From a virus: 60,976 bases of DNA. Of this stretch, positions 1-60,976 are shown one piece after another. The stretch spans positions 1 to 60,976 of IMG/VR virus record IMGVR_UViG_3300045999_003786. The stretch is one strand, 5' to 3'. The translations under genes were made by a program, and so were the position numbers. The notes beneath the pieces were generated by a model that was not told the origin of the DNA, ran no database searches, and was given only the letters and a program-made list of their open reading frames with translations. Numbering within the stretch: the first letter of the stretch is position 1; each line of letters starts with the position of its first letter.

Positions 1-30
1 CTAATACTGCGCCATAATAGGAGCTAACTC

Positions 31-939
31 ATGGCTATTTCTCGTTCCCAATTAGTCGCCGAACTTGAGCCGGGTCTTAACGCTCTGTTTGGTATGGAGT
101 ACGACAACTACGAAAATGAGCACACGGAGATTTATTCAATCGAATCTTCTGACCGCGCATTTGAAGAAGAAGTTATGCTCTCCGGTTTTGGCGAAGCACC
201 CGTGAAGTCTGAAGGCGCGGGTGTCGAGTACGACAACGCGCAAGAAGTCTACACCGCTCGCTACACCCACGAAACCATTGCTCTGGCGTTCAGCCTGACC
301 GAAGAAGCCGTAGAAGACAACCTCTACGACCGTCTGTCTGTGCGTTACACCAAGGCTCTGGCTCGCTCAATGGCTCAGACCAAGCAGATCAAAGCAGCTG
401 CTATTCTGAACGGTGCATTCACCACCTCTATCGGTGGCGACGGCAAGCCCCTGTGTGCGACAGATCACCCCGCGTTGAGCGGTCCGGATCTGCGTAACGA
501 GCTGACTGTATCGGCAGACCTCTCTGAAACCTCCTTGGAGCAGGCGTTGATCGACATCGCTGCCTTCACTGATGAGCGCGGCTTGAAGATTGCGATTCAG
601 GGTCTGAAGCTGATCATCCCGAAAGAGCTGCAGTTCACTGCGGACCGCATCATGAAGTCAACCCTGCGCGTAGGCACAGCGGATAACGACATTAACGCGA
701 TCCGCAACATGGGCATGGTTCCGCAGGGCTACACTGTTAACCACTTCCTCGTCGATCCAGATGCGTTCTTCATCAAGACCGATGCGCCTAACGGCATGAA
801 GATGTTTAACCGTGCTGCGATCAAAACCGGCTTTGAAGGTGACTTCGATACTGGTAACGTTCGCTACAAAGCAAGGGAGCGGTACAGCTTCGGCTTCTCT
901 GATCCTCGCGGAATATTCGGTTCACCCGGTACTCCGTAA
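31..939 (+). CDS. Major capsid (coat) protein, copy 1
   Basis: This 302-residue protein is the likely major head subunit. It is acidic in its N-terminal third, has a repeated small-residue core and ends in a segment reading SDPRGIFGSPGTP. Its size and sequence style resemble Mu gpT-like, HK97-fold coat proteins of marine phages. It follows a strong ribosome site (AGGAG, 7 bases upstream). In the second copy of this locus the gene is preceded by the scaffold and another virion gene, the usual head-gene order. Copy 1 differs from the copy at 58193 by only five residues (near 138-166), while most DNA differences are silent, so both versions have been under purifying selection. A UUCG-loop terminator follows. 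The family assignment is by resemblance only. Confidence 0.85.
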   Translation: MAISRSQLVAELEPGLNALFGMEYDNYENEHTEIYSIESSDRAFEEEVMLSGFGEAPVKSEGAGVEYDNAQEVYTARYTHETIALAFSLTEEAVEDNLYDRLSVRYTKALARSMAQTKQIKAAAILNGAFTTSIGGDGKPLCATDHPALSGPDLRNELTVSADLSETSLEQALIDIAAFTDERGLKIAIQGLKLIIPKELQFTADRIMKSTLRVGTADNDINAIRNMGMVPQGYTVNHFLVDPDAFFIKTDAPNGMKMFNRAAIKTGFEGDFDTGNVRYKARERYSFGFSDPRGIFGSPGTP

Positions 940-973
940 CTTCCAGAAAGGGTCAGGTGACTGGCGACCCACT

Positions 974-996
974 AGGGCCCTTCGGGGCCCTTTTTA
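974..996 (+). terminator. Intrinsic terminator after coat gene, copy 1
   Basis: A perfect 7-bp stem AGGGCCC/GGGCCCT closes on a TTCG tetraloop and is followed by a T run. This is a textbook rho-independent terminator 35 bases after the coat stop codon. The same hairpin follows copy 2. Confidence 0.92.
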
Positions 997-1041
997 TTGT
1001 AACGGGAAAACAACAATTTATGGGCTTGGTTTTCCGGTACA

Positions 1042-1070
1042 TTGACCCGCCACCCGTAACTTGGTATAAA
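1042..1070 (+). promoter_or_regulatory. Sigma-70-like promoter for gene at 1163
   Basis: TTGACC (1042-1047) and TATAAA (1065-1070) are separated by exactly 17 bases. The site lies between the coat terminator and the next virion gene, so that gene can be expressed independently. In the second copy this segment is absent and the homing endonuclease occupies its place. Confidence 0.65.
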
Positions 1071-1162
1071 TGTCGCATTCTCGGAACACTTTACGCGCTG
1101 CAGACCGACCGAGCGGACGACATGCAGACTGAAGCGCACTACTCGCATGTGAGGATTTCATT

Positions 1163-1882
1163 ATGTCGGCTACTCATTACTCCGGTCCGTTACTCTATTC
1201 TGGCGCAAACACAAGCGCGCTCTTCGCTGGTATGACTGACATGCCCATTGGCATCGATCTGTCAGTATTTTCACTACTTGATGACTTTGTCGGTGTTGCG
1301 ATAGACACAACAAACAGCTGGACTGTGGTCAAGGACTCCAGCGCTGCCGTTGCTATCGTCGCTGACACGGTCGGCGGTGAAGTAGCACTGACCTCTGCTG
1401 CCACAACTGACAACGACGGCGCCTCGATTCAGGGCAACGAAATTTTCGCAGTTGCTGCAGACAAAAACATCTACTTTTCAACGCGTCTGAAGTGCAACGA
1501 CGCTGACCAGACTGACATTTGTGTTGGTTTGACGTTGAACTTTGCAACTAACCCAGAAGCAATGTTGACTGCAACTGACCGCATTGTGTTTCAAGTGGAC
1601 GACGGTGACGCATCAATCCTGTGCAAAACCGAGAAGAACGGCACGGAGACCAGTACCGACTCTGGTGTTGACTTGGCTGATGACACCTACGCTGTGCTGT
1701 CTTTTAACGTCGCCAGCACCGGCAGCGTGACGTTTTTTGTTAACGGGCGAAAAGTTGCGCAGCACACCACCAACATCCCTGATGACGAAAACTTAGCGTT
1801 GGCAGCGATGAGCTTGTCTGGTTCAGCCACCGGCACCCGCGCAACCACGTTGGACTACATCATCGGTGCGCAAACTCGCTAA
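1163..1882 (+). CDS. Virion decoration-like protein (LamG/ConA-like), complete copy
   Basis: This 239-residue protein is rich in Ser, Thr, Asp and Ala and looks all-beta. The C-terminal half, with alternating strands and a stretch VTFFVNGRKVAQH, resembles concanavalin/laminin-G-like domains found in phage surface proteins. It sits directly after the coat gene behind its own promoter and terminator, a common place for capsid decoration or head-fibre genes. A second, 3'-truncated copy starts at 60294. The start ATG has GAGG about 9 bases upstream. The decoration role is inferred from position and fold style only. Confidence 0.6.
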   Translation: MSATHYSGPLLYSGANTSALFAGMTDMPIGIDLSVFSLLDDFVGVAIDTTNSWTVVKDSSAAVAIVADTVGGEVALTSAATTDNDGASIQGNEIFAVAADKNIYFSTRLKCNDADQTDICVGLTLNFATNPEAMLTATDRIVFQVDDGDASILCKTEKNGTETSTDSGVDLADDTYAVLSFNVASTGSVTFFVNGRKVAQHTTNIPDDENLALAAMSLSGSATGTRATTLDYIIGAQTR

Positions 1883-1892
1883 GGAGTGATCC

Positions 1893-2027
1893 ATGAGTGA
1901 CGTTGAAAAGGCTAAAAAACCGGCCAAAAAGACCACCAAGGAACAAACACCTGCGCCTGTTGAGCTGCCTGCTGTGGGCTCAGCTGCGCGAAAAGCGATG
2001 ATCCTGCAGGGTCTCATTAAGGAGTAA
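1893..2027 (+). CDS. Small Lys-rich protein, 44 aa
   Basis: A short gene with a strong AAGGAG site 7 bases before its ATG. The product has a Lys/Pro/Thr-rich N-terminal half (AKKPAKKTTKEQT) and a short hydrophobic C-terminus ending LIKE. The AAGGAG that spans its last codons doubles as the ribosome site of the gene at 2033, so the two are translationally linked. Function is unknown. It fits the run of tiny basic genes that follows. Confidence 0.7.
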   Translation: MSDVEKAKKPAKKTTKEQTPAPVELPAVGSAARKAMILQGLIKE

Positions 2028-2032
2028 ATCGC

Positions 2033-2335
2033 ATGAGCTTCAGCAATATTCAATCGGTCACCAAGACTGCAGATGCCTCTGCGGTCGTTGGGAGGTGCAG
2101 ATTGGTGGGGGTTTACTTCACCAACACTGGCACGGCAGCTTCCTTTGCGCTTAAAGACGGCACGACTACCGCTGGCACAGCAAAGCTCACGATCTTCACG
2201 CCGGCAGCGGCGGGCGGCGCGGATGTGATCATTCCGGATATGGGTATCCTGTTTGAAACAGGCATATTCATTGACGTTGCAAGCGCAGAAGTGTTGAGTG
2301 TAACGCTGTTATTTGAAGGCGGAGCGGCTGCCTAA
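2033..2335 (+). CDS. Small virion protein, 100 aa
   Basis: The product is Ala/Gly/Thr-rich and looks like a single beta-sandwich: short hydrophobic strands separated by small-residue turns, with a hydrophobic C-terminus ending in GGAAA. It resembles the 110-residue protein at 20292 in composition and length. Its stop overlaps the next ATG (TAATG). It is probably a minor virion component, from position between coat and connector genes. No specific family was recognised. Confidence 0.6.
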   Translation: MSFSNIQSVTKTADASAVVGRCRLVGVYFTNTGTAASFALKDGTTTAGTAKLTIFTPAAAGGADVIIPDMGILFETGIFIDVASAEVLSVTLLFEGGAAA

Positions 2336-2619
2336 TGGCTACCAAGGGCATGGGGATTAAAACCTCCGTGAAATCCGGCAACTTCCGCCCCACTAAAAAA
2401 GGGGCGGGAATGACGGAGAAGGGCGTTGCGGCGTACCGCAAGGCCAATCCGGGTAGCAAGCTCAAGACAGCGGTAACGGAAGACAAGCCCACCGGCAAGA
2501 GAGCGGAGAGACGAAAGTCCTACTGCGCGAGGTCTGCGGGGCAGATGCGTGACTTCCCAGAGGCCGCAAAAGATCCGAACAGTCGGCTAAGACAGGCCCG
2601 AAAACGGTGGAAGTGCTGA
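2335..2619 (+). CDS. Basic protein, DUF6321-like, 94 aa
   Basis: A strongly basic protein (many Lys/Arg) with the segments GMTEKGVAAYRKANPGSKLK and RRKSYCARSAG, which match my recollection of the DUF6321 family in marine phages and large viruses. It ends in an RKRWKC tail. It begins at a TAATG junction with the upstream gene and ends at a TGATG junction with the next, so the chain is probably translationally coupled. A nucleic-acid-binding or DNA-condensing role is plausible from charge but not shown. The DUF name is from memory. Confidence 0.65.
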   Translation: MATKGMGIKTSVKSGNFRPTKKGAGMTEKGVAAYRKANPGSKLKTAVTEDKPTGKRAERRKSYCARSAGQMRDFPEAAKDPNSRLRQARKRWKC

Positions 2620-2795
2620 TGGCAAAATCAACGGTAAACAAGGCTGGAAACTACACGAAGCCAACCCTTCGCAAGCGGCTTTTCGAAGAGATTAAGGCCG
2701 GCGGAAAGGGCGGCAGTCCGGGGCAGTGGTCCGCGCGCAAGGCACAAATGTTGGCGCTGAAGTACAAGGCTTCTGGTGGGGGTTATAAAGACTGA
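2619..2795 (+). CDS. Basic protein, DUF5872-like, 58 aa
   Basis: The start is placed at the ATG in the TGATG overlap with the preceding stop, not at an earlier in-frame ATG inside that gene. The product contains the pattern GGKGGSPGQWSARKAQ and ends GGGYKD, a short motif I associate with DUF5872-type proteins of phages and large DNA viruses. It is very basic and lacks hydrophobic segments. Function is unknown; its neighbours are also small, basic and coupled. Confidence 0.62.
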   Translation: MAKSTVNKAGNYTKPTLRKRLFEEIKAGGKGGSPGQWSARKAQMLALKYKASGGGYKD

Positions 2796-3058
2796 TGGCC
2801 CTGAAAAAACCCCAACAATCCCTGAAGGCGTGGGGCGATCAGAAGTGGCGCACCAAGTCTGGCAAGCCCTCGACGCAGGGTCCCAAGGCAACGGGTGAGC
2901 GTTACTTGCCGGAGAAGGCGATTGGCGCTTTAAGCAGTGCCGAGTACGCAGCAACATCAAGAAAAAAACGTGCAGATACAGCAAAGGGTGTGCAGTTTAG
3001 CAAGCAACCCAAGAAGGTAGCTGCAAAAGTAAAATCGTATCGAAATCGAGGTAAGTAA
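2795..3058 (+). CDS. Basic protein, 87 aa
   Basis: The gene starts in a TGATG overlap with the upstream stop. The protein is Lys-rich with conserved-looking blocks KWRTKSGKPSTQGPKATGER and a tail FSKQPKKVAAKVKSYRNRGK. It has no membrane segment. I recall similar proteins in uncultured marine phages but no assigned function. Third member of a five-gene basic cluster between decoration-like and connector genes. Confidence 0.6.
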   Translation: MALKKPQQSLKAWGDQKWRTKSGKPSTQGPKATGERYLPEKAIGALSSAEYAATSRKKRADTAKGVQFSKQPKKVAAKVKSYRNRGK

Positions 3059-3059
3059 C

Positions 3060-3278
3060 ATGGCCGGACGTGGAATGGGTGCAGCAACAAGGGGCGGCGG
3101 AGCCGTTGAGCAAGGTCCAAAAAACAAGATGATCTCTGAGACCAGCAAGAAAACTGGCCCGGTCATGATGGCAAAGGGTGGTCTGGCTGACAAAAAAGGC
3201 CGTGCCATGAAGAAGAAAGGCAAAGACGCTATGGGCCGCGCGATGAAAATGCGCAAAGGCGGGATGGCGTGTGATTAA
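3060..3278 (+). CDS. Gly/Met/Lys-rich small protein, 72 aa
   Basis: A low-complexity basic protein with repeated AKGG, KKKGK and RKGG blocks and several Met residues. It begins just after the previous stop and its TAA overlaps the next ATG (TAATG). The composition is very like the protein at 17450. The KGG motif also recurs as linkers in large proteins of this genome (20728, 24 kb, 46033). Function is unknown. Confidence 0.58.
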   Translation: MAGRGMGAATRGGGAVEQGPKNKMISETSKKTGPVMMAKGGLADKKGRAMKKKGKDAMGRAMKMRKGGMACD

Positions 3279-3943
3279 TGGCTACCTCCGGAACAACAGA
3301 CTTTAACCTGCAGATCGACGACCTTATTGAAGAGGCGTTCGAGCGTTGCGGCATGCGGATGACGGCAGGTTACCAGCTATCGTCTGCGCGTCGCTCATTA
3401 AACCTGTTGTTCTTGGACTGGGCTAACCGTGGCCTGAACCTGTGGACCATTGAGGAGTCAACGATTGCACTGACGCAGGGCAGCCGGGTGTTGAACCTTC
3501 CGCTGGACACGGTCAACGTGCTGTCGGCGGTGATCCGGCAGACCACAACCGGGCAGCAGCAGGATGTCTCCATCGACCGCATCAGTCGCGAGGAGTACTT
3601 GGACCTGCCGAACAAGCTGACGCAGGCAAGACCTGCACAGTTCTACGTGGAACGCTCTAACACGCCGCAGGTGTTTTTGTACCCTTCTGCCGATCAGAAC
3701 TACACCTTCGTGTACTACCGGATTCGCCGCATTGAAGATGCTGGCGCTTACGGCAATACGTCGGACGTGAACTTCCGGTTTCTCCCCTGTCTGGCCTCGG
3801 GTCTCGCCTACATGCTGTCGCTGAAGTACAGTCCGGATCGAACCGGCGCACTGAAGCAGATGTATGAAGAAGACTTCCAAAGAGCGGCATTGGAGGATAG
3901 GGACACGGCCAGTTTCCACATAGTGCCTGACTTCGGGGTGTGA
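3278..3943 (+). CDS. Head-tail connector protein (P22 gp4-like)
   Basis: This 221-residue protein starts with a helix-rich region (LIEEAFERCGMRMTAGYQLS, then RRSLNLLFLDWANRGLNLWT) typical of the tail-accessory/connector family often annotated as P22 gp4-like in marine podoviruses. Such proteins dock beneath the portal to extend the DNA channel. It lies two genes before an SU10-type adaptor, which supports a connector role. The start is fixed by the TAATG overlap with the preceding gene. The family call is by recognition of the N-terminal pattern. Confidence 0.7.
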   Translation: MATSGTTDFNLQIDDLIEEAFERCGMRMTAGYQLSSARRSLNLLFLDWANRGLNLWTIEESTIALTQGSRVLNLPLDTVNVLSAVIRQTTTGQQQDVSIDRISREEYLDLPNKLTQARPAQFYVERSNTPQVFLYPSADQNYTFVYYRIRRIEDAGAYGNTSDVNFRFLPCLASGLAYMLSLKYSPDRTGALKQMYEEDFQRAALEDRDTASFHIVPDFGV

Positions 3944-3944
3944 C

Positions 3945-4295
3945 ATGGCATTTGCGTCAGGTAAATATTCTTACGCGCTGTGCGACACTTGTGGGCAGCG
4001 ATACCCGTACAAAGTATTGCGTAAAAACTGGCGTGGCTTCATGGTTTGCCCCGACGACTATGAGCCTAAAGAGCCGCAGCTGCAGCCTTTACGGTATACT
4101 GGCGATGCAATTGCGCTGCGTGATCCAAGACCGGACAGGGTGGAGCCGCAGGTGATTTTCGTAGGCTTACCGGGTGACGCAGCCTTCCAGAGTATCGGTA
4201 GCGCAAATGGCGGCACAAACATGCAGCCTTTCCCTGAGCAGAACGCGGTTCAGGGCGTTGGTTCCATTGGCAAAGTGACTATAGTGATAACCTGA
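3945..4295 (+). CDS. Zinc-ribbon-like protein, 116 aa
   Basis: The N-terminus has Cys pairs (ALCDTCGQRYPYK and MVCPDDYEPKEPQ) consistent with a small zinc-binding fold. The C-terminal half is Gly/Pro-rich. It sits between two connector genes and its stop overlaps the next ATG (TGATG). Similar proteins occur between connector genes of uncultured marine phages, but I know no demonstrated role. A structural or head-completion function is a guess from location. Confidence 0.6.
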   Translation: MAFASGKYSYALCDTCGQRYPYKVLRKNWRGFMVCPDDYEPKEPQLQPLRYTGDAIALRDPRPDRVEPQVIFVGLPGDAAFQSIGSANGGTNMQPFPEQNAVQGVGSIGKVTIVIT

Positions 4296-4951
4296 TGAAC
4301 TACAGCGAGCTGGTCACAAATATCCGAAACTACACCAACGTTGACGCCAACGTCTTCAGCAATTCCGTGATTGATACGTTTATCACGATGGCTGAGAACA
4401 GGATCTTGCGCGACATTGATTTGGACGTATTCAAGAAAGAATCCACCGGCACGATGACCACCGGCAACCGATTTCTGGCATCCCCCAGCGACATTCTGAC
4501 GCATCGGTACATGTTCATTACCGTTGGGACTGACAAAGTTTATTTGGATTTTCGCGACACTTCCTTCATGCGTGAGTTCTGGCCGAACCCCTCTTTGACG
4601 GGTGTGCCGAAGTACTATGCGGTGTGGGATCAAGATACCTTTAACATTGCGCCAACGCCCAACGCGAACTACGTGGTTGAGCTAGGGTACATCTTCCGTC
4701 CAGCGCAGCTCTCTGCGGCCAATCCAACGACGTGGATCAGCACGAACGCCCCCGAGGCGCTGCTGTACGCATGCCTGATTCAGGCATACAGTTACACCAA
4801 GGGTCCAGCTGAAATGCTTGGCTACTTCGACAACAGCTACAAGCTGGCAATACAGGGCTTGGGCATTGAGCAGCAGGGTCGCCGACGTCGTGACGAGTTC
4901 CGAGACGGCATGATTCGTATACCGATTAAATCTGAATCACCGGGACCATAA
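4295..4951 (+). CDS. Phage adaptor protein (SU10 adaptor-like)
   Basis: A 218-residue protein whose start LVTNIRNYTNVDANVF, helix FITMAENRILRDIDLDVFKK and later block YYAVWDQDTFNIAPTPN match the phage adaptor family typified by SU10. Adaptors join the portal ring to tail components. It lies within the connector block, starting at a TGATG overlap. The length is normal for the family and no truncation is seen. Confidence 0.78.
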   Translation: MNYSELVTNIRNYTNVDANVFSNSVIDTFITMAENRILRDIDLDVFKKESTGTMTTGNRFLASPSDILTHRYMFITVGTDKVYLDFRDTSFMREFWPNPSLTGVPKYYAVWDQDTFNIAPTPNANYVVELGYIFRPAQLSAANPTTWISTNAPEALLYACLIQAYSYTKGPAEMLGYFDNSYKLAIQGLGIEQQGRRRRDEFRDGMIRIPIKSESPGP

Positions 4952-4953
4952 CC

Positions 4954-5241
4954 ATGTTCAGCACAACAGGCGGCGCAGCACTAGGCATTATCAAGGCATC
5001 ATCCGTCTCGGGTCGGGGCTTTACGCCTGAAGAGCTGGCCGAGGGTGCACTGGACAAGATCATCTACATCGGCAGAAGCTCAGACCCGGTCATCCGCGCG
5101 CAGGCTGAAGCCTACCGTGAACAGATCAGGGTTGTGCTGGTAGCGGCGATGCACCAAGCTATACGTTCCAACCACACCACTTTGATGAACCGCTTCCGCG
5201 CCGCTGGGCACCCGGAACTCGTAAAATTACTGGAGAGTTAA
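4954..5241 (+). CDS. Conserved small phage protein, 95 aa
   Basis: A mostly helical protein. Its middle (PEELAEGALDKIIYIGRSSD) and C-terminus are rich in Arg, Ala and Glu. Proteins of this look follow adaptor genes in many podovirus-like genomes. A tail or head-completion role is inferred from position only. The start has no strong ribosome site but lies 2 bases after the upstream stop, suggesting coupling. Confidence 0.6.
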   Translation: MFSTTGGAALGIIKASSVSGRGFTPEELAEGALDKIIYIGRSSDPVIRAQAEAYREQIRVVLVAAMHQAIRSNHTTLMNRFRAAGHPELVKLLES

Positions 5242-5242
5242 C

Positions 5243-5701
5243 ATGCCTATTAGCATAACAACCGCAATGCCCACCAGCTTTAAAGTTGAGCTGTTTAAAG
5301 CTGTACACAACTTTACTGCGTCCACTGGTAACACCTTTAAGATTGCGCTGCTCAAGGCAGCTGCTTCTGGTTCCGGCACGTATGGCGCTGCGACCACTAG
5401 CTACACCAACTTGAGTACGGACGAGCTGGCAAACGGCAGCGGTTACACCACGGGAGGCAATACATTGGTTTCCGTCACCCCAGTGGCAGACGGCACCACA
5501 GCTATTTGTGACTTTTCGGATACTACGTGGAGTTCATCCTCGTTTACTACCTCTGGCGCTCTGATCTATAACGACACCGCAACAGGTGATCCTGCGTGTG
5601 CGGTGTTGAGTTTTGGTGGTGACCAGACAGTGAGTTCAGGTGACTTCCAAATTCAATTTCCAGTTGCTGCAGCCGCGACCGCGATTATTCGAATAGCGTA
5701 A
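5243..5701 (+). CDS. Tail/virion protein, 152 aa
   Basis: The product is rich in Thr, Ser, Ala and Gly and appears all-beta. It starts with PTSFKVELFKAVHNFT and carries SYTNLSTDELANGSGYTTGG, a pattern seen in small tail proteins of siphovirus- and podovirus-type marine phages. A GAGAG site precedes the ATG. It is the first gene of the Gly/Thr-rich tail block, following connector genes. Confidence 0.6.
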   Translation: MPISITTAMPTSFKVELFKAVHNFTASTGNTFKIALLKAAASGSGTYGAATTSYTNLSTDELANGSGYTTGGNTLVSVTPVADGTTAICDFSDTTWSSSSFTTSGALIYNDTATGDPACAVLSFGGDQTVSSGDFQIQFPVAAAATAIIRIA

Positions 5702-5711
5702 GGACTAACCC

Positions 5712-6518
5712 ATGTCGTACCAAGGGCCTGTTCGAGCATGGGGTGACCTAGAATGGGGCGAAGGGTCTTGGGGCGGCATTGGTGTAGTTGTTGACCTCGG
5801 GCCTACGTGGGGCAACGGTGGCTGGGGCGAGGGTGCTTGGGGCGACAATGTTCTGATTGCCGTTTCCGCAACAGGCGCAGTAGGATCAATAACAATAGCG
5901 GTCTCAGACAGCGTAGTGCTGACAGGGGTGGAAGGAACAGGTGCTGTAGGCACGGTTCTTGTTGTAGTTGGCGATGCCGTAATACCGGTGGGCGTTGCGG
6001 GCACGGGTGCGGTAGGAACTGTAGCTACAAACTACAGCAGCGTCCAAATCCCAACCGGCGTACAAGGCGTCGGAGAGATGGGCGGCTTTGACGTACAGGT
6101 CGATGACATCGTCATCCCTGTTGGTGTTGAAGGCACTGGGTCCGTCGGTGCGGTAACATTCAGTGTTGGCACCGTTCTTAATGTAACGGGTGTTGTTGGA
6201 ACCGGCCAAATTGGCACCGCAGTTCCGGCGTATGAAAGAATAGTTGTAGTCAGTGGTGTTTCGGGCACAGGAAGCGTAGGGGCTGTAGCACTAGCGGTCG
6301 CTCCTACAGTCGTTGGCGTGGCTGCGTCCGGTGCAATAGGTACAGTAACAAACACCAGAAGTGCTAATGTTTTTCCCACTGGTGTTGCTGGCACAGGAAC
6401 CGTAGGAACAGTTAGAATCATCGGATGGACAGTGGTCCCTGATACACAGACCCCGAACTGGACAGGCGTAAACGATAGTCAGACCCCGAATTGGGTTGAA
6501 GTAAACATAGCAGCTTGA
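5712..6518 (+). CDS. Val/Gly-rich repeat protein, 268 aa
   Basis: After a Trp/Gly-rich start (WGDLEWGEGSWGG) the protein is built of about seven or eight imperfect repeats of roughly 25-30 residues. Each centres on GVxGTGAVGTV followed by a Val-rich strand, as at residues ~55-230. The C-terminus has two copies of the motif DTQTPNW/DSQTPNW. Regular short Gly turns and Val strands suggest a beta-solenoid or fibre shaft. It lies in the tail block with an AAGGAC site upstream. No enzyme motif is seen; a tail fibre/shaft role is inferred. Confidence 0.62.
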   Translation: MSYQGPVRAWGDLEWGEGSWGGIGVVVDLGPTWGNGGWGEGAWGDNVLIAVSATGAVGSITIAVSDSVVLTGVEGTGAVGTVLVVVGDAVIPVGVAGTGAVGTVATNYSSVQIPTGVQGVGEMGGFDVQVDDIVIPVGVEGTGSVGAVTFSVGTVLNVTGVVGTGQIGTAVPAYERIVVVSGVSGTGSVGAVALAVAPTVVGVAASGAIGTVTNTRSANVFPTGVAGTGTVGTVRIIGWTVVPDTQTPNWTGVNDSQTPNWVEVNIAA

Positions 6519-6528
6519 GGATTACGAG

Positions 6529-7269
6529 ATGGCGACATACGTTAATGATCTGCGTCTTAAAGAGATCACCACAGGTGATGAGTCAGGCACATGGGGCACC
6601 AGCACCAACACCAACCTGTCTCTAATCGCTGATGCGTTTAGCCTTGGCACCAAGCAGATGGCCGCTGACGCCAACGAAACCTTCACGATGCCGGATGCGA
6701 CGGCGGACGGTACTCGCTCGCTGTACCTGAAGATCACCTCTGCAGTGTCCTTGACTGTAACGCGTACCGTTACACTTGGGCCGAACACGGTATCCAAGGT
6801 CTGGATCATCGAGAACGCTACGAGCGGCAGTCAGTCAATCACTATTTCGCAGGGCTCAGGTGCTACGGTGACCATTGCCACCGGCACAAAGGCGATGATA
6901 GTTAGTGATGGCGCGGGCGCGGGCGCAGCGGTCACGCTGGCAAACCCCACGGTGAGTTTGGCTTCTGGCGTTACGGGCACATTGCCAATCGCCAACGGCG
7001 GTACAGGCACTACCTCTACAACCTTTGCCAACCTGACTACCAACGTCACGGGCACACTTCCTGTCGGCAACGGCGGTACAGGCGCGACAACGCTGACTCT
7101 GAACAACGTGATTTTGGGCAACGGCACATCAGCCCCGCTGTTTGTAGCACCCGGCTCAAACGGTAACGTCCTGACCAGTAACGGCACAACGTGGCAATCA
7201 ACAACCCCAGCAGCGAGTGGAGCCTCCGTAGGCCAAGCCATCGCTTTCTCGTTAATTTTTGGTTTGTAA
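6529..7269 (+). CDS. Tail fibre protein, 246 aa
   Basis: The N-terminal part (VNDLRLKEITTGDESGTWGT) looks like a virion-anchoring segment found in marine phage tail fibres. The C-terminal half has two copies of VTGTLPxxNGGTGxT, a fibre-shaft repeat common in phage tail fibres. The protein is depleted in charged residues and rich in Thr/Gly/Ala. It lies between two other probable tail proteins, a few bases after the upstream stop with GAGG 8-10 bases before the ATG. Confidence 0.75.
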   Translation: MATYVNDLRLKEITTGDESGTWGTSTNTNLSLIADAFSLGTKQMAADANETFTMPDATADGTRSLYLKITSAVSLTVTRTVTLGPNTVSKVWIIENATSGSQSITISQGSGATVTIATGTKAMIVSDGAGAGAAVTLANPTVSLASGVTGTLPIANGGTGTTSTTFANLTTNVTGTLPVGNGGTGATTLTLNNVILGNGTSAPLFVAPGSNGNVLTSNGTTWQSTTPAASGASVGQAIAFSLIFGL

Positions 7270-7281
7270 GGAGAAACTCAA

Positions 7282-7665
7282 ATGGCAAATCCCAATATCG
7301 TTGCCGTCACCAACATTGTTGGTAACACAAGTACCAATTTAATCAGCTCAACGGCTGACCCGTTTGCGACTGCGCTGGCAAGTAATGCTGCCTCAAGTGG
7401 CAAGGTCTTTAAGATCAACTCCATTGTGGCGGCTAACGTCGATGGCTCCTCTGCCTGCGACATCACGATCAAGATATTTTCGCAGGACGATCTGGGCGGG
7501 ACGGGTACTGCAATTGCCTCGACGATCTCTGTCCCTGCGGACGCAACGCTGATTATCACTGACAAGACCACAAGCTTCTATCTTTTAGAGGACAGGTCTA
7601 TTGGTGCTACGGCCAGCGCAGCGAATGATGTCGTTGTTACAGTATCGTGGGAAGAAATTACGTAA
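7282..7665 (+). CDS. Small virion protein, 127 aa
   Basis: An acidic, Ser/Thr/Ala-rich all-beta protein with GKVFKINSIVAANVDGSSAC in the middle and a C-terminus ending VVVTVSWEEIT. The style matches single beta-sandwich proteins found beside fibre genes in phages. An AAGGAG site lies 7 bases upstream. It precedes the first RCC1 gene by 10 bases and is probably co-expressed with it. No named family was recognised. Confidence 0.58.
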   Translation: MANPNIVAVTNIVGNTSTNLISSTADPFATALASNAASSGKVFKINSIVAANVDGSSACDITIKIFSQDDLGGTGTAIASTISVPADATLIITDKTTSFYLLEDRSIGATASAANDVVVTVSWEEIT

Positions 7666-7675
7666 GGAGTGTTTC

Positions 7676-9070
7676 ATGTCTTTACGCCGACCCAATGGCT
7701 TTATCTCTGCGGGCTATGACCCGCTGGAAGTCCCTAACGCGCCTACGATTGGTACGGCGACTTATGCTTCTGCTACGTCTGTTTCAATAACCTTTACCGC
7801 GCCTGCTAACGTGGGCGGGTCTGCTATTACAGGGTACGTGGCTACTGCGAGAAAGACGTCAGACGGCACGACCATCAGCGGCACAGGCTCTTCTTCTCCG
7901 GTTACTATTTCAGGTCTGACTACAGGCGTTGCCTACACGGTGACGGTGGCGGCGGTTAACTCGTTTGGTCTTGGTGTGTCTAGCGCGGCGAGTAACTCGG
8001 TTACGCCGTTAGCGCAGCAGTTGTGGAGTTGGGGGAAAGGCAACAGTGGTCAGCTTGGCCTTGGAGATGCCCTATACAAATCAAGCCCCGTGCAAGTAGG
8101 CGCAATCACTACATGGTCTCAAATAGCTCTTGGTAACAGTGCTGCTCTTGCTGTTAAAACAGACGGTACTTTATGGAGCTGGGGTTTTAACAACAAGGGT
8201 CAACTTGGCCTTGGTGACATTGTAGCCCGTTCCAGCCCAGTTCAAGTGGGGGCACTAACTACATGGTATCAAGTAGCTGGTGGTTTTCGCCACTCAGTTG
8301 CCACTAAAACCGACGGTACTCTATGGAGTTGGGGCTATAATGTTTTTGGTCAACTTGGCCTTGGAAATGTTGTTTATCGTTCCAGCCCAGTTCAGGTAGG
8401 AGCGTTAACTACGTGGTATCAAATAGCGGGTGGGGATCAATTTACCCTCGCTACCAAAACAGATGGGACATTGTGGAGCTGGGGCCAAAACAACTTTGGT
8501 CAGTTAGGTCTTGGAGATGTTGTTTATCGCAGCAGCCCTGTACAAGTTGGCGCACTCACCACTTGGTCTCAGATTGCAAGTGGTGATTATCATAGCCTTG
8601 CCATTAAAACAGACGGTACTGTATGGAGCTTTGGGCGTAACAGCTCTGGCGATCTCGCTCTTGGTGACACTGTTAATCGCTCATCTCCTGTTCAAATAGG
8701 TGCGCTAACAACTTGGTATAAGATCGCAGGTGGAAGAACTTTTAGTCTCGCTATAAAAACTGACGGCACGGCGTGGAGTTGGGGGACCGGAGGAAGCGGA
8801 CAGCTTGGCCTTAACGATGTCGCTGAACGCTCAAGCCCAGTTCAAATAGGCGCACTTACTACATGGTCTCAGATTGCTGGTGGAAGTTCTTTTAGTCTTG
8901 CCATCAAAACCGATGGCACGATGTGGAGCTGGGGGGCTAATGGGGACGGCGCACTTGGCCTTAACAACACTGCTAATCGCTCTAGCCCAGTTCAAGTAGG
9001 GTTGCTAACTACGTGGTTAACATTACCTAAAATGCCAGCAGCAAACTCGTCTCTCGCCATCAAAGGATAA
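7676..9070 (+). CDS. Fn3 + seven-blade RCC1-repeat tail protein
   Basis: The start at 7676 has AAGGAG 6 bases upstream; earlier in-frame ATGs lie inside the previous gene. The 464-residue protein has a short anchor (residues 1-20), a fibronectin type III domain (~21-112; VPNAPTIGTATY to SNSVTP) and then seven tandem repeats of about 50 residues from residue 116. Each repeat runs LWSWGxNxxGQLGLGD, SSPVQVGALTTW, then ATKTDGT. Seven RCC1-type units normally close into one beta-propeller, so this looks like a complete propeller. It is the first of three such genes (9106, 12010) in the tail block. A receptor-binding or glycan-binding role is inferred, not demonstrated. Confidence 0.8.
   Translation: MSLRRPNGFISAGYDPLEVPNAPTIGTATYASATSVSITFTAPANVGGSAITGYVATARKTSDGTTISGTGSSSPVTISGLTTGVAYTVTVAAVNSFGLGVSSAASNSVTPLAQQLWSWGKGNSGQLGLGDALYKSSPVQVGAITTWSQIALGNSAALAVKTDGTLWSWGFNNKGQLGLGDIVARSSPVQVGALTTWYQVAGGFRHSVATKTDGTLWSWGYNVFGQLGLGNVVYRSSPVQVGALTTWYQIAGGDQFTLATKTDGTLWSWGQNNFGQLGLGDVVYRSSPVQVGALTTWSQIASGDYHSLAIKTDGTVWSFGRNSSGDLALGDTVNRSSPVQIGALTTWYKIAGGRTFSLAIKTDGTAWSWGTGGSGQLGLNDVAERSSPVQIGALTTWSQIAGGSSFSLAIKTDGTMWSWGANGDGALGLNNTANRSSPVQVGLLTTWLTLPKMPAANSSLAIKG
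8021..9070 (+). repeat. Seven ~150-bp tandem blade repeats, gene 1
   Basis: Seven imperfect direct repeats of about 150 bases encode the RCC1-type blades. Blocks encoding SSPVQVGALTTW and KTDGTLWSWG are nearly invariant, so the repeats can recombine within this gene and with those at 9187 and 12172. Confidence 0.85.
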
Positions 9071-9105
9071 CCATGAACATCAACCAATCAGGCTTGAGGT
9101 GCTAA

Positions 9106-10233
9106 ATGCCGAGTTACAGCGGAGTGTGGACGTTACAAGCTCAGATGCAGGCCGTGGCCGCTGGTACGTGGACTGGGTTGCCGCAGTTGTTTGCGTGGGG
9201 AAACAACGGCAGTGGTAGATTAGGTCTTAACGACACTGCTAATCGTTCAAGCCCAGTACAAGTAGCAGGTCAAAATTGGTCTCTAATAGCTGGTGGTCAA
9301 GGCTTTACTATTGCCACTAAAACTGACGGGACACTGTGGTCTTGGGGGTATAACAACAATGGTATGCTGGGGCAAAACGATACTGTTAGCCGTTCCAGCC
9401 CAGTACAAGTTGGGGCATTGACTACTTGGTATCAAGTGGCCGCTGGCACAGCTTTTAATCTTGCCACTAAAGCTGACGGAACGCTATGGAGCTGGGGGCG
9501 TAACCAATATGGACAGCTTGGTCTTAACGATACTGCTAACCGCTCTAGCCCTGTACAAGTCGGTGCTTTGGCTACTTGGTCTCAGGTTGCGGCTGGGGCG
9601 CTACACAGCCTTGCCGTTAAAACCGACGGAACCCTGTGGAGTTGGGGCTATAATGTTTTTGGTCAACTTGGCCTTGGAGACATAACCTATCGCTCTAGCC
9701 CTGTACAAGTAGGAGCGTTAACTACTTGGTCTCAAGTAGCTGCTGGCACTAACCATAGTCTGTCCATTAAAACTGACGGTACGTTGTGGTCTTGGGGGCG
9801 TAACGACTCCGGTCAACTCGGCCTTGGTGATATCGTCCACCGCTCCAGTCCTGTTCAAGTCGGAGCTTTAACAACTTGGTCTAGGATTTCAGGTGGACAG
9901 CAGTTTAGCCTTGCCGCTAAAACCGACGGCACGTTATGGAGTTGGGGACAAAACAACGCTGGTCAACTTGGTCTTGGTGACGTTGTCCTTCGTTCCAGCC
10001 CTGTGCAGGTTGGGGGGTTAACTACATGGTCTCAAGTTGCTGCTGCGCCATCACACAGCCTTGCCATCAAAACAGACGGGACACTGTGGAGCTGGGGGTA
10101 TAACGGCAGTGGTCAACTTGGCCTTGGAAATACTGCTGGCCGCTCTAGCCCTGTTCAAGTCGGGTTGTTAACGACTTGGTCAACACTACCAAAAATACCT
10201 TTGGCGCAAAATTCACTAGTCATTGGTTCATAA
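9106..10233 (+). CDS. Seven-blade RCC1-repeat tail protein 2
   Basis: A 375-residue paralogue of the gene at 7676 without the Fn3 domain. It begins with a 25-residue segment containing GVWTLQAQMQAVAAGTW, a virion-anchor-like motif seen at the start of phage tail proteins. Seven ~50-residue RCC1-type repeats follow from residue 28 (LFAWGNNGSGRLGLND onward). The first blade lacks part of the usual VQVGALTTW block. The ATG overlaps the stop of a 10-codon reading frame in the short gap after the first RCC1 gene. Exactly seven blades again suggests one closed propeller. Receptor binding is inferred. Confidence 0.8.
   Translation: MPSYSGVWTLQAQMQAVAAGTWTGLPQLFAWGNNGSGRLGLNDTANRSSPVQVAGQNWSLIAGGQGFTIATKTDGTLWSWGYNNNGMLGQNDTVSRSSPVQVGALTTWYQVAAGTAFNLATKADGTLWSWGRNQYGQLGLNDTANRSSPVQVGALATWSQVAAGALHSLAVKTDGTLWSWGYNVFGQLGLGDITYRSSPVQVGALTTWSQVAAGTNHSLSIKTDGTLWSWGRNDSGQLGLGDIVHRSSPVQVGALTTWSRISGGQQFSLAAKTDGTLWSWGQNNAGQLGLGDVVLRSSPVQVGGLTTWSQVAAAPSHSLAIKTDGTLWSWGYNGSGQLGLGNTAGRSSPVQVGLLTTWSTLPKIPLAQNSLVIGS
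9187..10230 (+). repeat. Seven ~150-bp tandem blade repeats, gene 2
   Basis: The second block of seven repeats is homologous to those at 8021 and 12172, with the same ~150-base period. Variation concentrates in the residues after WSWG and in the loop after TTWxQVA. Confidence 0.85.
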
Positions 10234-10243
10234 CAGGATAACA

Positions 10244-12013
10244 ATGAACAAACACCTACACTTCCTCTCAGGCGTACCTCGATCAGGCTCCACTGTGCTG
10301 GCGGCTATCCTGAATCAGAACCCAATGACGCACGTGTCAACAACCTCTGCTCTGGGCGCAGCTCTGGACGGTCTGGCTACGGCTTGGCATCGTGACAACC
10401 TTTTAGTTAACAACGATCCTGATCGCAGCAAACTGGCTCACACCATGCGCGGAGTGATTGACGCTTTCTACGAGGACGTTCCCAAGCCCGTAATCATCGA
10501 CAAGGCACGTAACTGGCCGATTCCCGTGATTATGCAGGCGATGGGTCAGGTGCTGGGTCACAAGCCCAAGATCATTGCCACAGTGCGTTCTATCCCTGAC
10601 TGCATGGCGTCCTTTGTCCGGGTAGCCAAGCCTGAGAACCTCGATGACTTCCTCGTTAACAGCTCACTCACGAATCACCTGAAAGGCTCCTACCAAACCC
10701 TACAACAAGGCTACGCCTACGATGCTGAGTCGTTCCTGTTTGTAGAGTACGAAGACCTGCTGGCCGACCCCAAAGCTCAGTTACAACGAATTCACGCATT
10801 CCTTGACCTGCCCGACTTTGACTACGACTACGCCAACATCGACGGCTCTACGGTCAAAGAGGACGACGAGAACCTGCACGGTTACTCGGGCCTGCACGAC
10901 ATCAAGCCTGTCCTTGAGAAGCAGCACCAACAAAGCCCCAAGGACGTACTCAAGCACCACTACGCGCAGTTCTGTCAGCCTGAGTTCTGGTTGGAAAGAC
11001 CTCGCACTGTCCCCGATATCCACGACCTTGATCTGCAACTGGTGGCCTCAAGAATGGGCGACTTTGCAGAGGGCTGGAGACTGTGCCAGAAGCTGGAGAA
11101 GGACGAGCCTGATAACCACCGAGCCGCCTACAACCGGGGCTGGTATCTTTTACGTCAGGGCCAGATTCAGAAGGGCTATCAACTGCTGGACCGTGGCCGC
11201 ATTGTGAACGTCTTTGGCAACGCCAAGCCTAACGTCCCAACTGTTGCGTGGGATGGTAAGAGCAAGGGCATTGTGATGCTGCACCTTGAAGGCGGTCTGG
11301 GAGATCAGATACACCAAGTCAGATACGCCAAACTGATTGCTGATCGTGGCTGTAAAGTCATTGTTTCTTGTACTGGCGCACTGGCCTCTCTATTCGTGGA
11401 CGTTGAGGGTGTGGCGGCTGTTATCCAGCACGAAGCGTCTTTCGGTATCTACCATGACTTCTACGTGCAGGGAATGTCCGCTGTTGTGCCTCTGGGCCTT
11501 GAACTAGACGATCTTAGTGGTAAGCCGTACATCACGAAGCCTAAGACCATCAAAGCCCGCAGGAAGCGCATAGGGCTACGCTGGCAGGGTCAGTCAGCCT
11601 TTGAGAACGACCACAACAAGAAGTTTCCGTATGAGCTGCTGTTCGATGCAGTCAAGGATGCAGATGCTGAGTTCATCTCCCTGCAACGTGACGAGGGTGC
11701 TGATTCGTGTCCGTCATGGGTTAAGCAGGTTCCTTTAGATTCATGGGAAGATACCCGTGCTGCTGCGGCATCGTGTGATCTGGTGATCTCTTCCTGTACT
11801 TCAGTGAGTCATTTGTCTGCGGCGATGGGCGTAGAGACTTGGGTTGTGACGCCGGTGATGCCGTACTTTCTATATGCCCTAGAAGGCGATACCTGTCCTT
11901 ATTACGATACAATGCGCCTGATGCGTCAGGAAGTATTCGGTGACTGGACTGCCAGCTTTGAGAAGATCAAAGAGCGTCTTGGTGAGAAACAAGCCTTGAG
12001 GAGAGTCAAGTGA
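10244..12013 (+). CDS. Sulfotransferase-glycosyltransferase (GT9-like) fusion
   Basis: The ATG at 10244 has AGGATAAC just upstream, while earlier in-frame ATGs overlap the preceding gene. The 589-residue protein has three parts. Residues 1-250 form a sulfotransferase-like domain: the PAPS 5'-phosphate loop SGVPRSGSTVL (9-19) and a 3'-phosphate motif RSIPDCMASF (115-125). Residues ~262-320 look like TPR helices. Residues ~340-589 resemble a GT9/heptosyltransferase-type glycosyltransferase, with EGGLGDQIHQVRYA (349-362) and SCTSVSHLSAAMGV near 535-550. It lies between RCC1 genes 2 and 3 and overlaps the third by 4 bases (GTGA). It may add sulfate and sugar to tail propellers or to the host surface. 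Confidence 0.78.
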   Translation: MNKHLHFLSGVPRSGSTVLAAILNQNPMTHVSTTSALGAALDGLATAWHRDNLLVNNDPDRSKLAHTMRGVIDAFYEDVPKPVIIDKARNWPIPVIMQAMGQVLGHKPKIIATVRSIPDCMASFVRVAKPENLDDFLVNSSLTNHLKGSYQTLQQGYAYDAESFLFVEYEDLLADPKAQLQRIHAFLDLPDFDYDYANIDGSTVKEDDENLHGYSGLHDIKPVLEKQHQQSPKDVLKHHYAQFCQPEFWLERPRTVPDIHDLDLQLVASRMGDFAEGWRLCQKLEKDEPDNHRAAYNRGWYLLRQGQIQKGYQLLDRGRIVNVFGNAKPNVPTVAWDGKSKGIVMLHLEGGLGDQIHQVRYAKLIADRGCKVIVSCTGALASLFVDVEGVAAVIQHEASFGIYHDFYVQGMSAVVPLGLELDDLSGKPYITKPKTIKARRKRIGLRWQGQSAFENDHNKKFPYELLFDAVKDADAEFISLQRDEGADSCPSWVKQVPLDSWEDTRAAAASCDLVISSCTSVSHLSAAMGVETWVVTPVMPYFLYALEGDTCPYYDTMRLMRQEVFGDWTASFEKIKERLGEKQALRRVK

Positions 12014-13221
12014 GTCAAAAGTATCCCGGCGGCATAATCAGTAAAACGGCTCCTGTCACTGTCGGCCCTGTCGCTGGTGAGGGCGGCTCTGCGCCGGGTA
12101 TCTGGACACTGACTCAGGCACTGGAATTGAATAAGCAGAACTTGTGGCCGAAGCCTGTGTTGCCTAAAGAGTTGTATGCGTGGGGGACTGGCTCCTATGG
12201 TCAGCTTGGCCTTAACGACGTAACCAGCCGTTCTAGTCCAGTACAAATAGGCTCCTTAACTACGTGGTCTAAAATAGCTGGCGGTCAAAACTCTAAAGCT
12301 GCCATTAAAACAGACGGCACTTTGTGGAGCTGGGGGTACAATGCCTTGGGTCAACTTGGTCTCAACGATGCCGCTAGTCGCTCAAGCCCCGTACAAATTG
12401 GCGCATTAACAACTTGGTATCAAGTAGCTCCCGGCGGATACCAAGTAGCGGCAACCAAAACAGACGGCACACTGTGGGGCTGGGGGCGTAACAACGACGG
12501 TCAGTTAGGTCTGGGAGACACTGTTAACCGTTCCAGCCCCGTGCAAGTAGGGGCATTAACAACTTGGTATCAAGTAGCTGGTGGACAGTCCTTCACCCTT
12601 GCTATTAAAACTGACGGTACGATGTGGGGTTGGGGTGATAATGGCGGTGGTATGCTTGGCCTTAACGACACTATTAACAGATCAAGCCCAGTACAAATAG
12701 GCTCCTTAACTACTTGGTATCAAATGGCTGCTGGAAACAGCCACACTATCGCTACTAAAACAGACGGAACGCTTTGGAGTTGGGGGAGGAACGGCTTTGG
12801 TCAGCTTGGCCTCAACGACACAGTTTACCGATCAAGCCCAGTTCAAGTAGGCGCGTTAACAACATGGTCTCAAATAGCTGGCTGTAGCAACTTTACCGTT
12901 GCCACTAAAACCGACGGCACCCTGTGGAGCTGGGGGAATAACATTGACGGGCAACTTGGCCTCAACGACACAGTCATCCGTTCTAGTCCGGTTCAAGTGG
13001 GGGCGTTAACTACTTGGTATCAAGTAGCTGGTGGTCAATCTTTTACCATTGCCACTAAAACCGACGGCACGATGTGGAGCTGGGGTTCTGGTTCTAGCGG
13101 TAGGCTTGGCCTCAACGACACAGCGAACCGCTCAAGCCCAGTACAAATAGGAGCGTTGACAACGTGGTCGAAGCTACCAAAAATGCCAATGAGCACTTCA
13201 TCCTTAGCTCTTAAATCTTAA
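12010..13221 (+). CDS. Seven-blade RCC1-repeat tail protein 3
   Basis: The start is a GTG in a GTGA overlap with the stop of the sulfotransferase fusion, with GAGGAGAG 7-12 bases upstream. The 403-residue protein has a ~54-residue N-terminal segment containing PGIWTLTQALELNKQNLWP, similar in position to the anchor of the second RCC1 protein. Seven ~50-residue RCC1-type repeats follow from residue 55. Two blades read LWGWG or MWGWG in place of LWSWG. Translational coupling to the modifying enzyme suggests the two act together. A tail-tip propeller role is inferred. Confidence 0.8.
   Translation: MSQKYPGGIISKTAPVTVGPVAGEGGSAPGIWTLTQALELNKQNLWPKPVLPKELYAWGTGSYGQLGLNDVTSRSSPVQIGSLTTWSKIAGGQNSKAAIKTDGTLWSWGYNALGQLGLNDAASRSSPVQIGALTTWYQVAPGGYQVAATKTDGTLWGWGRNNDGQLGLGDTVNRSSPVQVGALTTWYQVAGGQSFTLAIKTDGTMWGWGDNGGGMLGLNDTINRSSPVQIGSLTTWYQMAAGNSHTIATKTDGTLWSWGRNGFGQLGLNDTVYRSSPVQVGALTTWSQIAGCSNFTVATKTDGTLWSWGNNIDGQLGLNDTVIRSSPVQVGALTTWYQVAGGQSFTIATKTDGTMWSWGSGSSGRLGLNDTANRSSPVQIGALTTWSKLPKMPMSTSSLALKS
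12172..13218 (+). repeat. Seven ~150-bp tandem blade repeats, gene 3
   Basis: The third block of seven direct repeats with the same period and core codons as those at 8021 and 9187, bringing the total to 21 related units within about 5.2 kb. Confidence 0.85.
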
Positions 13222-13235
13222 TCAGGAGATACACA

Positions 13236-13634
13236 ATGTTCTTTGTAAAAATAGTAAACGACGAAGTAACCCAGTGCTGGGACACACAACCTCCCAAAGG
13301 CGAGTCAGGCTGGAAGTCAGCCATCGAAGTACGCCCTGCTGTGACACCTAACCGTCAGCAGTACACCGGCCACAGCTTTGATATCACCAAAGACCCTGTT
13401 GAGATCGTCTGGGGTGTTCAAGACATCACTGCTGAAGACCGTAAAGGCGGACTGCGTTCACAGGCTGCTGCTGCGTTTCAGCAGGTTGTACAGGAAGAGA
13501 TGCGTAAAGAGGTCGATGAGTTCCCCACTACTCAGTACAACCCTGCTACTGTTGACGCTGCCCGTATTGCTTTCGAGACCAAGGTCACTGCAATCAACGC
13601 AGCCACTACGCACGAAGAGCTTGATGCGCTGTGA
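13236..13634 (+). CDS. Tail-fibre-assembly-like protein, 132 aa
   Basis: The protein begins FFVKIVNDEVTQCWDTQP and has a helical C-terminal half (QVVQEEMRKEVDEF). The combination of a short beta start and a coiled C-terminus immediately after a receptor-type gene resembles tail-fibre assembly chaperones, but no specific family was recognised. AGGAGA lies 8 bases upstream of the ATG. Its stop overlaps the next start (GTGA), linking it to the glycosyltransferase. Confidence 0.5.
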   Translation: MFFVKIVNDEVTQCWDTQPPKGESGWKSAIEVRPAVTPNRQQYTGHSFDITKDPVEIVWGVQDITAEDRKGGLRSQAAAAFQQVVQEEMRKEVDEFPTTQYNPATVDAARIAFETKVTAINAATTHEELDAL

Positions 13635-14326
13635 GACTGAACTACTCGTATGACATGACACCATCCAAAGCCTACATCATCCGTGTTGTGGGTAACGCTG
13701 CCTCTGAAGAGAAAGCCAAGCGGTGTGCAGTGTCATGCGAGAAAGTGGGCCAGCCCTACGAGTTCTGGGACGCTTATGATGGTTTAGCAGACGAGATCAA
13801 ACCTCCTGCTCACCACAATGCCATCATGGACTGCATTAAGGTCACAGATCACTACCTGACCCGTGGCGAAGTAGCGTGTGCGTTGTCCCACATAAGCCTG
13901 TGGGCAAAGTGCGTACTTGAAGACAAGCCTCTGGTGATTCTGGAGCATGACTCGTTGATGTTGCAGCCCTACACGCAACACGCTGTCTTTAACTCGATCT
14001 GCTACTTAGGCTCGCACGAGCAGGTCAAACTTAACTGGCAGGTGTCTGCTACGCCTCCCCACGCGACTGAAGGTGAGAACTACCACTTCCTGTGCCGTGC
14101 TCATGCGTATGCAATCGACCCGGCTGTTGCCAAGAACCTGTTGTCCTACGTTATCAAGATGGGTATTTGTACATCCTTAGATATGCTGGTTCGTGCTGAC
14201 CTGTTCCCCATTCACCAGATGGGTGTCTACGCCTATAATGTGTTTGAGAGCAGAGAAGAAACAACCATCAAAGGTCGAGCCTTAGAGGGCAGAGCCACTA
14301 AACGAAACGACGGGCTGCTGGTATGA
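13631..14326 (+). CDS. Glycosyltransferase family 25-like
   Basis: The 231-residue product has the GT25 (LPS biosynthesis) pattern: an N-terminal strand AYIIRVVGN, then TRGEVACALSHISLWAKCV (77-95) and PLVILEHDSLM (100-110), where EHD replaces the usual EDD-like metal motif. The start is either GTG in a GTGA overlap or ATG 21 bases later; the first gives coupling. It follows the putative fibre chaperone and overlaps the APS-kinase-like gene by 4 bases. Likely substrates are host LPS or phage tail proteins. The His in place of Asp in the acidic motif may alter metal use. Confidence 0.72.
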   Translation: MRLNYSYDMTPSKAYIIRVVGNAASEEKAKRCAVSCEKVGQPYEFWDAYDGLADEIKPPAHHNAIMDCIKVTDHYLTRGEVACALSHISLWAKCVLEDKPLVILEHDSLMLQPYTQHAVFNSICYLGSHEQVKLNWQVSATPPHATEGENYHFLCRAHAYAIDPAVAKNLLSYVIKMGICTSLDMLVRADLFPIHQMGVYAYNVFESREETTIKGRALEGRATKRNDGLLV

Positions 14327-14739
14327 AGATTCTCGTGATGGGCCTGCCGGGTAGCGGTAAGACCACACTAGCAAGGGCTGTAGCCCAAAAGCTACAGTGC
14401 GCTCACTTTAACGCCGATGAAGTACGGGCCACGTTGAGCAAAGACTTAGGGTTCAGCATCGCAGACAGGATAGAGCAGGCTAGGCGCATGGGGGCCTTGT
14501 GCGATCTGAGTACGAGTCAGCACGTGATTGCCGACTTTGTATGCCCTACGCCTGAGACGAGATTGGCGTTCAATGCTGACTTTGTAGTGTGGGTAGATCG
14601 CATCAAAGCAGGCAGGTTTGAAGATACCAATAGGCTCTTTGTCCCGCCTGAGCAGTGCGACGTGCGAGTGACGGCAGAGTGCGATTACCCTACGTACTAC
14701 GTAGATTTAATTACCAAGCTAGTTGAGGACTCTCAATGA
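14323..14739 (+). CDS. APS-kinase-like P-loop kinase (CysC-like)
   Basis: A 138-residue P-loop enzyme with Walker A GLPGSGKTT (7-15), FNADEVRATLSKDLGFS (residues ~29-45), DRIEQARRMG and the strand VIADFVCPTPETR. This order matches adenylylsulfate (APS) kinases, which make PAPS, the donor used by sulfotransferases. It is shorter than typical CysC (~180-200 residues) and its C-terminal substrate lid is reduced, so another small-molecule kinase is possible. It overlaps GT25 (ATGA) and lies about 2.3 kb after a sulfotransferase gene, which supports the PAPS role. Confidence 0.68.
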   Translation: MKILVMGLPGSGKTTLARAVAQKLQCAHFNADEVRATLSKDLGFSIADRIEQARRMGALCDLSTSQHVIADFVCPTPETRLAFNADFVVWVDRIKAGRFEDTNRLFVPPEQCDVRVTAECDYPTYYVDLITKLVEDSQ

Positions 14740-14981
14740 ACATAGATGAGATAGCCCTACGCCAAATCATCCGCGAGGAAATGAAGTCTGTCCTCAAGGA
14801 AGTCGGCCTCCACGACGATGACGCGGGTAATGATGTACGCGATCTACGTTCTTTGATTACCGACTGGCGCGGCATGAAGAAAGTCGTCTGGCAGACTGTT
14901 GCCCGTGCAGGTACTGTTTTTGTTCTTGGTCTGCTGATGCTCGGTGCGTGGAGCAGATTTGGTGGAGGTAACGGGGAATGA
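14736..14981 (+). CDS. Small membrane protein, 81 aa
   Basis: Residues 1-50 are charged and helical (IDEIALRQIIREEMKSVLKE). One membrane segment follows near residues 52-73 (TVARAGTVFVLGLLMLGAW). ATGA overlaps on both sides tie it to the kinase and the next membrane gene. It starts the lysis-like block, so a holin accessory or spanin-like role is possible, but no family was recognised. Confidence 0.6.
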   Translation: MNIDEIALRQIIREEMKSVLKEVGLHDDDAGNDVRDLRSLITDWRGMKKVVWQTVARAGTVFVLGLLMLGAWSRFGGGNGE

Positions 14982-15340
14982 GTGACGAAACTCCAGTTAG
15001 ATACGAGACAGCGAAAGAAGTCGCAGGCAAAGCCATAGGCCAGTACGGTCTGATGTACATCACGGCTATCGTGCTGATCGGCGTTGGCTCCAGCTATTTT
15101 CTGTCTGAGGGCGCTATCACTGCTGTGATGACAATGATCGGCGGTGCTCTCGTCGCATTGATTAACATGATGAACGGCATTGCGGGTACTCAAGAAAAGC
15201 CTGACCGTCCTGAGTTTGAAGTCATTCAGCACCTGATTGCTAAACTCGCTGAGAAAGAACCTCCGATGCGCGTTGATGTCGAAGACGGTAAAGTCACTGT
15301 CCGAAAGGGCGACGACGTTACGAGCATGAAAAATGATTGA
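14978..15340 (+). CDS. Membrane protein, holin-like, 120 aa
   Basis: Two predicted membrane segments lie near residues 23-45 (GLMYITAIVLIGVGSSYFL) and 47-66 (AITAVMTMIGGALVALI), with a charged C-terminal tail rich in Lys and Asp. Small two-span proteins just before a lysozyme are often holins or antiholins. It overlaps the next gene by 8 bases. Assignment is from topology and position only. Confidence 0.58.
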   Translation: MSDETPVRYETAKEVAGKAIGQYGLMYITAIVLIGVGSSYFLSEGAITAVMTMIGGALVALINMMNGIAGTQEKPDRPEFEVIQHLIAKLAEKEPPMRVDVEDGKVTVRKGDDVTSMKND

Positions 15341-15809
15341 TCCCGTCTCAGCCTTAGCCATAGCCACGTCTGCGTTTAATCTGCTAAAAAAGGGAATATC
15401 CGCAGGTCGAGAATTGGAAGACATGGCAGGCCAGCTGGGAACGTGGTTCTGCGCAGTCAGTGATGTCAAGTCCGCAGAGGAAGAAGCCAAAGACCCGCCG
15501 CTATTCAGAAAGCTGATCTCCAGCGGCAGCGTTGAACAGCAAGCCCTGCAGGCACTCTTGGCTCGCAAGAAGATTGAGCAGCAGGAGAAAGAGCTGCGCG
15601 AGTTGATTGTCTGGCGATGGGGCGTTGAGGAGTACACAGCCATGATGCGGGATCGAACCAAAATCAGAGACACGCGCACACGGGCGGTCCAGAACCAGCG
15701 GCGCAAGATGAGAAAGCTCATTGCTAACGTCCTAACAATTACTGTGATTCTTGGCCTCGTTGGGGCAATAGTCGCTTTCGGTATCGGCATTTTAATGAAT
15801 CTGGGGTAA
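15333..15809 (+). CDS. Coiled-coil protein with C-terminal membrane anchor
   Basis: This 158-residue protein has a hydrophobic N-terminus, a long charged helical region (LLARKKIEQQEKELRELI and onward) and a C-terminal membrane segment (VLTITVILGLVGAIVAFGIG). Similar proteins occur beside lysis genes in marine podo- and myoviruses. A role in lysis control or virion assembly is possible. It lies between two membrane genes in the same operon. Confidence 0.55.
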   Translation: MIDPVSALAIATSAFNLLKKGISAGRELEDMAGQLGTWFCAVSDVKSAEEEAKDPPLFRKLISSGSVEQQALQALLARKKIEQQEKELRELIVWRWGVEEYTAMMRDRTKIRDTRTRAVQNQRRKMRKLIANVLTITVILGLVGAIVAFGIGILMNLG

Positions 15810-15814
15810 CAGCT

Positions 15815-16297
15815 ATGTTGAGTTTGATATCAAGTTTGATGGGATTTGCAAGCGCGGGAGTGCCTCGTTTGCTTGACATGTGGCAACAAACGAAAGACCA
15901 GAAGCACGAATTAGCCCTGATGGCGATGCAGCGTGAGCGCGAGGTTGCACTAGCTCGTGAGGGCTTTGTTGCACAAGCTAGAGTGGAAGAGATTCGGACT
16001 GATCAGATTGCAATGCAGACACAAGCGCAAGAGAAACTTGCAATCTGGAAACACGACTCTAAATTAGCAGAAGGGGGGTCAACTTGGGTGATCAACCTTA
16101 GAGCGTCAGTACGACCAGTCGTGACCTATATCTTCGTGGGCCTGCTGGTTGTCGTTGACATTGCCGGTATCTGGTATGCGTATAGCACTGGTGTGGCCTT
16201 TGCTGAAGCGATGTCGCTAGTGTTCTCATCTGAGGAAATGGCCATACTCAGTGCAATCATCTCCTTCCACTTTGGGGGGCGTGCCTTCTCAAAATGA
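15815..16297 (+). CDS. GTA-type three-TM holin
   Basis: The 160-residue product matches the '3TM holin for gene-transfer-agent release' pattern. It has a short hydrophobic start, a charged helix with Gln/Glu repeats (~25-85), the signature VINLRASVRPVVTYIFVGLL, two more membrane spans and an ending FHFGGRAFSK. It would permeabilise the inner membrane to release lysozyme. It overlaps the lysozyme gene by 4 bases (ATGA), a classic holin-lysin arrangement. Confidence 0.82.
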   Translation: MLSLISSLMGFASAGVPRLLDMWQQTKDQKHELALMAMQREREVALAREGFVAQARVEEIRTDQIAMQTQAQEKLAIWKHDSKLAEGGSTWVINLRASVRPVVTYIFVGLLVVVDIAGIWYAYSTGVAFAEAMSLVFSSEEMAILSAIISFHFGGRAFSK

Positions 16298-16779
16298 GCA
16301 TATCTGAGGCTGGCATCCAGCTAATCAAGTCTTTCGAGGGCTGTCATAGAAGCCCTTACCGGTGCCCTGCTGCGCTTTGGACGATAGGGTATGGTCATGT
16401 ACTGTACCCAGACCAAGCAAGGCTCAAAACAGACGAGAGAGCCTCTTATGCACTTAAACCAGAACACAATAGGCTTTGGGATGCTGACGAGATTGATTCG
16501 CTTCTTGAAAAAGATCTATTACGGCATTCTGTCGGAGTACGAAGATTATGTCCTGCTTCTGTTGATCGTCAGTGCAATCATGATGCGCTGGTGAGTTTCA
16601 GCTACAACTGTGGACTTGGGTCATTGCAGTCTTCCACCCTAAGAATGAAGTACAATCGTGAGGACTACGATGGCGCAGCAGATGAGTTCCTGAAGTGGAC
16701 TAAAGCTGGCGGCAAGGTACTCAATGGCTTAGTCAGGCGCAGGGAAGCTGAACGAGCGATGTTCTTGGCCGGGGGCTAA
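16294..16779 (+). CDS. Endolysin, GH24 lysozyme (muramidase)
   Basis: The 161-residue enzyme has the GH24 pattern: LIKSFEG with the catalytic Glu near residue 15, then YRCPAALWTIGYGH, and later SFSYNCGLGSLQSSTLR and a C-terminal RREAERAMFL. It would cleave peptidoglycan at the end of infection. No signal-anchor is obvious, so it should depend on the upstream holin. The ATGA overlap with the holin supports coupled expression. Confidence 0.9.
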   Translation: MSISEAGIQLIKSFEGCHRSPYRCPAALWTIGYGHVLYPDQARLKTDERASYALKPEHNRLWDADEIDSLLEKDLLRHSVGVRRLCPASVDRQCNHDALVSFSYNCGLGSLQSSTLRMKYNREDYDGAADEFLKWTKAGGKVLNGLVRRREAERAMFLAGG

Positions 16780-17463
16780 ATGTATCTTATAAGCAACATT
16801 CCGTACTTTAAGTGCTGGGTACGAAAAGAATTTACCAACGGCCACCAGAACTACCACGGCGAGTACGTCCATGCGCTGGCTGTTGCGGTTACTACGATGC
16901 CGGATAGGTGCTTGTCGTTTCAACTGATCTTCACAGGGTGCGAGGCCGACGACGGTAGCCAGCCGAATGTGCATGGCGGTGCGATGTGGGCAAGAATGCC
17001 GATTACTGCGCTGGTTGGTGACATACCGCTGGAAGAGTGGCCCGAGCGCATGGAAACGCACTTTGTGCAGCCGTGGGACTGCAGCTCCTACCACCACAGC
17101 ATCATCTCCATCGACCGGGCTAAACCGTCCCAGTGGCTGTGCAAGATCGACAATCAGTTCTTCAAGGGCCGCTATCTGTTTACCGTTGACTACGCCGAGA
17201 GCGACGTGGCCGAAGACCCTGCGCAGCACAAGCAGACCCACGTCCTCATCCTGACCGATGCTGGCAAGTGGACCGGAAATATTGTAGCTTTACCAAACAA
17301 CCGGGTGCGTGTCACGAGCCCCGCGTACTGGGTTACGGGTGAAGGCGCACCGGACTTTAAACCCAGCCAGTGGATACACTGTGCAGAGCAGGATGATTCG
17401 TATCTGGACCCTAATGTAACCTTCAACAACTTGTATGCGGAGAACGAAAATGATGAAAGCTAA
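16780..17463 (+). CDS. Conserved phage protein, 227 aa
   Basis: An apparently cytosolic beta-rich protein with blocks YHGEYVHALAVAVTTMPDR and VHGGAMWARMPITALVGDIP, and an acidic C-terminus. I recognise it as a type found between lysis and tail-hub genes of uncultured marine phages, but with no known function. It starts right after the lysozyme stop and overlaps the next gene by 14 bases. A virion role is plausible from position. Confidence 0.55.
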   Translation: MYLISNIPYFKCWVRKEFTNGHQNYHGEYVHALAVAVTTMPDRCLSFQLIFTGCEADDGSQPNVHGGAMWARMPITALVGDIPLEEWPERMETHFVQPWDCSSYHHSIISIDRAKPSQWLCKIDNQFFKGRYLFTVDYAESDVAEDPAQHKQTHVLILTDAGKWTGNIVALPNNRVRVTSPAYWVTGEGAPDFKPSQWIHCAEQDDSYLDPNVTFNNLYAENENDES

Positions 17464-17704
17464 AATGATGAAAGCGGGCGGAATGCCCATGACTACTAAA
17501 GACGGCAAGAAAGTTCCTGCGTTTGCTGCAGATGGCAAAGGCAAGATGGCCGCTGGTGGTATGGCTAAGAAAGGTTACGCAGCTGGTGGTATGGCTACCA
17601 AGGGCGGCGCAGCAGGTGGTGCAGCTGCAGCTAAAAAGCTTGGTGGCAAGGTGCGCGGTGCCGGCATTGCAATCAAAGGTACGCGACCTGCGAAGATGTC
17701 GTAA
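17450..17704 (+). CDS. Gly/Lys/Met-rich low-complexity protein, 84 aa
   Basis: The start at 17450 is preceded by CGGAGAACGAAA; an earlier in-frame ATG lies deeper inside the previous gene. The product is basic, with repeated AAGGMAKKG/AAGGMATKGG units. It resembles the protein at 3060. No hydrophobic segment or enzyme motif is seen. The role is unknown; KGG-type repeats recur in several virion-block proteins here. Confidence 0.6.
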   Translation: MMKAKMMKAGGMPMTTKDGKKVPAFAADGKGKMAAGGMAKKGYAAGGMATKGGAAGGAAAAKKLGGKVRGAGIAIKGTRPAKMS

Positions 17705-17713
17705 AGGGTTTAG

Positions 17714-19579
17714 ATGGCGTACTTTCGACTTAATCTAGCCCCCGGCATCGACAAACAGAACACTGAATACGGTGCCGAGGGCGGCTGGACGAACTGCGAT
17801 AACGTGCGGTTTCGTTATGGCCTGCCCGAGAAAATAGGCGGCTGGATTAATTTTGAAGGTGTCGAAGTCTATCTGGTGGGCATGGTCAGTGAGGTGTTCA
17901 CTTGGACCAGCCTGTCCGGTATTCCTCACGTCATCGTGGGTACGACTCGCAAGTTATACGTGTGGGCTAACGGCGCGTGGAGCGACATTACTCCGATCCG
18001 TGAAACCACAGCCGCTGGCGCAGTGACCTTTGCCGCCGTTACCGGATCTGCCACGCTCACCGTCTCCGACAGCAGCCACGGCGCAATCGTGGGTGATTTT
18101 GTCACCTTCTCAGGTGCTACCAGTCTTGGCGGCAATATCACTGCTGCCATCCTCAACGCTCAGTACGAAGTAACCTCCGTTGTTAACGCAAACAGCTACA
18201 CGATCACTGCCCCTGTCGCGGCCAATTCCTCGGACTCGGCTAACGGCGGTGCGAGTGTCGTGGGTGCCTACCAGATCAACATTGGCTCTGACGTGGACTT
18301 CTTCGACTTCGGCTGGGGCGTCGGAACGTGGGGCTTGAGCACATGGGGCACACCACGAACCTCGAGCACGGGTGTGGCACTGACCTCACGCGTGTGGCAG
18401 TTCGACAACTTCGGCGAAGACGCCATCTGTCAGCTGGTTAACGGTCAGACGTTCCTGTGGGACTTGAGTGCCGGTGTCGCGACCCGTGCGACCGTGCTCT
18501 CCGGTGCCCCTACCAAAAGCACCTATGCTCTGGTCTCCACGCCGGATCGGCATCTTGTCTGCTTTGGTACAGAGACCTCGATAGGCTCGCCCTCAACGCA
18601 AGATCCCATGTTTGTGCGATTCTCCAATCAAGAGGAGATCACGCAGTTTGTCGAGAGCGCGACGAACACGGCTGGCGGCCAACGGCTCACGGACGGTAAC
18701 CGTATCGTTACGGCGATCAGATCGCGCGGTCAGATTCTAATCTTTACCGACACGGCGCTTCACGGGCAGCAGTTCATTGGGCCACCCTTCACCTTCGGCT
18801 TCCAGCAGCTGGGCGCCAACTGCGGGTGCATCGGCCCTCACGCTGCGGTGGACGTGAATGGTCTTGCCTTCTGGATGGGCACCGAGGCTTTCTACATCTT
18901 CGACGGTACGGTCAAAAAGCTCCCCTGCACCGTGCAGGATTACGTCTTTAAAGACCTCAATCAAGTGCAGAAGACCAAGGTCCACGTTGGCCTGAACAGC
19001 CAGTTCAACGAGGTAACGTGGTGGTACTGCTCGATCACCAGCGACTTTATTGATCGCTGCGTGACGTACAACTACCTCGAAAACACATGGGCAATCGGCA
19101 CGATGGCACGCACGTCGTGGGTAGATCTGAGCGCGTTCCCCAAGCCGCTGGGCGCGAAGTATGAGCCTGACGCAACCGACGCTACTATCAGCACGATCTA
19201 CGGCCTGACCGCTGGGCGGGCGTTGATCTATCAACAGGAGACCGGCACAGACGACGTGAATCTGCCGCTGGAGTCGCTACTGACCTCTGGCTATTTTGAC
19301 ATCGGCGACGGGGACAACATGCTGTTGATGTCGCGCTTTATCCCCGACTTTAAAAACCAAGTGGGGGATCTGACAATCAGGCTTCTGCTGCGTGCATTCC
19401 CGCAGGCACTGGCAAGCCCCAGCTCTCTTGATCCGTACATCATCACGCCAACGACCACCAAAGTGGACACCCGTGCGCGTGGCCGACAGATCTCGATTAC
19501 AATTGAGAACGACGAGCTGGGGGCCACATGGCGCTACGGTACGCTGCGTGTTGACCTGCAACCGGACGGTTTGCGATGA
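17714..19579 (+). CDS. Tail hub / DNA-stabilisation protein (P22 gp10-like)
   Basis: This 621-residue protein starts RLNLAPGIDKQNTEYGAEGG, then WTNCDNVRFRYGLPEKIGGW, the pattern of the P22 gp10-like 'phage stabilisation' family. It is rich in Trp/Gly strands and has repeated GWGVGTWGLSTWG-type blocks, consistent with a propeller-like hub. Such proteins cap the connector to retain packaged DNA and support tail spikes. Length is in the range of larger family members. The gene overlaps the next by 4 bases. Confidence 0.78.
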   Translation: MAYFRLNLAPGIDKQNTEYGAEGGWTNCDNVRFRYGLPEKIGGWINFEGVEVYLVGMVSEVFTWTSLSGIPHVIVGTTRKLYVWANGAWSDITPIRETTAAGAVTFAAVTGSATLTVSDSSHGAIVGDFVTFSGATSLGGNITAAILNAQYEVTSVVNANSYTITAPVAANSSDSANGGASVVGAYQINIGSDVDFFDFGWGVGTWGLSTWGTPRTSSTGVALTSRVWQFDNFGEDAICQLVNGQTFLWDLSAGVATRATVLSGAPTKSTYALVSTPDRHLVCFGTETSIGSPSTQDPMFVRFSNQEEITQFVESATNTAGGQRLTDGNRIVTAIRSRGQILIFTDTALHGQQFIGPPFTFGFQQLGANCGCIGPHAAVDVNGLAFWMGTEAFYIFDGTVKKLPCTVQDYVFKDLNQVQKTKVHVGLNSQFNEVTWWYCSITSDFIDRCVTYNYLENTWAIGTMARTSWVDLSAFPKPLGAKYEPDATDATISTIYGLTAGRALIYQQETGTDDVNLPLESLLTSGYFDIGDGDNMLLMSRFIPDFKNQVGDLTIRLLLRAFPQALASPSSLDPYIITPTTTKVDTRARGRQISITIENDELGATWRYGTLRVDLQPDGLR

Positions 19580-20286
19580 GTAAGATCACCAGCGTCCGTC
19601 TGCCCAACGCCTCGGCAGAGTACACGCCGGAGCAGTTCAACCAACTGGTGCGCTCGCTTGAGCAGATTATTCTGCAGCTGAACACAACCTACACCCCGAT
19701 CACCAGCGAGAACATTGCCGGTGCAGCAACGTGGATGAGCGCGGGCAGCGGAGCGGGCGGCGGGTTTGCTGGTGGAATACGCGGGTTTCAGTTATCCAAC
19801 GGCATGCTGCAGCCCCATGCAATGCTGCTGTCCGACGTTGATCAGACAAGCGCCGGCATCACCAGCGAGAATCTGCTCACCTATAACACTGTCGCGTTGA
19901 CCAACGGCATTCGTGTGGTGGATAACACCAAGATATACGTGCCCTGCAGCGGCCAGTACTTGGTGACCTTTACTCTGCAGATGACCAACCGCAGTAACTC
20001 TGCAGCAGAGCTTGAGATTTGGGCCAAGGACACTGGGGTAAACTACCCACTCAGTAATACCAGATTTGATATACCGGCAAGAAAAAGCGGCTCCATCTGG
20101 GCGCACATCGTTCCGGCAATTACGGGGATTTTCACGGTCACCGACCCAGCGGTTAACTATCTGGAGATCGCGTGGTGGTCTGACAATGCAGACGTGTATA
20201 TTGAGCATTACGCTGCCGGCACAAGCCCCACACGGCCAGCGATACCGTCTGTGATCCTCACCATCAACTTTGTGTCAGCCGGGTAA
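19576..20286 (+). CDS. Virion protein, C1q/jelly-roll-like, 236 aa
   Basis: An N-terminal helix (EQFNQLVRSLEQIILQLNTTY) precedes a beta-rich domain with YVPCSGQYLVTFTLQM and a later ARKSGSIWAHIVPA block, similar in style to trimeric C1q/TNF-like domains in phage tail proteins. It overlaps the gp10-like gene (ATGA) and so is probably a hub-associated tail protein or needle. The fold assignment is tentative. Confidence 0.58.
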   Translation: MSKITSVRLPNASAEYTPEQFNQLVRSLEQIILQLNTTYTPITSENIAGAATWMSAGSGAGGGFAGGIRGFQLSNGMLQPHAMLLSDVDQTSAGITSENLLTYNTVALTNGIRVVDNTKIYVPCSGQYLVTFTLQMTNRSNSAAELEIWAKDTGVNYPLSNTRFDIPARKSGSIWAHIVPAITGIFTVTDPAVNYLEIAWWSDNADVYIEHYAAGTSPTRPAIPSVILTINFVSAG

Positions 20287-20291
20287 TCAGC

Positions 20292-20624
20292 ATGTCCAAC
20301 AAGTACCTTAGAAAGCCACTTATACCCGACGCGACGACAGAAACGATCATTTACACGGTGCCAGCGGCCAATACGGCAGTGCTGTCATCGCTGCGAGTGA
20401 CCAACGGTAACGCCGCAGTTGCAGCGATTTCAGTCAACCTGTACCCGGCTGGAGGCGCCACGGCACACCGGCTCCTGAAGACCTATCAGCTGCCCACGAA
20501 TCAGACGATGGACGTGTTCAGCGGCGTCCCCTGTATCCTAGAAGCTACAGACGTGCTCAAGGTGCTATCGAGCGTGGCGACGGTGACGTTTGTGCTGTCG
20601 TATCTGGAAACGGATCGGTCGTAG
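20292..20624 (+). CDS. Small virion protein, 110 aa
   Basis: A small beta-rich protein: YTVPAANTAVLSSLRVTNGN followed by AISVNLYPAGG and C-terminal hydrophobic strands. Similar short proteins sit beside tail hub genes in marine phages. It is close in length and composition to the protein at 2033. It ends a transcription block followed by two hairpins. Confidence 0.58.
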   Translation: MSNKYLRKPLIPDATTETIIYTVPAANTAVLSSLRVTNGNAAVAAISVNLYPAGGATAHRLLKTYQLPTNQTMDVFSGVPCILEATDVLKVLSSVATVTFVLSYLETDRS

Positions 20625-20631
20625 CAATGGA

Positions 20632-20661
20632 CAACGAAGGCGTCTTCGTTGATAATTTTAG
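20632..20661 (+). terminator. Hairpin after small virion gene
   Basis: A perfect 8-bp stem CAACGAAG/CTTCGTTG closes on a 4-base loop (20632-20651) and is followed by ATAATTTTA. It lies 8 bases after a stop codon and is probably a weak intrinsic terminator. Confidence 0.5.
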
Positions 20662-20686
20662 GTATTCTCGCGACCTTCCCCGGCGC

Positions 20687-20713
20687 GCGGCCCTATGCGG
20701 CCTTTTCTCTTTT
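20687..20713 (+). terminator. GC-rich element with T run
   Basis: GCGGCC occurs twice (20687-20692, 20697-20702) around CTAT; GGCC can pair with GGCC. TTTTCTCTTTT follows immediately. It may be a second, short-stem terminator or a processing site in the gap before 20728. Confidence 0.35.
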
Positions 20714-20727
20714 ACAGGATTGGTGCT

Positions 20728-22839
20728 ATGGCTATGTCTATGTCTGAAGATATGCAAGGGATCATGTCCCTTCCGGATCAGTCCGCTATGGAGCAGGCTG
20801 CTGCGCCTACTGCAGAGCAAAGCGCGGCGGTTGAGCAAATGCGCTCCCAATTGTCCCCCCGCGAAGTCAATACAGAGATGCTGGGCGCAGCCGAAGAAGC
20901 TGATCCTGCCACTGTCGCTGAGTTCAGAGCGGAACTACAAGGGCTTGAGTTGCCTCCCGAAGTGCTGGATATGCTCAACACGATGGTTGAGGAAATTCTT
21001 GATGCGCCGCAGGACTACGAGTCCATCCGCGCCAAGTACATGGCCCAAGGTCTTGAGGACCTGCTCCCCCCTGAGTTCGATGCCACCTTCTTCGGTGCGC
21101 TCAACATGGCTATCGACCAGATCCGTGGGGCGAGCCCTGCTCCGATGGGCCTAGAGGGTTTTGCACAGGGTGGCATTGCGTCTCTAGGCCGTAACGGCGA
21201 CACGATGCTGGCCCATATCACGCCGCAAGAGGCGGCCCTGCTACGCAGCAGAGGCGGCAGCGGATCAATAAACCCGCGCACAGGATTACCAGAGTTCTTC
21301 TCCCTGAAGGGTGCTTTCAAAAAAATCGGTAGAGCCGTTAAAAAATTCGCCAGTAGTACTGTTGGCAAAATCGTTATCGGCGCTGCGTTGTTCATGGTTG
21401 CCGGTCCTGCTGCAGCTTCCATGCTGAACATAACTGCGCCAGCAGCAGTTTCTGCTGTCAGCGGCTTTGTCGCTGGGGCGGGTGGCAACCTCCTCGCCGG
21501 TGGAAACTTGAAAGACTCGCTGAAGATGGGAGTAAAGGGTGCGTTGACCGCAGGGGCGCTGACTGGTATTACGCAGGGCGCGTCTGCGTTTAAAGCCCCA
21601 CCTGCTGGCACTGGGCCGCAGGTAGTCACTTCTCAGCCCTCGTTTGATGCGGCGGACGCTACACGTCCTATGCAGACCCCTGCCCCAAGCAGTCCTATGG
21701 GGGCTTCCGTTGCTGGACCCCAGCCCACCCCGATAGTCGCTGCTTTTGACCCTTTAAAGCAGGGTCTTGGCTCTACCACCATTCCACAGACCGATTTCCG
21801 GTTCTACCAAGATGCAGGCATGAGCGCAGCAGGCACGGGCGCAGCGGCACCAAGCAGCGGAGTTCTTAACCTAAACACTGCTTATGGAGACGCACGTCCC
21901 GGATTCAAAGTAGGCAACATATCTGCTCCGGTATATCGACCGACCGGAACCCCGATGATGGCTGGTGGTTTTGATCCGAGCCAAGCGGCTAGGTTGCAGG
22001 CAGCACCCCCAGTGGGGGCGGCGCCAAGTGGCGGCATTATGAACTTGGGGAAACCGGGTCCACAATCGTCAAATCAATTTAGAATTAATCTTCCTACTGC
22101 CCAAAGTCTTCCCGATTCGATGAGCCTGCCTTCTCCGGAACCCAGAGGCTTCTTTGGAAACATCAAAGGGGCATTAACACCCGGTGACGACGGCATTGGC
22201 TTTAAAGAAGGGCTTAAAGAGGCTTATTTCCCGTCTAACACTGCGATGTCGCGCGCTGACGCGCTGGCTCAGATTTCGGCTGAGCGCGGCATACCCTTGG
22301 AGCAGCTGCAGTCGCTCCCAACAAACACTATTGGTGGTCAAGAAGTCGCAGCACGGCTAGCAGAGCTCACCAAAACCCCTAACATGTTCAGACAGTTAGC
22401 TCCCCTCGCCATAACCGGCCTTGGGATCGCGGCACTGGGTGGCGGTTTTGAAGAAGAAGAGGTCAAGCCGCCAGAGGGCTTTGAAGATTTCATGTCTGGC
22501 ACTGCTGGGCAGCGGCTGCTGGAGAAAGATCCGAGCTACAATATAAACTACGGCGGGGTTAACACAGTAGCAACTGCGCCGCAGTACAGCCCCTATGTGT
22601 TCACGCCTCCGCGAGCCGCTGCCAAGGGCGGCAGCATGGACAAGCAGTTCCCCCGCAAAACAGGTCCCATCAACGGCCCCGGCACCGGCACCAGTGACGA
22701 CATCCCAGCGATGCTATCGGACGGCGAGTTCGTATTTACTGCCAAGGCCGTGCGCGGCATGGGCAACGGCTCTCGACGAGCAGGAGCGAAAAAAATGTAT
22801 GCTCTCATGAGAAAGTTGGAGGGTCGAAAAAATGGCTGA
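20728..22839 (+). CDS. Large virion/ejection-type protein, 703 aa
   Basis: The start at 20728 has AGGA 9 bases upstream; upstream in-frame ATGs are unlikely because they lie inside the hairpin region. The protein is Ala/Pro/Gly-rich. An amphipathic/hydrophobic stretch lies near residues 190-285 (KKIGRAVKKFASSTVGKIV and following Ala/Gly repeats), consistent with membrane contact. The C-terminus carries GTGTSDDIPAMLSDGEFVFT, a block I know from uncharacterised proteins of marine phages. It begins a run of four large genes likely encoding internal virion or ejection proteins. Function is inferred from position and composition. Confidence 0.6.
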   Translation: MAMSMSEDMQGIMSLPDQSAMEQAAAPTAEQSAAVEQMRSQLSPREVNTEMLGAAEEADPATVAEFRAELQGLELPPEVLDMLNTMVEEILDAPQDYESIRAKYMAQGLEDLLPPEFDATFFGALNMAIDQIRGASPAPMGLEGFAQGGIASLGRNGDTMLAHITPQEAALLRSRGGSGSINPRTGLPEFFSLKGAFKKIGRAVKKFASSTVGKIVIGAALFMVAGPAAASMLNITAPAAVSAVSGFVAGAGGNLLAGGNLKDSLKMGVKGALTAGALTGITQGASAFKAPPAGTGPQVVTSQPSFDAADATRPMQTPAPSSPMGASVAGPQPTPIVAAFDPLKQGLGSTTIPQTDFRFYQDAGMSAAGTGAAAPSSGVLNLNTAYGDARPGFKVGNISAPVYRPTGTPMMAGGFDPSQAARLQAAPPVGAAPSGGIMNLGKPGPQSSNQFRINLPTAQSLPDSMSLPSPEPRGFFGNIKGALTPGDDGIGFKEGLKEAYFPSNTAMSRADALAQISAERGIPLEQLQSLPTNTIGGQEVAARLAELTKTPNMFRQLAPLAITGLGIAALGGGFEEEEVKPPEGFEDFMSGTAGQRLLEKDPSYNINYGGVNTVATAPQYSPYVFTPPRAAAKGGSMDKQFPRKTGPINGPGTGTSDDIPAMLSDGEFVFTAKAVRGMGNGSRRAGAKKMYALMRKLEGRKNG

Positions 22840-23962
22840 TCAAACCTATGTAACCCAGATACAGGCGGAATCGCCGGCCATTGAAGCACGAAAGATTGCT
22901 TTGATGAACGAGGCAAAGCGTTTGTATGAGCAGCCGTTCAGTTTGCCGGCAATTGAAGCGGCGGGTCTGTCCGTCGGTGAGCAGCAGGCGATGGATCTGG
23001 CGCGTCAGGGCATCGGTTCGTTCGAGCCCTACATCCAAGCTGGCGCACAGGGCCTCACCCAAGGCATGGACCTCACGCAGCGCGGCGCGCTGGCGGCGGG
23101 GTCTGTCCAAACCGCGCCTCAGTTCCAAAGTGCGCAGGACATGCTGGGCCGAGCAGTGCCGGTCATCGGTCAGGGGATCGGTGGAATTCTCGGGTCTGCG
23201 CAAGCCTATGATCCGGGTTCTGCGCAGGCTTACATGAACCCCTATCAGAAGGAGGTGACGCTGCAGGGGCTGCAGGAGATGCGCCGGCAGGCAGATATCG
23301 CCCGTCAGGGTCAGGCTGCTCAGGCCGTGGGCGCAGGAGCTTTTGGGGGCACCCGTGAAGGTGTTCAGCGCTCCGAGTTTGAGCGCAACGTGCAGGATCA
23401 GATGCAGCAGCGCATCATGCAGGACTACGCTCAGAACTACCTACAGGCACAGCAAGCCGCGATGCAGGGCTTTGAGTCTCAGCAGGGGCGGCAGTTGGCC
23501 GGCGGGCAGGCGCTGGGTCAGGCAGGTATGCAGTTTGCCAATCTGGGGCAAGGGATCGGTGGGCTGACTGCTCAACAGGCCGGCATTGACCTGTCCAAGG
23601 CTCAGGCACTGGGGTCTCTCGGTGGTCAGATGGGCGGATTAGGCGTGCAGTACGGCGCGCTGGGCGAGGCCACTCAACAGCTTGGTTCAGCCGATGTTGG
23701 CATGCTCGCAGGATTGGGTGGCCTAGAGCGTCAGGTCGAACAGTCGCAGCTTGATGCGATGCGGGGCACACAGATGCAAGAGCTCATGGACCCCTATCAG
23801 CGACTAGGCTTTATGAGTGACATCTACCGTGGCGCACCGACAACTCAAATGTCCATGACTTCGCAGACGGCCCCCTCGGCAAGCCCACTGCAGACCGCAG
23901 CAGGGCTAGGTATAGCCGGTTTGTCCACAGCCGCAGCTGGAAAAACAGCAGGACTCTTCTAA
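22832..23962 (+). CDS. Gln/Gly-rich internal virion protein, 376 aa
   Basis: The protein is rich in Gln, Ala, Gly and Met, with extended helical, coiled-coil-like segments (EMRRQADIARQGQAAQAVGA) and repeated GxLGGQMGGLG-type turns. It overlaps the upstream gene by 8 bases. Its order after a large Ala-rich protein and before two more such proteins resembles ejection-protein clusters of podoviruses. No enzyme motif is seen. Confidence 0.58.
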   Translation: MADQTYVTQIQAESPAIEARKIALMNEAKRLYEQPFSLPAIEAAGLSVGEQQAMDLARQGIGSFEPYIQAGAQGLTQGMDLTQRGALAAGSVQTAPQFQSAQDMLGRAVPVIGQGIGGILGSAQAYDPGSAQAYMNPYQKEVTLQGLQEMRRQADIARQGQAAQAVGAGAFGGTREGVQRSEFERNVQDQMQQRIMQDYAQNYLQAQQAAMQGFESQQGRQLAGGQALGQAGMQFANLGQGIGGLTAQQAGIDLSKAQALGSLGGQMGGLGVQYGALGEATQQLGSADVGMLAGLGGLERQVEQSQLDAMRGTQMQELMDPYQRLGFMSDIYRGAPTTQMSMTSQTAPSASPLQTAAGLGIAGLSTAAAGKTAGLF

Positions 23963-23972
23963 GGTGATTAAG

Positions 23973-25664
23973 ATGGCAAAAGAGAAAATGCAGATGGTCG
24001 ATGACGACGAGATCGAGAACGTCGGCATCATGTCCGGATTCTTGGACGACATCGACGAGCTGATGGAAGAGATCGAGAAAGAGGGACAGGTCGAAGAGGG
24101 TGACGATGCCGACATGGCGCGAATCCTTGACCGGCGCCCAGACTCGCCTGAGATCCTGATGAACAACTTGCGCGGTGACTACCGCTCTATCGATGCCCGC
24201 CGAGAAGAGCTGGCGGACAGGGTTGGCTACAACGCAGCCCAGCAGACCCCCGACGAAGTGCTGGCAATGCTGCAGCCTGTTTTTGCACAGCAGGGCATTG
24301 CTGCACTGCCGATGGGCGGCGCTGATGTTGGCGCGCTGCCGATGGATGCGATGACGGGTATGCAGCCCTCAGCCGGTGGTCAGCAGATGATGCCTCCAGA
24401 GATGATGGGCATGCCGCCAGAGGGCATCGCCTCGCTCCCGGCTGAGATGCCTATGCAGATGGCGCGCGGTGGGGTGGTCCAACGTTTTCAGCTAGGTAGC
24501 GGCCCAGCGGGCGTTACCAGAGCATCTTCGCCGCTGGATGACTTTTTAGCTCTACGAGGTCAGTCTCCGGAAGATACGATGGCCCGGACCCGCGAGCTGA
24601 CTCCAGAATATCAGCAGCTGCTGGGTCTCTCGGACAATCGCTCGAATCAGTCACAGATGCTGTTTGATATCGCTCAGGCGGCTCTTGGCTACGCGGCCAA
24701 CGTCGGGCCGGACGGACAGCCGCTGCGGGGCTCAGGAGCTGCTCGGCTGGCTGGTGCCACGCGGGCATTACCCGCACAGCTTGGCGCGCGTGCCGCCGCC
24801 ATGAAGGATGACGAGACGCGAGCTCGTCTGGCAGCACTGCAGCAGGCTCAGTCCGAGAGAGAGGCTATTCTGGCGTCCAATACAGCCCTGTCTGCTGATC
24901 AGCGCGCGATCTTGTTGGCGCGTGAGGCGCAGGCAAATGAGCTGGCGAATAGGGCTAAGTTCCGGATGGCTACGCCTGAGGAATTGGCGGAGCTTGGAGC
25001 CCCCCCAGAGTCCATTGTTCAGGTCGATGAGACGACCGGAAAGTTTGATATAACGCGCCCGAATCCGGCGACCAATATCAATGTCGGCGGTGGCAAGCTG
25101 AGCGACGTTTTGAGCACCAATGCAGCCAACCAGCTCGATGCATCCTACACGCAAGCCACTGCTGCATTGGGCACGCTTAACACGGTGAATAACGTCCGTC
25201 CTTTGCTGGAACAAGAGTTGTTTAATGGTCCGCTCAGCTCGGCGGCAATGGTAGTGTCCAGACTAGGCCAGTCCCTCGGGGTTGGCGGGGAAAACAGTCA
25301 GGAGATGTTGCAAAACACGGTTATGGCAATGCAGGGTCTTGCAGAGTTCGAGCTTCTGGCTGCGCAGGCTATGCGTGGACAAGGCGCTATTACTGAAAAC
25401 GAACGCGCACTGATTCGCAGAGCATCTGCTGGTGATCTTGGAACGATGACACAAGGCGAAGTTAAAGAACTGATGGGTGCGCTCGAAAAGACGGCAAAAT
25501 ATCGCATTCAGTCGCACGAAAACAGGCTTGCTCAATATCAAAGCGTGCTCAAAGACGACCCTGCCTCAACGCAACTCTTGGGGCTTTATCAGCTTGGCAA
25601 TGCGCCAACCATGCCAGCGCCGACCGTTATCAGCCTTGACTCGCAGGGGAACCGTATCCAATGA
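23973..25664 (+). CDS. Internal virion/ejection-type protein, 563 aa
   Basis: The ATG at 23973 has AAGG 8 bases upstream; a GTG 9 bases earlier is less likely. The N-terminus is very acidic (DDIDELMEEIEKEG). The middle has Met/Pro/Gly-rich stretches (QMMPPEMMGMPPEGIASLP). The C-terminal half is helical. It overlaps the next gene by 4 bases (ATGA). It is probably part of an ejectosome-like set with its neighbours. No catalytic motif is visible. Confidence 0.58.
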   Translation: MAKEKMQMVDDDEIENVGIMSGFLDDIDELMEEIEKEGQVEEGDDADMARILDRRPDSPEILMNNLRGDYRSIDARREELADRVGYNAAQQTPDEVLAMLQPVFAQQGIAALPMGGADVGALPMDAMTGMQPSAGGQQMMPPEMMGMPPEGIASLPAEMPMQMARGGVVQRFQLGSGPAGVTRASSPLDDFLALRGQSPEDTMARTRELTPEYQQLLGLSDNRSNQSQMLFDIAQAALGYAANVGPDGQPLRGSGAARLAGATRALPAQLGARAAAMKDDETRARLAALQQAQSEREAILASNTALSADQRAILLAREAQANELANRAKFRMATPEELAELGAPPESIVQVDETTGKFDITRPNPATNINVGGGKLSDVLSTNAANQLDASYTQATAALGTLNTVNNVRPLLEQELFNGPLSSAAMVVSRLGQSLGVGGENSQEMLQNTVMAMQGLAEFELLAAQAMRGQGAITENERALIRRASAGDLGTMTQGEVKELMGALEKTAKYRIQSHENRLAQYQSVLKDDPASTQLLGLYQLGNAPTMPAPTVISLDSQGNRIQ

Positions 25665-28066
25665 ACGAAATTGAGCTTTTTGATGGAACTATTTTACGGT
25701 TTCCGGCAGATACTTCTCAAGAAGTCATTGACCGTACAGTGCGCCGTGAAACAGCTGCTCGCCAGCAATCCTCTGAGCAACCAACAGGGCTGCAGGTCAT
25801 TTACACCACGCCTGACGGTGGGCGCATTTATCAAATGCCGGACGGTTCAAGGGCCTTTGCGTCTGCCGGCTACTCCACAACAGATCCTGAAGAGATAGAT
25901 CGGCTCATGGAAGGCGCCACGCCTGAACAGCTGGTTAGAAGCAGCATCAGCGAGCAAATAATCAGGGAGCGCCCTGTCGCGTCGCGGGTGGCTACAGCAG
26001 CGCAGGGAATTCCGTTTCTTGGGTCATATACTGATGAGCTGGCTGCTGCAATAAGTCCAGAAGCTGTAGATCGTACTCGTAGGGCTGTTGAGGCCGTGCG
26101 CGAAGAAAGGCCGGGTCAGGCGCTTGGGCTTGAAGTCGCAGGCGCAGTAGCTTCTATACCCGCGATCCTCGCTGCCACCCCTGCATCGGTGCCGACCTTT
26201 GTTGCCGCCGCGCCTGCGCTTGGCGGACAGACCTTGCGCGCCGGATTGGTTGGAGGTTTGGCGGGCGTCACTGAGGGGCTTATTGGCGGGTTTGGTAGAG
26301 GCGAAGAGGGCAGTCGAACAGAATCGGCTATTGAGGGTGGCACATATGGGCTGCTAGGTGCTCCAATCAGCATGGCGATTCCACTTGCTGGGGCTGGTAT
26401 TAAATACGCATGGCAAAACTTTAAAGGTCGGGCAGTGCCAGAAATAGCCCGCATGTTGGGTATCTCAAATGACGCCGCAAAAGTTGTGCGCACGGCTCTG
26501 AAGAACGATGATCTTGAAGCAGCTTCGCGGGCTTTAGAGCGCGCCGGGTCCACATCCATGCTGGCGGATGCTGGACCAGCCACACAACAACTTTTGGATG
26601 TGAGCATAACAGCTGGGGGCACTGCGCCCAGAATCGCTAGAGAAGCTGTAGACGCTCGCGCAGTAGAGTCTGGGGCTCGCATGAATCAAGTGCTTGACGA
26701 TACGCTGGGATCGCCAGAGGGCACTGATGCGCTGCGCAGGAACATCCGTGAAGAAACTTCTTTGTCGCGAGATCTTACCTATAAGGATGCCTATAGTCAG
26801 CCCATTAACTACGCTGGTCGCAGAGGTAGGCACCTTGAAAACCTTATGGGGCGTGTACCTAAGTCTGCTATAGATCAAGCGAATAATTTGATGCGCATCG
26901 AGGGTGTTCAAAGCGAACAGATTCTTGCAGACATAGCTGCTGATGGGTCAATTACGTTTAGTCGCCTGCCAGACGTTCGTCAGCTTGATTACATTACCCG
27001 AGCATTGGGGGATGTTGCCGACGCACAAAATGCCGCTGGCAAACTCGGTGGCACAACGCAGCTTGGTCGCGCAACTCAAAACCTAGCTCGCGATATCAGA
27101 CAGACGTTGCGTAATGAAGTTCCAGCATATGGCGTTGCATTAGACACTGCTGCCGATGCCATTAATCGCTCTAATGCTGTCCTTTTGGGATCATCCATAT
27201 TAGCTCCGTCAACCACTCGAGAAATGGTCAGAGATGGACTTAAGGGTGCAAGCAAAGCCGAGAGGGACGCGGCAAAAGCTGGTTTACGCTCAGCCATTGA
27301 TGAAAGGTTGGCAAATGTTAACGCTGTGGCGTCAGACTCAAACATTGAAATTAGAGAATTTCAAAAAATGGCAAACGAGCTTCGCAGTCGTGCGATGCGC
27401 GAAAACATGGAGGTTTTGCTTGGAAAATCCGCTGCCGACAATCTTTACAAGCAGCTTGATGAGCAGGTTGTTGCGTTAGAGCTACGAGCTGCTGTTGCCA
27501 GAAACTCCGCTACTGCGCGCAGGCAGGCTATTGAGGGGCAAGTTGACGATATACTTGCACCGGGTATTCTAGAAACATTTGTTACTCAGGGGACTGAAGC
27601 TGGGCCAATCAACGCCATTAAACGGCTTACCGCTGTCATGACCGGAACTACTGCAGAGGCTAGGGCCCTTCGCCGAATGGGAATCTACGATGAGATTGCT
27701 AGGGTGCTGGTGACAACTCGCGGACCGCAGGCTGGCTTGGCGATAAAACTTGTTGAAAGGGCGATGGCTGGTGAAGCTCTTAATGATGCACAAGCAAAAA
27801 TAATCGCTCGCGCAATAACCACGCCTGCTGCAATGGCGACATACGCCGCTACTGCGCGACCAGAACCCGAAGTGGGGGAGTCGCAAACTTATTCCACACC
27901 AGCTCCCACACCAGCTCCCGTAGCCCCCCCACAGGCTCGCGTACAGCCCCAAACGGCGCCAACCCGAGGCGTACCGGCGCTGAGCCGGCAGGCTAGTCCA
28001 GCTGCTGCACCACCTCCCCAGCTCGCTGCAGCTGAGATGTTTCGGCAGCTGTTCCCGTTAGGCTAA
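25661..28066 (+). CDS. Large internal virion protein, 801 aa
   Basis: The last gene of the late rightward operon. Its start (MNEIELFDGTILRFPADTSQ) is typical of phage internal virion proteins whose N-terminus gives DG-x-FPxxTs. Residues ~150-260 are Ala/Gly-rich and hydrophobic, and a long helical body follows (~260-720). The tail is Pro/Ala-rich. It starts in an ATGA overlap. The stop abuts the stop of the convergent gene on the other strand, with no terminator hairpin between them. Confidence 0.6.
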   Translation: MNEIELFDGTILRFPADTSQEVIDRTVRRETAARQQSSEQPTGLQVIYTTPDGGRIYQMPDGSRAFASAGYSTTDPEEIDRLMEGATPEQLVRSSISEQIIRERPVASRVATAAQGIPFLGSYTDELAAAISPEAVDRTRRAVEAVREERPGQALGLEVAGAVASIPAILAATPASVPTFVAAAPALGGQTLRAGLVGGLAGVTEGLIGGFGRGEEGSRTESAIEGGTYGLLGAPISMAIPLAGAGIKYAWQNFKGRAVPEIARMLGISNDAAKVVRTALKNDDLEAASRALERAGSTSMLADAGPATQQLLDVSITAGGTAPRIAREAVDARAVESGARMNQVLDDTLGSPEGTDALRRNIREETSLSRDLTYKDAYSQPINYAGRRGRHLENLMGRVPKSAIDQANNLMRIEGVQSEQILADIAADGSITFSRLPDVRQLDYITRALGDVADAQNAAGKLGGTTQLGRATQNLARDIRQTLRNEVPAYGVALDTAADAINRSNAVLLGSSILAPSTTREMVRDGLKGASKAERDAAKAGLRSAIDERLANVNAVASDSNIEIREFQKMANELRSRAMRENMEVLLGKSAADNLYKQLDEQVVALELRAAVARNSATARRQAIEGQVDDILAPGILETFVTQGTEAGPINAIKRLTAVMTGTTAEARALRRMGIYDEIARVLVTTRGPQAGLAIKLVERAMAGEALNDAQAKIIARAITTPAAMATYAATARPEPEVGESQTYSTPAPTPAPVAPPQARVQPQTAPTRGVPALSRQASPAAAPPPQLAAAEMFRQLFPLG

Positions 28067-28246
28067 TCAAACCGTCTCAAGCCGCATGAGCTCATCACTC
28101 AGCTTCTTGACGACGGCGTAAGACACGCTCTTATTATCCCCAGCCGCCAACTTGCGCACCGTGCCGTAACTGAGCCCGGTGGCCTTGGCTATTTCCGGCA
28201 GCCGCCTGTGCTGCAACTTCTCGCGTACTTCTTCTAGCGTATACAT
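28067..28246 (-). CDS. Small HTH transcriptional regulator, 59 aa
   Basis: The start is set at 28246, where AGGAG lies 9 bases upstream; the longer frame has no site. The product is a single helix-turn-helix domain: LPEIAKATGLSYGTVRKLAAG followed by SVSYAVVKKLSDEL. This is the scale of Cro/CI-type or excisionase-like phage regulators. It resembles the protein at 40886 (both have xxIAxATGLxYxTV). It lies opposite the first early promoter, so it probably controls the divergent region. It is the lone leftward gene between the late and early blocks. Confidence 0.75.
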   Translation of the reverse strand: MYTLEEVREKLQHRRLPEIAKATGLSYGTVRKLAAGDNKSVSYAVVKKLSDELMRLETV

Positions 28247-28277
28247 CGCATTTCTCCTGTGTGTTTGATCGTGTGCA

Positions 28278-28306
28278 ATTCTATAGTCACTGGCAACGGG
28301 TGTCAA
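28278..28306 (-). promoter_or_regulatory. Leftward promoter of the HTH gene
   Basis: On the minus strand TTGACA (28306-28301) and TAGAAT (28283-28278) are separated by 17 bases, about 30 bases upstream of the HTH start. It is divergent from the early promoter at 28350. Confidence 0.6.
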
Positions 28307-28319
28307 ACCGACCCATCTC

Positions 28320-28392
28320 AAATATATATGCAATCACTAATATAAAGTGTTGCGTTCGCGTATGTGATCGATTATATTACTCACATCGGCGG
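28320..28392 (+). promoter_or_regulatory. Early promoter/leader module 1
   Basis: TTGCGT (28350-28355) is 17 bases from TATATT (28373-28378), followed by the shared leader CTCACATCGGC. An AT-rich stretch (AATATAT) and an ATTG/CAATC-like half-site lie upstream. The same architecture recurs at 29341 and 29701. It drives the gene at 28419. Confidence 0.75.
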
Positions 28393-28418
28393 CATGGTGC
28401 GGCCAAGTGGAGAAGAAC

Positions 28419-29060
28419 ATGAACAAAGCTAACATTCAAATTCGCGGTAACTGCCAGTGCTGCGGTAACGACCAAGCGGTTGTGCGCGGTTATGCTAGCA
28501 AGCACGGCTACACCGTGAACAACGGCTGGTTCAACGGCGTCTGCTCTGGCCAACACTACGAGCCAGTCCAAGTAAGCCGAGTGCAGACTGACCGGATTGT
28601 CGAGTCGGTTCGTGAATCGGTTGCAGCGTTGCGAGTTGAGCTTGAGGCTGTAGCGTCTGGCAAGGTAACGCCAAAGACAGTCGTCAAGGGATACGGCAAG
28701 AATCAAACTGAGATTAAGTTTTCCGATGCCACCTTGTGCGACCAAGCACAAGCGGTAGAAAATCTGAAGCGTGCCATTGCCCACCGCATCAATGCTGGTG
28801 AGGACTTTGCCAAGCACTTGGAAGCGGTAGCTAACAAGTACCACGGCAAGCCCCTGACTGAAATCAAGCTGGACGAAGTCGGGGTAACTGTCGGCTCTAT
28901 TGTTAAAGTATACGGCTCTGCGGTAACAGTAACTAAAATCGAATATCGGGTGGCGCGAGGCGTCGGTTCAAGCGTCAACGGACAGCATATCTTGCACGTC
29001 GTCTTTGAGCGCGATGGAAAAGAATTTGCATACCCAAAGCGTTTTGCGAAATTAGTCTAA
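28419..29060 (+). CDS. Early protein with zinc-ribbon start, 213 aa
   Basis: The ATG at 28419 follows GTGGAGAAGAAC and is preferred over an in-frame ATG four codons earlier. The protein starts with Cys pairs (GNCQCCGNDQ; a further Cys at ~47) suggesting a small metal-binding fold. A helical middle and a beta C-terminus with VTVGSIVKVYGS follow. It is the first gene after early module 1. Host-takeover or regulatory roles are typical for such genes, but no family was recognised. Confidence 0.58.
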   Translation: MNKANIQIRGNCQCCGNDQAVVRGYASKHGYTVNNGWFNGVCSGQHYEPVQVSRVQTDRIVESVRESVAALRVELEAVASGKVTPKTVVKGYGKNQTEIKFSDATLCDQAQAVENLKRAIAHRINAGEDFAKHLEAVANKYHGKPLTEIKLDEVGVTVGSIVKVYGSAVTVTKIEYRVARGVGSSVNGQHILHVVFERDGKEFAYPKRFAKLV

Positions 29061-29073
29061 CCAACCATCAGCA

Positions 29074-29089
29074 GCCCCCTACGGGGGGC
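29074..29089 (+). promoter_or_regulatory. GC hairpin before small early gene
   Basis: GCCCCC and GGGGGC form a 6-bp stem with a 4-base loop just before the GAGG site of the gene at 29104. No T run follows, so this is more likely an RNA-stability or translation element than a terminator. Confidence 0.4.
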
Positions 29090-29103
29090 AGAGGAGCACG
29101 ACC

Positions 29104-29334
29104 ATGATCAAGACATCAAACAAGGCAGCACGCAAGCTTGGCGCGGATCTAGCGACAGAGCTGCATGCTCAGACCACCATAGCGGCGCGTGGCGGCGTTC
29201 TGGCAGCGCGGTTCGTAATACTATCTCAGCTCGACTACGAGGCCCAGACGGAGTTCTACGTAGGGTTCGACGCACAGCTGGACGTGTTGGAGCCGCTGAC
29301 GGCACCGCGTGTAAGCTACGGGTTCAGGATATAA
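29104..29334 (+). CDS. Small early protein, 76 aa
   Basis: A basic N-terminus (SNKAARKLGADLATEL) is followed by a mixed alpha/beta body ending PRVSYGFRI. A GAGGAG site is 8-10 bases upstream. It lies between early promoter modules 1 and 2. No family was recognised. Confidence 0.55.
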   Translation: MIKTSNKAARKLGADLATELHAQTTIAARGGVLAARFVILSQLDYEAQTEFYVGFDAQLDVLEPLTAPRVSYGFRI

Positions 29335-29340
29335 TATATT

Positions 29341-29403
29341 CTCGATTGCATACAAAAAGTGTTGCAATCGAGTATGTACTGCTTTAATATTCTCATATCG
29401 GCA
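29341..29403 (+). promoter_or_regulatory. Early promoter/leader module 2 with perfect inverted repeat
   Basis: TTGCAA (29362-29367) and TAATAT (29385-29390) are 17 bases apart, followed by CTCATATCGGC. CTCGATTGCA (29341-29350) and TGCAATCGAG (29363-29372) form a perfect 10-base inverted repeat around a 12-base spacer, with the right arm overlapping the -35 box. This looks like an operator. Confidence 0.75.
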
Positions 29404-29435
29404 GCACAAAGCGGCCATCAACTGAGGACAAAAAA

Positions 29436-29669
29436 ATGAAAGCAACAATTAGCCGGCTCAACTGCTTCTTGATCGACCGATTGCCACAGTACAGGATCGT
29501 AAAGGGTCACGGGTATTTTTACTTCACTTGGGCTGATGACGCGCCAGAAGACACGCCAGAGCCGCCGGAATCAATTTATCTTAACTCCTTGGATCAAATG
29601 AATTTTAAAAGCTGGAAAATTGCAATCGAAAGCCAAGTACAGCGGTGGGAGCGCAAAAACGCACAGTGA
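29436..29669 (+). CDS. Small early protein, 77 aa
   Basis: An aromatic-rich small protein (HGYFYFTWADDAPED) with a charged C-terminus ending QRWERKNAQ. GAGGAC lies 8 bases upstream of the ATG. It is transcribed from early module 2. No homologue family was recognised; early expression suggests host interaction. Confidence 0.55.
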   Translation: MKATISRLNCFLIDRLPQYRIVKGHGYFYFTWADDAPEDTPEPPESIYLNSLDQMNFKSWKIAIESQVQRWERKNAQ

Positions 29670-29693
29670 TGAATATATTTGCGATTGAGTGCT

Positions 29694-29742
29694 AATGTAG
29701 TTGCAATCGTATACATAGTGCCTTATTATTCTCACATCGGCT
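29694..29742 (+). promoter_or_regulatory. Early promoter/leader module 3
   Basis: TTGCAA (29701-29706) and TATTAT (29724-29729) have 17-base spacing and are followed by CTCACATCGGC. CGATTG upstream (about 29680) and CAATCG at the -35 form a weaker inverted repeat than in module 2. It drives the gene at 29771. Confidence 0.72.
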
Positions 29743-29770
29743 GCGGTTGTCGCGGCCTTCAGGGGGTAAC

Positions 29771-30469
29771 ATGAACACAGTCATCCACAAGAACTTCCAG
29801 TTTGGCACAGCTCCTTTTCGCTTCGTTGCTATCTGGTCAGCGCCTTCTAAGGCTCTGGCTGAAGCCAACCCAGAGGCGTACAACGCCCAGCTGCGCAGCA
29901 AGCCAGCGTGCTGCCACTTCAGCTGCGACCATTGCGGCACAAGCATCAACAACCACTGCATCATCGTGGATGCGACTGGCAAGAGTTTTTCTGTTGGCTG
30001 CGACTGTGTTGAGAAGACACACCACACTGAGATCATCAGCAAGGTAAAACTGGCACTGAGAAAGAAAGCCAAAGCCGCCCGTGATGCAAAGCGTCAGGCA
30101 GAGCAGGCTGCTCGCAAGGCTGCATACGATGCAGAGCTGCAAGCGCAGCGTGATGCCAACGGCGGCCTGACTGACTCTGAGGTCGCCCACAAAAACGCAT
30201 ACGCAGCACGTAAGGAGCAGTTGGCGCGTACCAATGCCATCGTTGCCCCGGTAGTCAGCGTTCTGGATGCTGCTGGTGGCGACTTCTGCTACAGCATTGC
30301 TCAGAACTACCGCAACGGCTTGTTACCACAAGGTCGCGCCAAGGACATCGTGATTGAGATCGTTGCCAAGCAATCTGGTCGCAAGGGTTCAGCGGCTTAT
30401 GACGCTGCTCTGGCTGGCGCTCAAAAGCTGGTGGAATCAATCGAGACGGCAATTAAACAGAACTATTAA
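29771..30469 (+). CDS. Early protein with Cys-rich centre, 232 aa
   Basis: The ATG at 29771 follows AGGGGGTAAC. The N-terminal third has Cys clusters CHFSCDHCG and GCDCVEK that suggest zinc binding. A long Lys/Ala/Arg/Gln helix (KKAKAARDAKRQAEQAARKA) spans the middle, and the C-terminus is compact. It may bind nucleic acid or a host protein. No exact family was recognised. Confidence 0.6.
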   Translation: MNTVIHKNFQFGTAPFRFVAIWSAPSKALAEANPEAYNAQLRSKPACCHFSCDHCGTSINNHCIIVDATGKSFSVGCDCVEKTHHTEIISKVKLALRKKAKAARDAKRQAEQAARKAAYDAELQAQRDANGGLTDSEVAHKNAYAARKEQLARTNAIVAPVVSVLDAAGGDFCYSIAQNYRNGLLPQGRAKDIVIEIVAKQSGRKGSAAYDAALAGAQKLVESIETAIKQNY

Positions 30470-30510
30470 CAACCAACCTGCCCACGGACGGGCATCATCA
30501 GGAGACCAGC

Positions 30511-30681
30511 ATGAACAACTACAAAGCAGTAGCCCTCGCAGAGGGCTTTGAAGAAGGCACAGAAGAAGAGGTGCTCAGCGCATGGCAGCACCTGCACGAC
30601 ACCGGGCTCGCCTACCAGCTTCAGGGCTCGTTTGGGCGCACGGCGGCGTCACTGATTGAGCAGGGGCTGATTTCAGGATAA
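30511..30681 (+). CDS. Small acidic phage protein (DUF7417-like), 56 aa
   Basis: A gene below the usual length cutoff with AGGAG 6-7 bases before its ATG. It begins MNNYKAVALAEGF and has LSAWQHLHDTGLAYQLQGSF then GRTAASLIEQG, a layout I recognise from small early phage proteins (DUF7417-like) in unrelated hosts. The role is unknown. A hairpin with 7-bp arms (30531-30547) lies inside its first codons and might attenuate expression. Confidence 0.68.
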   Translation: MNNYKAVALAEGFEEGTEEEVLSAWQHLHDTGLAYQLQGSFGRTAASLIEQGLISG

Positions 30682-30701
30682 TCATAATCTGAGGAAAAAA
30701 A

Positions 30702-31229
30702 ATGCAATATCATACCGTAAGAAGGGATGTCGTCGGCGAGTGCGACGTGGTCACCGAAAAAGTTGAGATCCATAAAAAATGGGTCAACGTCAGAGTTGAA
30801 AAAATTACTAGAACTTTTGAAAAGCACCTTGTATTGAGCTGCGGGCATGTTCTTCCGAGAGCAAGATTTAAAAAAGTGAAGAACCCTCGTTGCGAAGAGT
30901 GCAGTTGTGCTTTAGAAGACGCCTCAGTGGACCCGTGCGACATGAGCCAATGGCAAAACTGGCGAGTTGGGGATGTTCTTTTATGCACATGGGAGGGCTT
31001 TGGCTATAGTCAGGGGACGCTTTACAGAATTCAAAGCACTTGTGATAAACGCGGTTATATAGGCTTTGTCAAAAAGAATGGATTTCCTGACTACCAGTCC
31101 CACGATGATTTTAGCTTCCACAGCCGGCCTGAGAGTGCCGTTGAGGCGCCCTACGCCGTTGTTAGAGTAGAGCGACCACAGCTTCCTCTGCCGTATACAG
31201 AATACGTTAACTTTGTGGCGAAAGAGTAG
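30702..31229 (+). CDS. Zinc-finger-like early protein, 175 aa
   Basis: The N-terminal region (VVTEKVEIHKKWVNVRV) is beta-rich. A Cys set LSCGHVLPRARF plus NPRCEECSC suggests a treble-clef or ribbon metal site near residues 46-70. The C-terminal half has Trp/Gly strands. GAGG lies 9-12 bases upstream. It ends the rightward early block and its 3' end overlaps that of the convergent leftward gene by 23 bases. Confidence 0.6.
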   Translation: MQYHTVRRDVVGECDVVTEKVEIHKKWVNVRVEKITRTFEKHLVLSCGHVLPRARFKKVKNPRCEECSCALEDASVDPCDMSQWQNWRVGDVLLCTWEGFGYSQGTLYRIQSTCDKRGYIGFVKKNGFPDYQSHDDFSFHSRPESAVEAPYAVVRVERPQLPLPYTEYVNFVAKE

Positions 31230-31464
31230 CTTCATCCTCCACCGGGTCATGCACCGTGATCTCTGCATCGGTTTCGATCCAGACCTTGGCCCCGCAGGCG
31301 AGCGGCTTATCTGGCGAGTAGACCACGGTGCTTGGGCCGTGGATCTCGACCCGGTTGCACTTGACGTTGCCTTTGCTGCTTTTGATTGTGAGCACGGGGA
31401 GATCCGCGCCTTTGGCGTTGGCCTTAATGTGGTGCTGATTGACGTGGATGCGGCGCTTCATCAT
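31207..31464 (-). CDS. Hypothetical protein, 85 aa
   Basis: Last gene of the long leftward array. The start lies in an ATGA overlap with the previous stop, with GGGGAGG just upstream. The product has a basic N-terminus (MMKRRIHVNQHHIKAN) and a beta-rich body with a VWIETDAEITVHDP segment. No family was recognised. Confidence 0.58.
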   Translation of the reverse strand: MMKRRIHVNQHHIKANAKGADLPVLTIKSSKGNVKCNRVEIHGPSTVVYSPDKPLACGAKVWIETDAEITVHDPVEDEATLSPQS

Positions 31465-31670
31465 TCCTCCCCGAAGGCCTTTAGTTTGTCCAATTTCCTA
31501 TGTGCTTCGTGTTCCGTGATCGGCCTTGCCGCGCTGGACCCTCTGGGCACGGCAGTTACCTTACCGCCTTTTGCGAGATACTCTTTGATCTGAGCCTCCA
31601 GCTTCTCGCGCTCAGGGTTCTGCTTGTCCGGTGCACGGCTCAGGTTGTGGTAGTAGGTGTTGCTTCTCAT
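31461..31670 (-). CDS. Small basic phage protein, 69 aa
   Basis: The product includes EREKLEAQIKEYLAKGGKVT, then AVPRGSSAARPITEHEAHRK, a type of short charged protein often found in phage early regions. ATGA overlaps on both sides. It could be a small DNA- or protein-binding factor, but nothing specific is visible. Confidence 0.6.
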   Translation of the reverse strand: MRSNTYYHNLSRAPDKQNPEREKLEAQIKEYLAKGGKVTAVPRGSSAARPITEHEAHRKLDKLKAFGEE

Positions 31671-32068
31671 CGTCCAGTGCTCCCAAATCCACCCTCGCCT
31701 CGCTCCTGTGCTGCGCTCTCACCGGCAAGCGCGAAGTACGCTGCGCCGTCCTCATAGCTGTCGGCACGATAGCCGCCCTGCTGGGCACGAACCATCTTCA
31801 GACAGGCCATGAACAACCAGCCCTGCTCCTCGGTGAGTTTGCCCTCCGTCAGCGTGTTGAACATGGCCACCGTCTTGCCCATGCTGCGCTCGCCCTGCGG
31901 CTGGTCGTATGTCGCTGCGCGTTCTTCCAAGTGACCGATTGCGGTCTTGAGTATTTGCGGGGCAGTGGGTATTGCTGGCTCCTGCTTAGGCGAGTGCTCT
32001 TCGCAGTAGCCTGATGCGTCTGTCCTTGAATTCAGACATCCTCCTACTTGGCAATAAACGAAGTGCAT
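31667..32068 (-). CDS. DUF6378-like phage protein, 133 aa
   Basis: An N-terminal Cys/His motif (VYCQVGGCLNSRTDASGYCEEH trimmed: CQVGGC...CEEH, residues 6-25) suggests a zinc site. A C-terminal domain reads ERAATYDQPQGERSMGKTV, LTEEQGWLFMACLKMVRAQQ and YRADSYEDGAAYFALAGE, a widely conserved phage family I recall as DUF6378. Its enzymatic role is unknown to me. It begins next to the 72-aa gene (1-base overlap) in the leftward array. Confidence 0.72.
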   Translation of the reverse strand: MHFVYCQVGGCLNSRTDASGYCEEHSPKQEPAIPTAPQILKTAIGHLEERAATYDQPQGERSMGKTVAMFNTLTEGKLTEEQGWLFMACLKMVRAQQGGYRADSYEDGAAYFALAGESAAQERGEGGFGSTGR

Positions 32069-32286
32069 TATGTGTTCTCCTTGTTGTCGATGATGGCGCG
32101 GATTTGGTTTGATAGTCGGTTGCTGCTCAAGTAGACCTGCATCTCTTTCAGCAACTCCACCGGCACCAGCACCTTACCATCGAACAGGGCGATCAGCTTA
32201 TAGGATGGCACGACTGAGAGGCCGCTCGAAAACTCTCCCGCTAGAGCTTCATTTTTATCAATCCACTTCTCAAGTTCAGGGTTCAT
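32068..32286 (-). CDS. Hypothetical protein, 72 aa
   Basis: A small acidic protein (NPELEKWIDKNEALAGEF) with a hydrophobic core segment (YKLIALFDGKVLVPVELLKE). ATGA overlap with the upstream gene. No family was recognised; part of the leftward array. Confidence 0.55.
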   Translation of the reverse strand: MNPELEKWIDKNEALAGEFSSGLSVVPSYKLIALFDGKVLVPVELLKEMQVYLSSNRLSNQIRAIIDNKENT

Positions 32287-32609
32287 TGTAGAACCTCCAC
32301 CCTAGCTATCAGATACAACTTATCGCCAGCTGCGTCCGGTGCTAGCACCCAGTGAGGGACCGCCCTCCATACAATAGTTTTGTGCCCCTTTGCCAAGGCT
32401 TTAAACTCAGCGAGAAACATAAGCACGAGTGCGGCAACGTCCACAACCTCGTTAAGCTCATAGTCCAAAAGCAAGCCCATCTTAACCGACATCGGCGGCA
32501 CACCAGACTGCGATGGTGTATCTCTAAAGGACGCGGCGTCAAACATCGCGCTTACCGCCACGAATACCGCCTTGGCGTAAGTCTCCTCTGCATGAAAGTC
32601 TCGTATCAT
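32283..32609 (-). CDS. Hypothetical protein, 108 aa
   Basis: The start at 32609 lies in an ATGA overlap with the 56-codon membrane gene and has GGAGG about 10 bases upstream; the longer frame runs across that gene and lacks a site. The product is helix-rich (EETYAKAVFVAVSAMFDAAS; VVDVAALVLMFLAEFKALAK). Function unknown. Confidence 0.58.
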   Translation of the reverse strand: MIRDFHAEETYAKAVFVAVSAMFDAASFRDTPSQSGVPPMSVKMGLLLDYELNEVVDVAALVLMFLAEFKALAKGHKTIVWRAVPHWVLAPDAAGDKLYLIARVEVLQ

Positions 32610-32776
32610 GGCAAGTACCTCCACGCCAGCACAACCACGCCAGCGACAACCAGCACCGCGCCGAGCAGTGTCGCCCAGCCGTACACTGTGCTGTAGTTTT
32701 CCGGGAACGTGTCTGCGTCCCACAGGCAGTCCAGCGCCCACGATATAAACAGAATCGCTATTCCAATTGCGATCAT
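32606..32776 (-). CDS. Small two-span membrane protein, 56 aa
   Basis: A gene below typical length cutoffs, fixed by 4-base ATGA overlaps at both ends. The product begins MIAIGIAILFISWALDCLW, a membrane segment, followed by a short acidic loop and a second segment (VYGWATLLGAVLVVAGVVVL) ending AWRYLP. It lies directly downstream of a SleB-type hydrolase and could act as a small holin-like partner, but this is inference from position. Confidence 0.68.
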   Translation of the reverse strand: MIAIGIAILFISWALDCLWDADTFPENYSTVYGWATLLGAVLVVAGVVVLAWRYLP

Positions 32777-33168
32777 TTCACACCTCGATAAAACACATGG
32801 TCATTAACTCGCCCGACAACCTGCCCGGTACTCGCCCAGTCAGGATGCACTCGTCGTGCGTGGTAGTGCGTTGCTTCGCCAACTACCGGAGCTGCTTTAC
32901 CTTCGTACACAGCCTTTGCAATCAACTGGGCCACGCGCCACGGCACATCGTCGGTGGGCTGGTCGGACTTGCCGTCACAGTAGAAGGAGAACTGGCACTC
33001 ATGCCGTGTCTCGCCGCCCTCGTAGACAACCGAGCACGCATCGCTTGGGTACCGTGGATCGTGGACCCGGTTCATGACCACCTGAGCCACTGCGTACTGG
33101 CCTTCAAGTGGCTCGCCACGGGCTTCGTGGTAGATCGCCATCGCCAGACACATTATTTCGTAGAGCAT
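32773..33168 (-). CDS. SleB-type cell wall hydrolase
   Basis: The 131-residue protein fits the Hydrolase_2 (SleB) family: AIYHEARGEPLEGQYAVAQV with the likely catalytic Glu (HEARGE, ~residues 14-19), VVMNRVHDPRYP, CQFSFYCDG and a C-terminal VNDHVFYRG. It would cleave peptidoglycan. It lies in the leftward early/replication array far from the lysozyme at 16294, so it may act early or as a second lysin. GGAGG is upstream of the ATG; the 3' end overlaps the small membrane gene. Confidence 0.85.
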   Translation of the reverse strand: MLYEIMCLAMAIYHEARGEPLEGQYAVAQVVMNRVHDPRYPSDACSVVYEGGETRHECQFSFYCDGKSDQPTDDVPWRVAQLIAKAVYEGKAAPVVGEATHYHARRVHPDWASTGQVVGRVNDHVFYRGVK

Positions 33169-33195
33169 TCCACCACCTCCTCGGCAACGCCGCGC

Positions 33196-33351
33196 TCATT
33201 TTGCATAGCCGCGCTCCTTTAGCATGGCGTCGGCTATTCGGTATGCTCTGATCGCAAACTCGGAATACTCCGCCTGCAAGTTGCTGTCAGACAGCATCCC
33301 TTGCAGTGCTTTCGCCGCAAAGTAGTCTCTTAAAGTAAGTTCGTCTTTCAT
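33196..33351 (-). CDS. Small helical phage protein, 51 aa
   Basis: Short gene defined by an ATGA overlap with the 39-codon gene upstream. Product pattern: LTLRDYFAAKALQGMLSD and a C-terminal RIADAMLKERGYAK. It is a small family common in phages, related in pattern to the 66-aa protein at 34102 (REMFAMAAMQGLL). Function unknown. Confidence 0.65.
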   Translation of the reverse strand: MKDELTLRDYFAAKALQGMLSDSNLQAEYSEFAIRAYRIADAMLKERGYAK

Positions 33352-33467
33352 CGTGTAGCCCTCAGTCGCCGCCACAGGCGGGCGATTTCTTTTCGTTGTT
33401 GTTGATCTTGCGTGTATTCAAGCTGGCGATACTTCTCTTTTATGGCGTACTTCAGGAATTCTTTCAT
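33348..33467 (-). CDS. Very small basic protein, 39 aa
   Basis: Open frame starting MKEFLKYAIKEKYRQLEY and ending in an Arg-rich tail, bounded by ATGA overlaps on both sides. The consistent overlaps are the main evidence that it is translated. Function unknown. Confidence 0.5.
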   Translation of the reverse strand: MKEFLKYAIKEKYRQLEYTQDQQQRKEIARLWRRLRATR

Positions 33468-33601
33468 CGCTTGCTCCGTAGGTCGTACTCACGCAACCAT
33501 GCGTGAAATTTATGGCGCACCTCGTCACGGGTGTACCCGAAAAAGACTAGCCCGTCGGCATCCAAACGGAACCAGCCCGGCTTTATCTGTCTAATCACCA
33601 T
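33464..33601 (-). CDS. Small protein, 45 aa
   Basis: The ATG at 33601 follows GAGGAAGAAAGC. The product (PGWFRLDADGLVFFGYTRDE and a basic tail) looks like a small folded domain. It overlaps the preceding gene by 11 bases and the next by 4. Function unknown. Confidence 0.5.
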   Translation of the reverse strand: MVIRQIKPGWFRLDADGLVFFGYTRDEVRHKFHAWLREYDLRSKR

Positions 33602-33734
33602 CGCTTTCTTCCTCTGGTGGGCTGCAGTGGATGCAGCCGGGGTGGTCGGGGTCGCGGCAGTCTGGGTGCCGCGCAAGGTCTTGCCAGTACCATCGCTGGC
33701 GAAGGGTGGGGCGCTCGTCGTCGTAGTCACACAT
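33591..33734 (-). CDS. Small Cys-rich protein, 47 aa
   Basis: Begins MCDYDDERPTLRQRWYWQ and has HPDCRDPDHPGCIHC, a likely metal-binding cluster. Its start overlaps the previous gene by 8 bases; the ribosome site is weak, so coupling is needed. Function unknown. Confidence 0.48.
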   Translation of the reverse strand: MCDYDDERPTLRQRWYWQDLARHPDCRDPDHPGCIHCSPPEEESDGD

Positions 33735-33912
33735 ACTGCACACAGCCGCACTGCGGCAAATAACGATGCGGCCTGCCGAGCTTGCGTTCCAGTTCGCGGA
33801 TCCGCTTCGCAAGGCGGGCGCGTTCTCTGTTCATCAGGGTCATGATAAACGAGCGGTCAAAGGCGCTGTCGCTCAGTGGGCGGGCGCGTTTCCAGAATCC
33901 GTATGCGCTCAT
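33727..33912 (-). CDS. Small basic helical protein, 61 aa
   Basis: Rich in Arg (MNRERARLAKRIRELERKLG, residues ~27-46), ending with QCGCVQYV. Starts in an ATGA overlap with the 23-codon gene. It could be a small nucleic-acid-binding protein; no family was recognised. Confidence 0.52.
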   Translation of the reverse strand: MSAYGFWKRARPLSDSAFDRSFIMTLMNRERARLAKRIRELERKLGRPHRYLPQCGCVQYV

Positions 33913-33980
33913 AGGATCACCATCGCGCCTATCACGAAGGCGCAGAGAAGGGTTAGTATCATCGCTTTGGTTTCACTCAC
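33909..33980 (-). CDS. Single-span membrane peptide, 23 aa
   Basis: Starts with GTG in a GTGA overlap and ends in an ATGA overlap. The peptide is MSETKAM followed by one hydrophobic span (ILTLLCAFVIGAMVIL). The double overlap suggests translation, but a 23-codon gene is intrinsically uncertain. Confidence 0.42.
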   Translation of the reverse strand: MSETKAMILTLLCAFVIGAMVIL

Positions 33981-34105
33981 TTCTGCGCTCCTTCGGTTAG
34001 CATAAGAATGTATGCTGACACTGTAAGGCCCAGCTTGCGGGCCTCTTTCATGATGGCCGCGTGTTGGGCCGGGGTGACGCGGATGTGGATGTTTTTGTCT
34101 TTCAT
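33977..34105 (-). CDS. Ribbon-helix-helix-like protein, 42 aa
   Basis: The product KDKNIHIRVTPAQHAAIMKE, then ARKLGLTVSAYILMLTEG, has the beta-strand plus two-helix pattern of ribbon-helix-helix (Arc/MobC-type) DNA-binding proteins, at about the minimal size. It starts in an ATGA overlap with the 66-aa gene. It may autoregulate the array or act on an operator elsewhere. Confidence 0.66.
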   Translation of the reverse strand: MKDKNIHIRVTPAQHAAIMKEARKLGLTVSAYILMLTEGAQK

Positions 34106-34302
34106 GCTGACACCCCGGCAAGCTCGTCAAGGAGTGAGTCGGCGTGTTCTATGGCAGCAAATGCAACAGCTTCGTACCATTCGTTTCCCGTCTCAAACTT
34201 ACTAGCATCAAATGATTTACTCCCTAAAAGCCCCTGCATAGCCGCCATTGCAAACATCTCCCGCTTGGTAAGGCCGGAGCTTGTCATATCTGCTTTTTTC
34301 AT
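34102..34302 (-). CDS. Small helical phage protein, 66 aa
   Basis: Contains LTKREMFAMAAMQGLLGSKS and a C-terminal amphipathic helix (EHADSLLDELAG). The REMFAMAAMQGLL pattern is common in small phage proteins and is shared loosely with the 51-aa gene at 33196. AAGGAAA lies upstream of the ATG. Function unknown. Confidence 0.62.
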   Translation of the reverse strand: MKKADMTSSGLTKREMFAMAAMQGLLGSKSFDASKFETGNEWYEAVAFAAIEHADSLLDELAGVSA

Positions 34303-34347
34303 TTTTTAATTTCCTTGGTTGATGGCCGTCCTTGGCCGGGGGTGTAT

Positions 34348-34716
34348 TTACGCTGCGAAACGCTCTTCGTACTTGCGGATCTCTTCGATCCCATCTGCTT
34401 GATAAGCGCGAGAGCCGTAAGCAGGATCAATCTGATACCAATCCTCCAGTGACAGCTTACCGCCTGATGCCAGCACTTCCTTAGTAGCGGCTGCCAGTGC
34501 CTCGGCTGCGGCTGATGCCGCTTCGCGCACATCAGGGAAGAACACAAAACCCTCTTCGTCTACCACGACCTCTGCGCCCTTGAAGTATTCGTAAGAGGCC
34601 CATCGACGACCAGCGCCATTCTCCACAACCACATAAAAGCCTTCTGCCGAAAACTGTGTGCCGTCGTTGGTACGACCGGCTTCGTACAAATCGCTGACTG
34701 CTGCTACCGTAAACAT
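34348..34716 (-). CDS. Hypothetical protein, 122 aa
   Basis: The start at 34716 follows AAAAGGGGTGGCAAG; upstream in-frame codons run through a promoter-like gap. The product has a beta-rich N-terminal half (AEGFYVVVENGAGRRWASYE) and an Ala-rich helix (REAASAAAEALAAATKEV). It follows the largest gap in the array. No family was recognised. Confidence 0.58.
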   Translation of the reverse strand: MFTVAAVSDLYEAGRTNDGTQFSAEGFYVVVENGAGRRWASYEYFKGAEVVVDEEGFVFFPDVREAASAAAEALAAATKEVLASGGKLSLEDWYQIDPAYGSRAYQADGIEEIRKYEERFAA

Positions 34717-34857
34717 CTTGCCACCCCTTTTCGCTGCCCGCCCGATTGCGGAACTGGAATGTATAATACTCAAGACTGTGTTATATGTACACACAATTTG
34801 CACAATCGTTTCTATAAATAGCCGCGTTCTGATTTGTTTTGTGTATCGCATAGCAGG
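34717..34857 (-). promoter_or_regulatory. Promoter-like gap within leftward array
   Basis: This 141-base gap breaks the array. On the minus strand it has CGATTGTGCAAATTGTG, an imperfect palindrome (TGTGTACATATAACACA), a TATTATAC box (~34764-34757) and CAATCGGGC downstream, reminiscent of the early modules at 28-29 kb (GATTG, -10, ATCGGC). No clear -35 box is at 17 bases, so it may need an activator. Confidence 0.42.
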
Positions 34858-35169
34858 CTAATCAGCCAGCTTGATGATGTACCGAGCGTGCTCTTCTACG
34901 GTCGCGTAGGAGCTCTTAATCTTGTCCGCCCGCTCCGGGTCCGAAAAGGACAGCACCCTGCAGTACTCCTGCACGATCAGCGCGCCGACAATTTTCGTTA
35001 GCGGCGCATCGTAAAAGTCGGCCATTTCGCGCAGCATATAGTAATGGTCCGGTCGTGTAGCCACGGCGGTCACGTGTTTTTTGACAAAATTCACTCCGAG
35101 CTTCGGGCCCGTCCGGAGAGACAGTCGCGACCTGACGGTTTTTTTTCTCGGTCTATTTTGCTCTGTCAT
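34858..35169 (-). CDS. Hypothetical protein, 103 aa
   Basis: A basic N-terminus (RPRKKTVRSRLSLRTG) is followed by a helical domain (YYMLREMADFYDAPLTKIVG; DPERADKIKSSYATVEEHAR). The first helices look DNA-binding-like but no known motif is certain. It overlaps the small terminase gene by 4 bases and may cooperate with it. Confidence 0.55.
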   Translation of the reverse strand: MTEQNRPRKKTVRSRLSLRTGPKLGVNFVKKHVTAVATRPDHYYMLREMADFYDAPLTKIVGALIVQEYCRVLSFSDPERADKIKSSYATVEEHARYIIKLAD

Positions 35170-35921
35170 GAACTCTGCCCCCTTCGTCTCTCAGCCCGCT
35201 CTTCCTCGGCTCGCTTGCGCTGATCCTCCGCCATCTGCCTAATAATGATGGAGCCCTCGTCTTCGTCGTCGCCCTCGTCATCATCTATTATGTCCTGATC
35301 GGAGGCGTCGTCCTCGCCAACCGCGCCGTCCTCATCGTCTTCTGCAAGCTCGTCCGCAATCGGCGTGACATCGATGATTTTCGCAGGGTCTCCGTACATG
35401 GCCTTGATCTCCTCCAACTTCCTGCGCACCTCCTCCGCGCTCATAGTGTCGATAGTGCCGTGGCGGATCTCCTTGCGCTCGACGTAGATCGTGCCCAGTG
35501 CCTGCCCCCGGCGGTACTCCGCCTGCACGGCTGCACTGTAGTTGCCGGCCTCCAGAGCGCGGTCCCGAATGTCCTGCATGTCCCGCATGTGCCGTTCAAA
35601 TGTCGTGCCGTATCTTTCCGCAAGGTCCTGCCGGTAGCGCTGGATTGCCGCAACGACGTGCGGACTTTGCCGAGGATCTGTCAGTCGATAAGACATCTCG
35701 GCGGCGCTCGATTCAGCATAGCCGGCAGCAAGAGCCGCCTGTACCAAGGTTTTTTTCCCGTCGCCATCACAGAGTTCCTGAATGAATTTCCAGTGCTGAG
35801 GCGTGACAGTTCTGGTCTGCTCTGCCAACGGCTTTACCGGCGTGTTAAGCCTTTCTGCCAGTTTTTTAATTTTAATTGGCGATTTATTAAAAATCTTTTT
35901 CATGGATCGTTCTTTTGTCAC
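35166..35921 (-). CDS. terS: Terminase small subunit
   Basis: The start is a GTG in a GTGA overlap, with AAGGAG upstream; an ATG six codons on is the alternative. Residues ~40-90 fit the terminase small-subunit HTH region: HWKFIQELCDGDGKKTLVQA followed by ALAAGYAESSAAEMSYRL and a DPRQSPHVV block. Further on, RHGTIDTMSAEEVRRKLEEI matches the oligomerisation part. The C-terminus is an extreme acidic stretch (DDEDGAVGEDDASDQDI) and a basic tail. It should recognise the packaging site for the large subunit at 44495. It sits on the opposite strand within the replication array, about 9 kb from terL, which is unusual. Confidence 0.78.
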   Translation of the reverse strand: MTKERSMKKIFNKSPIKIKKLAERLNTPVKPLAEQTRTVTPQHWKFIQELCDGDGKKTLVQAALAAGYAESSAAEMSYRLTDPRQSPHVVAAIQRYRQDLAERYGTTFERHMRDMQDIRDRALEAGNYSAAVQAEYRRGQALGTIYVERKEIRHGTIDTMSAEEVRRKLEEIKAMYGDPAKIIDVTPIADELAEDDEDGAVGEDDASDQDIIDDDEGDDEDEGSIIIRQMAEDQRKRAEEERAERRRGQSS

Positions 35922-36358
35922 GAAAATTCTCCTTTCACTGACATGATATAATTTTTGCCAGCTTCAGCGCCTTTGGCAACAAACGTCCGATGACCAATGC
36001 TCTCCAGATATTCCATCCAGTCGCGCTGCTCAGCAGAGACGCTGCCGCCCTTTTGCCGCTTAAACTCTATCCACACCAGCCACGCTGGCACAAAAAGATC
36101 TGGTACGCCGGGAGATACTCCCTCAAGTTTAAACCGGCCACCCTCTCGCTGGGATCTGGCGCCGCCGTTTGGAATGGCAAATATGCGGACATCCGCAAAG
36201 CTTTGGCGGAACCACCTGACAAACTCCCGCTGCTCCTCGTGCTCAGTAGGCAGCCTATCTGTGGGCGGTCTTACGCCTACCGCTGCCGCCAGACTCTTCT
36301 TGCTTTTTTTAACAACGCGCCTTAAAACGGCACTCGCAACTCTACCCACTCTGGGCAT
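35918..36358 (-). CDS. VRR-NUC domain nuclease
   Basis: The 146-residue protein fits the VRR-NUC family: EEQREFVRWFRQSFADVRIF, AIPNGGARSQREGGRFKLEG, VSPGVPDLFVPAWLVWIEFK (PD...EFK active-site layout, ~residues 82-100) and QRDWMEYLESIGH. Such enzymes cut branched DNA (Holliday junctions or flaps). The basic N-terminus may bind DNA. It overlaps terS (GTGA) and the next small gene. Confidence 0.84.
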   Translation of the reverse strand: MPRVGRVASAVLRRVVKKSKKSLAAAVGVRPPTDRLPTEHEEQREFVRWFRQSFADVRIFAIPNGGARSQREGGRFKLEGVSPGVPDLFVPAWLVWIEFKRQKGGSVSAEQRDWMEYLESIGHRTFVAKGAEAGKNYIMSVKGEFS

Positions 36359-36507
36359 TTTCCCATCTCCCTTGCAAAGATTTCCGGAACCACCTGCTCA
36401 AACTTTGTGCAAGTGGCGGTAAAAAGCAAAAAATATTCGCATGTAAAGCAACACCTCGGCGGCCTACGCTGATAATATTCGGTGACTTCTTTTGGTTCGC
36501 GATACAT
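36322..36507 (-). CDS. Cys-rich small phage protein, 61 aa
   Basis: Pattern RRPPRCCFTCEYF, then CTKFEQVVP and GKCPEWVELRVPF suggests a four-Cys metal site. AGGAGATGATCG precedes the ATG. It lies between helicase and VRR-NUC genes and overlaps the latter by 37 bases, so it probably serves the same recombination/replication module. Exact function unknown. Confidence 0.65.
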   Translation of the reverse strand: MYREPKEVTEYYQRRPPRCCFTCEYFLLFTATCTKFEQVVPEIFAREMGKCPEWVELRVPF

Positions 36508-36523
36508 CGATCATCTCCTTGTA

Positions 36524-38128
36524 TTAATCGTCCATCACATCAAAGTCTAAGCTTAAAATCCGATAAAACTTTCCGTCTTTCTTGTAGTGCACATGCGACG
36601 GTTTCCGGCCTCTTTGCATAGCAGCACAGATAGCGCCCATGTCATCATGCTGCATCGCGTCAACAGCGCCAGCATGATTGGCAATAACAGCAAGGCGCTG
36701 AGCTGCTGCCGCGCCAGCATATCCCTCGTGCGACAATGGATAGTAGTCAGTGACAACCGGGTCGGACAGGGCGCCGTAATAGTCAACGGCAATCATCAGC
36801 TTGCCAGAGGTTCGGCTAACATGCTGACGCCAGCGCCAGCTGGTCACAACAAGCTCGGTTGGTCTGAAGCCCATTATATCCACATCACGCAGCTCCAGCT
36901 TTGGCTTGGCCGGTGGAGGGAACGGGGCACCGCAAGCTGGGCAGGTGGTCGCTGATATGTGCACGAGCTCATTGCAGGCGGGGCATGTTTTAACTGGCGC
37001 CTCGCCATCACCCGGCTTCTTTTTATTCGGCGGCACCACCGCAGTGATCGGTCCGTGAGTCTCGACCACACCAGCAAAGTCCAGCACGAGGCAATGATCG
37101 GTGTGGCTTTTGGGTCGCAGTCCACGTCCCGCCATCTGCACGTACAACACCGGCGACATAGTGGCGCGCAGCATTGCAATCAAATCGATGTCCGGGTAAT
37201 CAAAGCCGGTTGTTAACACGTTCACGTTCGTCAGCGCGCGGATGGCTCCTGATTTAAAATCCTCTATGATTTGGTCGCGCTCAACCTTCGGGGTGTCACC
37301 TGTCAGGCATGCAGCAACAATCCCACGATCATTGAGTTCGTCTGCAATGTGCTGAGCATGGTTCACACCAGCGCAAAAAAACAACCACGCCTTGCGGTCT
37401 CCTGCTAAGCTTATGACCTCATCCACAACGGCCATGTTGTGCGTTTCCGTGTCAAAAGCCGCCTGCATCTCGCTCTCAACGTAGTCGCCGGCTCGTTTTT
37501 TAATCCCCTCTGTACTAAGCTTTTCCTTTGTAATCTTCGATCTAAGGGGCATCAAGTACCCCTTGTGGATCAGCTCCTGAATTGTTACGGGCTCAAGCAA
37601 CGCATCAAAAAGCGCGGGCTTGTCAGTGATCATTCCGTGACCGAGCCGGTACGGGGTGGCAGTTAGTCCGATGACGCGCAGGGCTGGATTTACAGCCAAC
37701 AGCGCGCCAATTAACTTTCTGTACCCACCGGCATCTTCGTGCCCGATGAGGTGGCACTCGTCCACAATAATCAGGTCCACGTGCCCAATCTGCTTAGCCT
37801 TATTTCTCACGGACTGAATGCCAGCAAAAGTGATAGGTTCAGTCAGGGTGTTTTTACGTAGCCCGGACGAACAGATACCCAGCGGCGCACCCGGCCAGTG
37901 CTGCAGCATCTTTTCGGCGTTCTGGACAATCAGCTCGCGCACATGCGTCAGCATCAACACGCGAGTCTCAGGCCAGCTCTGGAGCACGTCCTTGCACAAG
38001 GCTGCAACGATATGACTCTTGCCTGACCCTGTTGGCAGCACCATGCAGGGATTGCCGGTGCCGCCGTCGTCAAACCATTGGTAAAGTTGATTGATCGCTC
38101 GCTGTTGATACTCCCGCAGCTCAGTCAT
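36524..38128 (-). CDS. SF2 helicase with zinc-ribbon insert
   Basis: A 534-residue ATP-dependent helicase: Q-motif-like RLREYQQ start, Walker A PTGSGKS (32-38), DECH box (123-126), TATPYRLG, then helicase C-terminal motifs NVLTTGFDYPD and QMAGRGLRPK. A CPACN...CPACG zinc ribbon lies at about 385-405, followed by a ~125-residue extra domain. It resembles UvsW/RecG-like phage helicases used in fork repair and recombination. It overlaps the PD-(D/E)XK nuclease gene by 4 bases (ATGA). Confidence 0.9.
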   Translation of the reverse strand: MTELREYQQRAINQLYQWFDDGGTGNPCMVLPTGSGKSHIVAALCKDVLQSWPETRVLMLTHVRELIVQNAEKMLQHWPGAPLGICSSGLRKNTLTEPITFAGIQSVRNKAKQIGHVDLIIVDECHLIGHEDAGGYRKLIGALLAVNPALRVIGLTATPYRLGHGMITDKPALFDALLEPVTIQELIHKGYLMPLRSKITKEKLSTEGIKKRAGDYVESEMQAAFDTETHNMAVVDEVISLAGDRKAWLFFCAGVNHAQHIADELNDRGIVAACLTGDTPKVERDQIIEDFKSGAIRALTNVNVLTTGFDYPDIDLIAMLRATMSPVLYVQMAGRGLRPKSHTDHCLVLDFAGVVETHGPITAVVPPNKKKPGDGEAPVKTCPACNELVHISATTCPACGAPFPPPAKPKLELRDVDIMGFRPTELVVTSWRWRQHVSRTSGKLMIAVDYYGALSDPVVTDYYPLSHEGYAGAAAAQRLAVIANHAGAVDAMQHDDMGAICAAMQRGRKPSHVHYKKDGKFYRILSLDFDVMDD

Positions 38129-39156
38129 CCCGTCACCCTCGCATCAAAATTATTTCTCAGATCCGCCAGCACAGGGTCATCAGACAGACACAGACTCAGG
38201 TTAGACAGTAGCTCTGTGCTGTAATAACCGTCCTCGCCGTTGATCACCTGTTTTCCGTCAATCTCATAAATGGCCGACCAGTCGCCAGATCCTCGTACCA
38301 TCCTCCAAGGCACCAGATCCGGATGGACCACATGGCTCGTGCAGCCGTCGTGCTGAGCATCCGTGGGGATGGTTGTATCCCATCGTGCGCAGTGCCAAGT
38401 ACTGTCGTCGCGTGGCGTTGAATGCGCACAGGTTCGGCAGTTGGCCTGCTTTGTTGTCTGTGTCTGGTGGCAAAAACTATGCGCGGGGCAAAATTTGCAG
38501 ATGTACCAAGCTGGAGATGCGCCGGTAATCGGCTCAGGCATACGCTCAGTCAGCGCAATGCGCTGGCCGCGATCCACGTATGCCTTTGCTGATTCTTGGC
38601 ACAGGCGCACCCTCTCGGTATAGATGCGGTCATCGTCCTTGCACACGGCGTAGTACAGCGCCCGGTCCACCTTTGCGCCCAGCATGTAGACTTGCATCTG
38701 AGCCCAATGCAAGGGTTTGGATAGCTGCACACCTTTAGCGGTCAGGTCATTAAAACTTTTCAGGCTGTGTGTCTTGGCCTCAAGGATATGCTTTTTGGCC
38801 GGCGCCTCTGGCACACCTAATTTGATGACACCATCAATGCTGCCGGATACGTGGCAGCCAAAATCAACCCGGCTCTGCTTTTCCCCGGTATCTGTTACAT
38901 GGCAACCAGCCGCTCGGAGGTCGGATACAATGAGATCCTCCTCCAGCTGGCCGCGACGAAACAGTCGCAAGATGCGACCGGGAAACGGCTCAATAACGGC
39001 CCAACGAAACGCCAGCCAGAGCTTGCGCTCGCAGGGCTCTCCAAGCATTGAGCACCCCATGTGGGGCCTTGGGCGCTCTTGTCTTGCCTCGTGCGACGCA
39101 TCAATTAAGCTGGCCAGTGATATCGCTGATTCTGGAATCGCAGTCATCGTAATCAT
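38125..39156 (-). CDS. PD-(D/E)XK (Cas4/RecB-like) nuclease
   Basis: The 343-residue protein has GSIDGVIKL and HILEAKTHSLK, the D-(E)xK core of the RecB/Cas4-type exonuclease fold, and downstream Cys clusters (ICKFCPAHSFCH; NCRTCAHS) that could hold an iron-sulfur or zinc site. It overlaps the SF2 helicase gene, so the pair may process DNA ends. The start may be the ATG at 39156 or 39147: a perfect hairpin sits between an AAGGAG site and 39156, and the later ATG would give better effective spacing. Confidence 0.82.
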   Translation of the reverse strand: MITMTAIPESAISLASLIDASHEARQERPRPHMGCSMLGEPCERKLWLAFRWAVIEPFPGRILRLFRRGQLEEDLIVSDLRAAGCHVTDTGEKQSRVDFGCHVSGSIDGVIKLGVPEAPAKKHILEAKTHSLKSFNDLTAKGVQLSKPLHWAQMQVYMLGAKVDRALYYAVCKDDDRIYTERVRLCQESAKAYVDRGQRIALTERMPEPITGASPAWYICKFCPAHSFCHQTQTTKQANCRTCAHSTPRDDSTWHCARWDTTIPTDAQHDGCTSHVVHPDLVPWRMVRGSGDWSAIYEIDGKQVINGEDGYYSTELLSNLSLCLSDDPVLADLRNNFDARVTG

Positions 39157-39180
39157 GGGGCGGTTGCCCGCCCCCTCCTT
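39157..39180 (-). promoter_or_regulatory. Hairpin between ribosome site and start codon
   Basis: On the minus strand AAGGAG is followed immediately by GGGGCGG-GCAA-CCGCCCC, a perfect 7-bp stem with a GNRA loop, and then ATG. Folding would bring the ribosome site next to the start region, as in spacing-hairpin translation initiation regions. Confidence 0.6.
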
Positions 39181-39188
39181 TGTTGTTG

Positions 39189-39689
39189 TTACTTTTTAGC
39201 CCAAGGCGGTGAGCCAGCTGGGCTCGGCGCAGGGCGTTGCGCTGGTGCAGGAGCCGGGGGCGCGGCAGGCCGGGGCATTGATCCGCCCTCAATCGCCTTC
39301 CAGCCCTTGACCTCATTGGATGGCTCGTATCCCTCCTGATGGCGGGTCGCCAGCTTAATCTGGCAGTTGTGCCCAACCAGCTGATCCGTGTCAGTCACAC
39401 GGGCCAGTCCAATCGCGCGGCAAAGATCAGCCAGCTGCTGGCGCCCAATCTCCTCGGCCTTGACGTTGGGGTTGTGGACGTTAAAGTTTCCAAACACAAC
39501 GCGCCCTTGATGCGTTGGCCCGGTGATGTCGTAGCGGACCTTGATGTAGTGCCCGGTTCCGGCCTTCGTGGTGCAAAGTTCAGCCTTTGCAATGTGCCCC
39601 GAATACCAGCCATCTGGCAGCGGCGTGTAATCACCGCCGTTGCCTTGAGGTACTTCGGAAACTTCAAACGCTTCGTTCAGTAGTGCCAT
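39189..39689 (-). CDS. DUF669-like single-strand-binding protein
   Basis: The 166-residue protein follows the DUF669 pattern: PLPDGWYSGHIAKAELCTTK, GHYIKVRYDITGPTHQGRVV, NFNVHNPNVKAEEIGRQQL and NEVKGWKAIEGG, with a Pro/Ala-rich disordered tail ending PPWAKK. DUF669 proteins accompany phage recombinase-like ATPases and probably bind single-stranded DNA. AGGAG precedes the ATG, overlapping the upstream stop. It sits with the RecA-like ATPase, helicase and nuclease. Confidence 0.8.
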   Translation of the reverse strand: MALLNEAFEVSEVPQGNGGDYTPLPDGWYSGHIAKAELCTTKAGTGHYIKVRYDITGPTHQGRVVFGNFNVHNPNVKAEEIGRQQLADLCRAIGLARVTDTDQLVGHNCQIKLATRHQEGYEPSNEVKGWKAIEGGSMPRPAAPPAPAPAQRPAPSPAGSPPWAKK

Positions 39690-39690
39690 T

Positions 39691-40104
39691 TTACTTCTCC
39701 TCTTTCATTGATATTGAAAAGCTGGGTCTCCCCGGCGTTGTGGTAATTGCCTCAAGCAGAGGCTTGGTGATGCTGGCCTCTGCTGATTTCCAGTGCTTTG
39801 CACTGATCTCTGGCTTCCAGCGAAACAGGCTGCCCAGATACTCGGACAGGCCATGCTCTGCAGCAACTTCCTGCAGTCTTGCTGCATCTATCTTGTAGTT
39901 GATGCGACCCACTGTAGAGATCTTGTAAAATCCCGCATCAGTGTTTTTTGTGCCCTCAAAATCGTCTGGCAATTTGATGATGGCGGACATGGCGTCTTCG
40001 ATTTGACGACGCTTATCCTGAGCCGCCTGCTCAGCTGACTTGGCTTCAATCCATTGCTGGCTGAGTTCGTGCAGCTCAAAGGTTTTTTCAGGGTCTCGGT
40101 TCAT
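39691..40104 (-). CDS. Recombination-module protein (DUF7173-like), 137 aa
   Basis: The start at 40104 lies in an ATGA overlap with the ATPase gene; the longer frame reads back through that gene. The product has a helical N-terminal half (ELHELSQQWIEAKSAEQAAQ) and a compact C-terminus FRWKPEISAKHWKSAEASIT ending in Pro/Ser/Ile residues. The placement between a RecA-like ATPase and a DUF669 protein is typical of an uncharacterised phage family I recall as DUF7173. Role: accessory to recombination, inferred. Confidence 0.62.
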   Translation of the reverse strand: MNRDPEKTFELHELSQQWIEAKSAEQAAQDKRRQIEDAMSAIIKLPDDFEGTKNTDAGFYKISTVGRINYKIDAARLQEVAAEHGLSEYLGSLFRWKPEISAKHWKSAEASITKPLLEAITTTPGRPSFSISMKEEK

Positions 40105-40769
40105 GCTGACATCTTCTCTATGATGGCGCCCATGTCCGGTGCTTCCCAAGCGTCGAGCTTTCCTGAGCGATCTTTCGCCAGCCAGATGCCATCCGAGTCG
40201 CACATCAAGGCGCGCTGAGCCTTGCCGTCACCGTCTTTCTCAACCCGCAGCGCCAGCACTTCATCAAAAAAGTAAGGCAGCGACTGCCCCACTTTATTGC
40301 CCGGCATTGATGGGCTGTAGAGAATGCGGCCAGATTCGTCCTGAGCTTTTTCTACCTTGGCGGTCATGAGAACGTGCTTGCCGCCGAGATCGCGAAAGGC
40401 TCGCACAATGGAGGTCATCTGGACCGCCATCTCGCCATAAGCAGCGCGACCATCTTTGTTAACCGCCTTCTCGTGGACCAGCACGACCTCAGCAATCTCG
40501 CTGATGCTGTCCAGCACAACAGACTGGTACTTCTGGCCGTCAGGACCGGAGACATACTCAAACGCCTCCATAAGAGTGTCCATCGAATTGACTTCGATGT
40601 AGTCCAGCCCGGCATCCTTGATGGACAGCAGGCCGCCCTCCGCAGATATAATAATGGGCGCCGGCATCGTCGCGCCCAGCGTGGTTTTGCCCGCACCGGC
40701 ATGACCGTAGACCAGCACTTTAATACCGTTCGACGACACGTCGAGCGTGTTTTTTAATTGTATTGCCAT
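40101..40769 (-). CDS. RecA-like phage ATPase (AAA_24/Sak4-like)
   Basis: The ATG at 40769 follows GGGGAG; the longer frame begins with a GTG at the ribosome site. The 222-residue protein has Walker A GHAGAGKTT (22-30), AEGGLLSI and Walker B VVLDSIS (84-90), then KHVLMTAKVE. This is the layout of AAA_24 / Sak4-type RecA-core proteins, which act in single-strand annealing or strand exchange with an SSB partner. It leads the leftward array from a strong promoter. Confidence 0.85.
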   Translation of the reverse strand: MAIQLKNTLDVSSNGIKVLVYGHAGAGKTTLGATMPAPIIISAEGGLLSIKDAGLDYIEVNSMDTLMEAFEYVSGPDGQKYQSVVLDSISEIAEVVLVHEKAVNKDGRAAYGEMAVQMTSIVRAFRDLGGKHVLMTAKVEKAQDESGRILYSPSMPGNKVGQSLPYFFDEVLALRVEKDGDGKAQRALMCDSDGIWLAKDRSGKLDAWEAPDMGAIIEKMSA

Positions 40770-40819
40770 GTAGTTTCTCCCCACCTGCGTTCGGCCAATC
40801 CGGTTGCAGGCGTGTTTAC

Positions 40820-40848
40820 ATCGTAGTGAGGTTCATTTATATTGTCAA
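40820..40848 (-). promoter_or_regulatory. Strong leftward promoter of replication array
   Basis: On the minus strand a consensus TTGACA (40848-40843) and TACGAT (40825-40820) are separated by exactly 17 bases, about 50 bases upstream of the ATPase start. It is the best sigma-70-like site on the minus strand and lies opposite the HTH gene at 40886. Confidence 0.75.
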
Positions 40849-40885
40849 CACCCAAAGGTTTAGGAAGTAACAGTGGAACATAATT

Positions 40886-41104
40886 ATGATGACAATTGAT
40901 GAAATAAGGCTGGCCCTTCAGGACCGGCGACTAACGGCAATCGCACAGGCAACCGGCCTGCACTACAACACGGTTATCGCTATCAAGCGCGGCGAACAAC
41001 TCAACCCCTCCTACGACACACTGAGCCGGCTGAGCACCTACCTTTCCACTCCGGCACAAGGCGCCAGCGCGCACACGGGAGCGGACAATGGCCGATCTTA
41101 CTGA
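40886..41104 (+). CDS. Small HTH regulator, 72 aa
   Basis: Single helix-turn-helix domain: DEIRLALQDRRLTAIAQATG, LHYNTVIAIKRGE, then YDTLSRLSTYL and a short tail. It resembles the 59-aa protein at 28067. It lies divergently from the array promoter at 40820-40848 and overlaps the primase-helicase by 17 bases. It could repress the leftward promoter or act at the repeated GGTAACT sites near 43.2 kb. A start at 40886 or the adjacent ATG is equally likely. Confidence 0.72.
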   Translation: MMTIDEIRLALQDRRLTAIAQATGLHYNTVIAIKRGEQLNPSYDTLSRLSTYLSTPAQGASAHTGADNGRSY

Positions 41105-43136
41105 TATCTTCGGCGGTCCGTGGACGCCCCCGCAGCCCAGCGGCTTTATCATGCCCGAGCCTCCAGAGCTGCAGATGGCAAGCGCCATGCTGGCATCTGG
41201 CATCACGCCACCAGAGAATATTATATTTGACGGTCGCATCCATCGATTCAACAGCGGCACCAAGGGCAAGGCCGGCTTTGACAAGCCCGGATTCTACGTG
41301 GGCTTCTTGGACGGCGTACCGGCGGGCCACTTTGGCTGCTGGAGGGCTGGCATCGAGAGACCGTTTCGCGCAGACGTGGGCCGTAAGCTCACCGTTGCAG
41401 AGGAGATGGCAAACTCCAAGCGCATGTCGGAGGCCAAAAAGCTGCGCGATGCGGAGCTGGTCAAAAGTCGCGAGGTGGCCGCTGATACGGTAGCCGTGAT
41501 CTGGCGCGACGCGGCCACTGCAAGCGCTGACCATCCATACCTAAGCCGCAAGGGCATAGGCTCGCACGGCGCAAGGGTCACGGGTGATGGGCGCCTGATC
41601 GTGCCACTGTTCAACGCCAACGGCGAGCTCTCGTCCCTGCAGTACGTCAGCGCCGACGGGGAGAAGAAGTACCACCCCGGAGCTGCCACCGGCAACTGCT
41701 TCTGGTCCATCGGCACCACCGACTATCTGAGCCTGCCGGGTAAGGGCACCGCCGTCTATCTTGCCGAGGGCTTTGCAACAGCGGCCACCATCCACGAGGT
41801 GACGGGCGCAGCGGTCTTCGTAGCCTACAGCGCAAGCAATCTGGTGCCGGTTGCGGGTATCCTGCGCGAGCGGTACAACGATCTTGTCATCGTGGCCGAC
41901 AATGATGCGTCCGGCGTTGGTCAGCGCTACGCAGAGCAGGCGGCGGCGAAGTATGGTGCGCGGGTCATCATTCCTCCGATTGCGGGTGATGCCAACGACT
42001 ACGCACAGGCTGGGCACGATTTATCTGCCCTGCTGCTCCCCAAGGCAGACGGCTGGCTTATCCCTGCCGACTCCTTCTGCGCCCAGCCCTCCCCCATCGG
42101 CTGGCTGGTCAAGCACTGGCTTCAGCAGAACGCGCTGATAATGGTTCACGGTCCGTCAGGCGGGGGCAAGACCTTTGTGGTGCTGGATATGTGCCTGCGC
42201 ATCGCGACAACCGACCTCGAATCATGGCACGGCAACAAAGTCCGTCCCGGCACAGTCGTCTATCTTGCCGGCGAGGGCCACCACGGCCTGCGAGGCCGCA
42301 TCGCCGCGTGGAAACAGCACCACGGCGCTGGATCCATCGACATGTATCTGTCCAAGGACGGCTGCGACCTCAACACCCCCGAGGGCTACCAGCGCGTGCG
42401 CGACGCCATCCGAGGCGGCGGCAGAAACGGCCAGACCATATCCCCCAGCATCATCGTGGTCGATACCCTGCACCGCTTCCTCTCCGGGGACGAGAACTCC
42501 GCGTCAGACGCCAAAACAATGCTAGACGCCTGCGCAGGGCTCATGAATGAGTTCGCCTGCTCCGTCCTGCTCGTTCACCACACCGGCGTTGCCGACGAGG
42601 CCCAGCACCGCGCCAGAGGATCAAGCGCATGGCGTGGCGCGCTCGACATCGAGATCAGCGTCGTGCCGCCAAGTGTCGATGACGCCCCCATCCAGATCGT
42701 CCAGCGCAAGAGCAAGGACGCCGAGCTCGCTGAGCCGATATTCGTTAACTTACAAAGCGTCCCCATCACCGGCTGGCTGGACGAGGATGGCGAGCAGGTC
42801 ACGTCCGCCGTTATCGTGGCGGCAGAGGCGCCGGCTAAAGCTGAGAAAAAGGACAAGCTCTCGAAGCACAAAAAGCTCTTTGAGTCAGCGTGGTGGCATG
42901 GCGGCGCAGAGGTTCGTGAGGACAAGCCATACGTCAGCAGGTCGGCTTTCTTGGACCACCTGATGGTTAATCAGGGCGTAAGTGAGAGCAGCGCAAAGAT
43001 GTATATAAAACCCTCCGCCGACGGAAAGCCCGTCAACGAGTTGCTGCTTGGAGAGGTTATCGCCGCGCATGAGCATGGCTGGATTATGCTGGATGAGATC
43101 GCTTCTGGCGCTATGTTGATTCGCAAGAATGCCTGA
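41088..43136 (+). CDS. Primase-helicase (TOPRIM + RepA/DnaB-like ATPase)
   Basis: The 682-residue protein joins two parts. Residues ~1-320 include a TOPRIM domain with YLAEGFATAATIHEVTG (~223) and VADNDASGVGQ (~269), preceded by a primase-associated region. Residues ~340-580 are a RecA-fold helicase: Walker A GPSGGGKT (355-362), then VYLAGEGHHGLRGRIAAW, IIVVDTLHRFL and LLVHHTG. A C-terminal ~100-residue winged-helix-like tail follows. It likely primes and unwinds at the phage origin, which is plausibly the repeat cluster just downstream. GGGAG is upstream of the ATG. Confidence 0.85.
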   Translation: MADLTDIFGGPWTPPQPSGFIMPEPPELQMASAMLASGITPPENIIFDGRIHRFNSGTKGKAGFDKPGFYVGFLDGVPAGHFGCWRAGIERPFRADVGRKLTVAEEMANSKRMSEAKKLRDAELVKSREVAADTVAVIWRDAATASADHPYLSRKGIGSHGARVTGDGRLIVPLFNANGELSSLQYVSADGEKKYHPGAATGNCFWSIGTTDYLSLPGKGTAVYLAEGFATAATIHEVTGAAVFVAYSASNLVPVAGILRERYNDLVIVADNDASGVGQRYAEQAAAKYGARVIIPPIAGDANDYAQAGHDLSALLLPKADGWLIPADSFCAQPSPIGWLVKHWLQQNALIMVHGPSGGGKTFVVLDMCLRIATTDLESWHGNKVRPGTVVYLAGEGHHGLRGRIAAWKQHHGAGSIDMYLSKDGCDLNTPEGYQRVRDAIRGGGRNGQTISPSIIVVDTLHRFLSGDENSASDAKTMLDACAGLMNEFACSVLLVHHTGVADEAQHRARGSSAWRGALDIEISVVPPSVDDAPIQIVQRKSKDAELAEPIFVNLQSVPITGWLDEDGEQVTSAVIVAAEAPAKAEKKDKLSKHKKLFESAWWHGGAEVREDKPYVSRSAFLDHLMVNQGVSESSAKMYIKPSADGKPVNELLLGEVIAAHEHGWIMLDEIASGAMLIRKNA

Positions 43137-43179
43137 GATTACCTAAAGGCGGCTCATAAAAGCACTGTATAAATATTCA

Positions 43180-43296
43180 GGTAACTAAGGTAACTTTTTG
43201 TCGGTAACTATAGTTACCGAAGGGGGGGCAAAACAGCCGTAAACGGTAACTGGTAACTACCCCCTTTCTATAGAAGGGGGAGTTACCTTAGTTACC
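43180..43296. repeat. GGTAACT iteron cluster, putative replication origin
   Basis: Eight exact 7-base sites lie within 117 bases. GGTAACT is at 43180, 43189, 43203, 43245 and 43252; its complement AGTTACC is at 43212, 43281 and 43290. A perfect 20-base palindrome TCGGTAACTATAGTTACCGA spans 43201-43220. A CCCCCTT/AAGGGGG hairpin (43260-43280) around another CTATAG lies between the outer sites. Clustered iterons directly after a primase-helicase gene suggest an origin or an operator array. Confidence 0.7.
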
Positions 43297-43321
43297 GTAC
43301 GGATGCGGGGGGTGAGTTTAT

Positions 43322-43401
43322 GGCAAGGACTATTTGGTAAGGACTATTTGACAAGAACCGTTCGGCAAGGCAAAGACCATTCAGTAAGGCAAAGATTGTT
43401 T
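43322..43401 (+). repeat. Degenerate direct repeats
   Basis: Five tandem degenerate copies: 14-base units GGCAAGGACTATTT, GGTAAGGACTATTT and GACAAGAACCGTTC, then two 19-base units beginning GGCAAGGCAAAGA and AGTAAGGCAAAGA. The tract lies between the iteron cluster and the next gene. It may be part of the origin or an RNA leader. Confidence 0.6.
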
Positions 43402-43438
43402 AGTGAACACACTATCAAAAAACCCTATGGGGATAACA

Positions 43439-43750
43439 ATGAGAACTTATCGCGGAAATCATCCTGACATCGAGGCGCAATGGTTGCAGCTCAATTACGA
43501 CATCCATGCAGACGGGTGTGACTGGTCAGTTTATGAAAAAGAGCAAGAGCACTCCCAGCAATGGCGATACTATAAAATTGTGGCGGCTGACAAAGCTCCG
43601 CTGAAGGCTAATTATTGGTTTGCCAAAAACTTGGTTACTGGTCAGATTGGATATAACAGAGACATGGCGATGATGCGCAAAACTCGGCCAAGCCTCCATG
43701 CCAAGGTTGAGCAGGCACTGGCGGACAGAGCAGCTAAGCTCAAAGGTTAA
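43439..43750 (+). CDS. Hypothetical protein, 103 aa
   Basis: The ATG at 43439 has GGGGATAAC just upstream; an upstream GTG in frame is less likely. The product contains GCDWSVYEKEQEHSQQWRYY and a basic C-terminal helix (RPSLHAKVEQALADRAAKLK). The frame stays open for 26 more codons after the TAA, to 43831, and that stretch reads like a charged protein tail (TPKTTKEAAEDNQGKKASI). Either the stop is a recent mutation or the extension is chance. No family was recognised. Confidence 0.58.
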   Translation: MRTYRGNHPDIEAQWLQLNYDIHADGCDWSVYEKEQEHSQQWRYYKIVAADKAPLKANYWFAKNLVTGQIGYNRDMAMMRKTRPSLHAKVEQALADRAAKLKG

Positions 43751-43830
43751 ACGCCAAAGACCACCAAGGAAGCCGCTGAAGACAACCAAGGGAAAAAGGC
43801 TTCCATTAAAGCACCACAGGCACTTGAATA

Positions 43831-43896
43831 ATGATCGGAAAAGCAGTTGGATTTGGCTCAAAAGAGGCCGGATTCATCGAAAAAGTTGAACGATAA
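43831..43896 (+). other. Possible 21-codon ORF
   Basis: An ATG overlapping the TAA that ends the open extension (TAATG, 43829-43833) starts a 21-codon frame reading MIGKAVGFGSKEAGFIEKVE. The coupling signal is suggestive, but there is no independent evidence of expression. Confidence 0.25.
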
Positions 43897-44166
43897 AACT
43901 CGCGGGCGGCGTTCATAAATATAAGTGACTGATCCCAATGGATTATACTGCAATCTACTGGATGAAACGGCGCTGCGGGAGGGATGGGGGAGTGTGGGGG
44001 GAACTGGGAATAGGCCAGATAGCCAGTGTCGGTGGCCAAAACGCCCGCATTGCTGTGCCCCCCCCTTGCGTCCCGAGGGGGCCGGAATCGATGGGAACGG
44101 ATGGGAATCGGTGGGAACGGATGGGTGCCGACCACAAGATGTAGTGTTTCGGGTATGGAGAGTGTG

Positions 44167-44355
44167 ATGAAAACACGTAAGTCATTGATATCATTGACAT
44201 CACTAATTCCGGTAATTGTTATTACCGGAAATAGCAAAAACGAACGAGAAGCATTCTCATTTGCAAGGTACCCTAGCGCCGATTCGTTTGGCGGGCTGGC
44301 CGGGATCGAGCCGCGACCCGCCGCTGGGCCGCCGTGCGCGAGCCCGCCGCTTTAG
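44167..44355 (+). CDS. Doubtful small ORF with hydrophobic start, 62 aa
   Basis: An ATG with GGAGAG 5-8 bases upstream opens a 62-codon frame starting MKTRKSLISLTSLIPVIVIT, which looks like a signal or membrane segment. The rest is low-complexity and coincides with the GC-rich tract. The same bases also form the promoter and palindrome near 44200, so this may not be coding. Confidence 0.3.
   Translation: MKTRKSLISLTSLIPVIVITGNSKNEREAFSFARYPSADSFGGLAGIEPRPAAGPPCASPPL
44194..44230 (+). promoter_or_regulatory. Putative late promoter overlapping operator palindrome
   Basis: TTGACA (44194-44199) and TGTTAT (44217-44222) are spaced by 17 bases. Perfect 10-base arms TTCCGGTAAT (44207-44216) and ATTACCGGAA (44221-44230) flank four bases that form the start of the -10 box, so a bound repressor would cover the promoter. 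The half-site CGGTAA is shared with the iteron palindrome at 43201. It could control terL and the late genes. Confidence 0.58.
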
Positions 44356-44494
44356 CCGGCTTTCGCACAGTAAATTACCCCCCGGAAAGTATTTTGGCTT
44401 TTGTGGTTTGACTGGTATGTGGCTAAATGGCCCCCATGTGTTGTGGAAGTGAGTGGGCTGAAAATTTTTTGCAAATTTTGAAAAGGTATTGCGA

Positions 44495-45970
44495 ATGCAT
44501 ATGGACGCGAAGGAGGTTGAGGCGCAGCGGTTGAGGCTGGAGTTGAGGCTGGCGTTGTTGGACCGGAGGGAGAGGAGCAAGGCGAGCTTTATTGACTTTG
44601 CGCGCTATGCGTGGCCGGAGGCTATTTTCTCGGCGCATCACAGCAAGATGGCGAATGCGTTTGACCGGATCATCAGTGGTGACCTGAAGCGGCTGGTTAT
44701 CAACATGCCGCCGCGTCACACGAAGAGTGAGTTTGGCTCGTACTTGTTGCCGGCGTATGCGATGGGTCGAAAGCCGGACTTGAAGATTATTCAGGCGACG
44801 CACACGGGTGAGCTTGCGGTTCGCTTTGGTCGCAAGGTGCGTAACCTGATGGACACGCAGAACTACAAGGATTTGTTTGAGGGGGTTGAGCTGCAGGCTG
44901 ACAGCAAGGCGGCGGGGCGCTGGGAGACGAGTAAGGGTGGTGAGTACTTTGCGGTGGGTGTGGGTGGTGCGATGACGGGACGGGGCGCTGACCTGTTGAT
45001 CATTGATGACCCGCACAGCGAGCAGGACGCGATGTCGTCGCTGGCGCTTGATAACGCGTGGGAGTGGTACAGCGCGGGTCCTCGCTCGCGGTTGCAGCCG
45101 GGCGGGGCTGTTGTTGTGATCATGACGCGCTGGGGGACGAAGGATCTGACTGCTCGGCTGATCAAGAGTCAGAACTCGTTTGGCTCGGACAAGTGGGAGG
45201 TGATTGAGTTTCCGGCGATCTTTGATGAGGGTACGCCCAAGGAGCGTCCGCTGTGGCCGTCGTTTTGGAAACTTGAGGAGCTTCAGGCGGTGCGAGCTCA
45301 GCTTGGGGTGCAGCGTTGGAATGCGATGTACCAGCAGAGGCCGACGGCGGATGAGGGTGCGATTCTCAAGCGGGAGTGGTGGCGGATCTGGGAGCGGGAT
45401 GTGTTGCCGCCGGTTGAGTATATTATTCAGTCGTATGACACGGCGTACTCGAAGAAGGAGACGGCGGATTATTCGGTGATCACGACGTGGGGGGTGTTTT
45501 ACCCGACGGAGGATGCGGGTCCGAATTTAATTCTGATGGACATGCGCAAGGGTCGGTGGGACTTTCCGGAGCTCAAGCGTGTGGCGAAGGATCAGTACGC
45601 ATACTGGCAGCCGGACAATGTGTTGATTGAGGCGAAGGCGACGGGGACGACGTTGCAGCAGGAGCTTCGCCGGATGGGCATTCCGGTGACGATGTACTCG
45701 CCCGGTGGGCGTCGGGCTGGGCAGGACAAGGTGTCTCGGGCGAATGCGATTGCGCCGTTGTTTGAGTCGGGCATGGTGTGGGCGACGCAGGACCACTGGG
45801 CACAGGAGGTGATTGAGGAGTGTGCGGCGTTCCCCAACGGTGACAACGATGACATCGTTGACAGTACGACGCAGGCGTTGATGAGGTTCCGAGCGGGGAA
45901 CTTTATTGCGTTGAACACGGACGAGGAGGATGAGGTGGGTGACGAATCGCTTGTGCCGGAGTACTATTGA
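44495..45970 (+). CDS. terL: Terminase large subunit
   Basis: The start at 44495 has AAAAGG about 8 bases upstream; a TTG two codons earlier is less likely. The 491-residue packaging motor has an ATPase with Walker A PPRHTKSE (72-79), Walker B LLIIDDPHS (167-175) and the coupling segment VVVIMTRWGTKDL, then an RNase-H-like nuclease with SYDTAYSKK (313-321), DYSV and a late DDIVDS acidic pair near 450. It is complete and of normal length. Its local codon choice favours G at third positions more than its neighbours. The small subunit is about 9 kb away on the other strand. Confidence 0.93.
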   Translation: MHMDAKEVEAQRLRLELRLALLDRRERSKASFIDFARYAWPEAIFSAHHSKMANAFDRIISGDLKRLVINMPPRHTKSEFGSYLLPAYAMGRKPDLKIIQATHTGELAVRFGRKVRNLMDTQNYKDLFEGVELQADSKAAGRWETSKGGEYFAVGVGGAMTGRGADLLIIDDPHSEQDAMSSLALDNAWEWYSAGPRSRLQPGGAVVVIMTRWGTKDLTARLIKSQNSFGSDKWEVIEFPAIFDEGTPKERPLWPSFWKLEELQAVRAQLGVQRWNAMYQQRPTADEGAILKREWWRIWERDVLPPVEYIIQSYDTAYSKKETADYSVITTWGVFYPTEDAGPNLILMDMRKGRWDFPELKRVAKDQYAYWQPDNVLIEAKATGTTLQQELRRMGIPVTMYSPGGRRAGQDKVSRANAIAPLFESGMVWATQDHWAQEVIEECAAFPNGDNDDIVDSTTQALMRFRAGNFIALNTDEEDEVGDESLVPEYY

Positions 45971-46032
45971 GGTAAAATGCTCCCAGTGCCTGCGATTCGG
46001 GGCGAGACGTTTATTTCTGAGGCTGTGTTGAT

Positions 46033-49000
46033 ATGCCAAATTTGACTTCACGAGAGATGCTGGCACGACTTCCTGTGCGGATGGCTGATGGTGGTGATGC
46101 GGCGGGCGTATCTGCGGCCTACCGAGAGGCGATGGCAAAGGGCGGCCAGCAGACTGTTAACGACTACTACGCTAATCTGCGGGCAGAGGGCGAGAAGTAT
46201 CTAGCCAACCCCAACGCGCCGACCGGCCCTGAAGCGTACAACGTGTTGTTGCAGTCTGGCATTAGCACCTCTGATCTGATCAATGCGGGTGTTAATCGGG
46301 CCGTGTTGGACAAGATCTTCACGGTGCAGCAGCCGGCTGGGCAGCTCACGGCGACGGGGCAGGTTATTCCGGCACAGGCTCCGGCGATGCAGTTTACGAC
46401 CCCCGCAGGCTTGACCTCTGCGTATGAGCGCAGTCCGGATTTGATGAACGAGATGGCGAGGCTTGGGCAGCTTGGGCAGGATGGGCGAGCGGCGTTGGAT
46501 GCGCAGGGCCGGGACTATCTTGCCAACTTACAAAAGGATGGCATTAGCGATCAAGAACGTGCGCAGGCGCGGGAGTACGGCACCGAGCGTGGCTACACGT
46601 TTGATGACCTGCGCAAGGCTGGTGTTGACCCGAGCTTTTTATTTAACATAGTGACGCCACCGCCAAAGGCTTACGTGCCGCCTGTGACTGCATCCTCTGC
46701 GTTCCCGCAGACGCAGACGACGTACACCGCGCCAACCGTGTACCAGCCGCTGGCAACACAGCCTGACATCTACACGGCTGGGCAGCCTGCACTTGACACG
46801 GCTTTCCGGAACAGCGCCCCGCGCACCGCGATTGCGGACATGCCGGGCTATTTTAACTACACCCCTGCTGCCAAGCTTCGCCCGGCAACAGGCGCCGGCT
46901 ACACCTTTACGCCGCCAAGCGTGACCTCCCGTCCGCGCTCCCTGTTGAGTCCGAGCGACATTAAGGCCTACGGCGGCATGACATCCAAGTCTCAGCAGTT
47001 TGCACAGAACCGCGCGGCTATTGACCGCAACTTGCGTGCCTTGTTGTCTGCGACGCCTGCGCTCCAGAACGCCAGCACCTACAACATGCTGCGCAACCGA
47101 GTAATGTCCGGTGAGTTTGGTGATGCGCAGCGCGCGTTTGACCCCGCGACGACAGAGGGGCAGCGATTACAAGCTTTGGTGAGTGGGCTTGGCACGGTTA
47201 CGGGCGGGCCTGCTCCGGGCACTACTGGCATCACTGGCGGCACCACTGGCACTATTGCCGACAGCACGACTGCGGGCGGATACGCGGCATCGATTGAGCC
47301 TCTGACTTACGGCGGCTACAGGGAGTTCAACCAAGGTGGTGCGGTAAAAAAGCCTGAAGGGTTTGCGGAAGGAGGGATTGCCACTTCAGGGCGAATCCCT
47401 CTTGATCCCAGCGACCCGAGGTACATCACAGAGGATCCGCGCGTAAGTCCTGATGTTCAGGTGCCGTTGGACGAGCTTCTTCGTCGGCAGATGGCGGCAT
47501 CTCCACGGCCCACGGCGCCGTCTCCTCGCATGGCCCGAGCAGCGCAGCAGGCCGCGCAGCCGCAGACAGAAAGTGCGTCGATGCTTAGCAACCTGCTGGC
47601 TGGCGCGGCGCAGATCCCCGGCACAGTGTACGATTACGGCAAGGGCATTGCGCAGAGCGAGCGCCCGCTGGCAGCGTTTGGCGAGGATGTGAGCACGCTG
47701 GCCGGTGGTATGTACGAAGGGCTTAAGCAGGATCCGATTGGGTTTGGCTTGGACATGACACCGATTATCGGCGAGATACGCTCAGGGATGGACGCGAAGA
47801 AGTACTCGGACATGGCCAACGAGGCGCAAGCTGCTGGCGACACGGCGCTTGCTGACACCTACCGGCAGGTTGCCACGATGGCAGCTGCAGGTGCGGTTCC
47901 TTTTGGCGGCATCGGCGCTCGCGGCGCTAGGCGCGCGGCAATAAGTGATATGGACGATGTGCCTCCGGACGATGTGCCTCCGGACAGTGCGCGGGGGATG
48001 ATGGATGCTCTGACGCCTGAGACGGGCATTGATGGCCCGAGAACACTAGGCGAAGACGTTGACGCCTTGACCGCACTGGACCAGCCGCCGGCAGGCAGTG
48101 CTGCGGCGATGTTGGATGATCTGGAAGATGCGGCTGATGTGTCTGTGGCCAGACTGGCCAGAAATGAGACGCAGGCGATAGATGCTGCGGTGAAAAGCAG
48201 AGGTCGTCGAAGAACTTTAAAAACCGAAGCACGCAGAATTAAAAACAATTATTTGCAAGAAGATGGCTGGGCACCCCTTGAAGTTGCAGGGGTAAAAGAG
48301 AACAAGCCTAGATTTAAAAAAATCGCTTATGGTTTTGAAAACGCACCAGAAGGTGTTGACCCGCTAACATGGTCAAGTCGTCTTTCTGACAATATAGTCT
48401 CAGAAGTTGACGGTGTAGTAGAGCGCGCGCGAGCTGGGGATGAGGCGGCAATCGGCATACTTAGACAGGCCAACTGGTATCGCAGCATGCGCAACCAGCT
48501 TCGTTCTGAGTTTGGAGGCATCGGGGATGTCTTTGCCGACGTGCTTGGCACAACAAGCGCCCAAACAAACGTGGAGCAAAATTTTAGGAATGCGGTCCAG
48601 ATATTGCGACGATATAGTCGCGGCGAGTTTGATGCGGAGCTGCAGGCTTATGAAAACAGAATTAAACAAGGCCTGCCTGTAGATGGAAAAACGCTGACTG
48701 CTTTGCACAATAACGGAGAGTTCCCTTTAATTACCAGTTCATCTGGCAAGCTTTTCAATACAAACAGCCCATCCTCGATGGGTGCGTTGTTGAATATGTT
48801 CAGGTCGGTAAAGACCGGAAGCGCACCAAAAACACCAAACTTTACCGGCAATCTTATTGGCCTTACTAATGAGGCAACAATAGATGTTTGGGCGGCACGT
48901 ATGTTGCGCAGGCTTTCTGGCCAGTCACGCATACCCCCTGTCGCTGAGCAGGGTGTGAAAGGCGACCATTTGGCCGGATCAACCCTTGAAAACCCCCTTG

Positions 49001-52000
49001 TTGGGAGCGAGTTTGGTTTTGGTCAAGAAGTGTTCCGCAACGCTGCAGACAGGATTAATGCATCTGGCGGTGTAAGGTCTATTGTTCCTGAAATGGGTGA
49101 TCTTGGGCCAGACGACCTGCAGGCGGTTGCTTGGTTTATGGAAAAGGAAAGATGGACTGATGCCGGCTGGACCACAAAAGCAGGGGAAGGCGGATCTCTT
49201 GACTACGAAATGTCCTTGGCAGGAAGCCCTGAGCAAGTGCAGATCAATAGCCTGCGACGAGAGCTCAATACTGGATTCAAAGCGCCAAAGAAAAGAAAAC
49301 GAGAAACAGAAGCGGAGCACGCCGAACGGGTAGCGCAGGCAAGGCGTGTTTATGACAATAGGCAGGAGTTTGCAGGCATCGAGCTTAGGGCTCTTCAGGC
49401 CCCGCTTCAACGCTACACAATAGGCGTCTCTGGCGAGATACGAAACCGCAAGGGAGTGCCAGACAAGCTGATGAGCAACTACGAACAGGCAGAATTTGCC
49501 GCTGAGTACGATGACGTGGTTCGTAATGATCCAGCTGTGCTTGGATACAACCTTGCCAATACCTACGGCTCTTTCATGGGCGCCACTGAACGGTCGTTGA
49601 ATGGGGAGTTTGTAGTTCGAGAAAACTTTGACCCAAGCGCCTTGATCAGAAGAATGGTTGAGCAGGGTAAATTTTACGATCAGGATGCTGTGTTCATATC
49701 CAAGTCGGTTCCGGCAGGAGCGCCAAACGCAAGGCCGGGGGTTGAGATATTTTATAAAAAAGAGGTGACCCCAGAGGCTCTTGCTAAAGTTACCGAGAGC
49801 TTGAGAGCGCATGGGATAGACGGGTTTACTTACATAACCGACATGCGGTTTGATGACAAAGTGAACCGTCAGGCTCGATCAGGCGCACGCGAGACAGCGT
49901 CCCTGACCGGATTGCGTTTTCAGTACATACCTGAGTTTGATGAAAATTTTGATCCTGCTCGCGCTGCTGAGATTTATAAGGAAAAAGAAGATTTGTTTGC
50001 AAGAGTGCTTGCAGATACAATGGCGGATGAAAATGTATCTGATGTAAGATATAACTTTTACGATACGCAAGTCTTTTTTAGGGATGGATACGATGAGTAC
50101 CTTACGAGAAATACTCCAGCGGGTGGAAGCCAATCAGGGGGAGAAATCTCCACTGGCGCAGGCCCTGCGCAATCAAATAATGGCGGAAGAGCGGGGACAG
50201 AGCTTCGGCAACCTGTACCTGACGGGCTCGGTCAAGCGCCCGGTAGCGGCATCCCCCAGCTCAAAAAAGGCGGAGCAGTAACCTCCTCCCGCCGCATGTT
50301 GGATGCCCTCATCGGAAAAAAGCCTGAAGGCCAGCGCGTTGATGCGTCTGGCCTGCAGCGCTTTGCCAAAGGTGGAGAAGCAGCCTCTGCGCCCACCTCC
50401 CAAGAACTCCTTGCGCAAATTGATCGCAGCACGGCCAACTCCCCTGCTCCTGCCTACGGCACGGCCAGCAGCGCCCCCGACCGCGAAGTGACTGAAAGCC
50501 GCAACATGCTGATGCGCATCAGTGATGCGTTTGGCAAGAACGTGACGGCTCCGGTGGTTGGGTCAGCGCTGGACATGACGGCTGGCGTCGGCGATCTACT
50601 GCAGATGGGCGCGAAGGCCGGCGCAAAAAGGTTGGGCATTGAGACCAAGCCGTTCACTCCTGTGTCTTCTGCTATTCAAGAATCCCTTGGCGTTGCCGGC
50701 TATGACCCGTACTCGCCCGCAGCGCTTGCAGCCAGTGTTCTGCTACCAGCCGCAGGGCCGTTGCGCGCCGCTGGTGCCGCAACACGCCCCATGATGAGCA
50801 TGGCGGCCCCCGGCAGCGCGAAGGAGACGCTCTCGCGGCTTGCGCCTATTCTGGACAGGGAAGCATCGGTGGCTGCCAGCGCTGAACTGGCGGCGATGGG
50901 CGCGCGCGAACTGGCTCCTGACAATGTCACCGCAGAAATAGCAGCAGCAATTGCCGGTGGCGGTGCGTACAACACCTTGGACAACATCTTAGGTAGCGCC
51001 TCAAGGGGGCCGACTACCAGCGGCATTATCAAAGAGCGTGGTGGTAACTGGCTTGCTGGATCGATTGAGGATGATTTAGCAATGTTGCGCAATGCTAATC
51101 AAGGACTGCTTTCAGATACGCCAGCAGCTAAACTCGCTGAGATGGAAGCAAGGTATACACCAGAGGCAATGGCATCTCTTAGTCCAGACTTAAGATCGCA
51201 CGTTCAAAGCAGTCTTGATAGTCTTCGATCCAGAGCATATATCGACAACTGGATTGACTCGAAACTGGGCAAGTACATTCGTAATGAAATGGCTACTGAG
51301 TCAGATCCTATACGACTGCAGGCCGATGCGTTTGAAGGTCTTCAAGCAGATCGCCTAGCACAAAAAAACGCGCAAATTGCCAGAGCAATGGAGAACATGG
51401 AGCGAGCGCGGCTTGATCGGGGCGTTACGCTTAATGAAATGACTGCGTCTCAGGCGCAGATCAGGGAGCTTGAGCGTGAGAGAGCCTTGATTGCAGCGCA
51501 GACTGGGTTGCATGCTGATATTGCATTACTCGGAGACGATGGTCTTGCGGCTCACTGGGCGAGACGGGAATCTGGATACCCTATGTTTGGATCAGGACTG
51601 TCTACTATGGGTAAGGCGTGGGAAGACGCAGCGGACTTGTCTATCAGGAGAGATAAGGCAGGAGATTTATTAACTGAAGGTGAGAGCGAATGGGTGACTC
51701 CTGCAGCTCTTGCAAGGATGCAAACTGATTTTATTAATAAAAACCCGTGGCTGTCTAAAATACCTCCAGAGTCAAATGTCTACAGTCCTCGACAAAGCGG
51801 CTATCCATTTGGCGGCCTCGGGCTTGACCACTTAATCGACGAACTGGGAAATGCCACAGCGCCAAACTCTGACTTGCCAGCGTCCCTGCGCATTGACCCT
51901 ACTAATTTAAATAGGATGTCTGTTGCGGACGTTTCCAAGAAGGTTGACGAGATAAACGCATGGAGAAAAGTTAACCGTGCAGAGGCGGATGCGGTAAAAG

Positions 52001-52836
52001 CCAACAACGCCGCCACGGTTCCTTACAGGCAATACGATACTGTCCCGTACCAGAACAAGCCAAACGTCAAAGAGTTTAAGTGGGTTCAGCTTGCGAGAAG
52101 CCAAGAAACGCCAGAGGCCAACGCTGCGCTAAATGACGCGCTGGAGTATGAGGGCAGTGCAATGGGGCACTCGGTTGGCGGGTACAGAACTCGGGAGCGC
52201 GGCGGCTCTGATACTTACGGACTCGGCGGGTGGGATGCCATAACCAATGATCGTGCGCGCATCTATTCTCTGAGAGATGAAAGCGGAAAACCTTTTGCAA
52301 CAATTGAAATGGAGAACGAACCTCCGTGGATTTCAGGTGAAATACTTAATGAGATTGAGCCGGGAATCTGGAACCAGATTGTTGCCGACCGTGGTCAGTA
52401 TGACGCTAGCGCATGGCTTCAGCGAAACAGACCTGACATTTTGGAAAAGTTTAACGCTCGGCCATATCTTGGCATTAATCAGATTAAAGGTCCCGGCAAC
52501 GGCATGCCGGATGCAGATGCTTTGCCGTTTATCCAAGACTTTATTATGTCTGGGAAATGGTCTTATGTTAATGATCTGCAGAACACAGGGCTTGCAACAC
52601 GAGACCGACGGACCGGCCGCACCCCAAGATCACTTCAAAGTTTAAGCACCAAAGAAATTGACCAAATTTGGGATAGAATTGATGGTGATTACACGACTGA
52701 AAGCGAGATGCTGAGTAAGGCTAGAGAGCTATTTCCAGATAAAATTCCTTCAGATAAAAAAGGTTTTACTAAAGGCGGCCTAGCATCCAAAAGCAACGTA
52801 GAGCGCGTGCGCAACGATAATCGAAAGTATCTTTAG
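46033..52836 (+). CDS. Giant polyvalent protein with PcfJ-like C-terminus, 2267 aa
   Basis: A very long protein between terL and the portal. It starts with REMLARLPVRMADGGDAAG and TVNDYYANLRAEGEKYLANP, seen in marine phage internal proteins. Gly-rich KGG linkers (QGGAVKKPEGFAEGGIATSG at ~435-455; LKKGGAVTSSRRML at ~1413; FAKGGEAA at ~1445) divide it into modules. Residues ~720-1375 form a large domain with GNLIGLTNEATIDVWAARML, an uncharacterised polyvalent-type domain. Residues ~2035-2170 have AMGHSVGGY, RARIYSLRDE and QIKGPGNGMPDADALPF, matching PcfJ-like domains. It may be ejected with DNA to act early in the host. The DNA of the ~48.2-50.1 and ~51.0-52.8 kb modules looks more AT-rich than the flanks. 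Confidence 0.68.
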   Translation: MPNLTSREMLARLPVRMADGGDAAGVSAAYREAMAKGGQQTVNDYYANLRAEGEKYLANPNAPTGPEAYNVLLQSGISTSDLINAGVNRAVLDKIFTVQQPAGQLTATGQVIPAQAPAMQFTTPAGLTSAYERSPDLMNEMARLGQLGQDGRAALDAQGRDYLANLQKDGISDQERAQAREYGTERGYTFDDLRKAGVDPSFLFNIVTPPPKAYVPPVTASSAFPQTQTTYTAPTVYQPLATQPDIYTAGQPALDTAFRNSAPRTAIADMPGYFNYTPAAKLRPATGAGYTFTPPSVTSRPRSLLSPSDIKAYGGMTSKSQQFAQNRAAIDRNLRALLSATPALQNASTYNMLRNRVMSGEFGDAQRAFDPATTEGQRLQALVSGLGTVTGGPAPGTTGITGGTTGTIADSTTAGGYAASIEPLTYGGYREFNQGGAVKKPEGFAEGGIATSGRIPLDPSDPRYITEDPRVSPDVQVPLDELLRRQMAASPRPTAPSPRMARAAQQAAQPQTESASMLSNLLAGAAQIPGTVYDYGKGIAQSERPLAAFGEDVSTLAGGMYEGLKQDPIGFGLDMTPIIGEIRSGMDAKKYSDMANEAQAAGDTALADTYRQVATMAAAGAVPFGGIGARGARRAAISDMDDVPPDDVPPDSARGMMDALTPETGIDGPRTLGEDVDALTALDQPPAGSAAAMLDDLEDAADVSVARLARNETQAIDAAVKSRGRRRTLKTEARRIKNNYLQEDGWAPLEVAGVKENKPRFKKIAYGFENAPEGVDPLTWSSRLSDNIVSEVDGVVERARAGDEAAIGILRQANWYRSMRNQLRSEFGGIGDVFADVLGTTSAQTNVEQNFRNAVQILRRYSRGEFDAELQAYENRIKQGLPVDGKTLTALHNNGEFPLITSSSGKLFNTNSPSSMGALLNMFRSVKTGSAPKTPNFTGNLIGLTNEATIDVWAARMLRRLSGQSRIPPVAEQGVKGDHLAGSTLENPLVGSEFGFGQEVFRNAADRINASGGVRSIVPEMGDLGPDDLQAVAWFMEKERWTDAGWTTKAGEGGSLDYEMSLAGSPEQVQINSLRRELNTGFKAPKKRKRETEAEHAERVAQARRVYDNRQEFAGIELRALQAPLQRYTIGVSGEIRNRKGVPDKLMSNYEQAEFAAEYDDVVRNDPAVLGYNLANTYGSFMGATERSLNGEFVVRENFDPSALIRRMVEQGKFYDQDAVFISKSVPAGAPNARPGVEIFYKKEVTPEALAKVTESLRAHGIDGFTYITDMRFDDKVNRQARSGARETASLTGLRFQYIPEFDENFDPARAAEIYKEKEDLFARVLADTMADENVSDVRYNFYDTQVFFRDGYDEYLTRNTPAGGSQSGGEISTGAGPAQSNNGGRAGTELRQPVPDGLGQAPGSGIPQLKKGGAVTSSRRMLDALIGKKPEGQRVDASGLQRFAKGGEAASAPTSQELLAQIDRSTANSPAPAYGTASSAPDREVTESRNMLMRISDAFGKNVTAPVVGSALDMTAGVGDLLQMGAKAGAKRLGIETKPFTPVSSAIQESLGVAGYDPYSPAALAASVLLPAAGPLRAAGAATRPMMSMAAPGSAKETLSRLAPILDREASVAASAELAAMGARELAPDNVTAEIAAAIAGGGAYNTLDNILGSASRGPTTSGIIKERGGNWLAGSIEDDLAMLRNANQGLLSDTPAAKLAEMEARYTPEAMASLSPDLRSHVQSSLDSLRSRAYIDNWIDSKLGKYIRNEMATESDPIRLQADAFEGLQADRLAQKNAQIARAMENMERARLDRGVTLNEMTASQAQIRELERERALIAAQTGLHADIALLGDDGLAAHWARRESGYPMFGSGLSTMGKAWEDAADLSIRRDKAGDLLTEGESEWVTPAALARMQTDFINKNPWLSKIPPESNVYSPRQSGYPFGGLGLDHLIDELGNATAPNSDLPASLRIDPTNLNRMSVADVSKKVDEINAWRKVNRAEADAVKANNAATVPYRQYDTVPYQNKPNVKEFKWVQLARSQETPEANAALNDALEYEGSAMGHSVGGYRTRERGGSDTYGLGGWDAITNDRARIYSLRDESGKPFATIEMENEPPWISGEILNEIEPGIWNQIVADRGQYDASAWLQRNRPDILEKFNARPYLGINQIKGPGNGMPDADALPFIQDFIMSGKWSYVNDLQNTGLATRDRRTGRTPRSLQSLSTKEIDQIWDRIDGDYTTESEMLSKARELFPDKIPSDKKGFTKGGLASKSNVERVRNDNRKYL
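50093..50281 (+). other. Protein-like nested frame inside polyvalent gene, 62 aa
   Basis: In the +1 frame relative to the host ORF, an ATG preceded by GGATGG opens 62 codons: MSTLREILQRVEANQGEKSP, LAQALRNQIMAEERGQSFGN and a Lys/Ser tail. The helix pattern is more protein-like than the Gly/Ser/Pro-rich main-frame reading of the same bases. It may be an overlapping gene or the trace of two compensating frameshifts. Confidence 0.4.
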
Positions 52837-52845
52837 GACACCGAC

Positions 52846-55221
52846 ATGCCCATAGACAAGGTAGTAAATCTGGCCCCGAACTCCGACCTCATTGAATTTG
52901 ATGAAGACGACAATCAGGACATTGAGATCATCATTGAGGATGACGGCAGTGCCTTGATTGAGATTGGCATGGGCGATGAGGGGCAGGATTTTTACGACAA
53001 CCTTGCGGACAGCATCGATCCGCAGGATCTTGGGCACATCTCCATCGACCTACAGGCTCTGTTCGACGCGGACAAGAGCTCTCGCGGCCAGTGGGAGGAG
53101 ATGTACGCCAAAGGACTAGACCTGCTGGGTCTGAAGATGGAGGATCGCACGCAGCCGTTCCGTGGCGCGTCGGGCGTTGTGCATCCAATGCTGACCGAGG
53201 CCATCATCCAGTTCCAAGCGCAGTCGTTCAAGGAGCTGATGCCAGCCGGTGGACCCGTGCGCACCCAGACGCTGGGCAAGGAAACGCTGGATAAGGTCCA
53301 GCAGGCTGCCCGTGTACAGGATTTCATGAACTACCAGATCACCGCCGTGATGAAAGAGTACACGCCGGAGTTCGACCAGCTGCTTTTCTACACCGGATAT
53401 GGCGGATCTACCTTCAAAAAGGTGTACTACGACTCGCAACTTGGCAGGATGGTCAGTCGTCTGGTGCTTGCCGACGACCTTTACATCCCCTACCACGGCT
53501 CGAGCGTGATTTCTGAGTGCCGGCGCATCACGCACCGCATTGCGATGGACTCAAACGAGTTCAAAAAGCGTGTTTACGCGGGTGAATACATCGATATCGA
53601 GGTCTCTCCTGACGGTTCTGGCATCACACAAGACCAGATTGGCGCAACTATCGACCGAATTACCGGCATGCAGTCTGCTGGCGAGCCAGAAGAGATCGCT
53701 TTGCTGGAGTTTCACGTTGATTTGGACATCCCCGGCTACGAAGACGTGGACGAGGACGGCGAACCGACCGGGATCAAGCTTCCATACGTGGTCACAACCG
53801 ACGAAACAAGCGGTCGAGTGATCAGTGTGCGTCGCAACTGGGCAGAGGAAGACCCTCTGCACCTGCGAATTGAGTATTTTGTGCATTACATGCTCGTCAG
53901 CGGCCTTGGTGCCTACGGTTTGGGCTTTGTGCACCTGATTGGTGGCCTTTCCAAGACCGCAACCTCTGCACTTCGTCAATTGTTGGACTCTGGCACGCTT
54001 TCCAACCTGCCTGCGGGCTTTAAGGCGAAGGGCGCGCGGATTGCAGACGACGATAAGCCGATTCAGCCGGGTGAATGGCGTGATATTGACGCGGGCGGGG
54101 CGGAATTGGCCTCATCCCTGCTGCCTTTGCCCTATAAAGAGCCCAGCCAGACCCTGTTTGCGCTGCTCAGCTTCACCGTAGACGCCGGCAGGCGCCTTGC
54201 CAGCATTGCAGACATGCAGGTGGGCGACGCCAACCAGCAGGCGGCAGTGGGTACGACTCTTGCGCTGCTTGAACGTGGCTCAATGGTGATGAGTGCTATC
54301 CATAAGCGCCTGTACTACGCACAGACGCAAGAGTTTGAGATGTTGTTTCGGGGTTTTGGGCAGTACTTGCCGCCGGAGTACCCCTACGATGTCCCCGGCG
54401 CATCTCGTTTTATCAAGCAGTCGGATTTCGACAACAAGGTTGCTGTATTGCCCGTTGCCGACCCCAATATCTTCTCCGCTGCGCAGCGCATTACCTTAGC
54501 TCAGACCCAGCTGCAGTTGGCGCAGAGCGCTCCGAACATGCACAACATGTACGAGGCGTACTACCGCGTTTACCAAGCAATGAACGTGCGCGACATCGAC
54601 GGTATCCTGAAGACCCAGACCAACCAGATGCCAAAGGATTCAGCCAGTGAGAACATTGATGCAATCGACGGCAAGCAGCTCAAGGCGTTTGCCGGCCAGC
54701 AGCACGATTCGCACATCGCCTCTCACCTGATCATGGGGCTTTCCCCATTGGTGCAGGGCAACCCCTTAGCGGCAGTAGAGCTGCAGAAGCACGTCATGGA
54801 GCACGTCAAGCTCAAGGCGGAAGAGGATGCAGAGGCCCAGTTGTTCCGCGAATACGGCAGCGACCCCGACCGCATGGTCTCCGACATGCAGCGCGAAGCA
54901 ATGGTTTCTTTGAACATTGCCCAGTATCTCATGGACGTAAGGACGACGCAGAGTCAGTTGGCAGGCGAAGGCGTAGGCCCTGACCCAGTGATTGCGCTCA
55001 AGGAGCAGGAGCTTCAACAGCGTGCGGCGAAGGATCAGGCCGAGATACAGCTCAAGCAGGCAGGCTTGCAGAACGAGCAGATGCGTATACAGGAGAGCTC
55101 TCAGGCCAACGATGAGCGCATTGCCTCTCAAGAGAAGATTGCGCTGGGCCGCTTTGACGTTGCCAGAGAGCGCATTAATACGCCCAAACCAACGCCAACA
55201 TCACCAACAGGAGGCCGATAA
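52846..55221 (+). CDS. Portal protein (P22-like family)
   Basis: The 791-residue protein begins with a highly acidic segment (DEDDNQDIEIIIEDDGSALI). It continues with a portal-like helical body including LLGLKMEDRTQPFRGASGVV, FKELMPAGGPVRTQTLGKET and VMKEYTPEFDQLLFYTGYGG, and ends in a long Gln-rich C-terminal coiled coil (KEQELQQRAAKDQAEIQLKQ). Portal proteins form the dodecameric DNA gate. Size and style fit the P22-like portals of marine podoviruses. It follows the polyvalent gene and overlaps the next ATG by one base (TAATG). Confidence 0.85.
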   Translation: MPIDKVVNLAPNSDLIEFDEDDNQDIEIIIEDDGSALIEIGMGDEGQDFYDNLADSIDPQDLGHISIDLQALFDADKSSRGQWEEMYAKGLDLLGLKMEDRTQPFRGASGVVHPMLTEAIIQFQAQSFKELMPAGGPVRTQTLGKETLDKVQQAARVQDFMNYQITAVMKEYTPEFDQLLFYTGYGGSTFKKVYYDSQLGRMVSRLVLADDLYIPYHGSSVISECRRITHRIAMDSNEFKKRVYAGEYIDIEVSPDGSGITQDQIGATIDRITGMQSAGEPEEIALLEFHVDLDIPGYEDVDEDGEPTGIKLPYVVTTDETSGRVISVRRNWAEEDPLHLRIEYFVHYMLVSGLGAYGLGFVHLIGGLSKTATSALRQLLDSGTLSNLPAGFKAKGARIADDDKPIQPGEWRDIDAGGAELASSLLPLPYKEPSQTLFALLSFTVDAGRRLASIADMQVGDANQQAAVGTTLALLERGSMVMSAIHKRLYYAQTQEFEMLFRGFGQYLPPEYPYDVPGASRFIKQSDFDNKVAVLPVADPNIFSAAQRITLAQTQLQLAQSAPNMHNMYEAYYRVYQAMNVRDIDGILKTQTNQMPKDSASENIDAIDGKQLKAFAGQQHDSHIASHLIMGLSPLVQGNPLAAVELQKHVMEHVKLKAEEDAEAQLFREYGSDPDRMVSDMQREAMVSLNIAQYLMDVRTTQSQLAGEGVGPDPVIALKEQELQQRAAKDQAEIQLKQAGLQNEQMRIQESSQANDERIASQEKIALGRFDVARERINTPKPTPTSPTGGR

Positions 55222-55466
55222 TGCCGCTAAAAAAGGGTAAAAGCCGCAAGGCTATCAGCGAAAACATAGGGGAGACGATGCGATCATACGAAAAGAAGGG
55301 TACGATCGGCACATCTAAACCCAAAAGCAAAGCCGCTGCGAATAAACAGGCAGTTGCAATAGCTTTGTCTGAGGCGGGTAAATCACGCAAGATGAAGGAA
55401 GGAGGGATGGTAAAACCCCGAATAGTGAAGAAAAGAGATGGCAACCAAGACGTAAAGATTTACTAA
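55221..55466 (+). CDS. Small basic protein (DUF6496-like), 81 aa
   Basis: The product reads PLKKGKSRKAISENIGETMR, then KSKAAANKQAVAIALSEAGK and a Lys-rich C-terminus, matching the short 'KQAVAIAL' DUF6496-type proteins of phages. It starts at a TAATG overlap with the portal. It is very basic and may bind nucleic acid. The DUF name is from memory; function unknown. Confidence 0.66.
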   Translation: MPLKKGKSRKAISENIGETMRSYEKKGTIGTSKPKSKAAANKQAVAIALSEAGKSRKMKEGGMVKPRIVKKRDGNQDVKIY

Positions 55467-55524
55467 AAACAGCTAAACGCCTTTCAGACGGTGGCGATTA
55501 CCTTCTGCTTACATGGAAATAACC

Positions 55525-55710
55525 ATGCTCACTTTTGCTGAAAAAGTTTTAAAAGATATCCGACGCATAGAGCAGGACACGCAACAGCTTGTGCTAAGCG
55601 GCGGCGTCAACGACATGGAGCGGTATCGTTATCTGATGGGGCGGTTAGAAGGTATTCGGCTTTCAGAAGGCATTGTGAAAGGCGAACTTGATAAACACTC
55701 AGAGGACTAA
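55525..55710 (+). CDS. Small helical virion-block protein, 61 aa
   Basis: The start at 55525 has GGA 6 bases upstream and gives MLTFAEKVLKDIRRIEQDTQ, the usual N-terminus of this small family; an ATG four codons earlier is possible. The protein is one or two long helices with YRYLMGRLEGIRL. Found after portal genes in many phages; function unknown, perhaps assembly. Confidence 0.62.
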   Translation: MLTFAEKVLKDIRRIEQDTQQLVLSGGVNDMERYRYLMGRLEGIRLSEGIVKGELDKHSED

Positions 55711-55713
55711 CCG

Positions 55714-56172
55714 ATGCAACCAAAGTTGACAACGCTTGAACAAAAATGGGCGGACGAAAAATCCAACTCCAAACCCTCGCTAAACGATGCCTACAACGAT
55801 GACGGCAAGGTCCCAGAAGAGGGGCTTTCGCAAAGCGTCTTGGACCTGATACCCCAGCCAACCGGGTGGCGCCTTGCGCTGCTGCCCTATCGCGGCGCTG
55901 GCACATCAAAGGGCGGCATTGTGCTGACCAAAGAAACCACTGAACGTACTCAACTGGCAACCAACGTGGGCTACGTGCTCAAGCTGGGGCCGCTCGCCTA
56001 CGCGGACGAAAGCAAGTTCCCCGACGGCGCGTGGTGCAAGGCTGGGGATTGGGTGGTGTTTGGACGTTACGCGGGCTCCCGCATCCAGATTGAGGGCGGG
56101 GAGATTCGCCTCCTGAACGATGATGAGATTTTGGGAATTGTGTCCGATCCTGCAAGTATATTGCACAAGTGA
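55714..56172 (+). CDS. GroES-like co-chaperonin
   Basis: The 152-residue protein has an N-terminal extension (~45 residues, EQKWADEKSNSKPSLNDAYN) followed by a GroES fold: PQPTGWRLALLPYRGAGTSK, the mobile-loop-like GGIVLTKETTERTQLATNVG, YVLKLGPLAYADESKF, CKAGDWVVFGRYAGSRI and a C-terminal LLNDDEILGIVSDP. Phage GroES homologues (e.g. T4 gp31) pair with host GroEL to fold coat protein. Its place just before scaffold and coat genes fits that role. Confidence 0.88.
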   Translation: MQPKLTTLEQKWADEKSNSKPSLNDAYNDDGKVPEEGLSQSVLDLIPQPTGWRLALLPYRGAGTSKGGIVLTKETTERTQLATNVGYVLKLGPLAYADESKFPDGAWCKAGDWVVFGRYAGSRIQIEGGEIRLLNDDEILGIVSDPASILHK

Positions 56173-56185
56173 TGAGGAGATTATG

Positions 56186-57079
56186 ATGATTGATTCAGAT
56201 GAAAAGTTGGAATTTGATATCGGGGAAGGTGAGCAGGAAGCGACGGTAACCATCTCCGAGGACACGCAGGGTAAGACCACTAGCGTTGTGGAAACCGGAC
56301 CGAACGCAGAGGAGCTGGACCAGTACTCTGACAAGGTCAAGAAGCGCATCGACAAGTTGACGGCCCGCCTGCGCGAGACTGAGCGCCGGGAGCAGTCGGC
56401 ACTGGAGTACGCCAAGAGCGTGCAGTCCCGCAACGAGGAGCTGCAGAGGCAGTACGAGCAGACTGCGGTTGCGCGGGTTGGTGAGGCCAAGGGGCGTGTT
56501 GAAACACAGATCACGGCTCTGAAGAACGTCATTCGCCATGCGCGTGAAGAGGGTGACATCGACACCGAGACCGAAGCGCAGCAGCGCCTGACGTCAACCA
56601 TCATGGAGCAGCATCAGCTGGCGAACCATGAGGCGCAGGTTAACCGCATACGCCAGCAGCAGGTGCAAGCGCCGGCCCAACAGCAGGCACCCGCCCCGCA
56701 GGCACCCAGAAGGAACGATCCGCGTGCAGAAGAATGGGCAGAAAAGAACACATGGTTTGGCTCGGACGTGGTAATGACCAACACGGCTCGTGGCATTCAT
56801 GTGGATCTTGTTAAAAATGAAGGATTTGACCCGCAGTCAGATGAGTACTATGATGAGATCGATCGCAGAATGCAGGACATCTTCCCAAAGAAGTTTTCTG
56901 ACTCTGCGCCCCAACAAACCAGAAGCAGCCGACCCGTGCAAACCGTTGCCTCTGCGACCCGATCATCGGGACTAAACAATTCAGCACGCCGTTCAATCCG
57001 GCTTAAACCTAGTGAAGTTGCGATGGCAAAGAAACTAGGGGTACCGCTTGAAAAATACGCCCAATACGTGAAAAGGTAA
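56186..57079 (+). CDS. Scaffolding protein
   Basis: The start at 56186 has GAGGAG 6 bases upstream; the ATG three bases earlier is too close. The 297-residue protein is acidic at its start. It has a long charged coiled coil (~50-150: KVKKRIDKLTARLRETERRE, RNEELQRQYEQT), a Gln/Pro/Ala-rich linker (QQQVQAPAQQQAPAPQAP) and a basic C-terminal helix ending VPLEKYAQYVKR that could bind coat. Gene order (scaffold, small gene, coat) matches head assembly modules. Confidence 0.8.
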   Translation: MIDSDEKLEFDIGEGEQEATVTISEDTQGKTTSVVETGPNAEELDQYSDKVKKRIDKLTARLRETERREQSALEYAKSVQSRNEELQRQYEQTAVARVGEAKGRVETQITALKNVIRHAREEGDIDTETEAQQRLTSTIMEQHQLANHEAQVNRIRQQQVQAPAQQQAPAPQAPRRNDPRAEEWAEKNTWFGSDVVMTNTARGIHVDLVKNEGFDPQSDEYYDEIDRRMQDIFPKKFSDSAPQQTRSSRPVQTVASATRSSGLNNSARRSIRLKPSEVAMAKKLGVPLEKYAQYVKR

Positions 57080-57084
57080 TGACT

Positions 57085-57570
57085 ATGGAAAACGACATTG
57101 TTGTACCAAAATTAAATCGCAGCGCCCGAGGATCTGAAACTCGAGAAATCGCCGCGCGTCGCAAGCCTTGGGCACCCCCTTCACGACTCGATGCTCCTCC
57201 TGCGCCAGACGGTTATAAACACCGATGGATCAGACGAGAGGCTGGTGGGGTTGACGACAGAATGAATATTTCATCAAAAATGAGAGAAGGCTACGAGTTA
57301 GTGCGCGCCGACGAATACCCTGAATTTTCGGGGCAGGGCTTGGATGACGGACGACACGCTGGCGTGATCTCGGTTGGTGACGTTGTTCTGGCACGGATCC
57401 CAGAGGAAACAGCAGACGAGCGACGGGCGTTTTATAAAAGCCGTACACACGATCAAATTAAGGCTGCAGACAACGACCTGCTGAAGAGCAACGCACACTC
57501 AAGTATGCGTATTTCTAAGCCGGAGCGGCAGTCAAAAGTAAGCGTCGGCGGGTCTCGATCCTCCGAATAA
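57085..57570 (+). CDS. Conserved head-block protein, 161 aa
   Basis: The start at 57085 has AAAAGG 8 bases upstream and is preferred over the ATG six bases earlier (in a TAATG overlap). The product contains AARRKPWAPPSRLDAPPAPD, then GYKHRWIRREAGGVDDRMNI, a pattern common in a marine phage family without assigned function. The middle has VISVGDVVLARIPEETADER and the end is basic/disordered. It lies between scaffold and the pre-coat gene, so a head role is likely. Confidence 0.62.
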   Translation: MENDIVVPKLNRSARGSETREIAARRKPWAPPSRLDAPPAPDGYKHRWIRREAGGVDDRMNISSKMREGYELVRADEYPEFSGQGLDDGRHAGVISVGDVVLARIPEETADERRAFYKSRTHDQIKAADNDLLKSNAHSSMRISKPERQSKVSVGGSRSSE

Positions 57571-57594
57571 CCTATATTTTAAGGAACTTTCACT

Positions 57595-58179
57595 ATGGCA
57601 AACGTAGACAAAGCTTTTGGCCTGCGCCCGCTTGGTAACTTGTCCGCCACTGGAGCTCAGAAGCAGTTCGCTTATGAGATCAACGACAACCAGTCTGGCG
57701 CAATTTATCAAGGGGATTTGGTCACACTCTCTAGCGGTTATGTCGTAAAGTACGATTCCACGCTGCACACTGTAGCGTTGGGCGTATTCAACGGCTGTAA
57801 CTACATTGATCCTACAAGCGGCAAGCCCACTTGGAAGAACTACTACCCGGGTTCGGTTAACATCACTACCGGCGTTATCAGCGCAGAAGTGGTAGACGAT
57901 CCCAGTCAGTTGTTCCTGATTCAGGCGGATGAAGACGTTGTGCAGGCAGATATCGGCTTGAACGCTAACATCGCCTACACCGCCGGCAGCACTACTACTG
58001 GCCTGTCTGCGACCGAGCTTGACTCATCTACCATTGCTAACACAGCAGGCTTGGTGTTGAAGGTTGTGGGCTTCTATAACAGTCCCAGCAACGAACGTGC
58101 TACAAATCACGTTGATGTTGTGGTTAAAATTAACGCACACATGTATGGCAGCGCTGGCGTTGCTAATACTGCGCCATAA
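57595..58179 (+). CDS. Capsid decoration/head-stabilising-type protein, 194 aa
   Basis: A beta-rich protein beginning NVDKAFGLRPLGNLSATGAQ and containing VNITTGVISAEVVDDPSQLF and LVLKVVGFYNSPSNERATN. Proteins with this start sit immediately before coat genes in many marine phages and probably decorate or stabilise the capsid. AAGGAAC lies about 9 bases upstream of the ATG. Function from family position. Confidence 0.66.
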   Translation: MANVDKAFGLRPLGNLSATGAQKQFAYEINDNQSGAIYQGDLVTLSSGYVVKYDSTLHTVALGVFNGCNYIDPTSGKPTWKNYYPGSVNITTGVISAEVVDDPSQLFLIQADEDVVQADIGLNANIAYTAGSTTTGLSATELDSSTIANTAGLVLKVVGFYNSPSNERATNHVDVVVKINAHMYGSAGVANTAP

Positions 58180-58192
58180 TAGGAGCTAACTC

Positions 58193-59101
58193 ATGGCTAT
58201 TTCTCGTTCCCAATTAGTCGCCGAACTTGAGCCGGGTCTTAACGCTCTGTTCGGTATGGAGTACGACAACTACGAAAATGAGCACACGGAGATTTATTCA
58301 ATCGAATCTTCTGACCGCGCATTTGAAGAAGAAGTTATGCTCTCCGGTTTTGGCGAAGCACCCGTGAAGTCTGAAGGCGCAGGTGTCGAGTACGACAACG
58401 CGCAAGAAGTCTACACCGCTCGCTACACCCACGAAACCATTGCTCTGGCGTTCAGCCTGACCGAAGAAGCCGTAGAAGACAACCTCTACGACCGTCTGTC
58501 TGTGCGTTACACCAAGGCTCTGGCTCGTTCAATGGCGCAGACCAAGCAGATCAAAGCTGCTGCCATTCTGAACGGCGCATTCACCACCTCAATCGGTGGC
58601 GACGGCGTTGCGCTTTGCGCAACAGATCACCCTACGCTGAGTGGTCCAAATCTGCGTAACGAGCTGTCTGTATCTGCAGACCTCTCTGAAACCTCACTGG
58701 AGCAGGCGCTGATCGACATCGCTGCCTTCACTGATGAGCGCGGTCTGAAGATCGCGATTCAGGGCCTGAAGCTGATCATCCCGAAAGAGCTGCAGTTCAC
58801 TGCTGACCGTATCATGAAGTCAACCCTGCGCGTAGGCACAGCGGATAACGACATTAACGCTATCCGCAACATGGGCATGGTTCCGCAGGGCTACACTGTT
58901 AACCACTTCCTCGTCGATCCAGATGCGTTCTTCATCAAGACCGACGCGCCTAACGGCATGAAGATGTTCAACCGTGCTGCGATCAAAACCGGCTTTGAAG
59001 GCGACTTTGATACGGGCAACGTTCGTTATAAAGCAAGAGAGCGATATTCGTTCGGCTTCTCTGATCCTCGCGGAATATTCGGTTCACCCGGCACTCCGTA
59101 A
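58193..59101 (+). CDS. Major capsid protein, copy 2
   Basis: Same length (302 residues) and five residue changes relative to copy 1 (for example GDGVALCATDHPTLSG here versus GDGKPLCATDHPALSG). About 49 of roughly 940 bases differ, mostly silent and clustered after base 360 of the gene. It follows scaffold and pre-coat genes as expected. AGGAG precedes the start and the UUCG terminator follows. If the window is a circular assembly, this and copy 1 are two alleles of one gene. Confidence 0.85.
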   Translation: MAISRSQLVAELEPGLNALFGMEYDNYENEHTEIYSIESSDRAFEEEVMLSGFGEAPVKSEGAGVEYDNAQEVYTARYTHETIALAFSLTEEAVEDNLYDRLSVRYTKALARSMAQTKQIKAAAILNGAFTTSIGGDGVALCATDHPTLSGPNLRNELSVSADLSETSLEQALIDIAAFTDERGLKIAIQGLKLIIPKELQFTADRIMKSTLRVGTADNDINAIRNMGMVPQGYTVNHFLVDPDAFFIKTDAPNGMKMFNRAAIKTGFEGDFDTGNVRYKARERYSFGFSDPRGIFGSPGTP

Positions 59102-59110
59102 GCAAAATCA

Positions 59111-59124
59111 ACGACTTACGTCGT
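59111..59124 (+). other. Short hairpin before terminator, copy 2 only
   Basis: ACGAC-TTAC-GTCGT forms a 5-bp stem just upstream of the intrinsic terminator. The left copy has unrelated bases here. It may modulate termination. Confidence 0.35.
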
Positions 59125-59129
59125 TACTA

Positions 59130-59152
59130 AGGGCCCTTCGGGGCCCTTTTTT
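59130..59152 (+). terminator. Intrinsic terminator after coat gene, copy 2
   Basis: The stem GGGCCC/GGGCCC around TTCG (59131-59146), extended by an A-T pair (59130 with 59147), is followed by six Ts. It has the same structure as the copy 1 terminator. Confidence 0.92.
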
Positions 59153-59181
59153 ATTGTAATGGTAAAATAGCGATACAAGGC

Positions 59182-59210
59182 TTGACAACACTCTTTAGCG
59201 GGATTACTAT
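59182..59210 (+). promoter_or_regulatory. Promoter of homing endonuclease gene
   Basis: TTGACA (59182-59187) and TACTAT (59205-59210) have exactly 17-base spacing, about 30 bases before the endonuclease start, which has AAGGAG at -10. The endonuclease is thus a self-contained expression unit. Confidence 0.75.
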
Positions 59211-59238
59211 CTAAAATACCCAGTAAGGAGAAGCTAAA

Positions 59239-60198
59239 ATGGCTGTTATCTACCGCATTACAAACATGATTAACAACAAGTACTACATCGGCAGCACAGA
59301 GTCTTTTGCTCGCCGCGAGTGGCAGCACAAGAACGATTTAAAAAGAGGGGCGCATAAGAACCCGCACCTTCAAGCTTCTTGGAATAAATACGGCGCGGAC
59401 GCGTTTGTTTTTGAAATACTATCGGAGGTTCCAACAGGTGAGTCTCAACTTGTTTGGGAGGACAGGTACTTGGCCGTGCATGTTGGACTACCTGAGTGTT
59501 ATAACATTAACACCGGGGCTGAGGCTCCACGGCTAGGGATACCCATGTCTGAGGTTAGCAAACAAAAGATGAGCCTTAGCCGTACAGGCAAACACGCCGG
59601 CACCGAGCACTACCGCTACGGTCAGGCGGTAAGCCCCGATGTCCGACAAAAGATAGGGGACACACAGCGAGGGGTGGCTAAACCGGAACGAACCGAAGAA
59701 CACCGCCGAAGTCTTTCTATCGCCAATGCGGGCAACCAGAACTGGTTGGGCAAAACGCATACTGAAGAGACTAAAAATAAGCTTCGCAGAGCTGTTTTCG
59801 CAAGGCTCCCCGATGGGCAGACGCGTATTTTCGCAGGGTTATCCGTTATGCGGGACGAGCTGGGGGTTTCTATCGCTACCACCATTAGAGCCTGCGGATC
59901 AGGAAAGCCGGTAAAATGTGGTGTGTTGGCAGGATGGGTGTTGTCTTATGCAGACGCGGCGCCTAACCAAGGTCCTAGCATATCTGAGGAGTACGCAAGC
60001 TACCCCCGTACCCGACAGGCTGCTAAAGCTGCGGGAAGCAAAGAGTATTTTACGGGGATGCCTTGTGTCCGAGGGCATATATCCCCCCGGAAAGTCAAAG
60101 GCAGTTGCACAGCATGCATGAGGGAGGATTGGAAAACAGAAAACGCAAGGCGGGCATTAAAGGGCGAGACCATTGACACCTTCCCCCAAAAAGCGTAA
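59239..60198 (+). CDS. GIY-YIG homing endonuclease
   Basis: The 319-residue protein begins MAVIYRITNMINNKYYIGST, the GIY-YIG active-site signature, with conserved Arg/Glu (SFARREWQHKND; LVWEDRYL). The middle holds NUMOD3-like DNA-binding units (SEVSKQKMSLSRTGKH; SPDVRQKIGDTQRG; TEETKNKLRRAV). The C-terminus has a Cys/His finger (CVRGHISPRKVKGSCTACM). It is free-standing in the gap between coat and decoration-like genes, absent from the left copy, so it behaves as a mobile element at that site. It lacks the self-splicing intron that some such genes have. Confidence 0.9.
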   Translation: MAVIYRITNMINNKYYIGSTESFARREWQHKNDLKRGAHKNPHLQASWNKYGADAFVFEILSEVPTGESQLVWEDRYLAVHVGLPECYNINTGAEAPRLGIPMSEVSKQKMSLSRTGKHAGTEHYRYGQAVSPDVRQKIGDTQRGVAKPERTEEHRRSLSIANAGNQNWLGKTHTEETKNKLRRAVFARLPDGQTRIFAGLSVMRDELGVSIATTIRACGSGKPVKCGVLAGWVLSYADAAPNQGPSISEEYASYPRTRQAAKAAGSKEYFTGMPCVRGHISPRKVKGSCTACMREDWKTENARRALKGETIDTFPQKA

Positions 60199-60293
60199 AA
60201 AGTACGTAACCCCGGAACATTTTACGCGCTGCAGACCGACCGGGCGGACGACATGCAGACTGAAGCGCAACACTCGCATGTGAGGATTTCATT

Positions 60294-60976
60294 ATGTCGG
60301 CTACTCATTACTCCGGTCCGTTACTCTATTCTGGTGCAAACACAAGCGCGCTCTTCGCTGGTATGACTGACATGCCCATTGGCATCGATCTGTCAGTATT
60401 TTCACTGCTTGATGACTTTGTCGGTGTTGCGATAGACACAACAAACAGCTGGACTGTGGTCAAGGACTCCAGTGCTACCGTTGCTATCGTCGCTGACACG
60501 GTCGGCGGTGAAGTAGCACTGACCTCTGCTGCCACAACTGACAACGATGGTGCTTCTATTCAGGGCAACGAAATTTTCGCAGTTGCTGCAGACAAAAACA
60601 TCTACTTTTCAACGCGCCTGAAGTGCAACGACGCTGACCAGACTGACATTTGCGCTGGTTTGACGTTGAACTTTGCAACTAACCCAGAAGCAATGTTGAC
60701 TGCAACTGACCGCATTGTGTTTCAAGTGGACGACGGTAACGCATCAATCCTGTGCAAAACCGAGAAGAACGGCACGGAGACCAGTACCGACTCTGGCGTT
60801 GACTTGGCTGATGACACCTACGCTGTGCTGTCGTTTAACGTCGCCAGCACTGGCAGCGTGACGTTTTTTGTTAACGGGCGAAAAGTTGCGCAGCATACCA
60901 CCAACATCCCTGATGACGAAAACTTAGCGTTGGCAGCAATGAGCTTGTCTGGTTCAGCCAGCGGCACCCGCGCAAC
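60294..60976 (+). CDS. Decoration-like protein, truncated copy
   Basis: This is the 5' 683 bases (227 codons plus two bases) of the gene seen whole at 1163-1882, cut by the window edge. About 18 bases differ from that copy. In this copy the promoter found at 1042 is missing, so expression would rely on the endonuclease transcript or on read-through of the coat terminator. Confidence 0.82.
   Translation, partial: MSATHYSGPLLYSGANTSALFAGMTDMPIGIDLSVFSLLDDFVGVAIDTTNSWTVVKDSSATVAIVADTVGGEVALTSAATTDNDGASIQGNEIFAVAADKNIYFSTRLKCNDADQTDICAGLTLNFATNPEAMLTATDRIVFQVDDGNASILCKTEKNGTETSTDSGVDLADDTYAVLSFNVASTGSVTFFVNGRKVAQHTTNIPDDENLALAAMSLSGSASGTRA

Follow-up and report, generated by a model that had tools for sequence, protein, structure and literature searches.

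Decoration of virion proteins with sugars by phage-encoded enzymes is known from mycobacteriophages, and we know of no case there that involves sulfation, an APS kinase or RCC1 proteins. The locus described here would resemble these systems in that phage enzymes decorate virion proteins and differs from them in the transferases. In a genome note, capsid glycosylation was suggested from two putative glycosyltransferases (PMC11256854). FlmG of Caulobacter is a soluble flagellin O-glycosyltransferase composed of a TPR module, which binds the surface-filament protein, and a C-terminal GT-B domain, which glycosylates it in the cytoplasm (PMC7591256). The locus shares this combination of modules, but FlmG uses pseudaminic acid, whereas the phage glycosyltransferase is GT9-like, is fused to a sulfotransferase and has RCC1 propellers as presumed substrate. 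TibC heptosylates serine residues in autotransporters, and TibC and AAH, members of an ADP-heptose-using family, modify many serines of a repeat-containing adhesin (PMC4358343). The phage enzyme has a similar GT9-like fold, but carries an N-terminal sulfotransferase and a TPR-like part where TibC possesses an N-terminal barrel, and its presumed substrate is a propeller instead of an autotransporter passenger; an iron finger and a dodecameric structure are further features of TibC. In the isolated cyanophage S-SRM01 (NC_070963), RCC1 genes, a TPR-glycosyltransferase gene and a sulfotransferase gene are grouped next to the long tail fibre gene, but the two transferases are encoded separately and the short kinase was not detected in the flank; RCC1, TPR and sulfotransferase genes go unmentioned in the genome paper of this phage (PMC8557907). 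According to one paper, it is unclear what phage sulfotransferases do (PMC10580990). The initial annotation knew of no described system combining all these elements, and none was found in the literature searched. In our judgement, the locus is probably a virion-decorating cassette, by which the phage's own RCC1 adhesins would be heptosylated and sulfated with PAPS provided by a minimal APS kinase.

Gene layout of the cassette

The window, i.e. the whole stretch of DNA analysed (60,976 nt, one strand), comprises positions 1-60,976 of the IMG/VR record IMGVR_UViG_3300045999_003786. The phage genome is circular and about 58 kb long, and its tail-fibre region contains the cassette: three RCC1 genes interspersed with the genes for a sulfotransferase-TPR-GT9 fusion (589 aa), a GT25 enzyme and a short protein resembling APS kinases. 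All genes named in the initial annotation were recovered at the same positions, and the families it had proposed are supported by Pfam profiles and fold matches. The features are as follows.

6529..7269, +, tail-fibre-like gene, 246 aa, conserved upstream partner (PHROG 31104, E 7e-12, unknown function)
7282..7665, +, o15, conserved partner, 127 aa (homologue in phage DSL-LC04 annotated 'putative lectin')
7676..9070, +, RCC1a, fn3 domain and seven RCC1 blades (Pfam fn3 E 1e-10, RCC1 E 2e-79)
9106..10233, +, RCC1b, seven-bladed propeller with N-terminal GVWTLQAQMQAVAAGTW motif (Pfam)
10244-12013, +, whole fusion gene (Pfam Sulfotransfer_3 and fold matches)
10244..11017, +, fusion residues 1-258, sulfotransferase domain with PRSGST loop, R115/S123 and DKxRxW (Pfam Sulfotransfer_3, TPST1/2 fold, invariant motifs)
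11018..11218, +, fusion residues 259-325, TPR-like helical linker (weak TPR_16, E 0.005; helices in the model)
11267..11998, +, fusion residues 342-585, GT9-type (GT-B) glycosyltransferase domain (structure matches; conserved GGLGDQIHQ and SCTSVSHL motifs)
12010..13221, +, RCC1c, seven-bladed propeller, start codon overlapping the fusion stop (Pfam RCC1 E 2e-78)
13236..13634, +, o20, 132 aa, unknown function, conserved behind the last propeller or fusion gene (in 67/80 fusion loci)
13631..14326, +, GT25-type glycosyltransferase, 231 aa, optional part (PF01755 E 2.8e-15; GT25 structures E 1.5e-4)
14323..14739, +, short APS-kinase-like P-loop kinase, 138 aa, without lid segment (PF01583 E 5.6e-13; TIGR00455 E 8e-13; phrog_10255 'kinase')

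The start of RCC1a is an ATG chosen within the listed TTG open reading frame 7601-9070. The 6529..7269 gene precedes the cassette in most loci, and its position and composition suggest a fibre role; o20 matched nothing in Pfam or PHROG. Stop and start codons overlap by 4 bp between fusion and RCC1c (12010-12013), o20 and the GT25 gene (13631-13634), the GT25 and kinase genes (14323-14326), and the kinase gene and the next gene (14736-14739). The proposed translational coupling of enzymes to propellers therefore holds for fusion and RCC1c, which form the sole direct enzyme-propeller overlap, because RCC1b and the fusion are separated by a gap of 10 bp.

The fusion protein and its candidate acceptor

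The N-terminal half of the fusion matches Pfam Sulfotransfer_3 over residues 7-192 (E 3.9e-16, 60.4 bits against a cut-off of 27), and PRSGST, R115 and S123, corresponding to the 5'-phosphosulfate loop and the 3'-phosphate-binding Arg-Ser pair of PAPS-dependent sulfotransferases, are invariant in 32 sequences. By profile and motifs, this half belongs to the PAPS-dependent sulfotransferase family, and it is predicted to transfer sulfate from PAPS. The AlphaFold model was built from 39 diverse sequences (pLDDT 88.5; alignment without GenBank-phage rows); an earlier one from 32 close homologues (pLDDT 65) was dropped as too weak. When searched against the PDB, the N-terminal half gave TPST1/2 structures as top matches (Z 18.5-19.2 over about 240 residues; best 5wri_A, Z 19.2, 241 residues, rmsd 3.6), a likeness of the PAPS-binding fold at about 15% identity from which we do not claim membership in the TPSTs; the phage enzyme also differs in being phage-encoded and fused to a glycosyltransferase.

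The fold match raises the alternative that the tail adhesin is sulfated on tyrosine or other protein residues and glycosylated independently on Ser/Thr, the two halves being fused solely through their shared substrate. This would agree with the separate sulfotransferase and glycosyltransferase genes of cyanophages and with the fusion-linked blades, half of which have a tyrosine ahead of Ser-Ser-Pro, but this tyrosine alternates with arginine, and nearly all blades of the window's own RCC1 proteins have arginine there. TPSTs have a catalytic Glu in the stretch following the PSB loop, but by eye, at the sequence level, no Glu was noticed at this place after the PRSGST loop of the phage sulfotransferases. 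We regard this alternative as distinctly improbable.

Residues 320-589 of the fusion have no Pfam match, and Pfam alone is blind to the glycosyltransferase half. The model of this half (approximately residues 342-587) matches WaaC (Z 16.1), WaaF (15.5), the GT9 structure 3tov (15.0) and TibC (15.0), the last as a resemblance of folds from which no TibC membership is claimed; WaaC and TibC are ADP-heptose transferases. By eye, the C-terminus shows no clustered Cys comparable to the four-Cys iron finger that TibC/AAH have along with a beta-hairpin thumb, and the model is monomeric. D354 is invariant and was equated, by motif only, with the catalytic Asp of the GT9 motif GxGD. Some BFVD phage proteins that match this half carry the GT9 name.

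RCC1a, RCC1b and RCC1c contain seven repeats each (PF00415 E 1.8e-78 or better, 2e-78 to 1e-84) and match PHROG 4219, RCC1 proteins of which were detected by mass spectrometry in virions of phage W70 (PMC11370258). Ordering of DNA, guessed as the role of phage RCC1 proteins in a study of phAPEC6 (PMC7247149), is supported by nothing in the present analysis. The propellers may serve as tail adhesins, made together with the fusion and held near it by the TPR-like linker; the acceptor would probably be the Ser recurring in each blade (RSSP/YSSP), a guess from the neighbouring genes, and the sulfotransferase domain would add sulfate either to the attached sugar or to the propeller. Of 1075 blades in fusion-linked RCC1 proteins, 95-99% have Ser-Ser ahead of Pro, versus 62-65% of 80 blades of proteins without the enzymes; since it is common in the latter as well, Ser-Ser-Pro may be structural.

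The short kinase

The best family matches of the kinase are all adenylylsulfate kinases. G7, G12, K13, D32, R35, R49, P75 and R80 are invariant across 24 sequences, one of them from a bona fide APS kinase, and the Walker A, DxxR and DLGFS..DR.E.ARR motifs are kept. Its match to TIGR00455 (48.4 bits) lies below the NCBIfam equivalog cut-off (138.7 bits), and in the alignment the RDxKGxY..KA lid is missing and Gln replaces Asn after DRxE. A nucleotide- or sugar-type P-loop kinase, present in the operon for another reason and compatible with a decorating role of the other enzymes, would account for the shortness, the missing lid and the score below the cut-off, and in some relatives a nucleotidyltransferase is fused or neighbouring; we consider it unlikely in view of the family matches, the retained motifs and the repeated overlap with sulfotransferase genes. 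In 23 relatives, the kinase gene abuts a stand-alone sulfotransferase gene; most of these pairs overlap by 4 bp, and they lie behind fibre-like genes. The kinase thus tracks the sulfotransferase and not the propeller, and the proposal that it makes PAPS for the sulfotransferase is strengthened by these pairs without RCC1: it would convert host APS to PAPS. At one locus, a bona fide APS kinase (E 4e-59) is encoded two genes after the fusion homologue. A related kinase of Casjensviridae is located away from the tail genes, beside MazG-like, NADAR and methyltransferase genes; a role in DNA modification is not favoured because the closest relatives of the kinase pair with sulfotransferases.

Conservation of the cassette and the likely target

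Among the best 80 IMG/VR relatives of the fusion, an RCC1 gene was present at 80/80 loci and at most 200 bp away in 79/80. With this linkage and strong purifying selection (dN/dS 0.04-0.06 for the fusion, 0.02-0.08 for GT25, 0.12-0.15 for the kinase), the gene arrangement exceeds chance. The block of propellers and enzymes put forward in the initial annotation is supported; RCC1 genes without the enzymes, which had been named as counter-evidence, do occur in distant phages, but RCC1 is absent from none of the 80 loci. In unrelated cyanophages (cyanomyoviruses), separate glycosyltransferase and sulfotransferase genes lie among RCC1 genes (RCC1 in 44/44 scorable loci, most of them also with a sulfotransferase), and the marine virus AG-345-E08 encodes three RCC1 proteins, a glycosyltransferase, a sulfotransferase and a 38%-identical GT25. 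The GT25 family assignment was confirmed (57.2 bits against a Glyco_transf_25 cut-off of 24, with just residues 31-113 of 231 aligned), but its occurrence in only 22/80 fusion loci makes it an optional member and led us to reject it as a core part. Elsewhere, GT32, methyltransferase or ADP-heptose genes occur in cassette loci; GT25, GT32 and methyltransferase may be lineage-specific tailoring enzymes.

RfaE2/RfaE1/HldD genes for ADP-heptose synthesis directly follow the kinase gene in many loci; one locus has glycosyltransferase, sulfotransferase and HldD genes in a row, and AG-345-O18 carries the string fibre-sulfotransferase-RfaE2-RfaE1-HldD. They are absent from the window, and about 30 other phages have an hld operon without any sulfotransferase or glycosyltransferase match. 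Judged from the heptosyltransferase-like fold of the GT9 half and from these neighbours in relatives, the sugar that the GT9 domain would attach to the propeller is most likely heptose; ADP-heptose as donor is a guess from the neighbours.

The same genes could serve to alter the host surface (LPS or capsule), heptose and sulfate blocking superinfection or changing receptors and the tail operon being merely shared: the GT9 enzymes WaaC and WaaF act on LPS, GT25 figures in Pfam as a family of LPS biosynthesis, and the ADP-heptose provided by hld genes is a precursor of LPS. Across unrelated phages, however, the linkage is to RCC1 or fibre genes in the tail region, stand-alone sulfotransferase-kinase pairs also lie directly behind fibre-like genes, and inspection by eye revealed neither a signal peptide nor a membrane stretch in the fusion, a feature at least equally compatible with modification of proteins in the cytosol. 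A host-surface role is therefore improbable, and virion proteins are the likelier target than LPS given the position of the genes inside the tail operon; for the same reason, a role in host metabolism is not favoured.

With decoration of the virion as the preferred reading, we tentatively propose a virus-encoded glyco-sulfation pathway with its own PAPS supply from the minimal APS kinase, in many relatives its own ADP-heptose, and a sulfotransferase-heptosyltransferase fusion that arrays sulfated heptose on the propeller adhesins. The phage might benefit through its adsorption range or by evading receptor or phage-binding defences. Sequence-based prediction of host range usually takes phage tail proteins to be unmodified polypeptides, an assumption that would be broken by an aquatic cassette adding sugar and sulfate to adhesins; phage sulfotransferases, usually listed as auxiliary metabolic genes, would gain a function, and phage sulfur and heptose genes would be tied to the assembly of virions rather than to the metabolism of the host. 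The cassette is common, occurring in many lake and sea phages, and the fusion-RCC1 pair is also found on a prophage-like contig of a betaproteobacterial MAG.

The tail-fibre region and its genome

The ends of the virus contig repeat with variation (1-1845 versus 58163-60976), so the genome is circular, with a length of about 58 kb. Its portal protein is closest to that of phage DSL-LC04 (70%), followed by those of phage 023Pt_psg01 and the Pelagibacter phages HTVC027P and HTVC023P (46-47%). The terminal repeat 58163-60976 is the capsid region again as a variant allele, 93-97% identical to 1-1845, with an extra GIY-YIG homing endonuclease gene of ~1 kb (59239-60198) downstream of the capsid gene. 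The initial annotation had placed enzyme genes among genes for RCC1 propellers, presumed tail adhesins, and this observation is confirmed.

Genes of the tail-fibre region (start position, strand, product)
6529, +, fibre-like gene
7282, +, o15, conserved protein
7676, +, RCC1a, propeller
9106, +, RCC1b, propeller
10244, +, sulfotransferase-glycosyltransferase fusion
12010, +, RCC1c, propeller
13236, +, o20, conserved protein
13631, +, GT25 enzyme
14323, +, APS-kinase-like protein
16294, +, endolysin, preceded by small genes after the kinase

In the window sequence, 4-bp overlaps occur at four junctions (fusion/RCC1c, o20/GT25, GT25/kinase, and kinase/next gene). An N-terminal GxWTLxxxxxxxxxxxW motif, common to RCC1b (9106-9200) and RCC1c (12010-12170) and present in 76 of 281 RCC1 proteins of related loci, is possibly a tail-attachment segment.

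The fusion protein and its linkage to propellers

The sulfotransferase domain comprises residues 1-258 (Pfam Sulfotransfer_3, E 3.9e-16), the model of which is fitted by TPST1/2 over about 240 residues (Z 18.5-19.2), and is connected to the glycosyltransferase half by a helical, TPR-like stretch. This second half was missed by Pfam, but the earlier label "GT9-like" is right, because modelled residues 342-587 fit WaaC (Z 16.1), WaaF (15.5), a GT9 enzyme (15.0), and TibC (15.0). The motifs and residues PRSGST, R115, S123, DKxRxW, GGLGDQIHQ, and SCTSVSHL vary little or not at all among 32 fusions, and dN/dS is 0.04-0.06.

The fusion has at least 311 relatives in IMG/VR. Among the best 80, an RCC1 gene always occurs (within 200 bp in 79), and the fusions are 73-98% identical while backbone structural genes share 25-50% or are unrecognisable; fusion and propellers thus travel together. 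The corresponding slot in DSL-LC04, whose backbone is close, holds a lectin and a 2OG-Fe(II) oxygenase, so the cassette is exchangeable. In S-SRM01 and similar cyanomyoviruses, the two halves are encoded separately and are interspersed with RCC1 genes next to the long tail fibre; this type of glycosyltransferase was found at 47 IMG/VR loci, and all 44 scorable ones contain RCC1 (within 200 bp in 41) and most also a sulfotransferase. The marine virus AG-345-E08 encodes three RCC1 proteins, a glycosyltransferase, a sulfotransferase, and a GT25 enzyme 38% identical to that of the window. GT25 is an optional member of the set. The link is seen in at least four unrelated settings (the podovirus-like lineage of the window, cyanomyoviruses, AG-345-E08, and the prophage-like contig L097), although the loci counted are not independent events and organism names of the metagenome bins L096 and L098 (Woesearchaeota MAG) are not trusted. 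RCC1 without the enzymes occurs in distant phages; propellers in general therefore do not need them.

In several relatives, GIY-YIG-like endonuclease ORFs have repeatedly been inserted between the fusion and the next RCC1 gene (L009:5474-6181, L017:11800-12498, L056:11776-12330, L073:5533-6159, L082:8657-9421), as though homing were directed at this junction. AG-345-E08 (L089:6468-7620, 8921-16901) carries many more small ORFs among its RCC1 genes, some oxygenase-like by eye; the same place in S-SRM01 is occupied by a 2OG-Fe(II) oxygenase, a GT2-methyltransferase, and a sugar dehydratase.

The kinase and the proposed sulfate donor

The best profile matches of the kinase are APS kinases, and the Walker A, DxxR, and DLGF..DR residues are kept; the protein is without the lid segment and scores under the NCBI cut-off. 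Upstream sequence of at least 4 kb was available at 50 of 76 newly retrieved kinase loci, and 38 of these 50 contain a sulfotransferase or glycosyltransferase domain, 19 of them without RCC1. In 23 cases, the kinase start coincides with or lies close to the end of a stand-alone sulfotransferase gene, and most of these pairs overlap by 4 bp; fibre-like genes precede such pairs, and holin-like and endolysin genes follow. At some other loci, the kinase adjoins another small ORF that resembles sulfotransferases only weakly (L190, E 0.019; L148, E 0.024; L221, E 9e-5). In L098, a fusion homologue is followed by a bona fide APS kinase. This adjacency and the L098 enzyme favour the proposed supply of PAPS, for which gene neighbourhoods are now the best evidence. 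A small CTP_transf_like nucleotidyltransferase is fused to or adjoins an APS-kinase-like protein in phages and one archaeal MAG contig (L002:5992-6732, L003:5992-6738, L004:4001-4732, L051:7108-7464, L219:8465-8854, L098:8163-9083); speculatively, this protein could form APS as a minimal enzyme, the ATP-sulfurylase profile PF01747 matching with E 0.005 only.

Candidate acceptor and sugar donor

The initial annotation proposed sulfation and glycosylation of the tail propellers or of host LPS; its outline stands, with revisions to the sugar donor, the status of GT25, and the kinase evidence. If virion modification is its role, the cassette would represent a new form of it in phages. The virion of phage W70 contains RCC1 proteins of phrog_4219 according to mass spectrometry (PMC11370258), and this family is one of those matched by the window's propellers. 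Ser-Ser-Pro is repeated in their blades and occurs in 95-99% of 1075 fusion-linked blades versus 62-65% of 80 blades from enzyme-free loci, a small and distant control set, with kinship ignored; as to the acceptor site, this enrichment is suggestive only.

Directly 3' of the kinase, many relatives encode RfaE2 (TIGR02199, E 2e-50), RfaE1 (E 2e-31, short), and HldD (E 2e-57), each under the NCBI full-length cut-off. Together with the modelled GT9 fold, these neighbours point to ADP-heptose as the sugar donor. An HldD-based search yielded 26 newly fetched loci with sulfotransferase or glycosyltransferase domains, 23 of which also contain kinase and RCC1, and about 30 phages whose hld operon is unaccompanied by any such match, so that the link is not exclusive. 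Gene orders include RCC1 (three copies)-glycosyltransferase-sulfotransferase-HldD in L297 and fibre-sulfotransferase-RfaE2-RfaE1-HldD in AG-345-O18. A different operon, HldD-RfaE2-RfaE1, is present in many phages that have neither sulfotransferase nor RCC1 (L291-L319).
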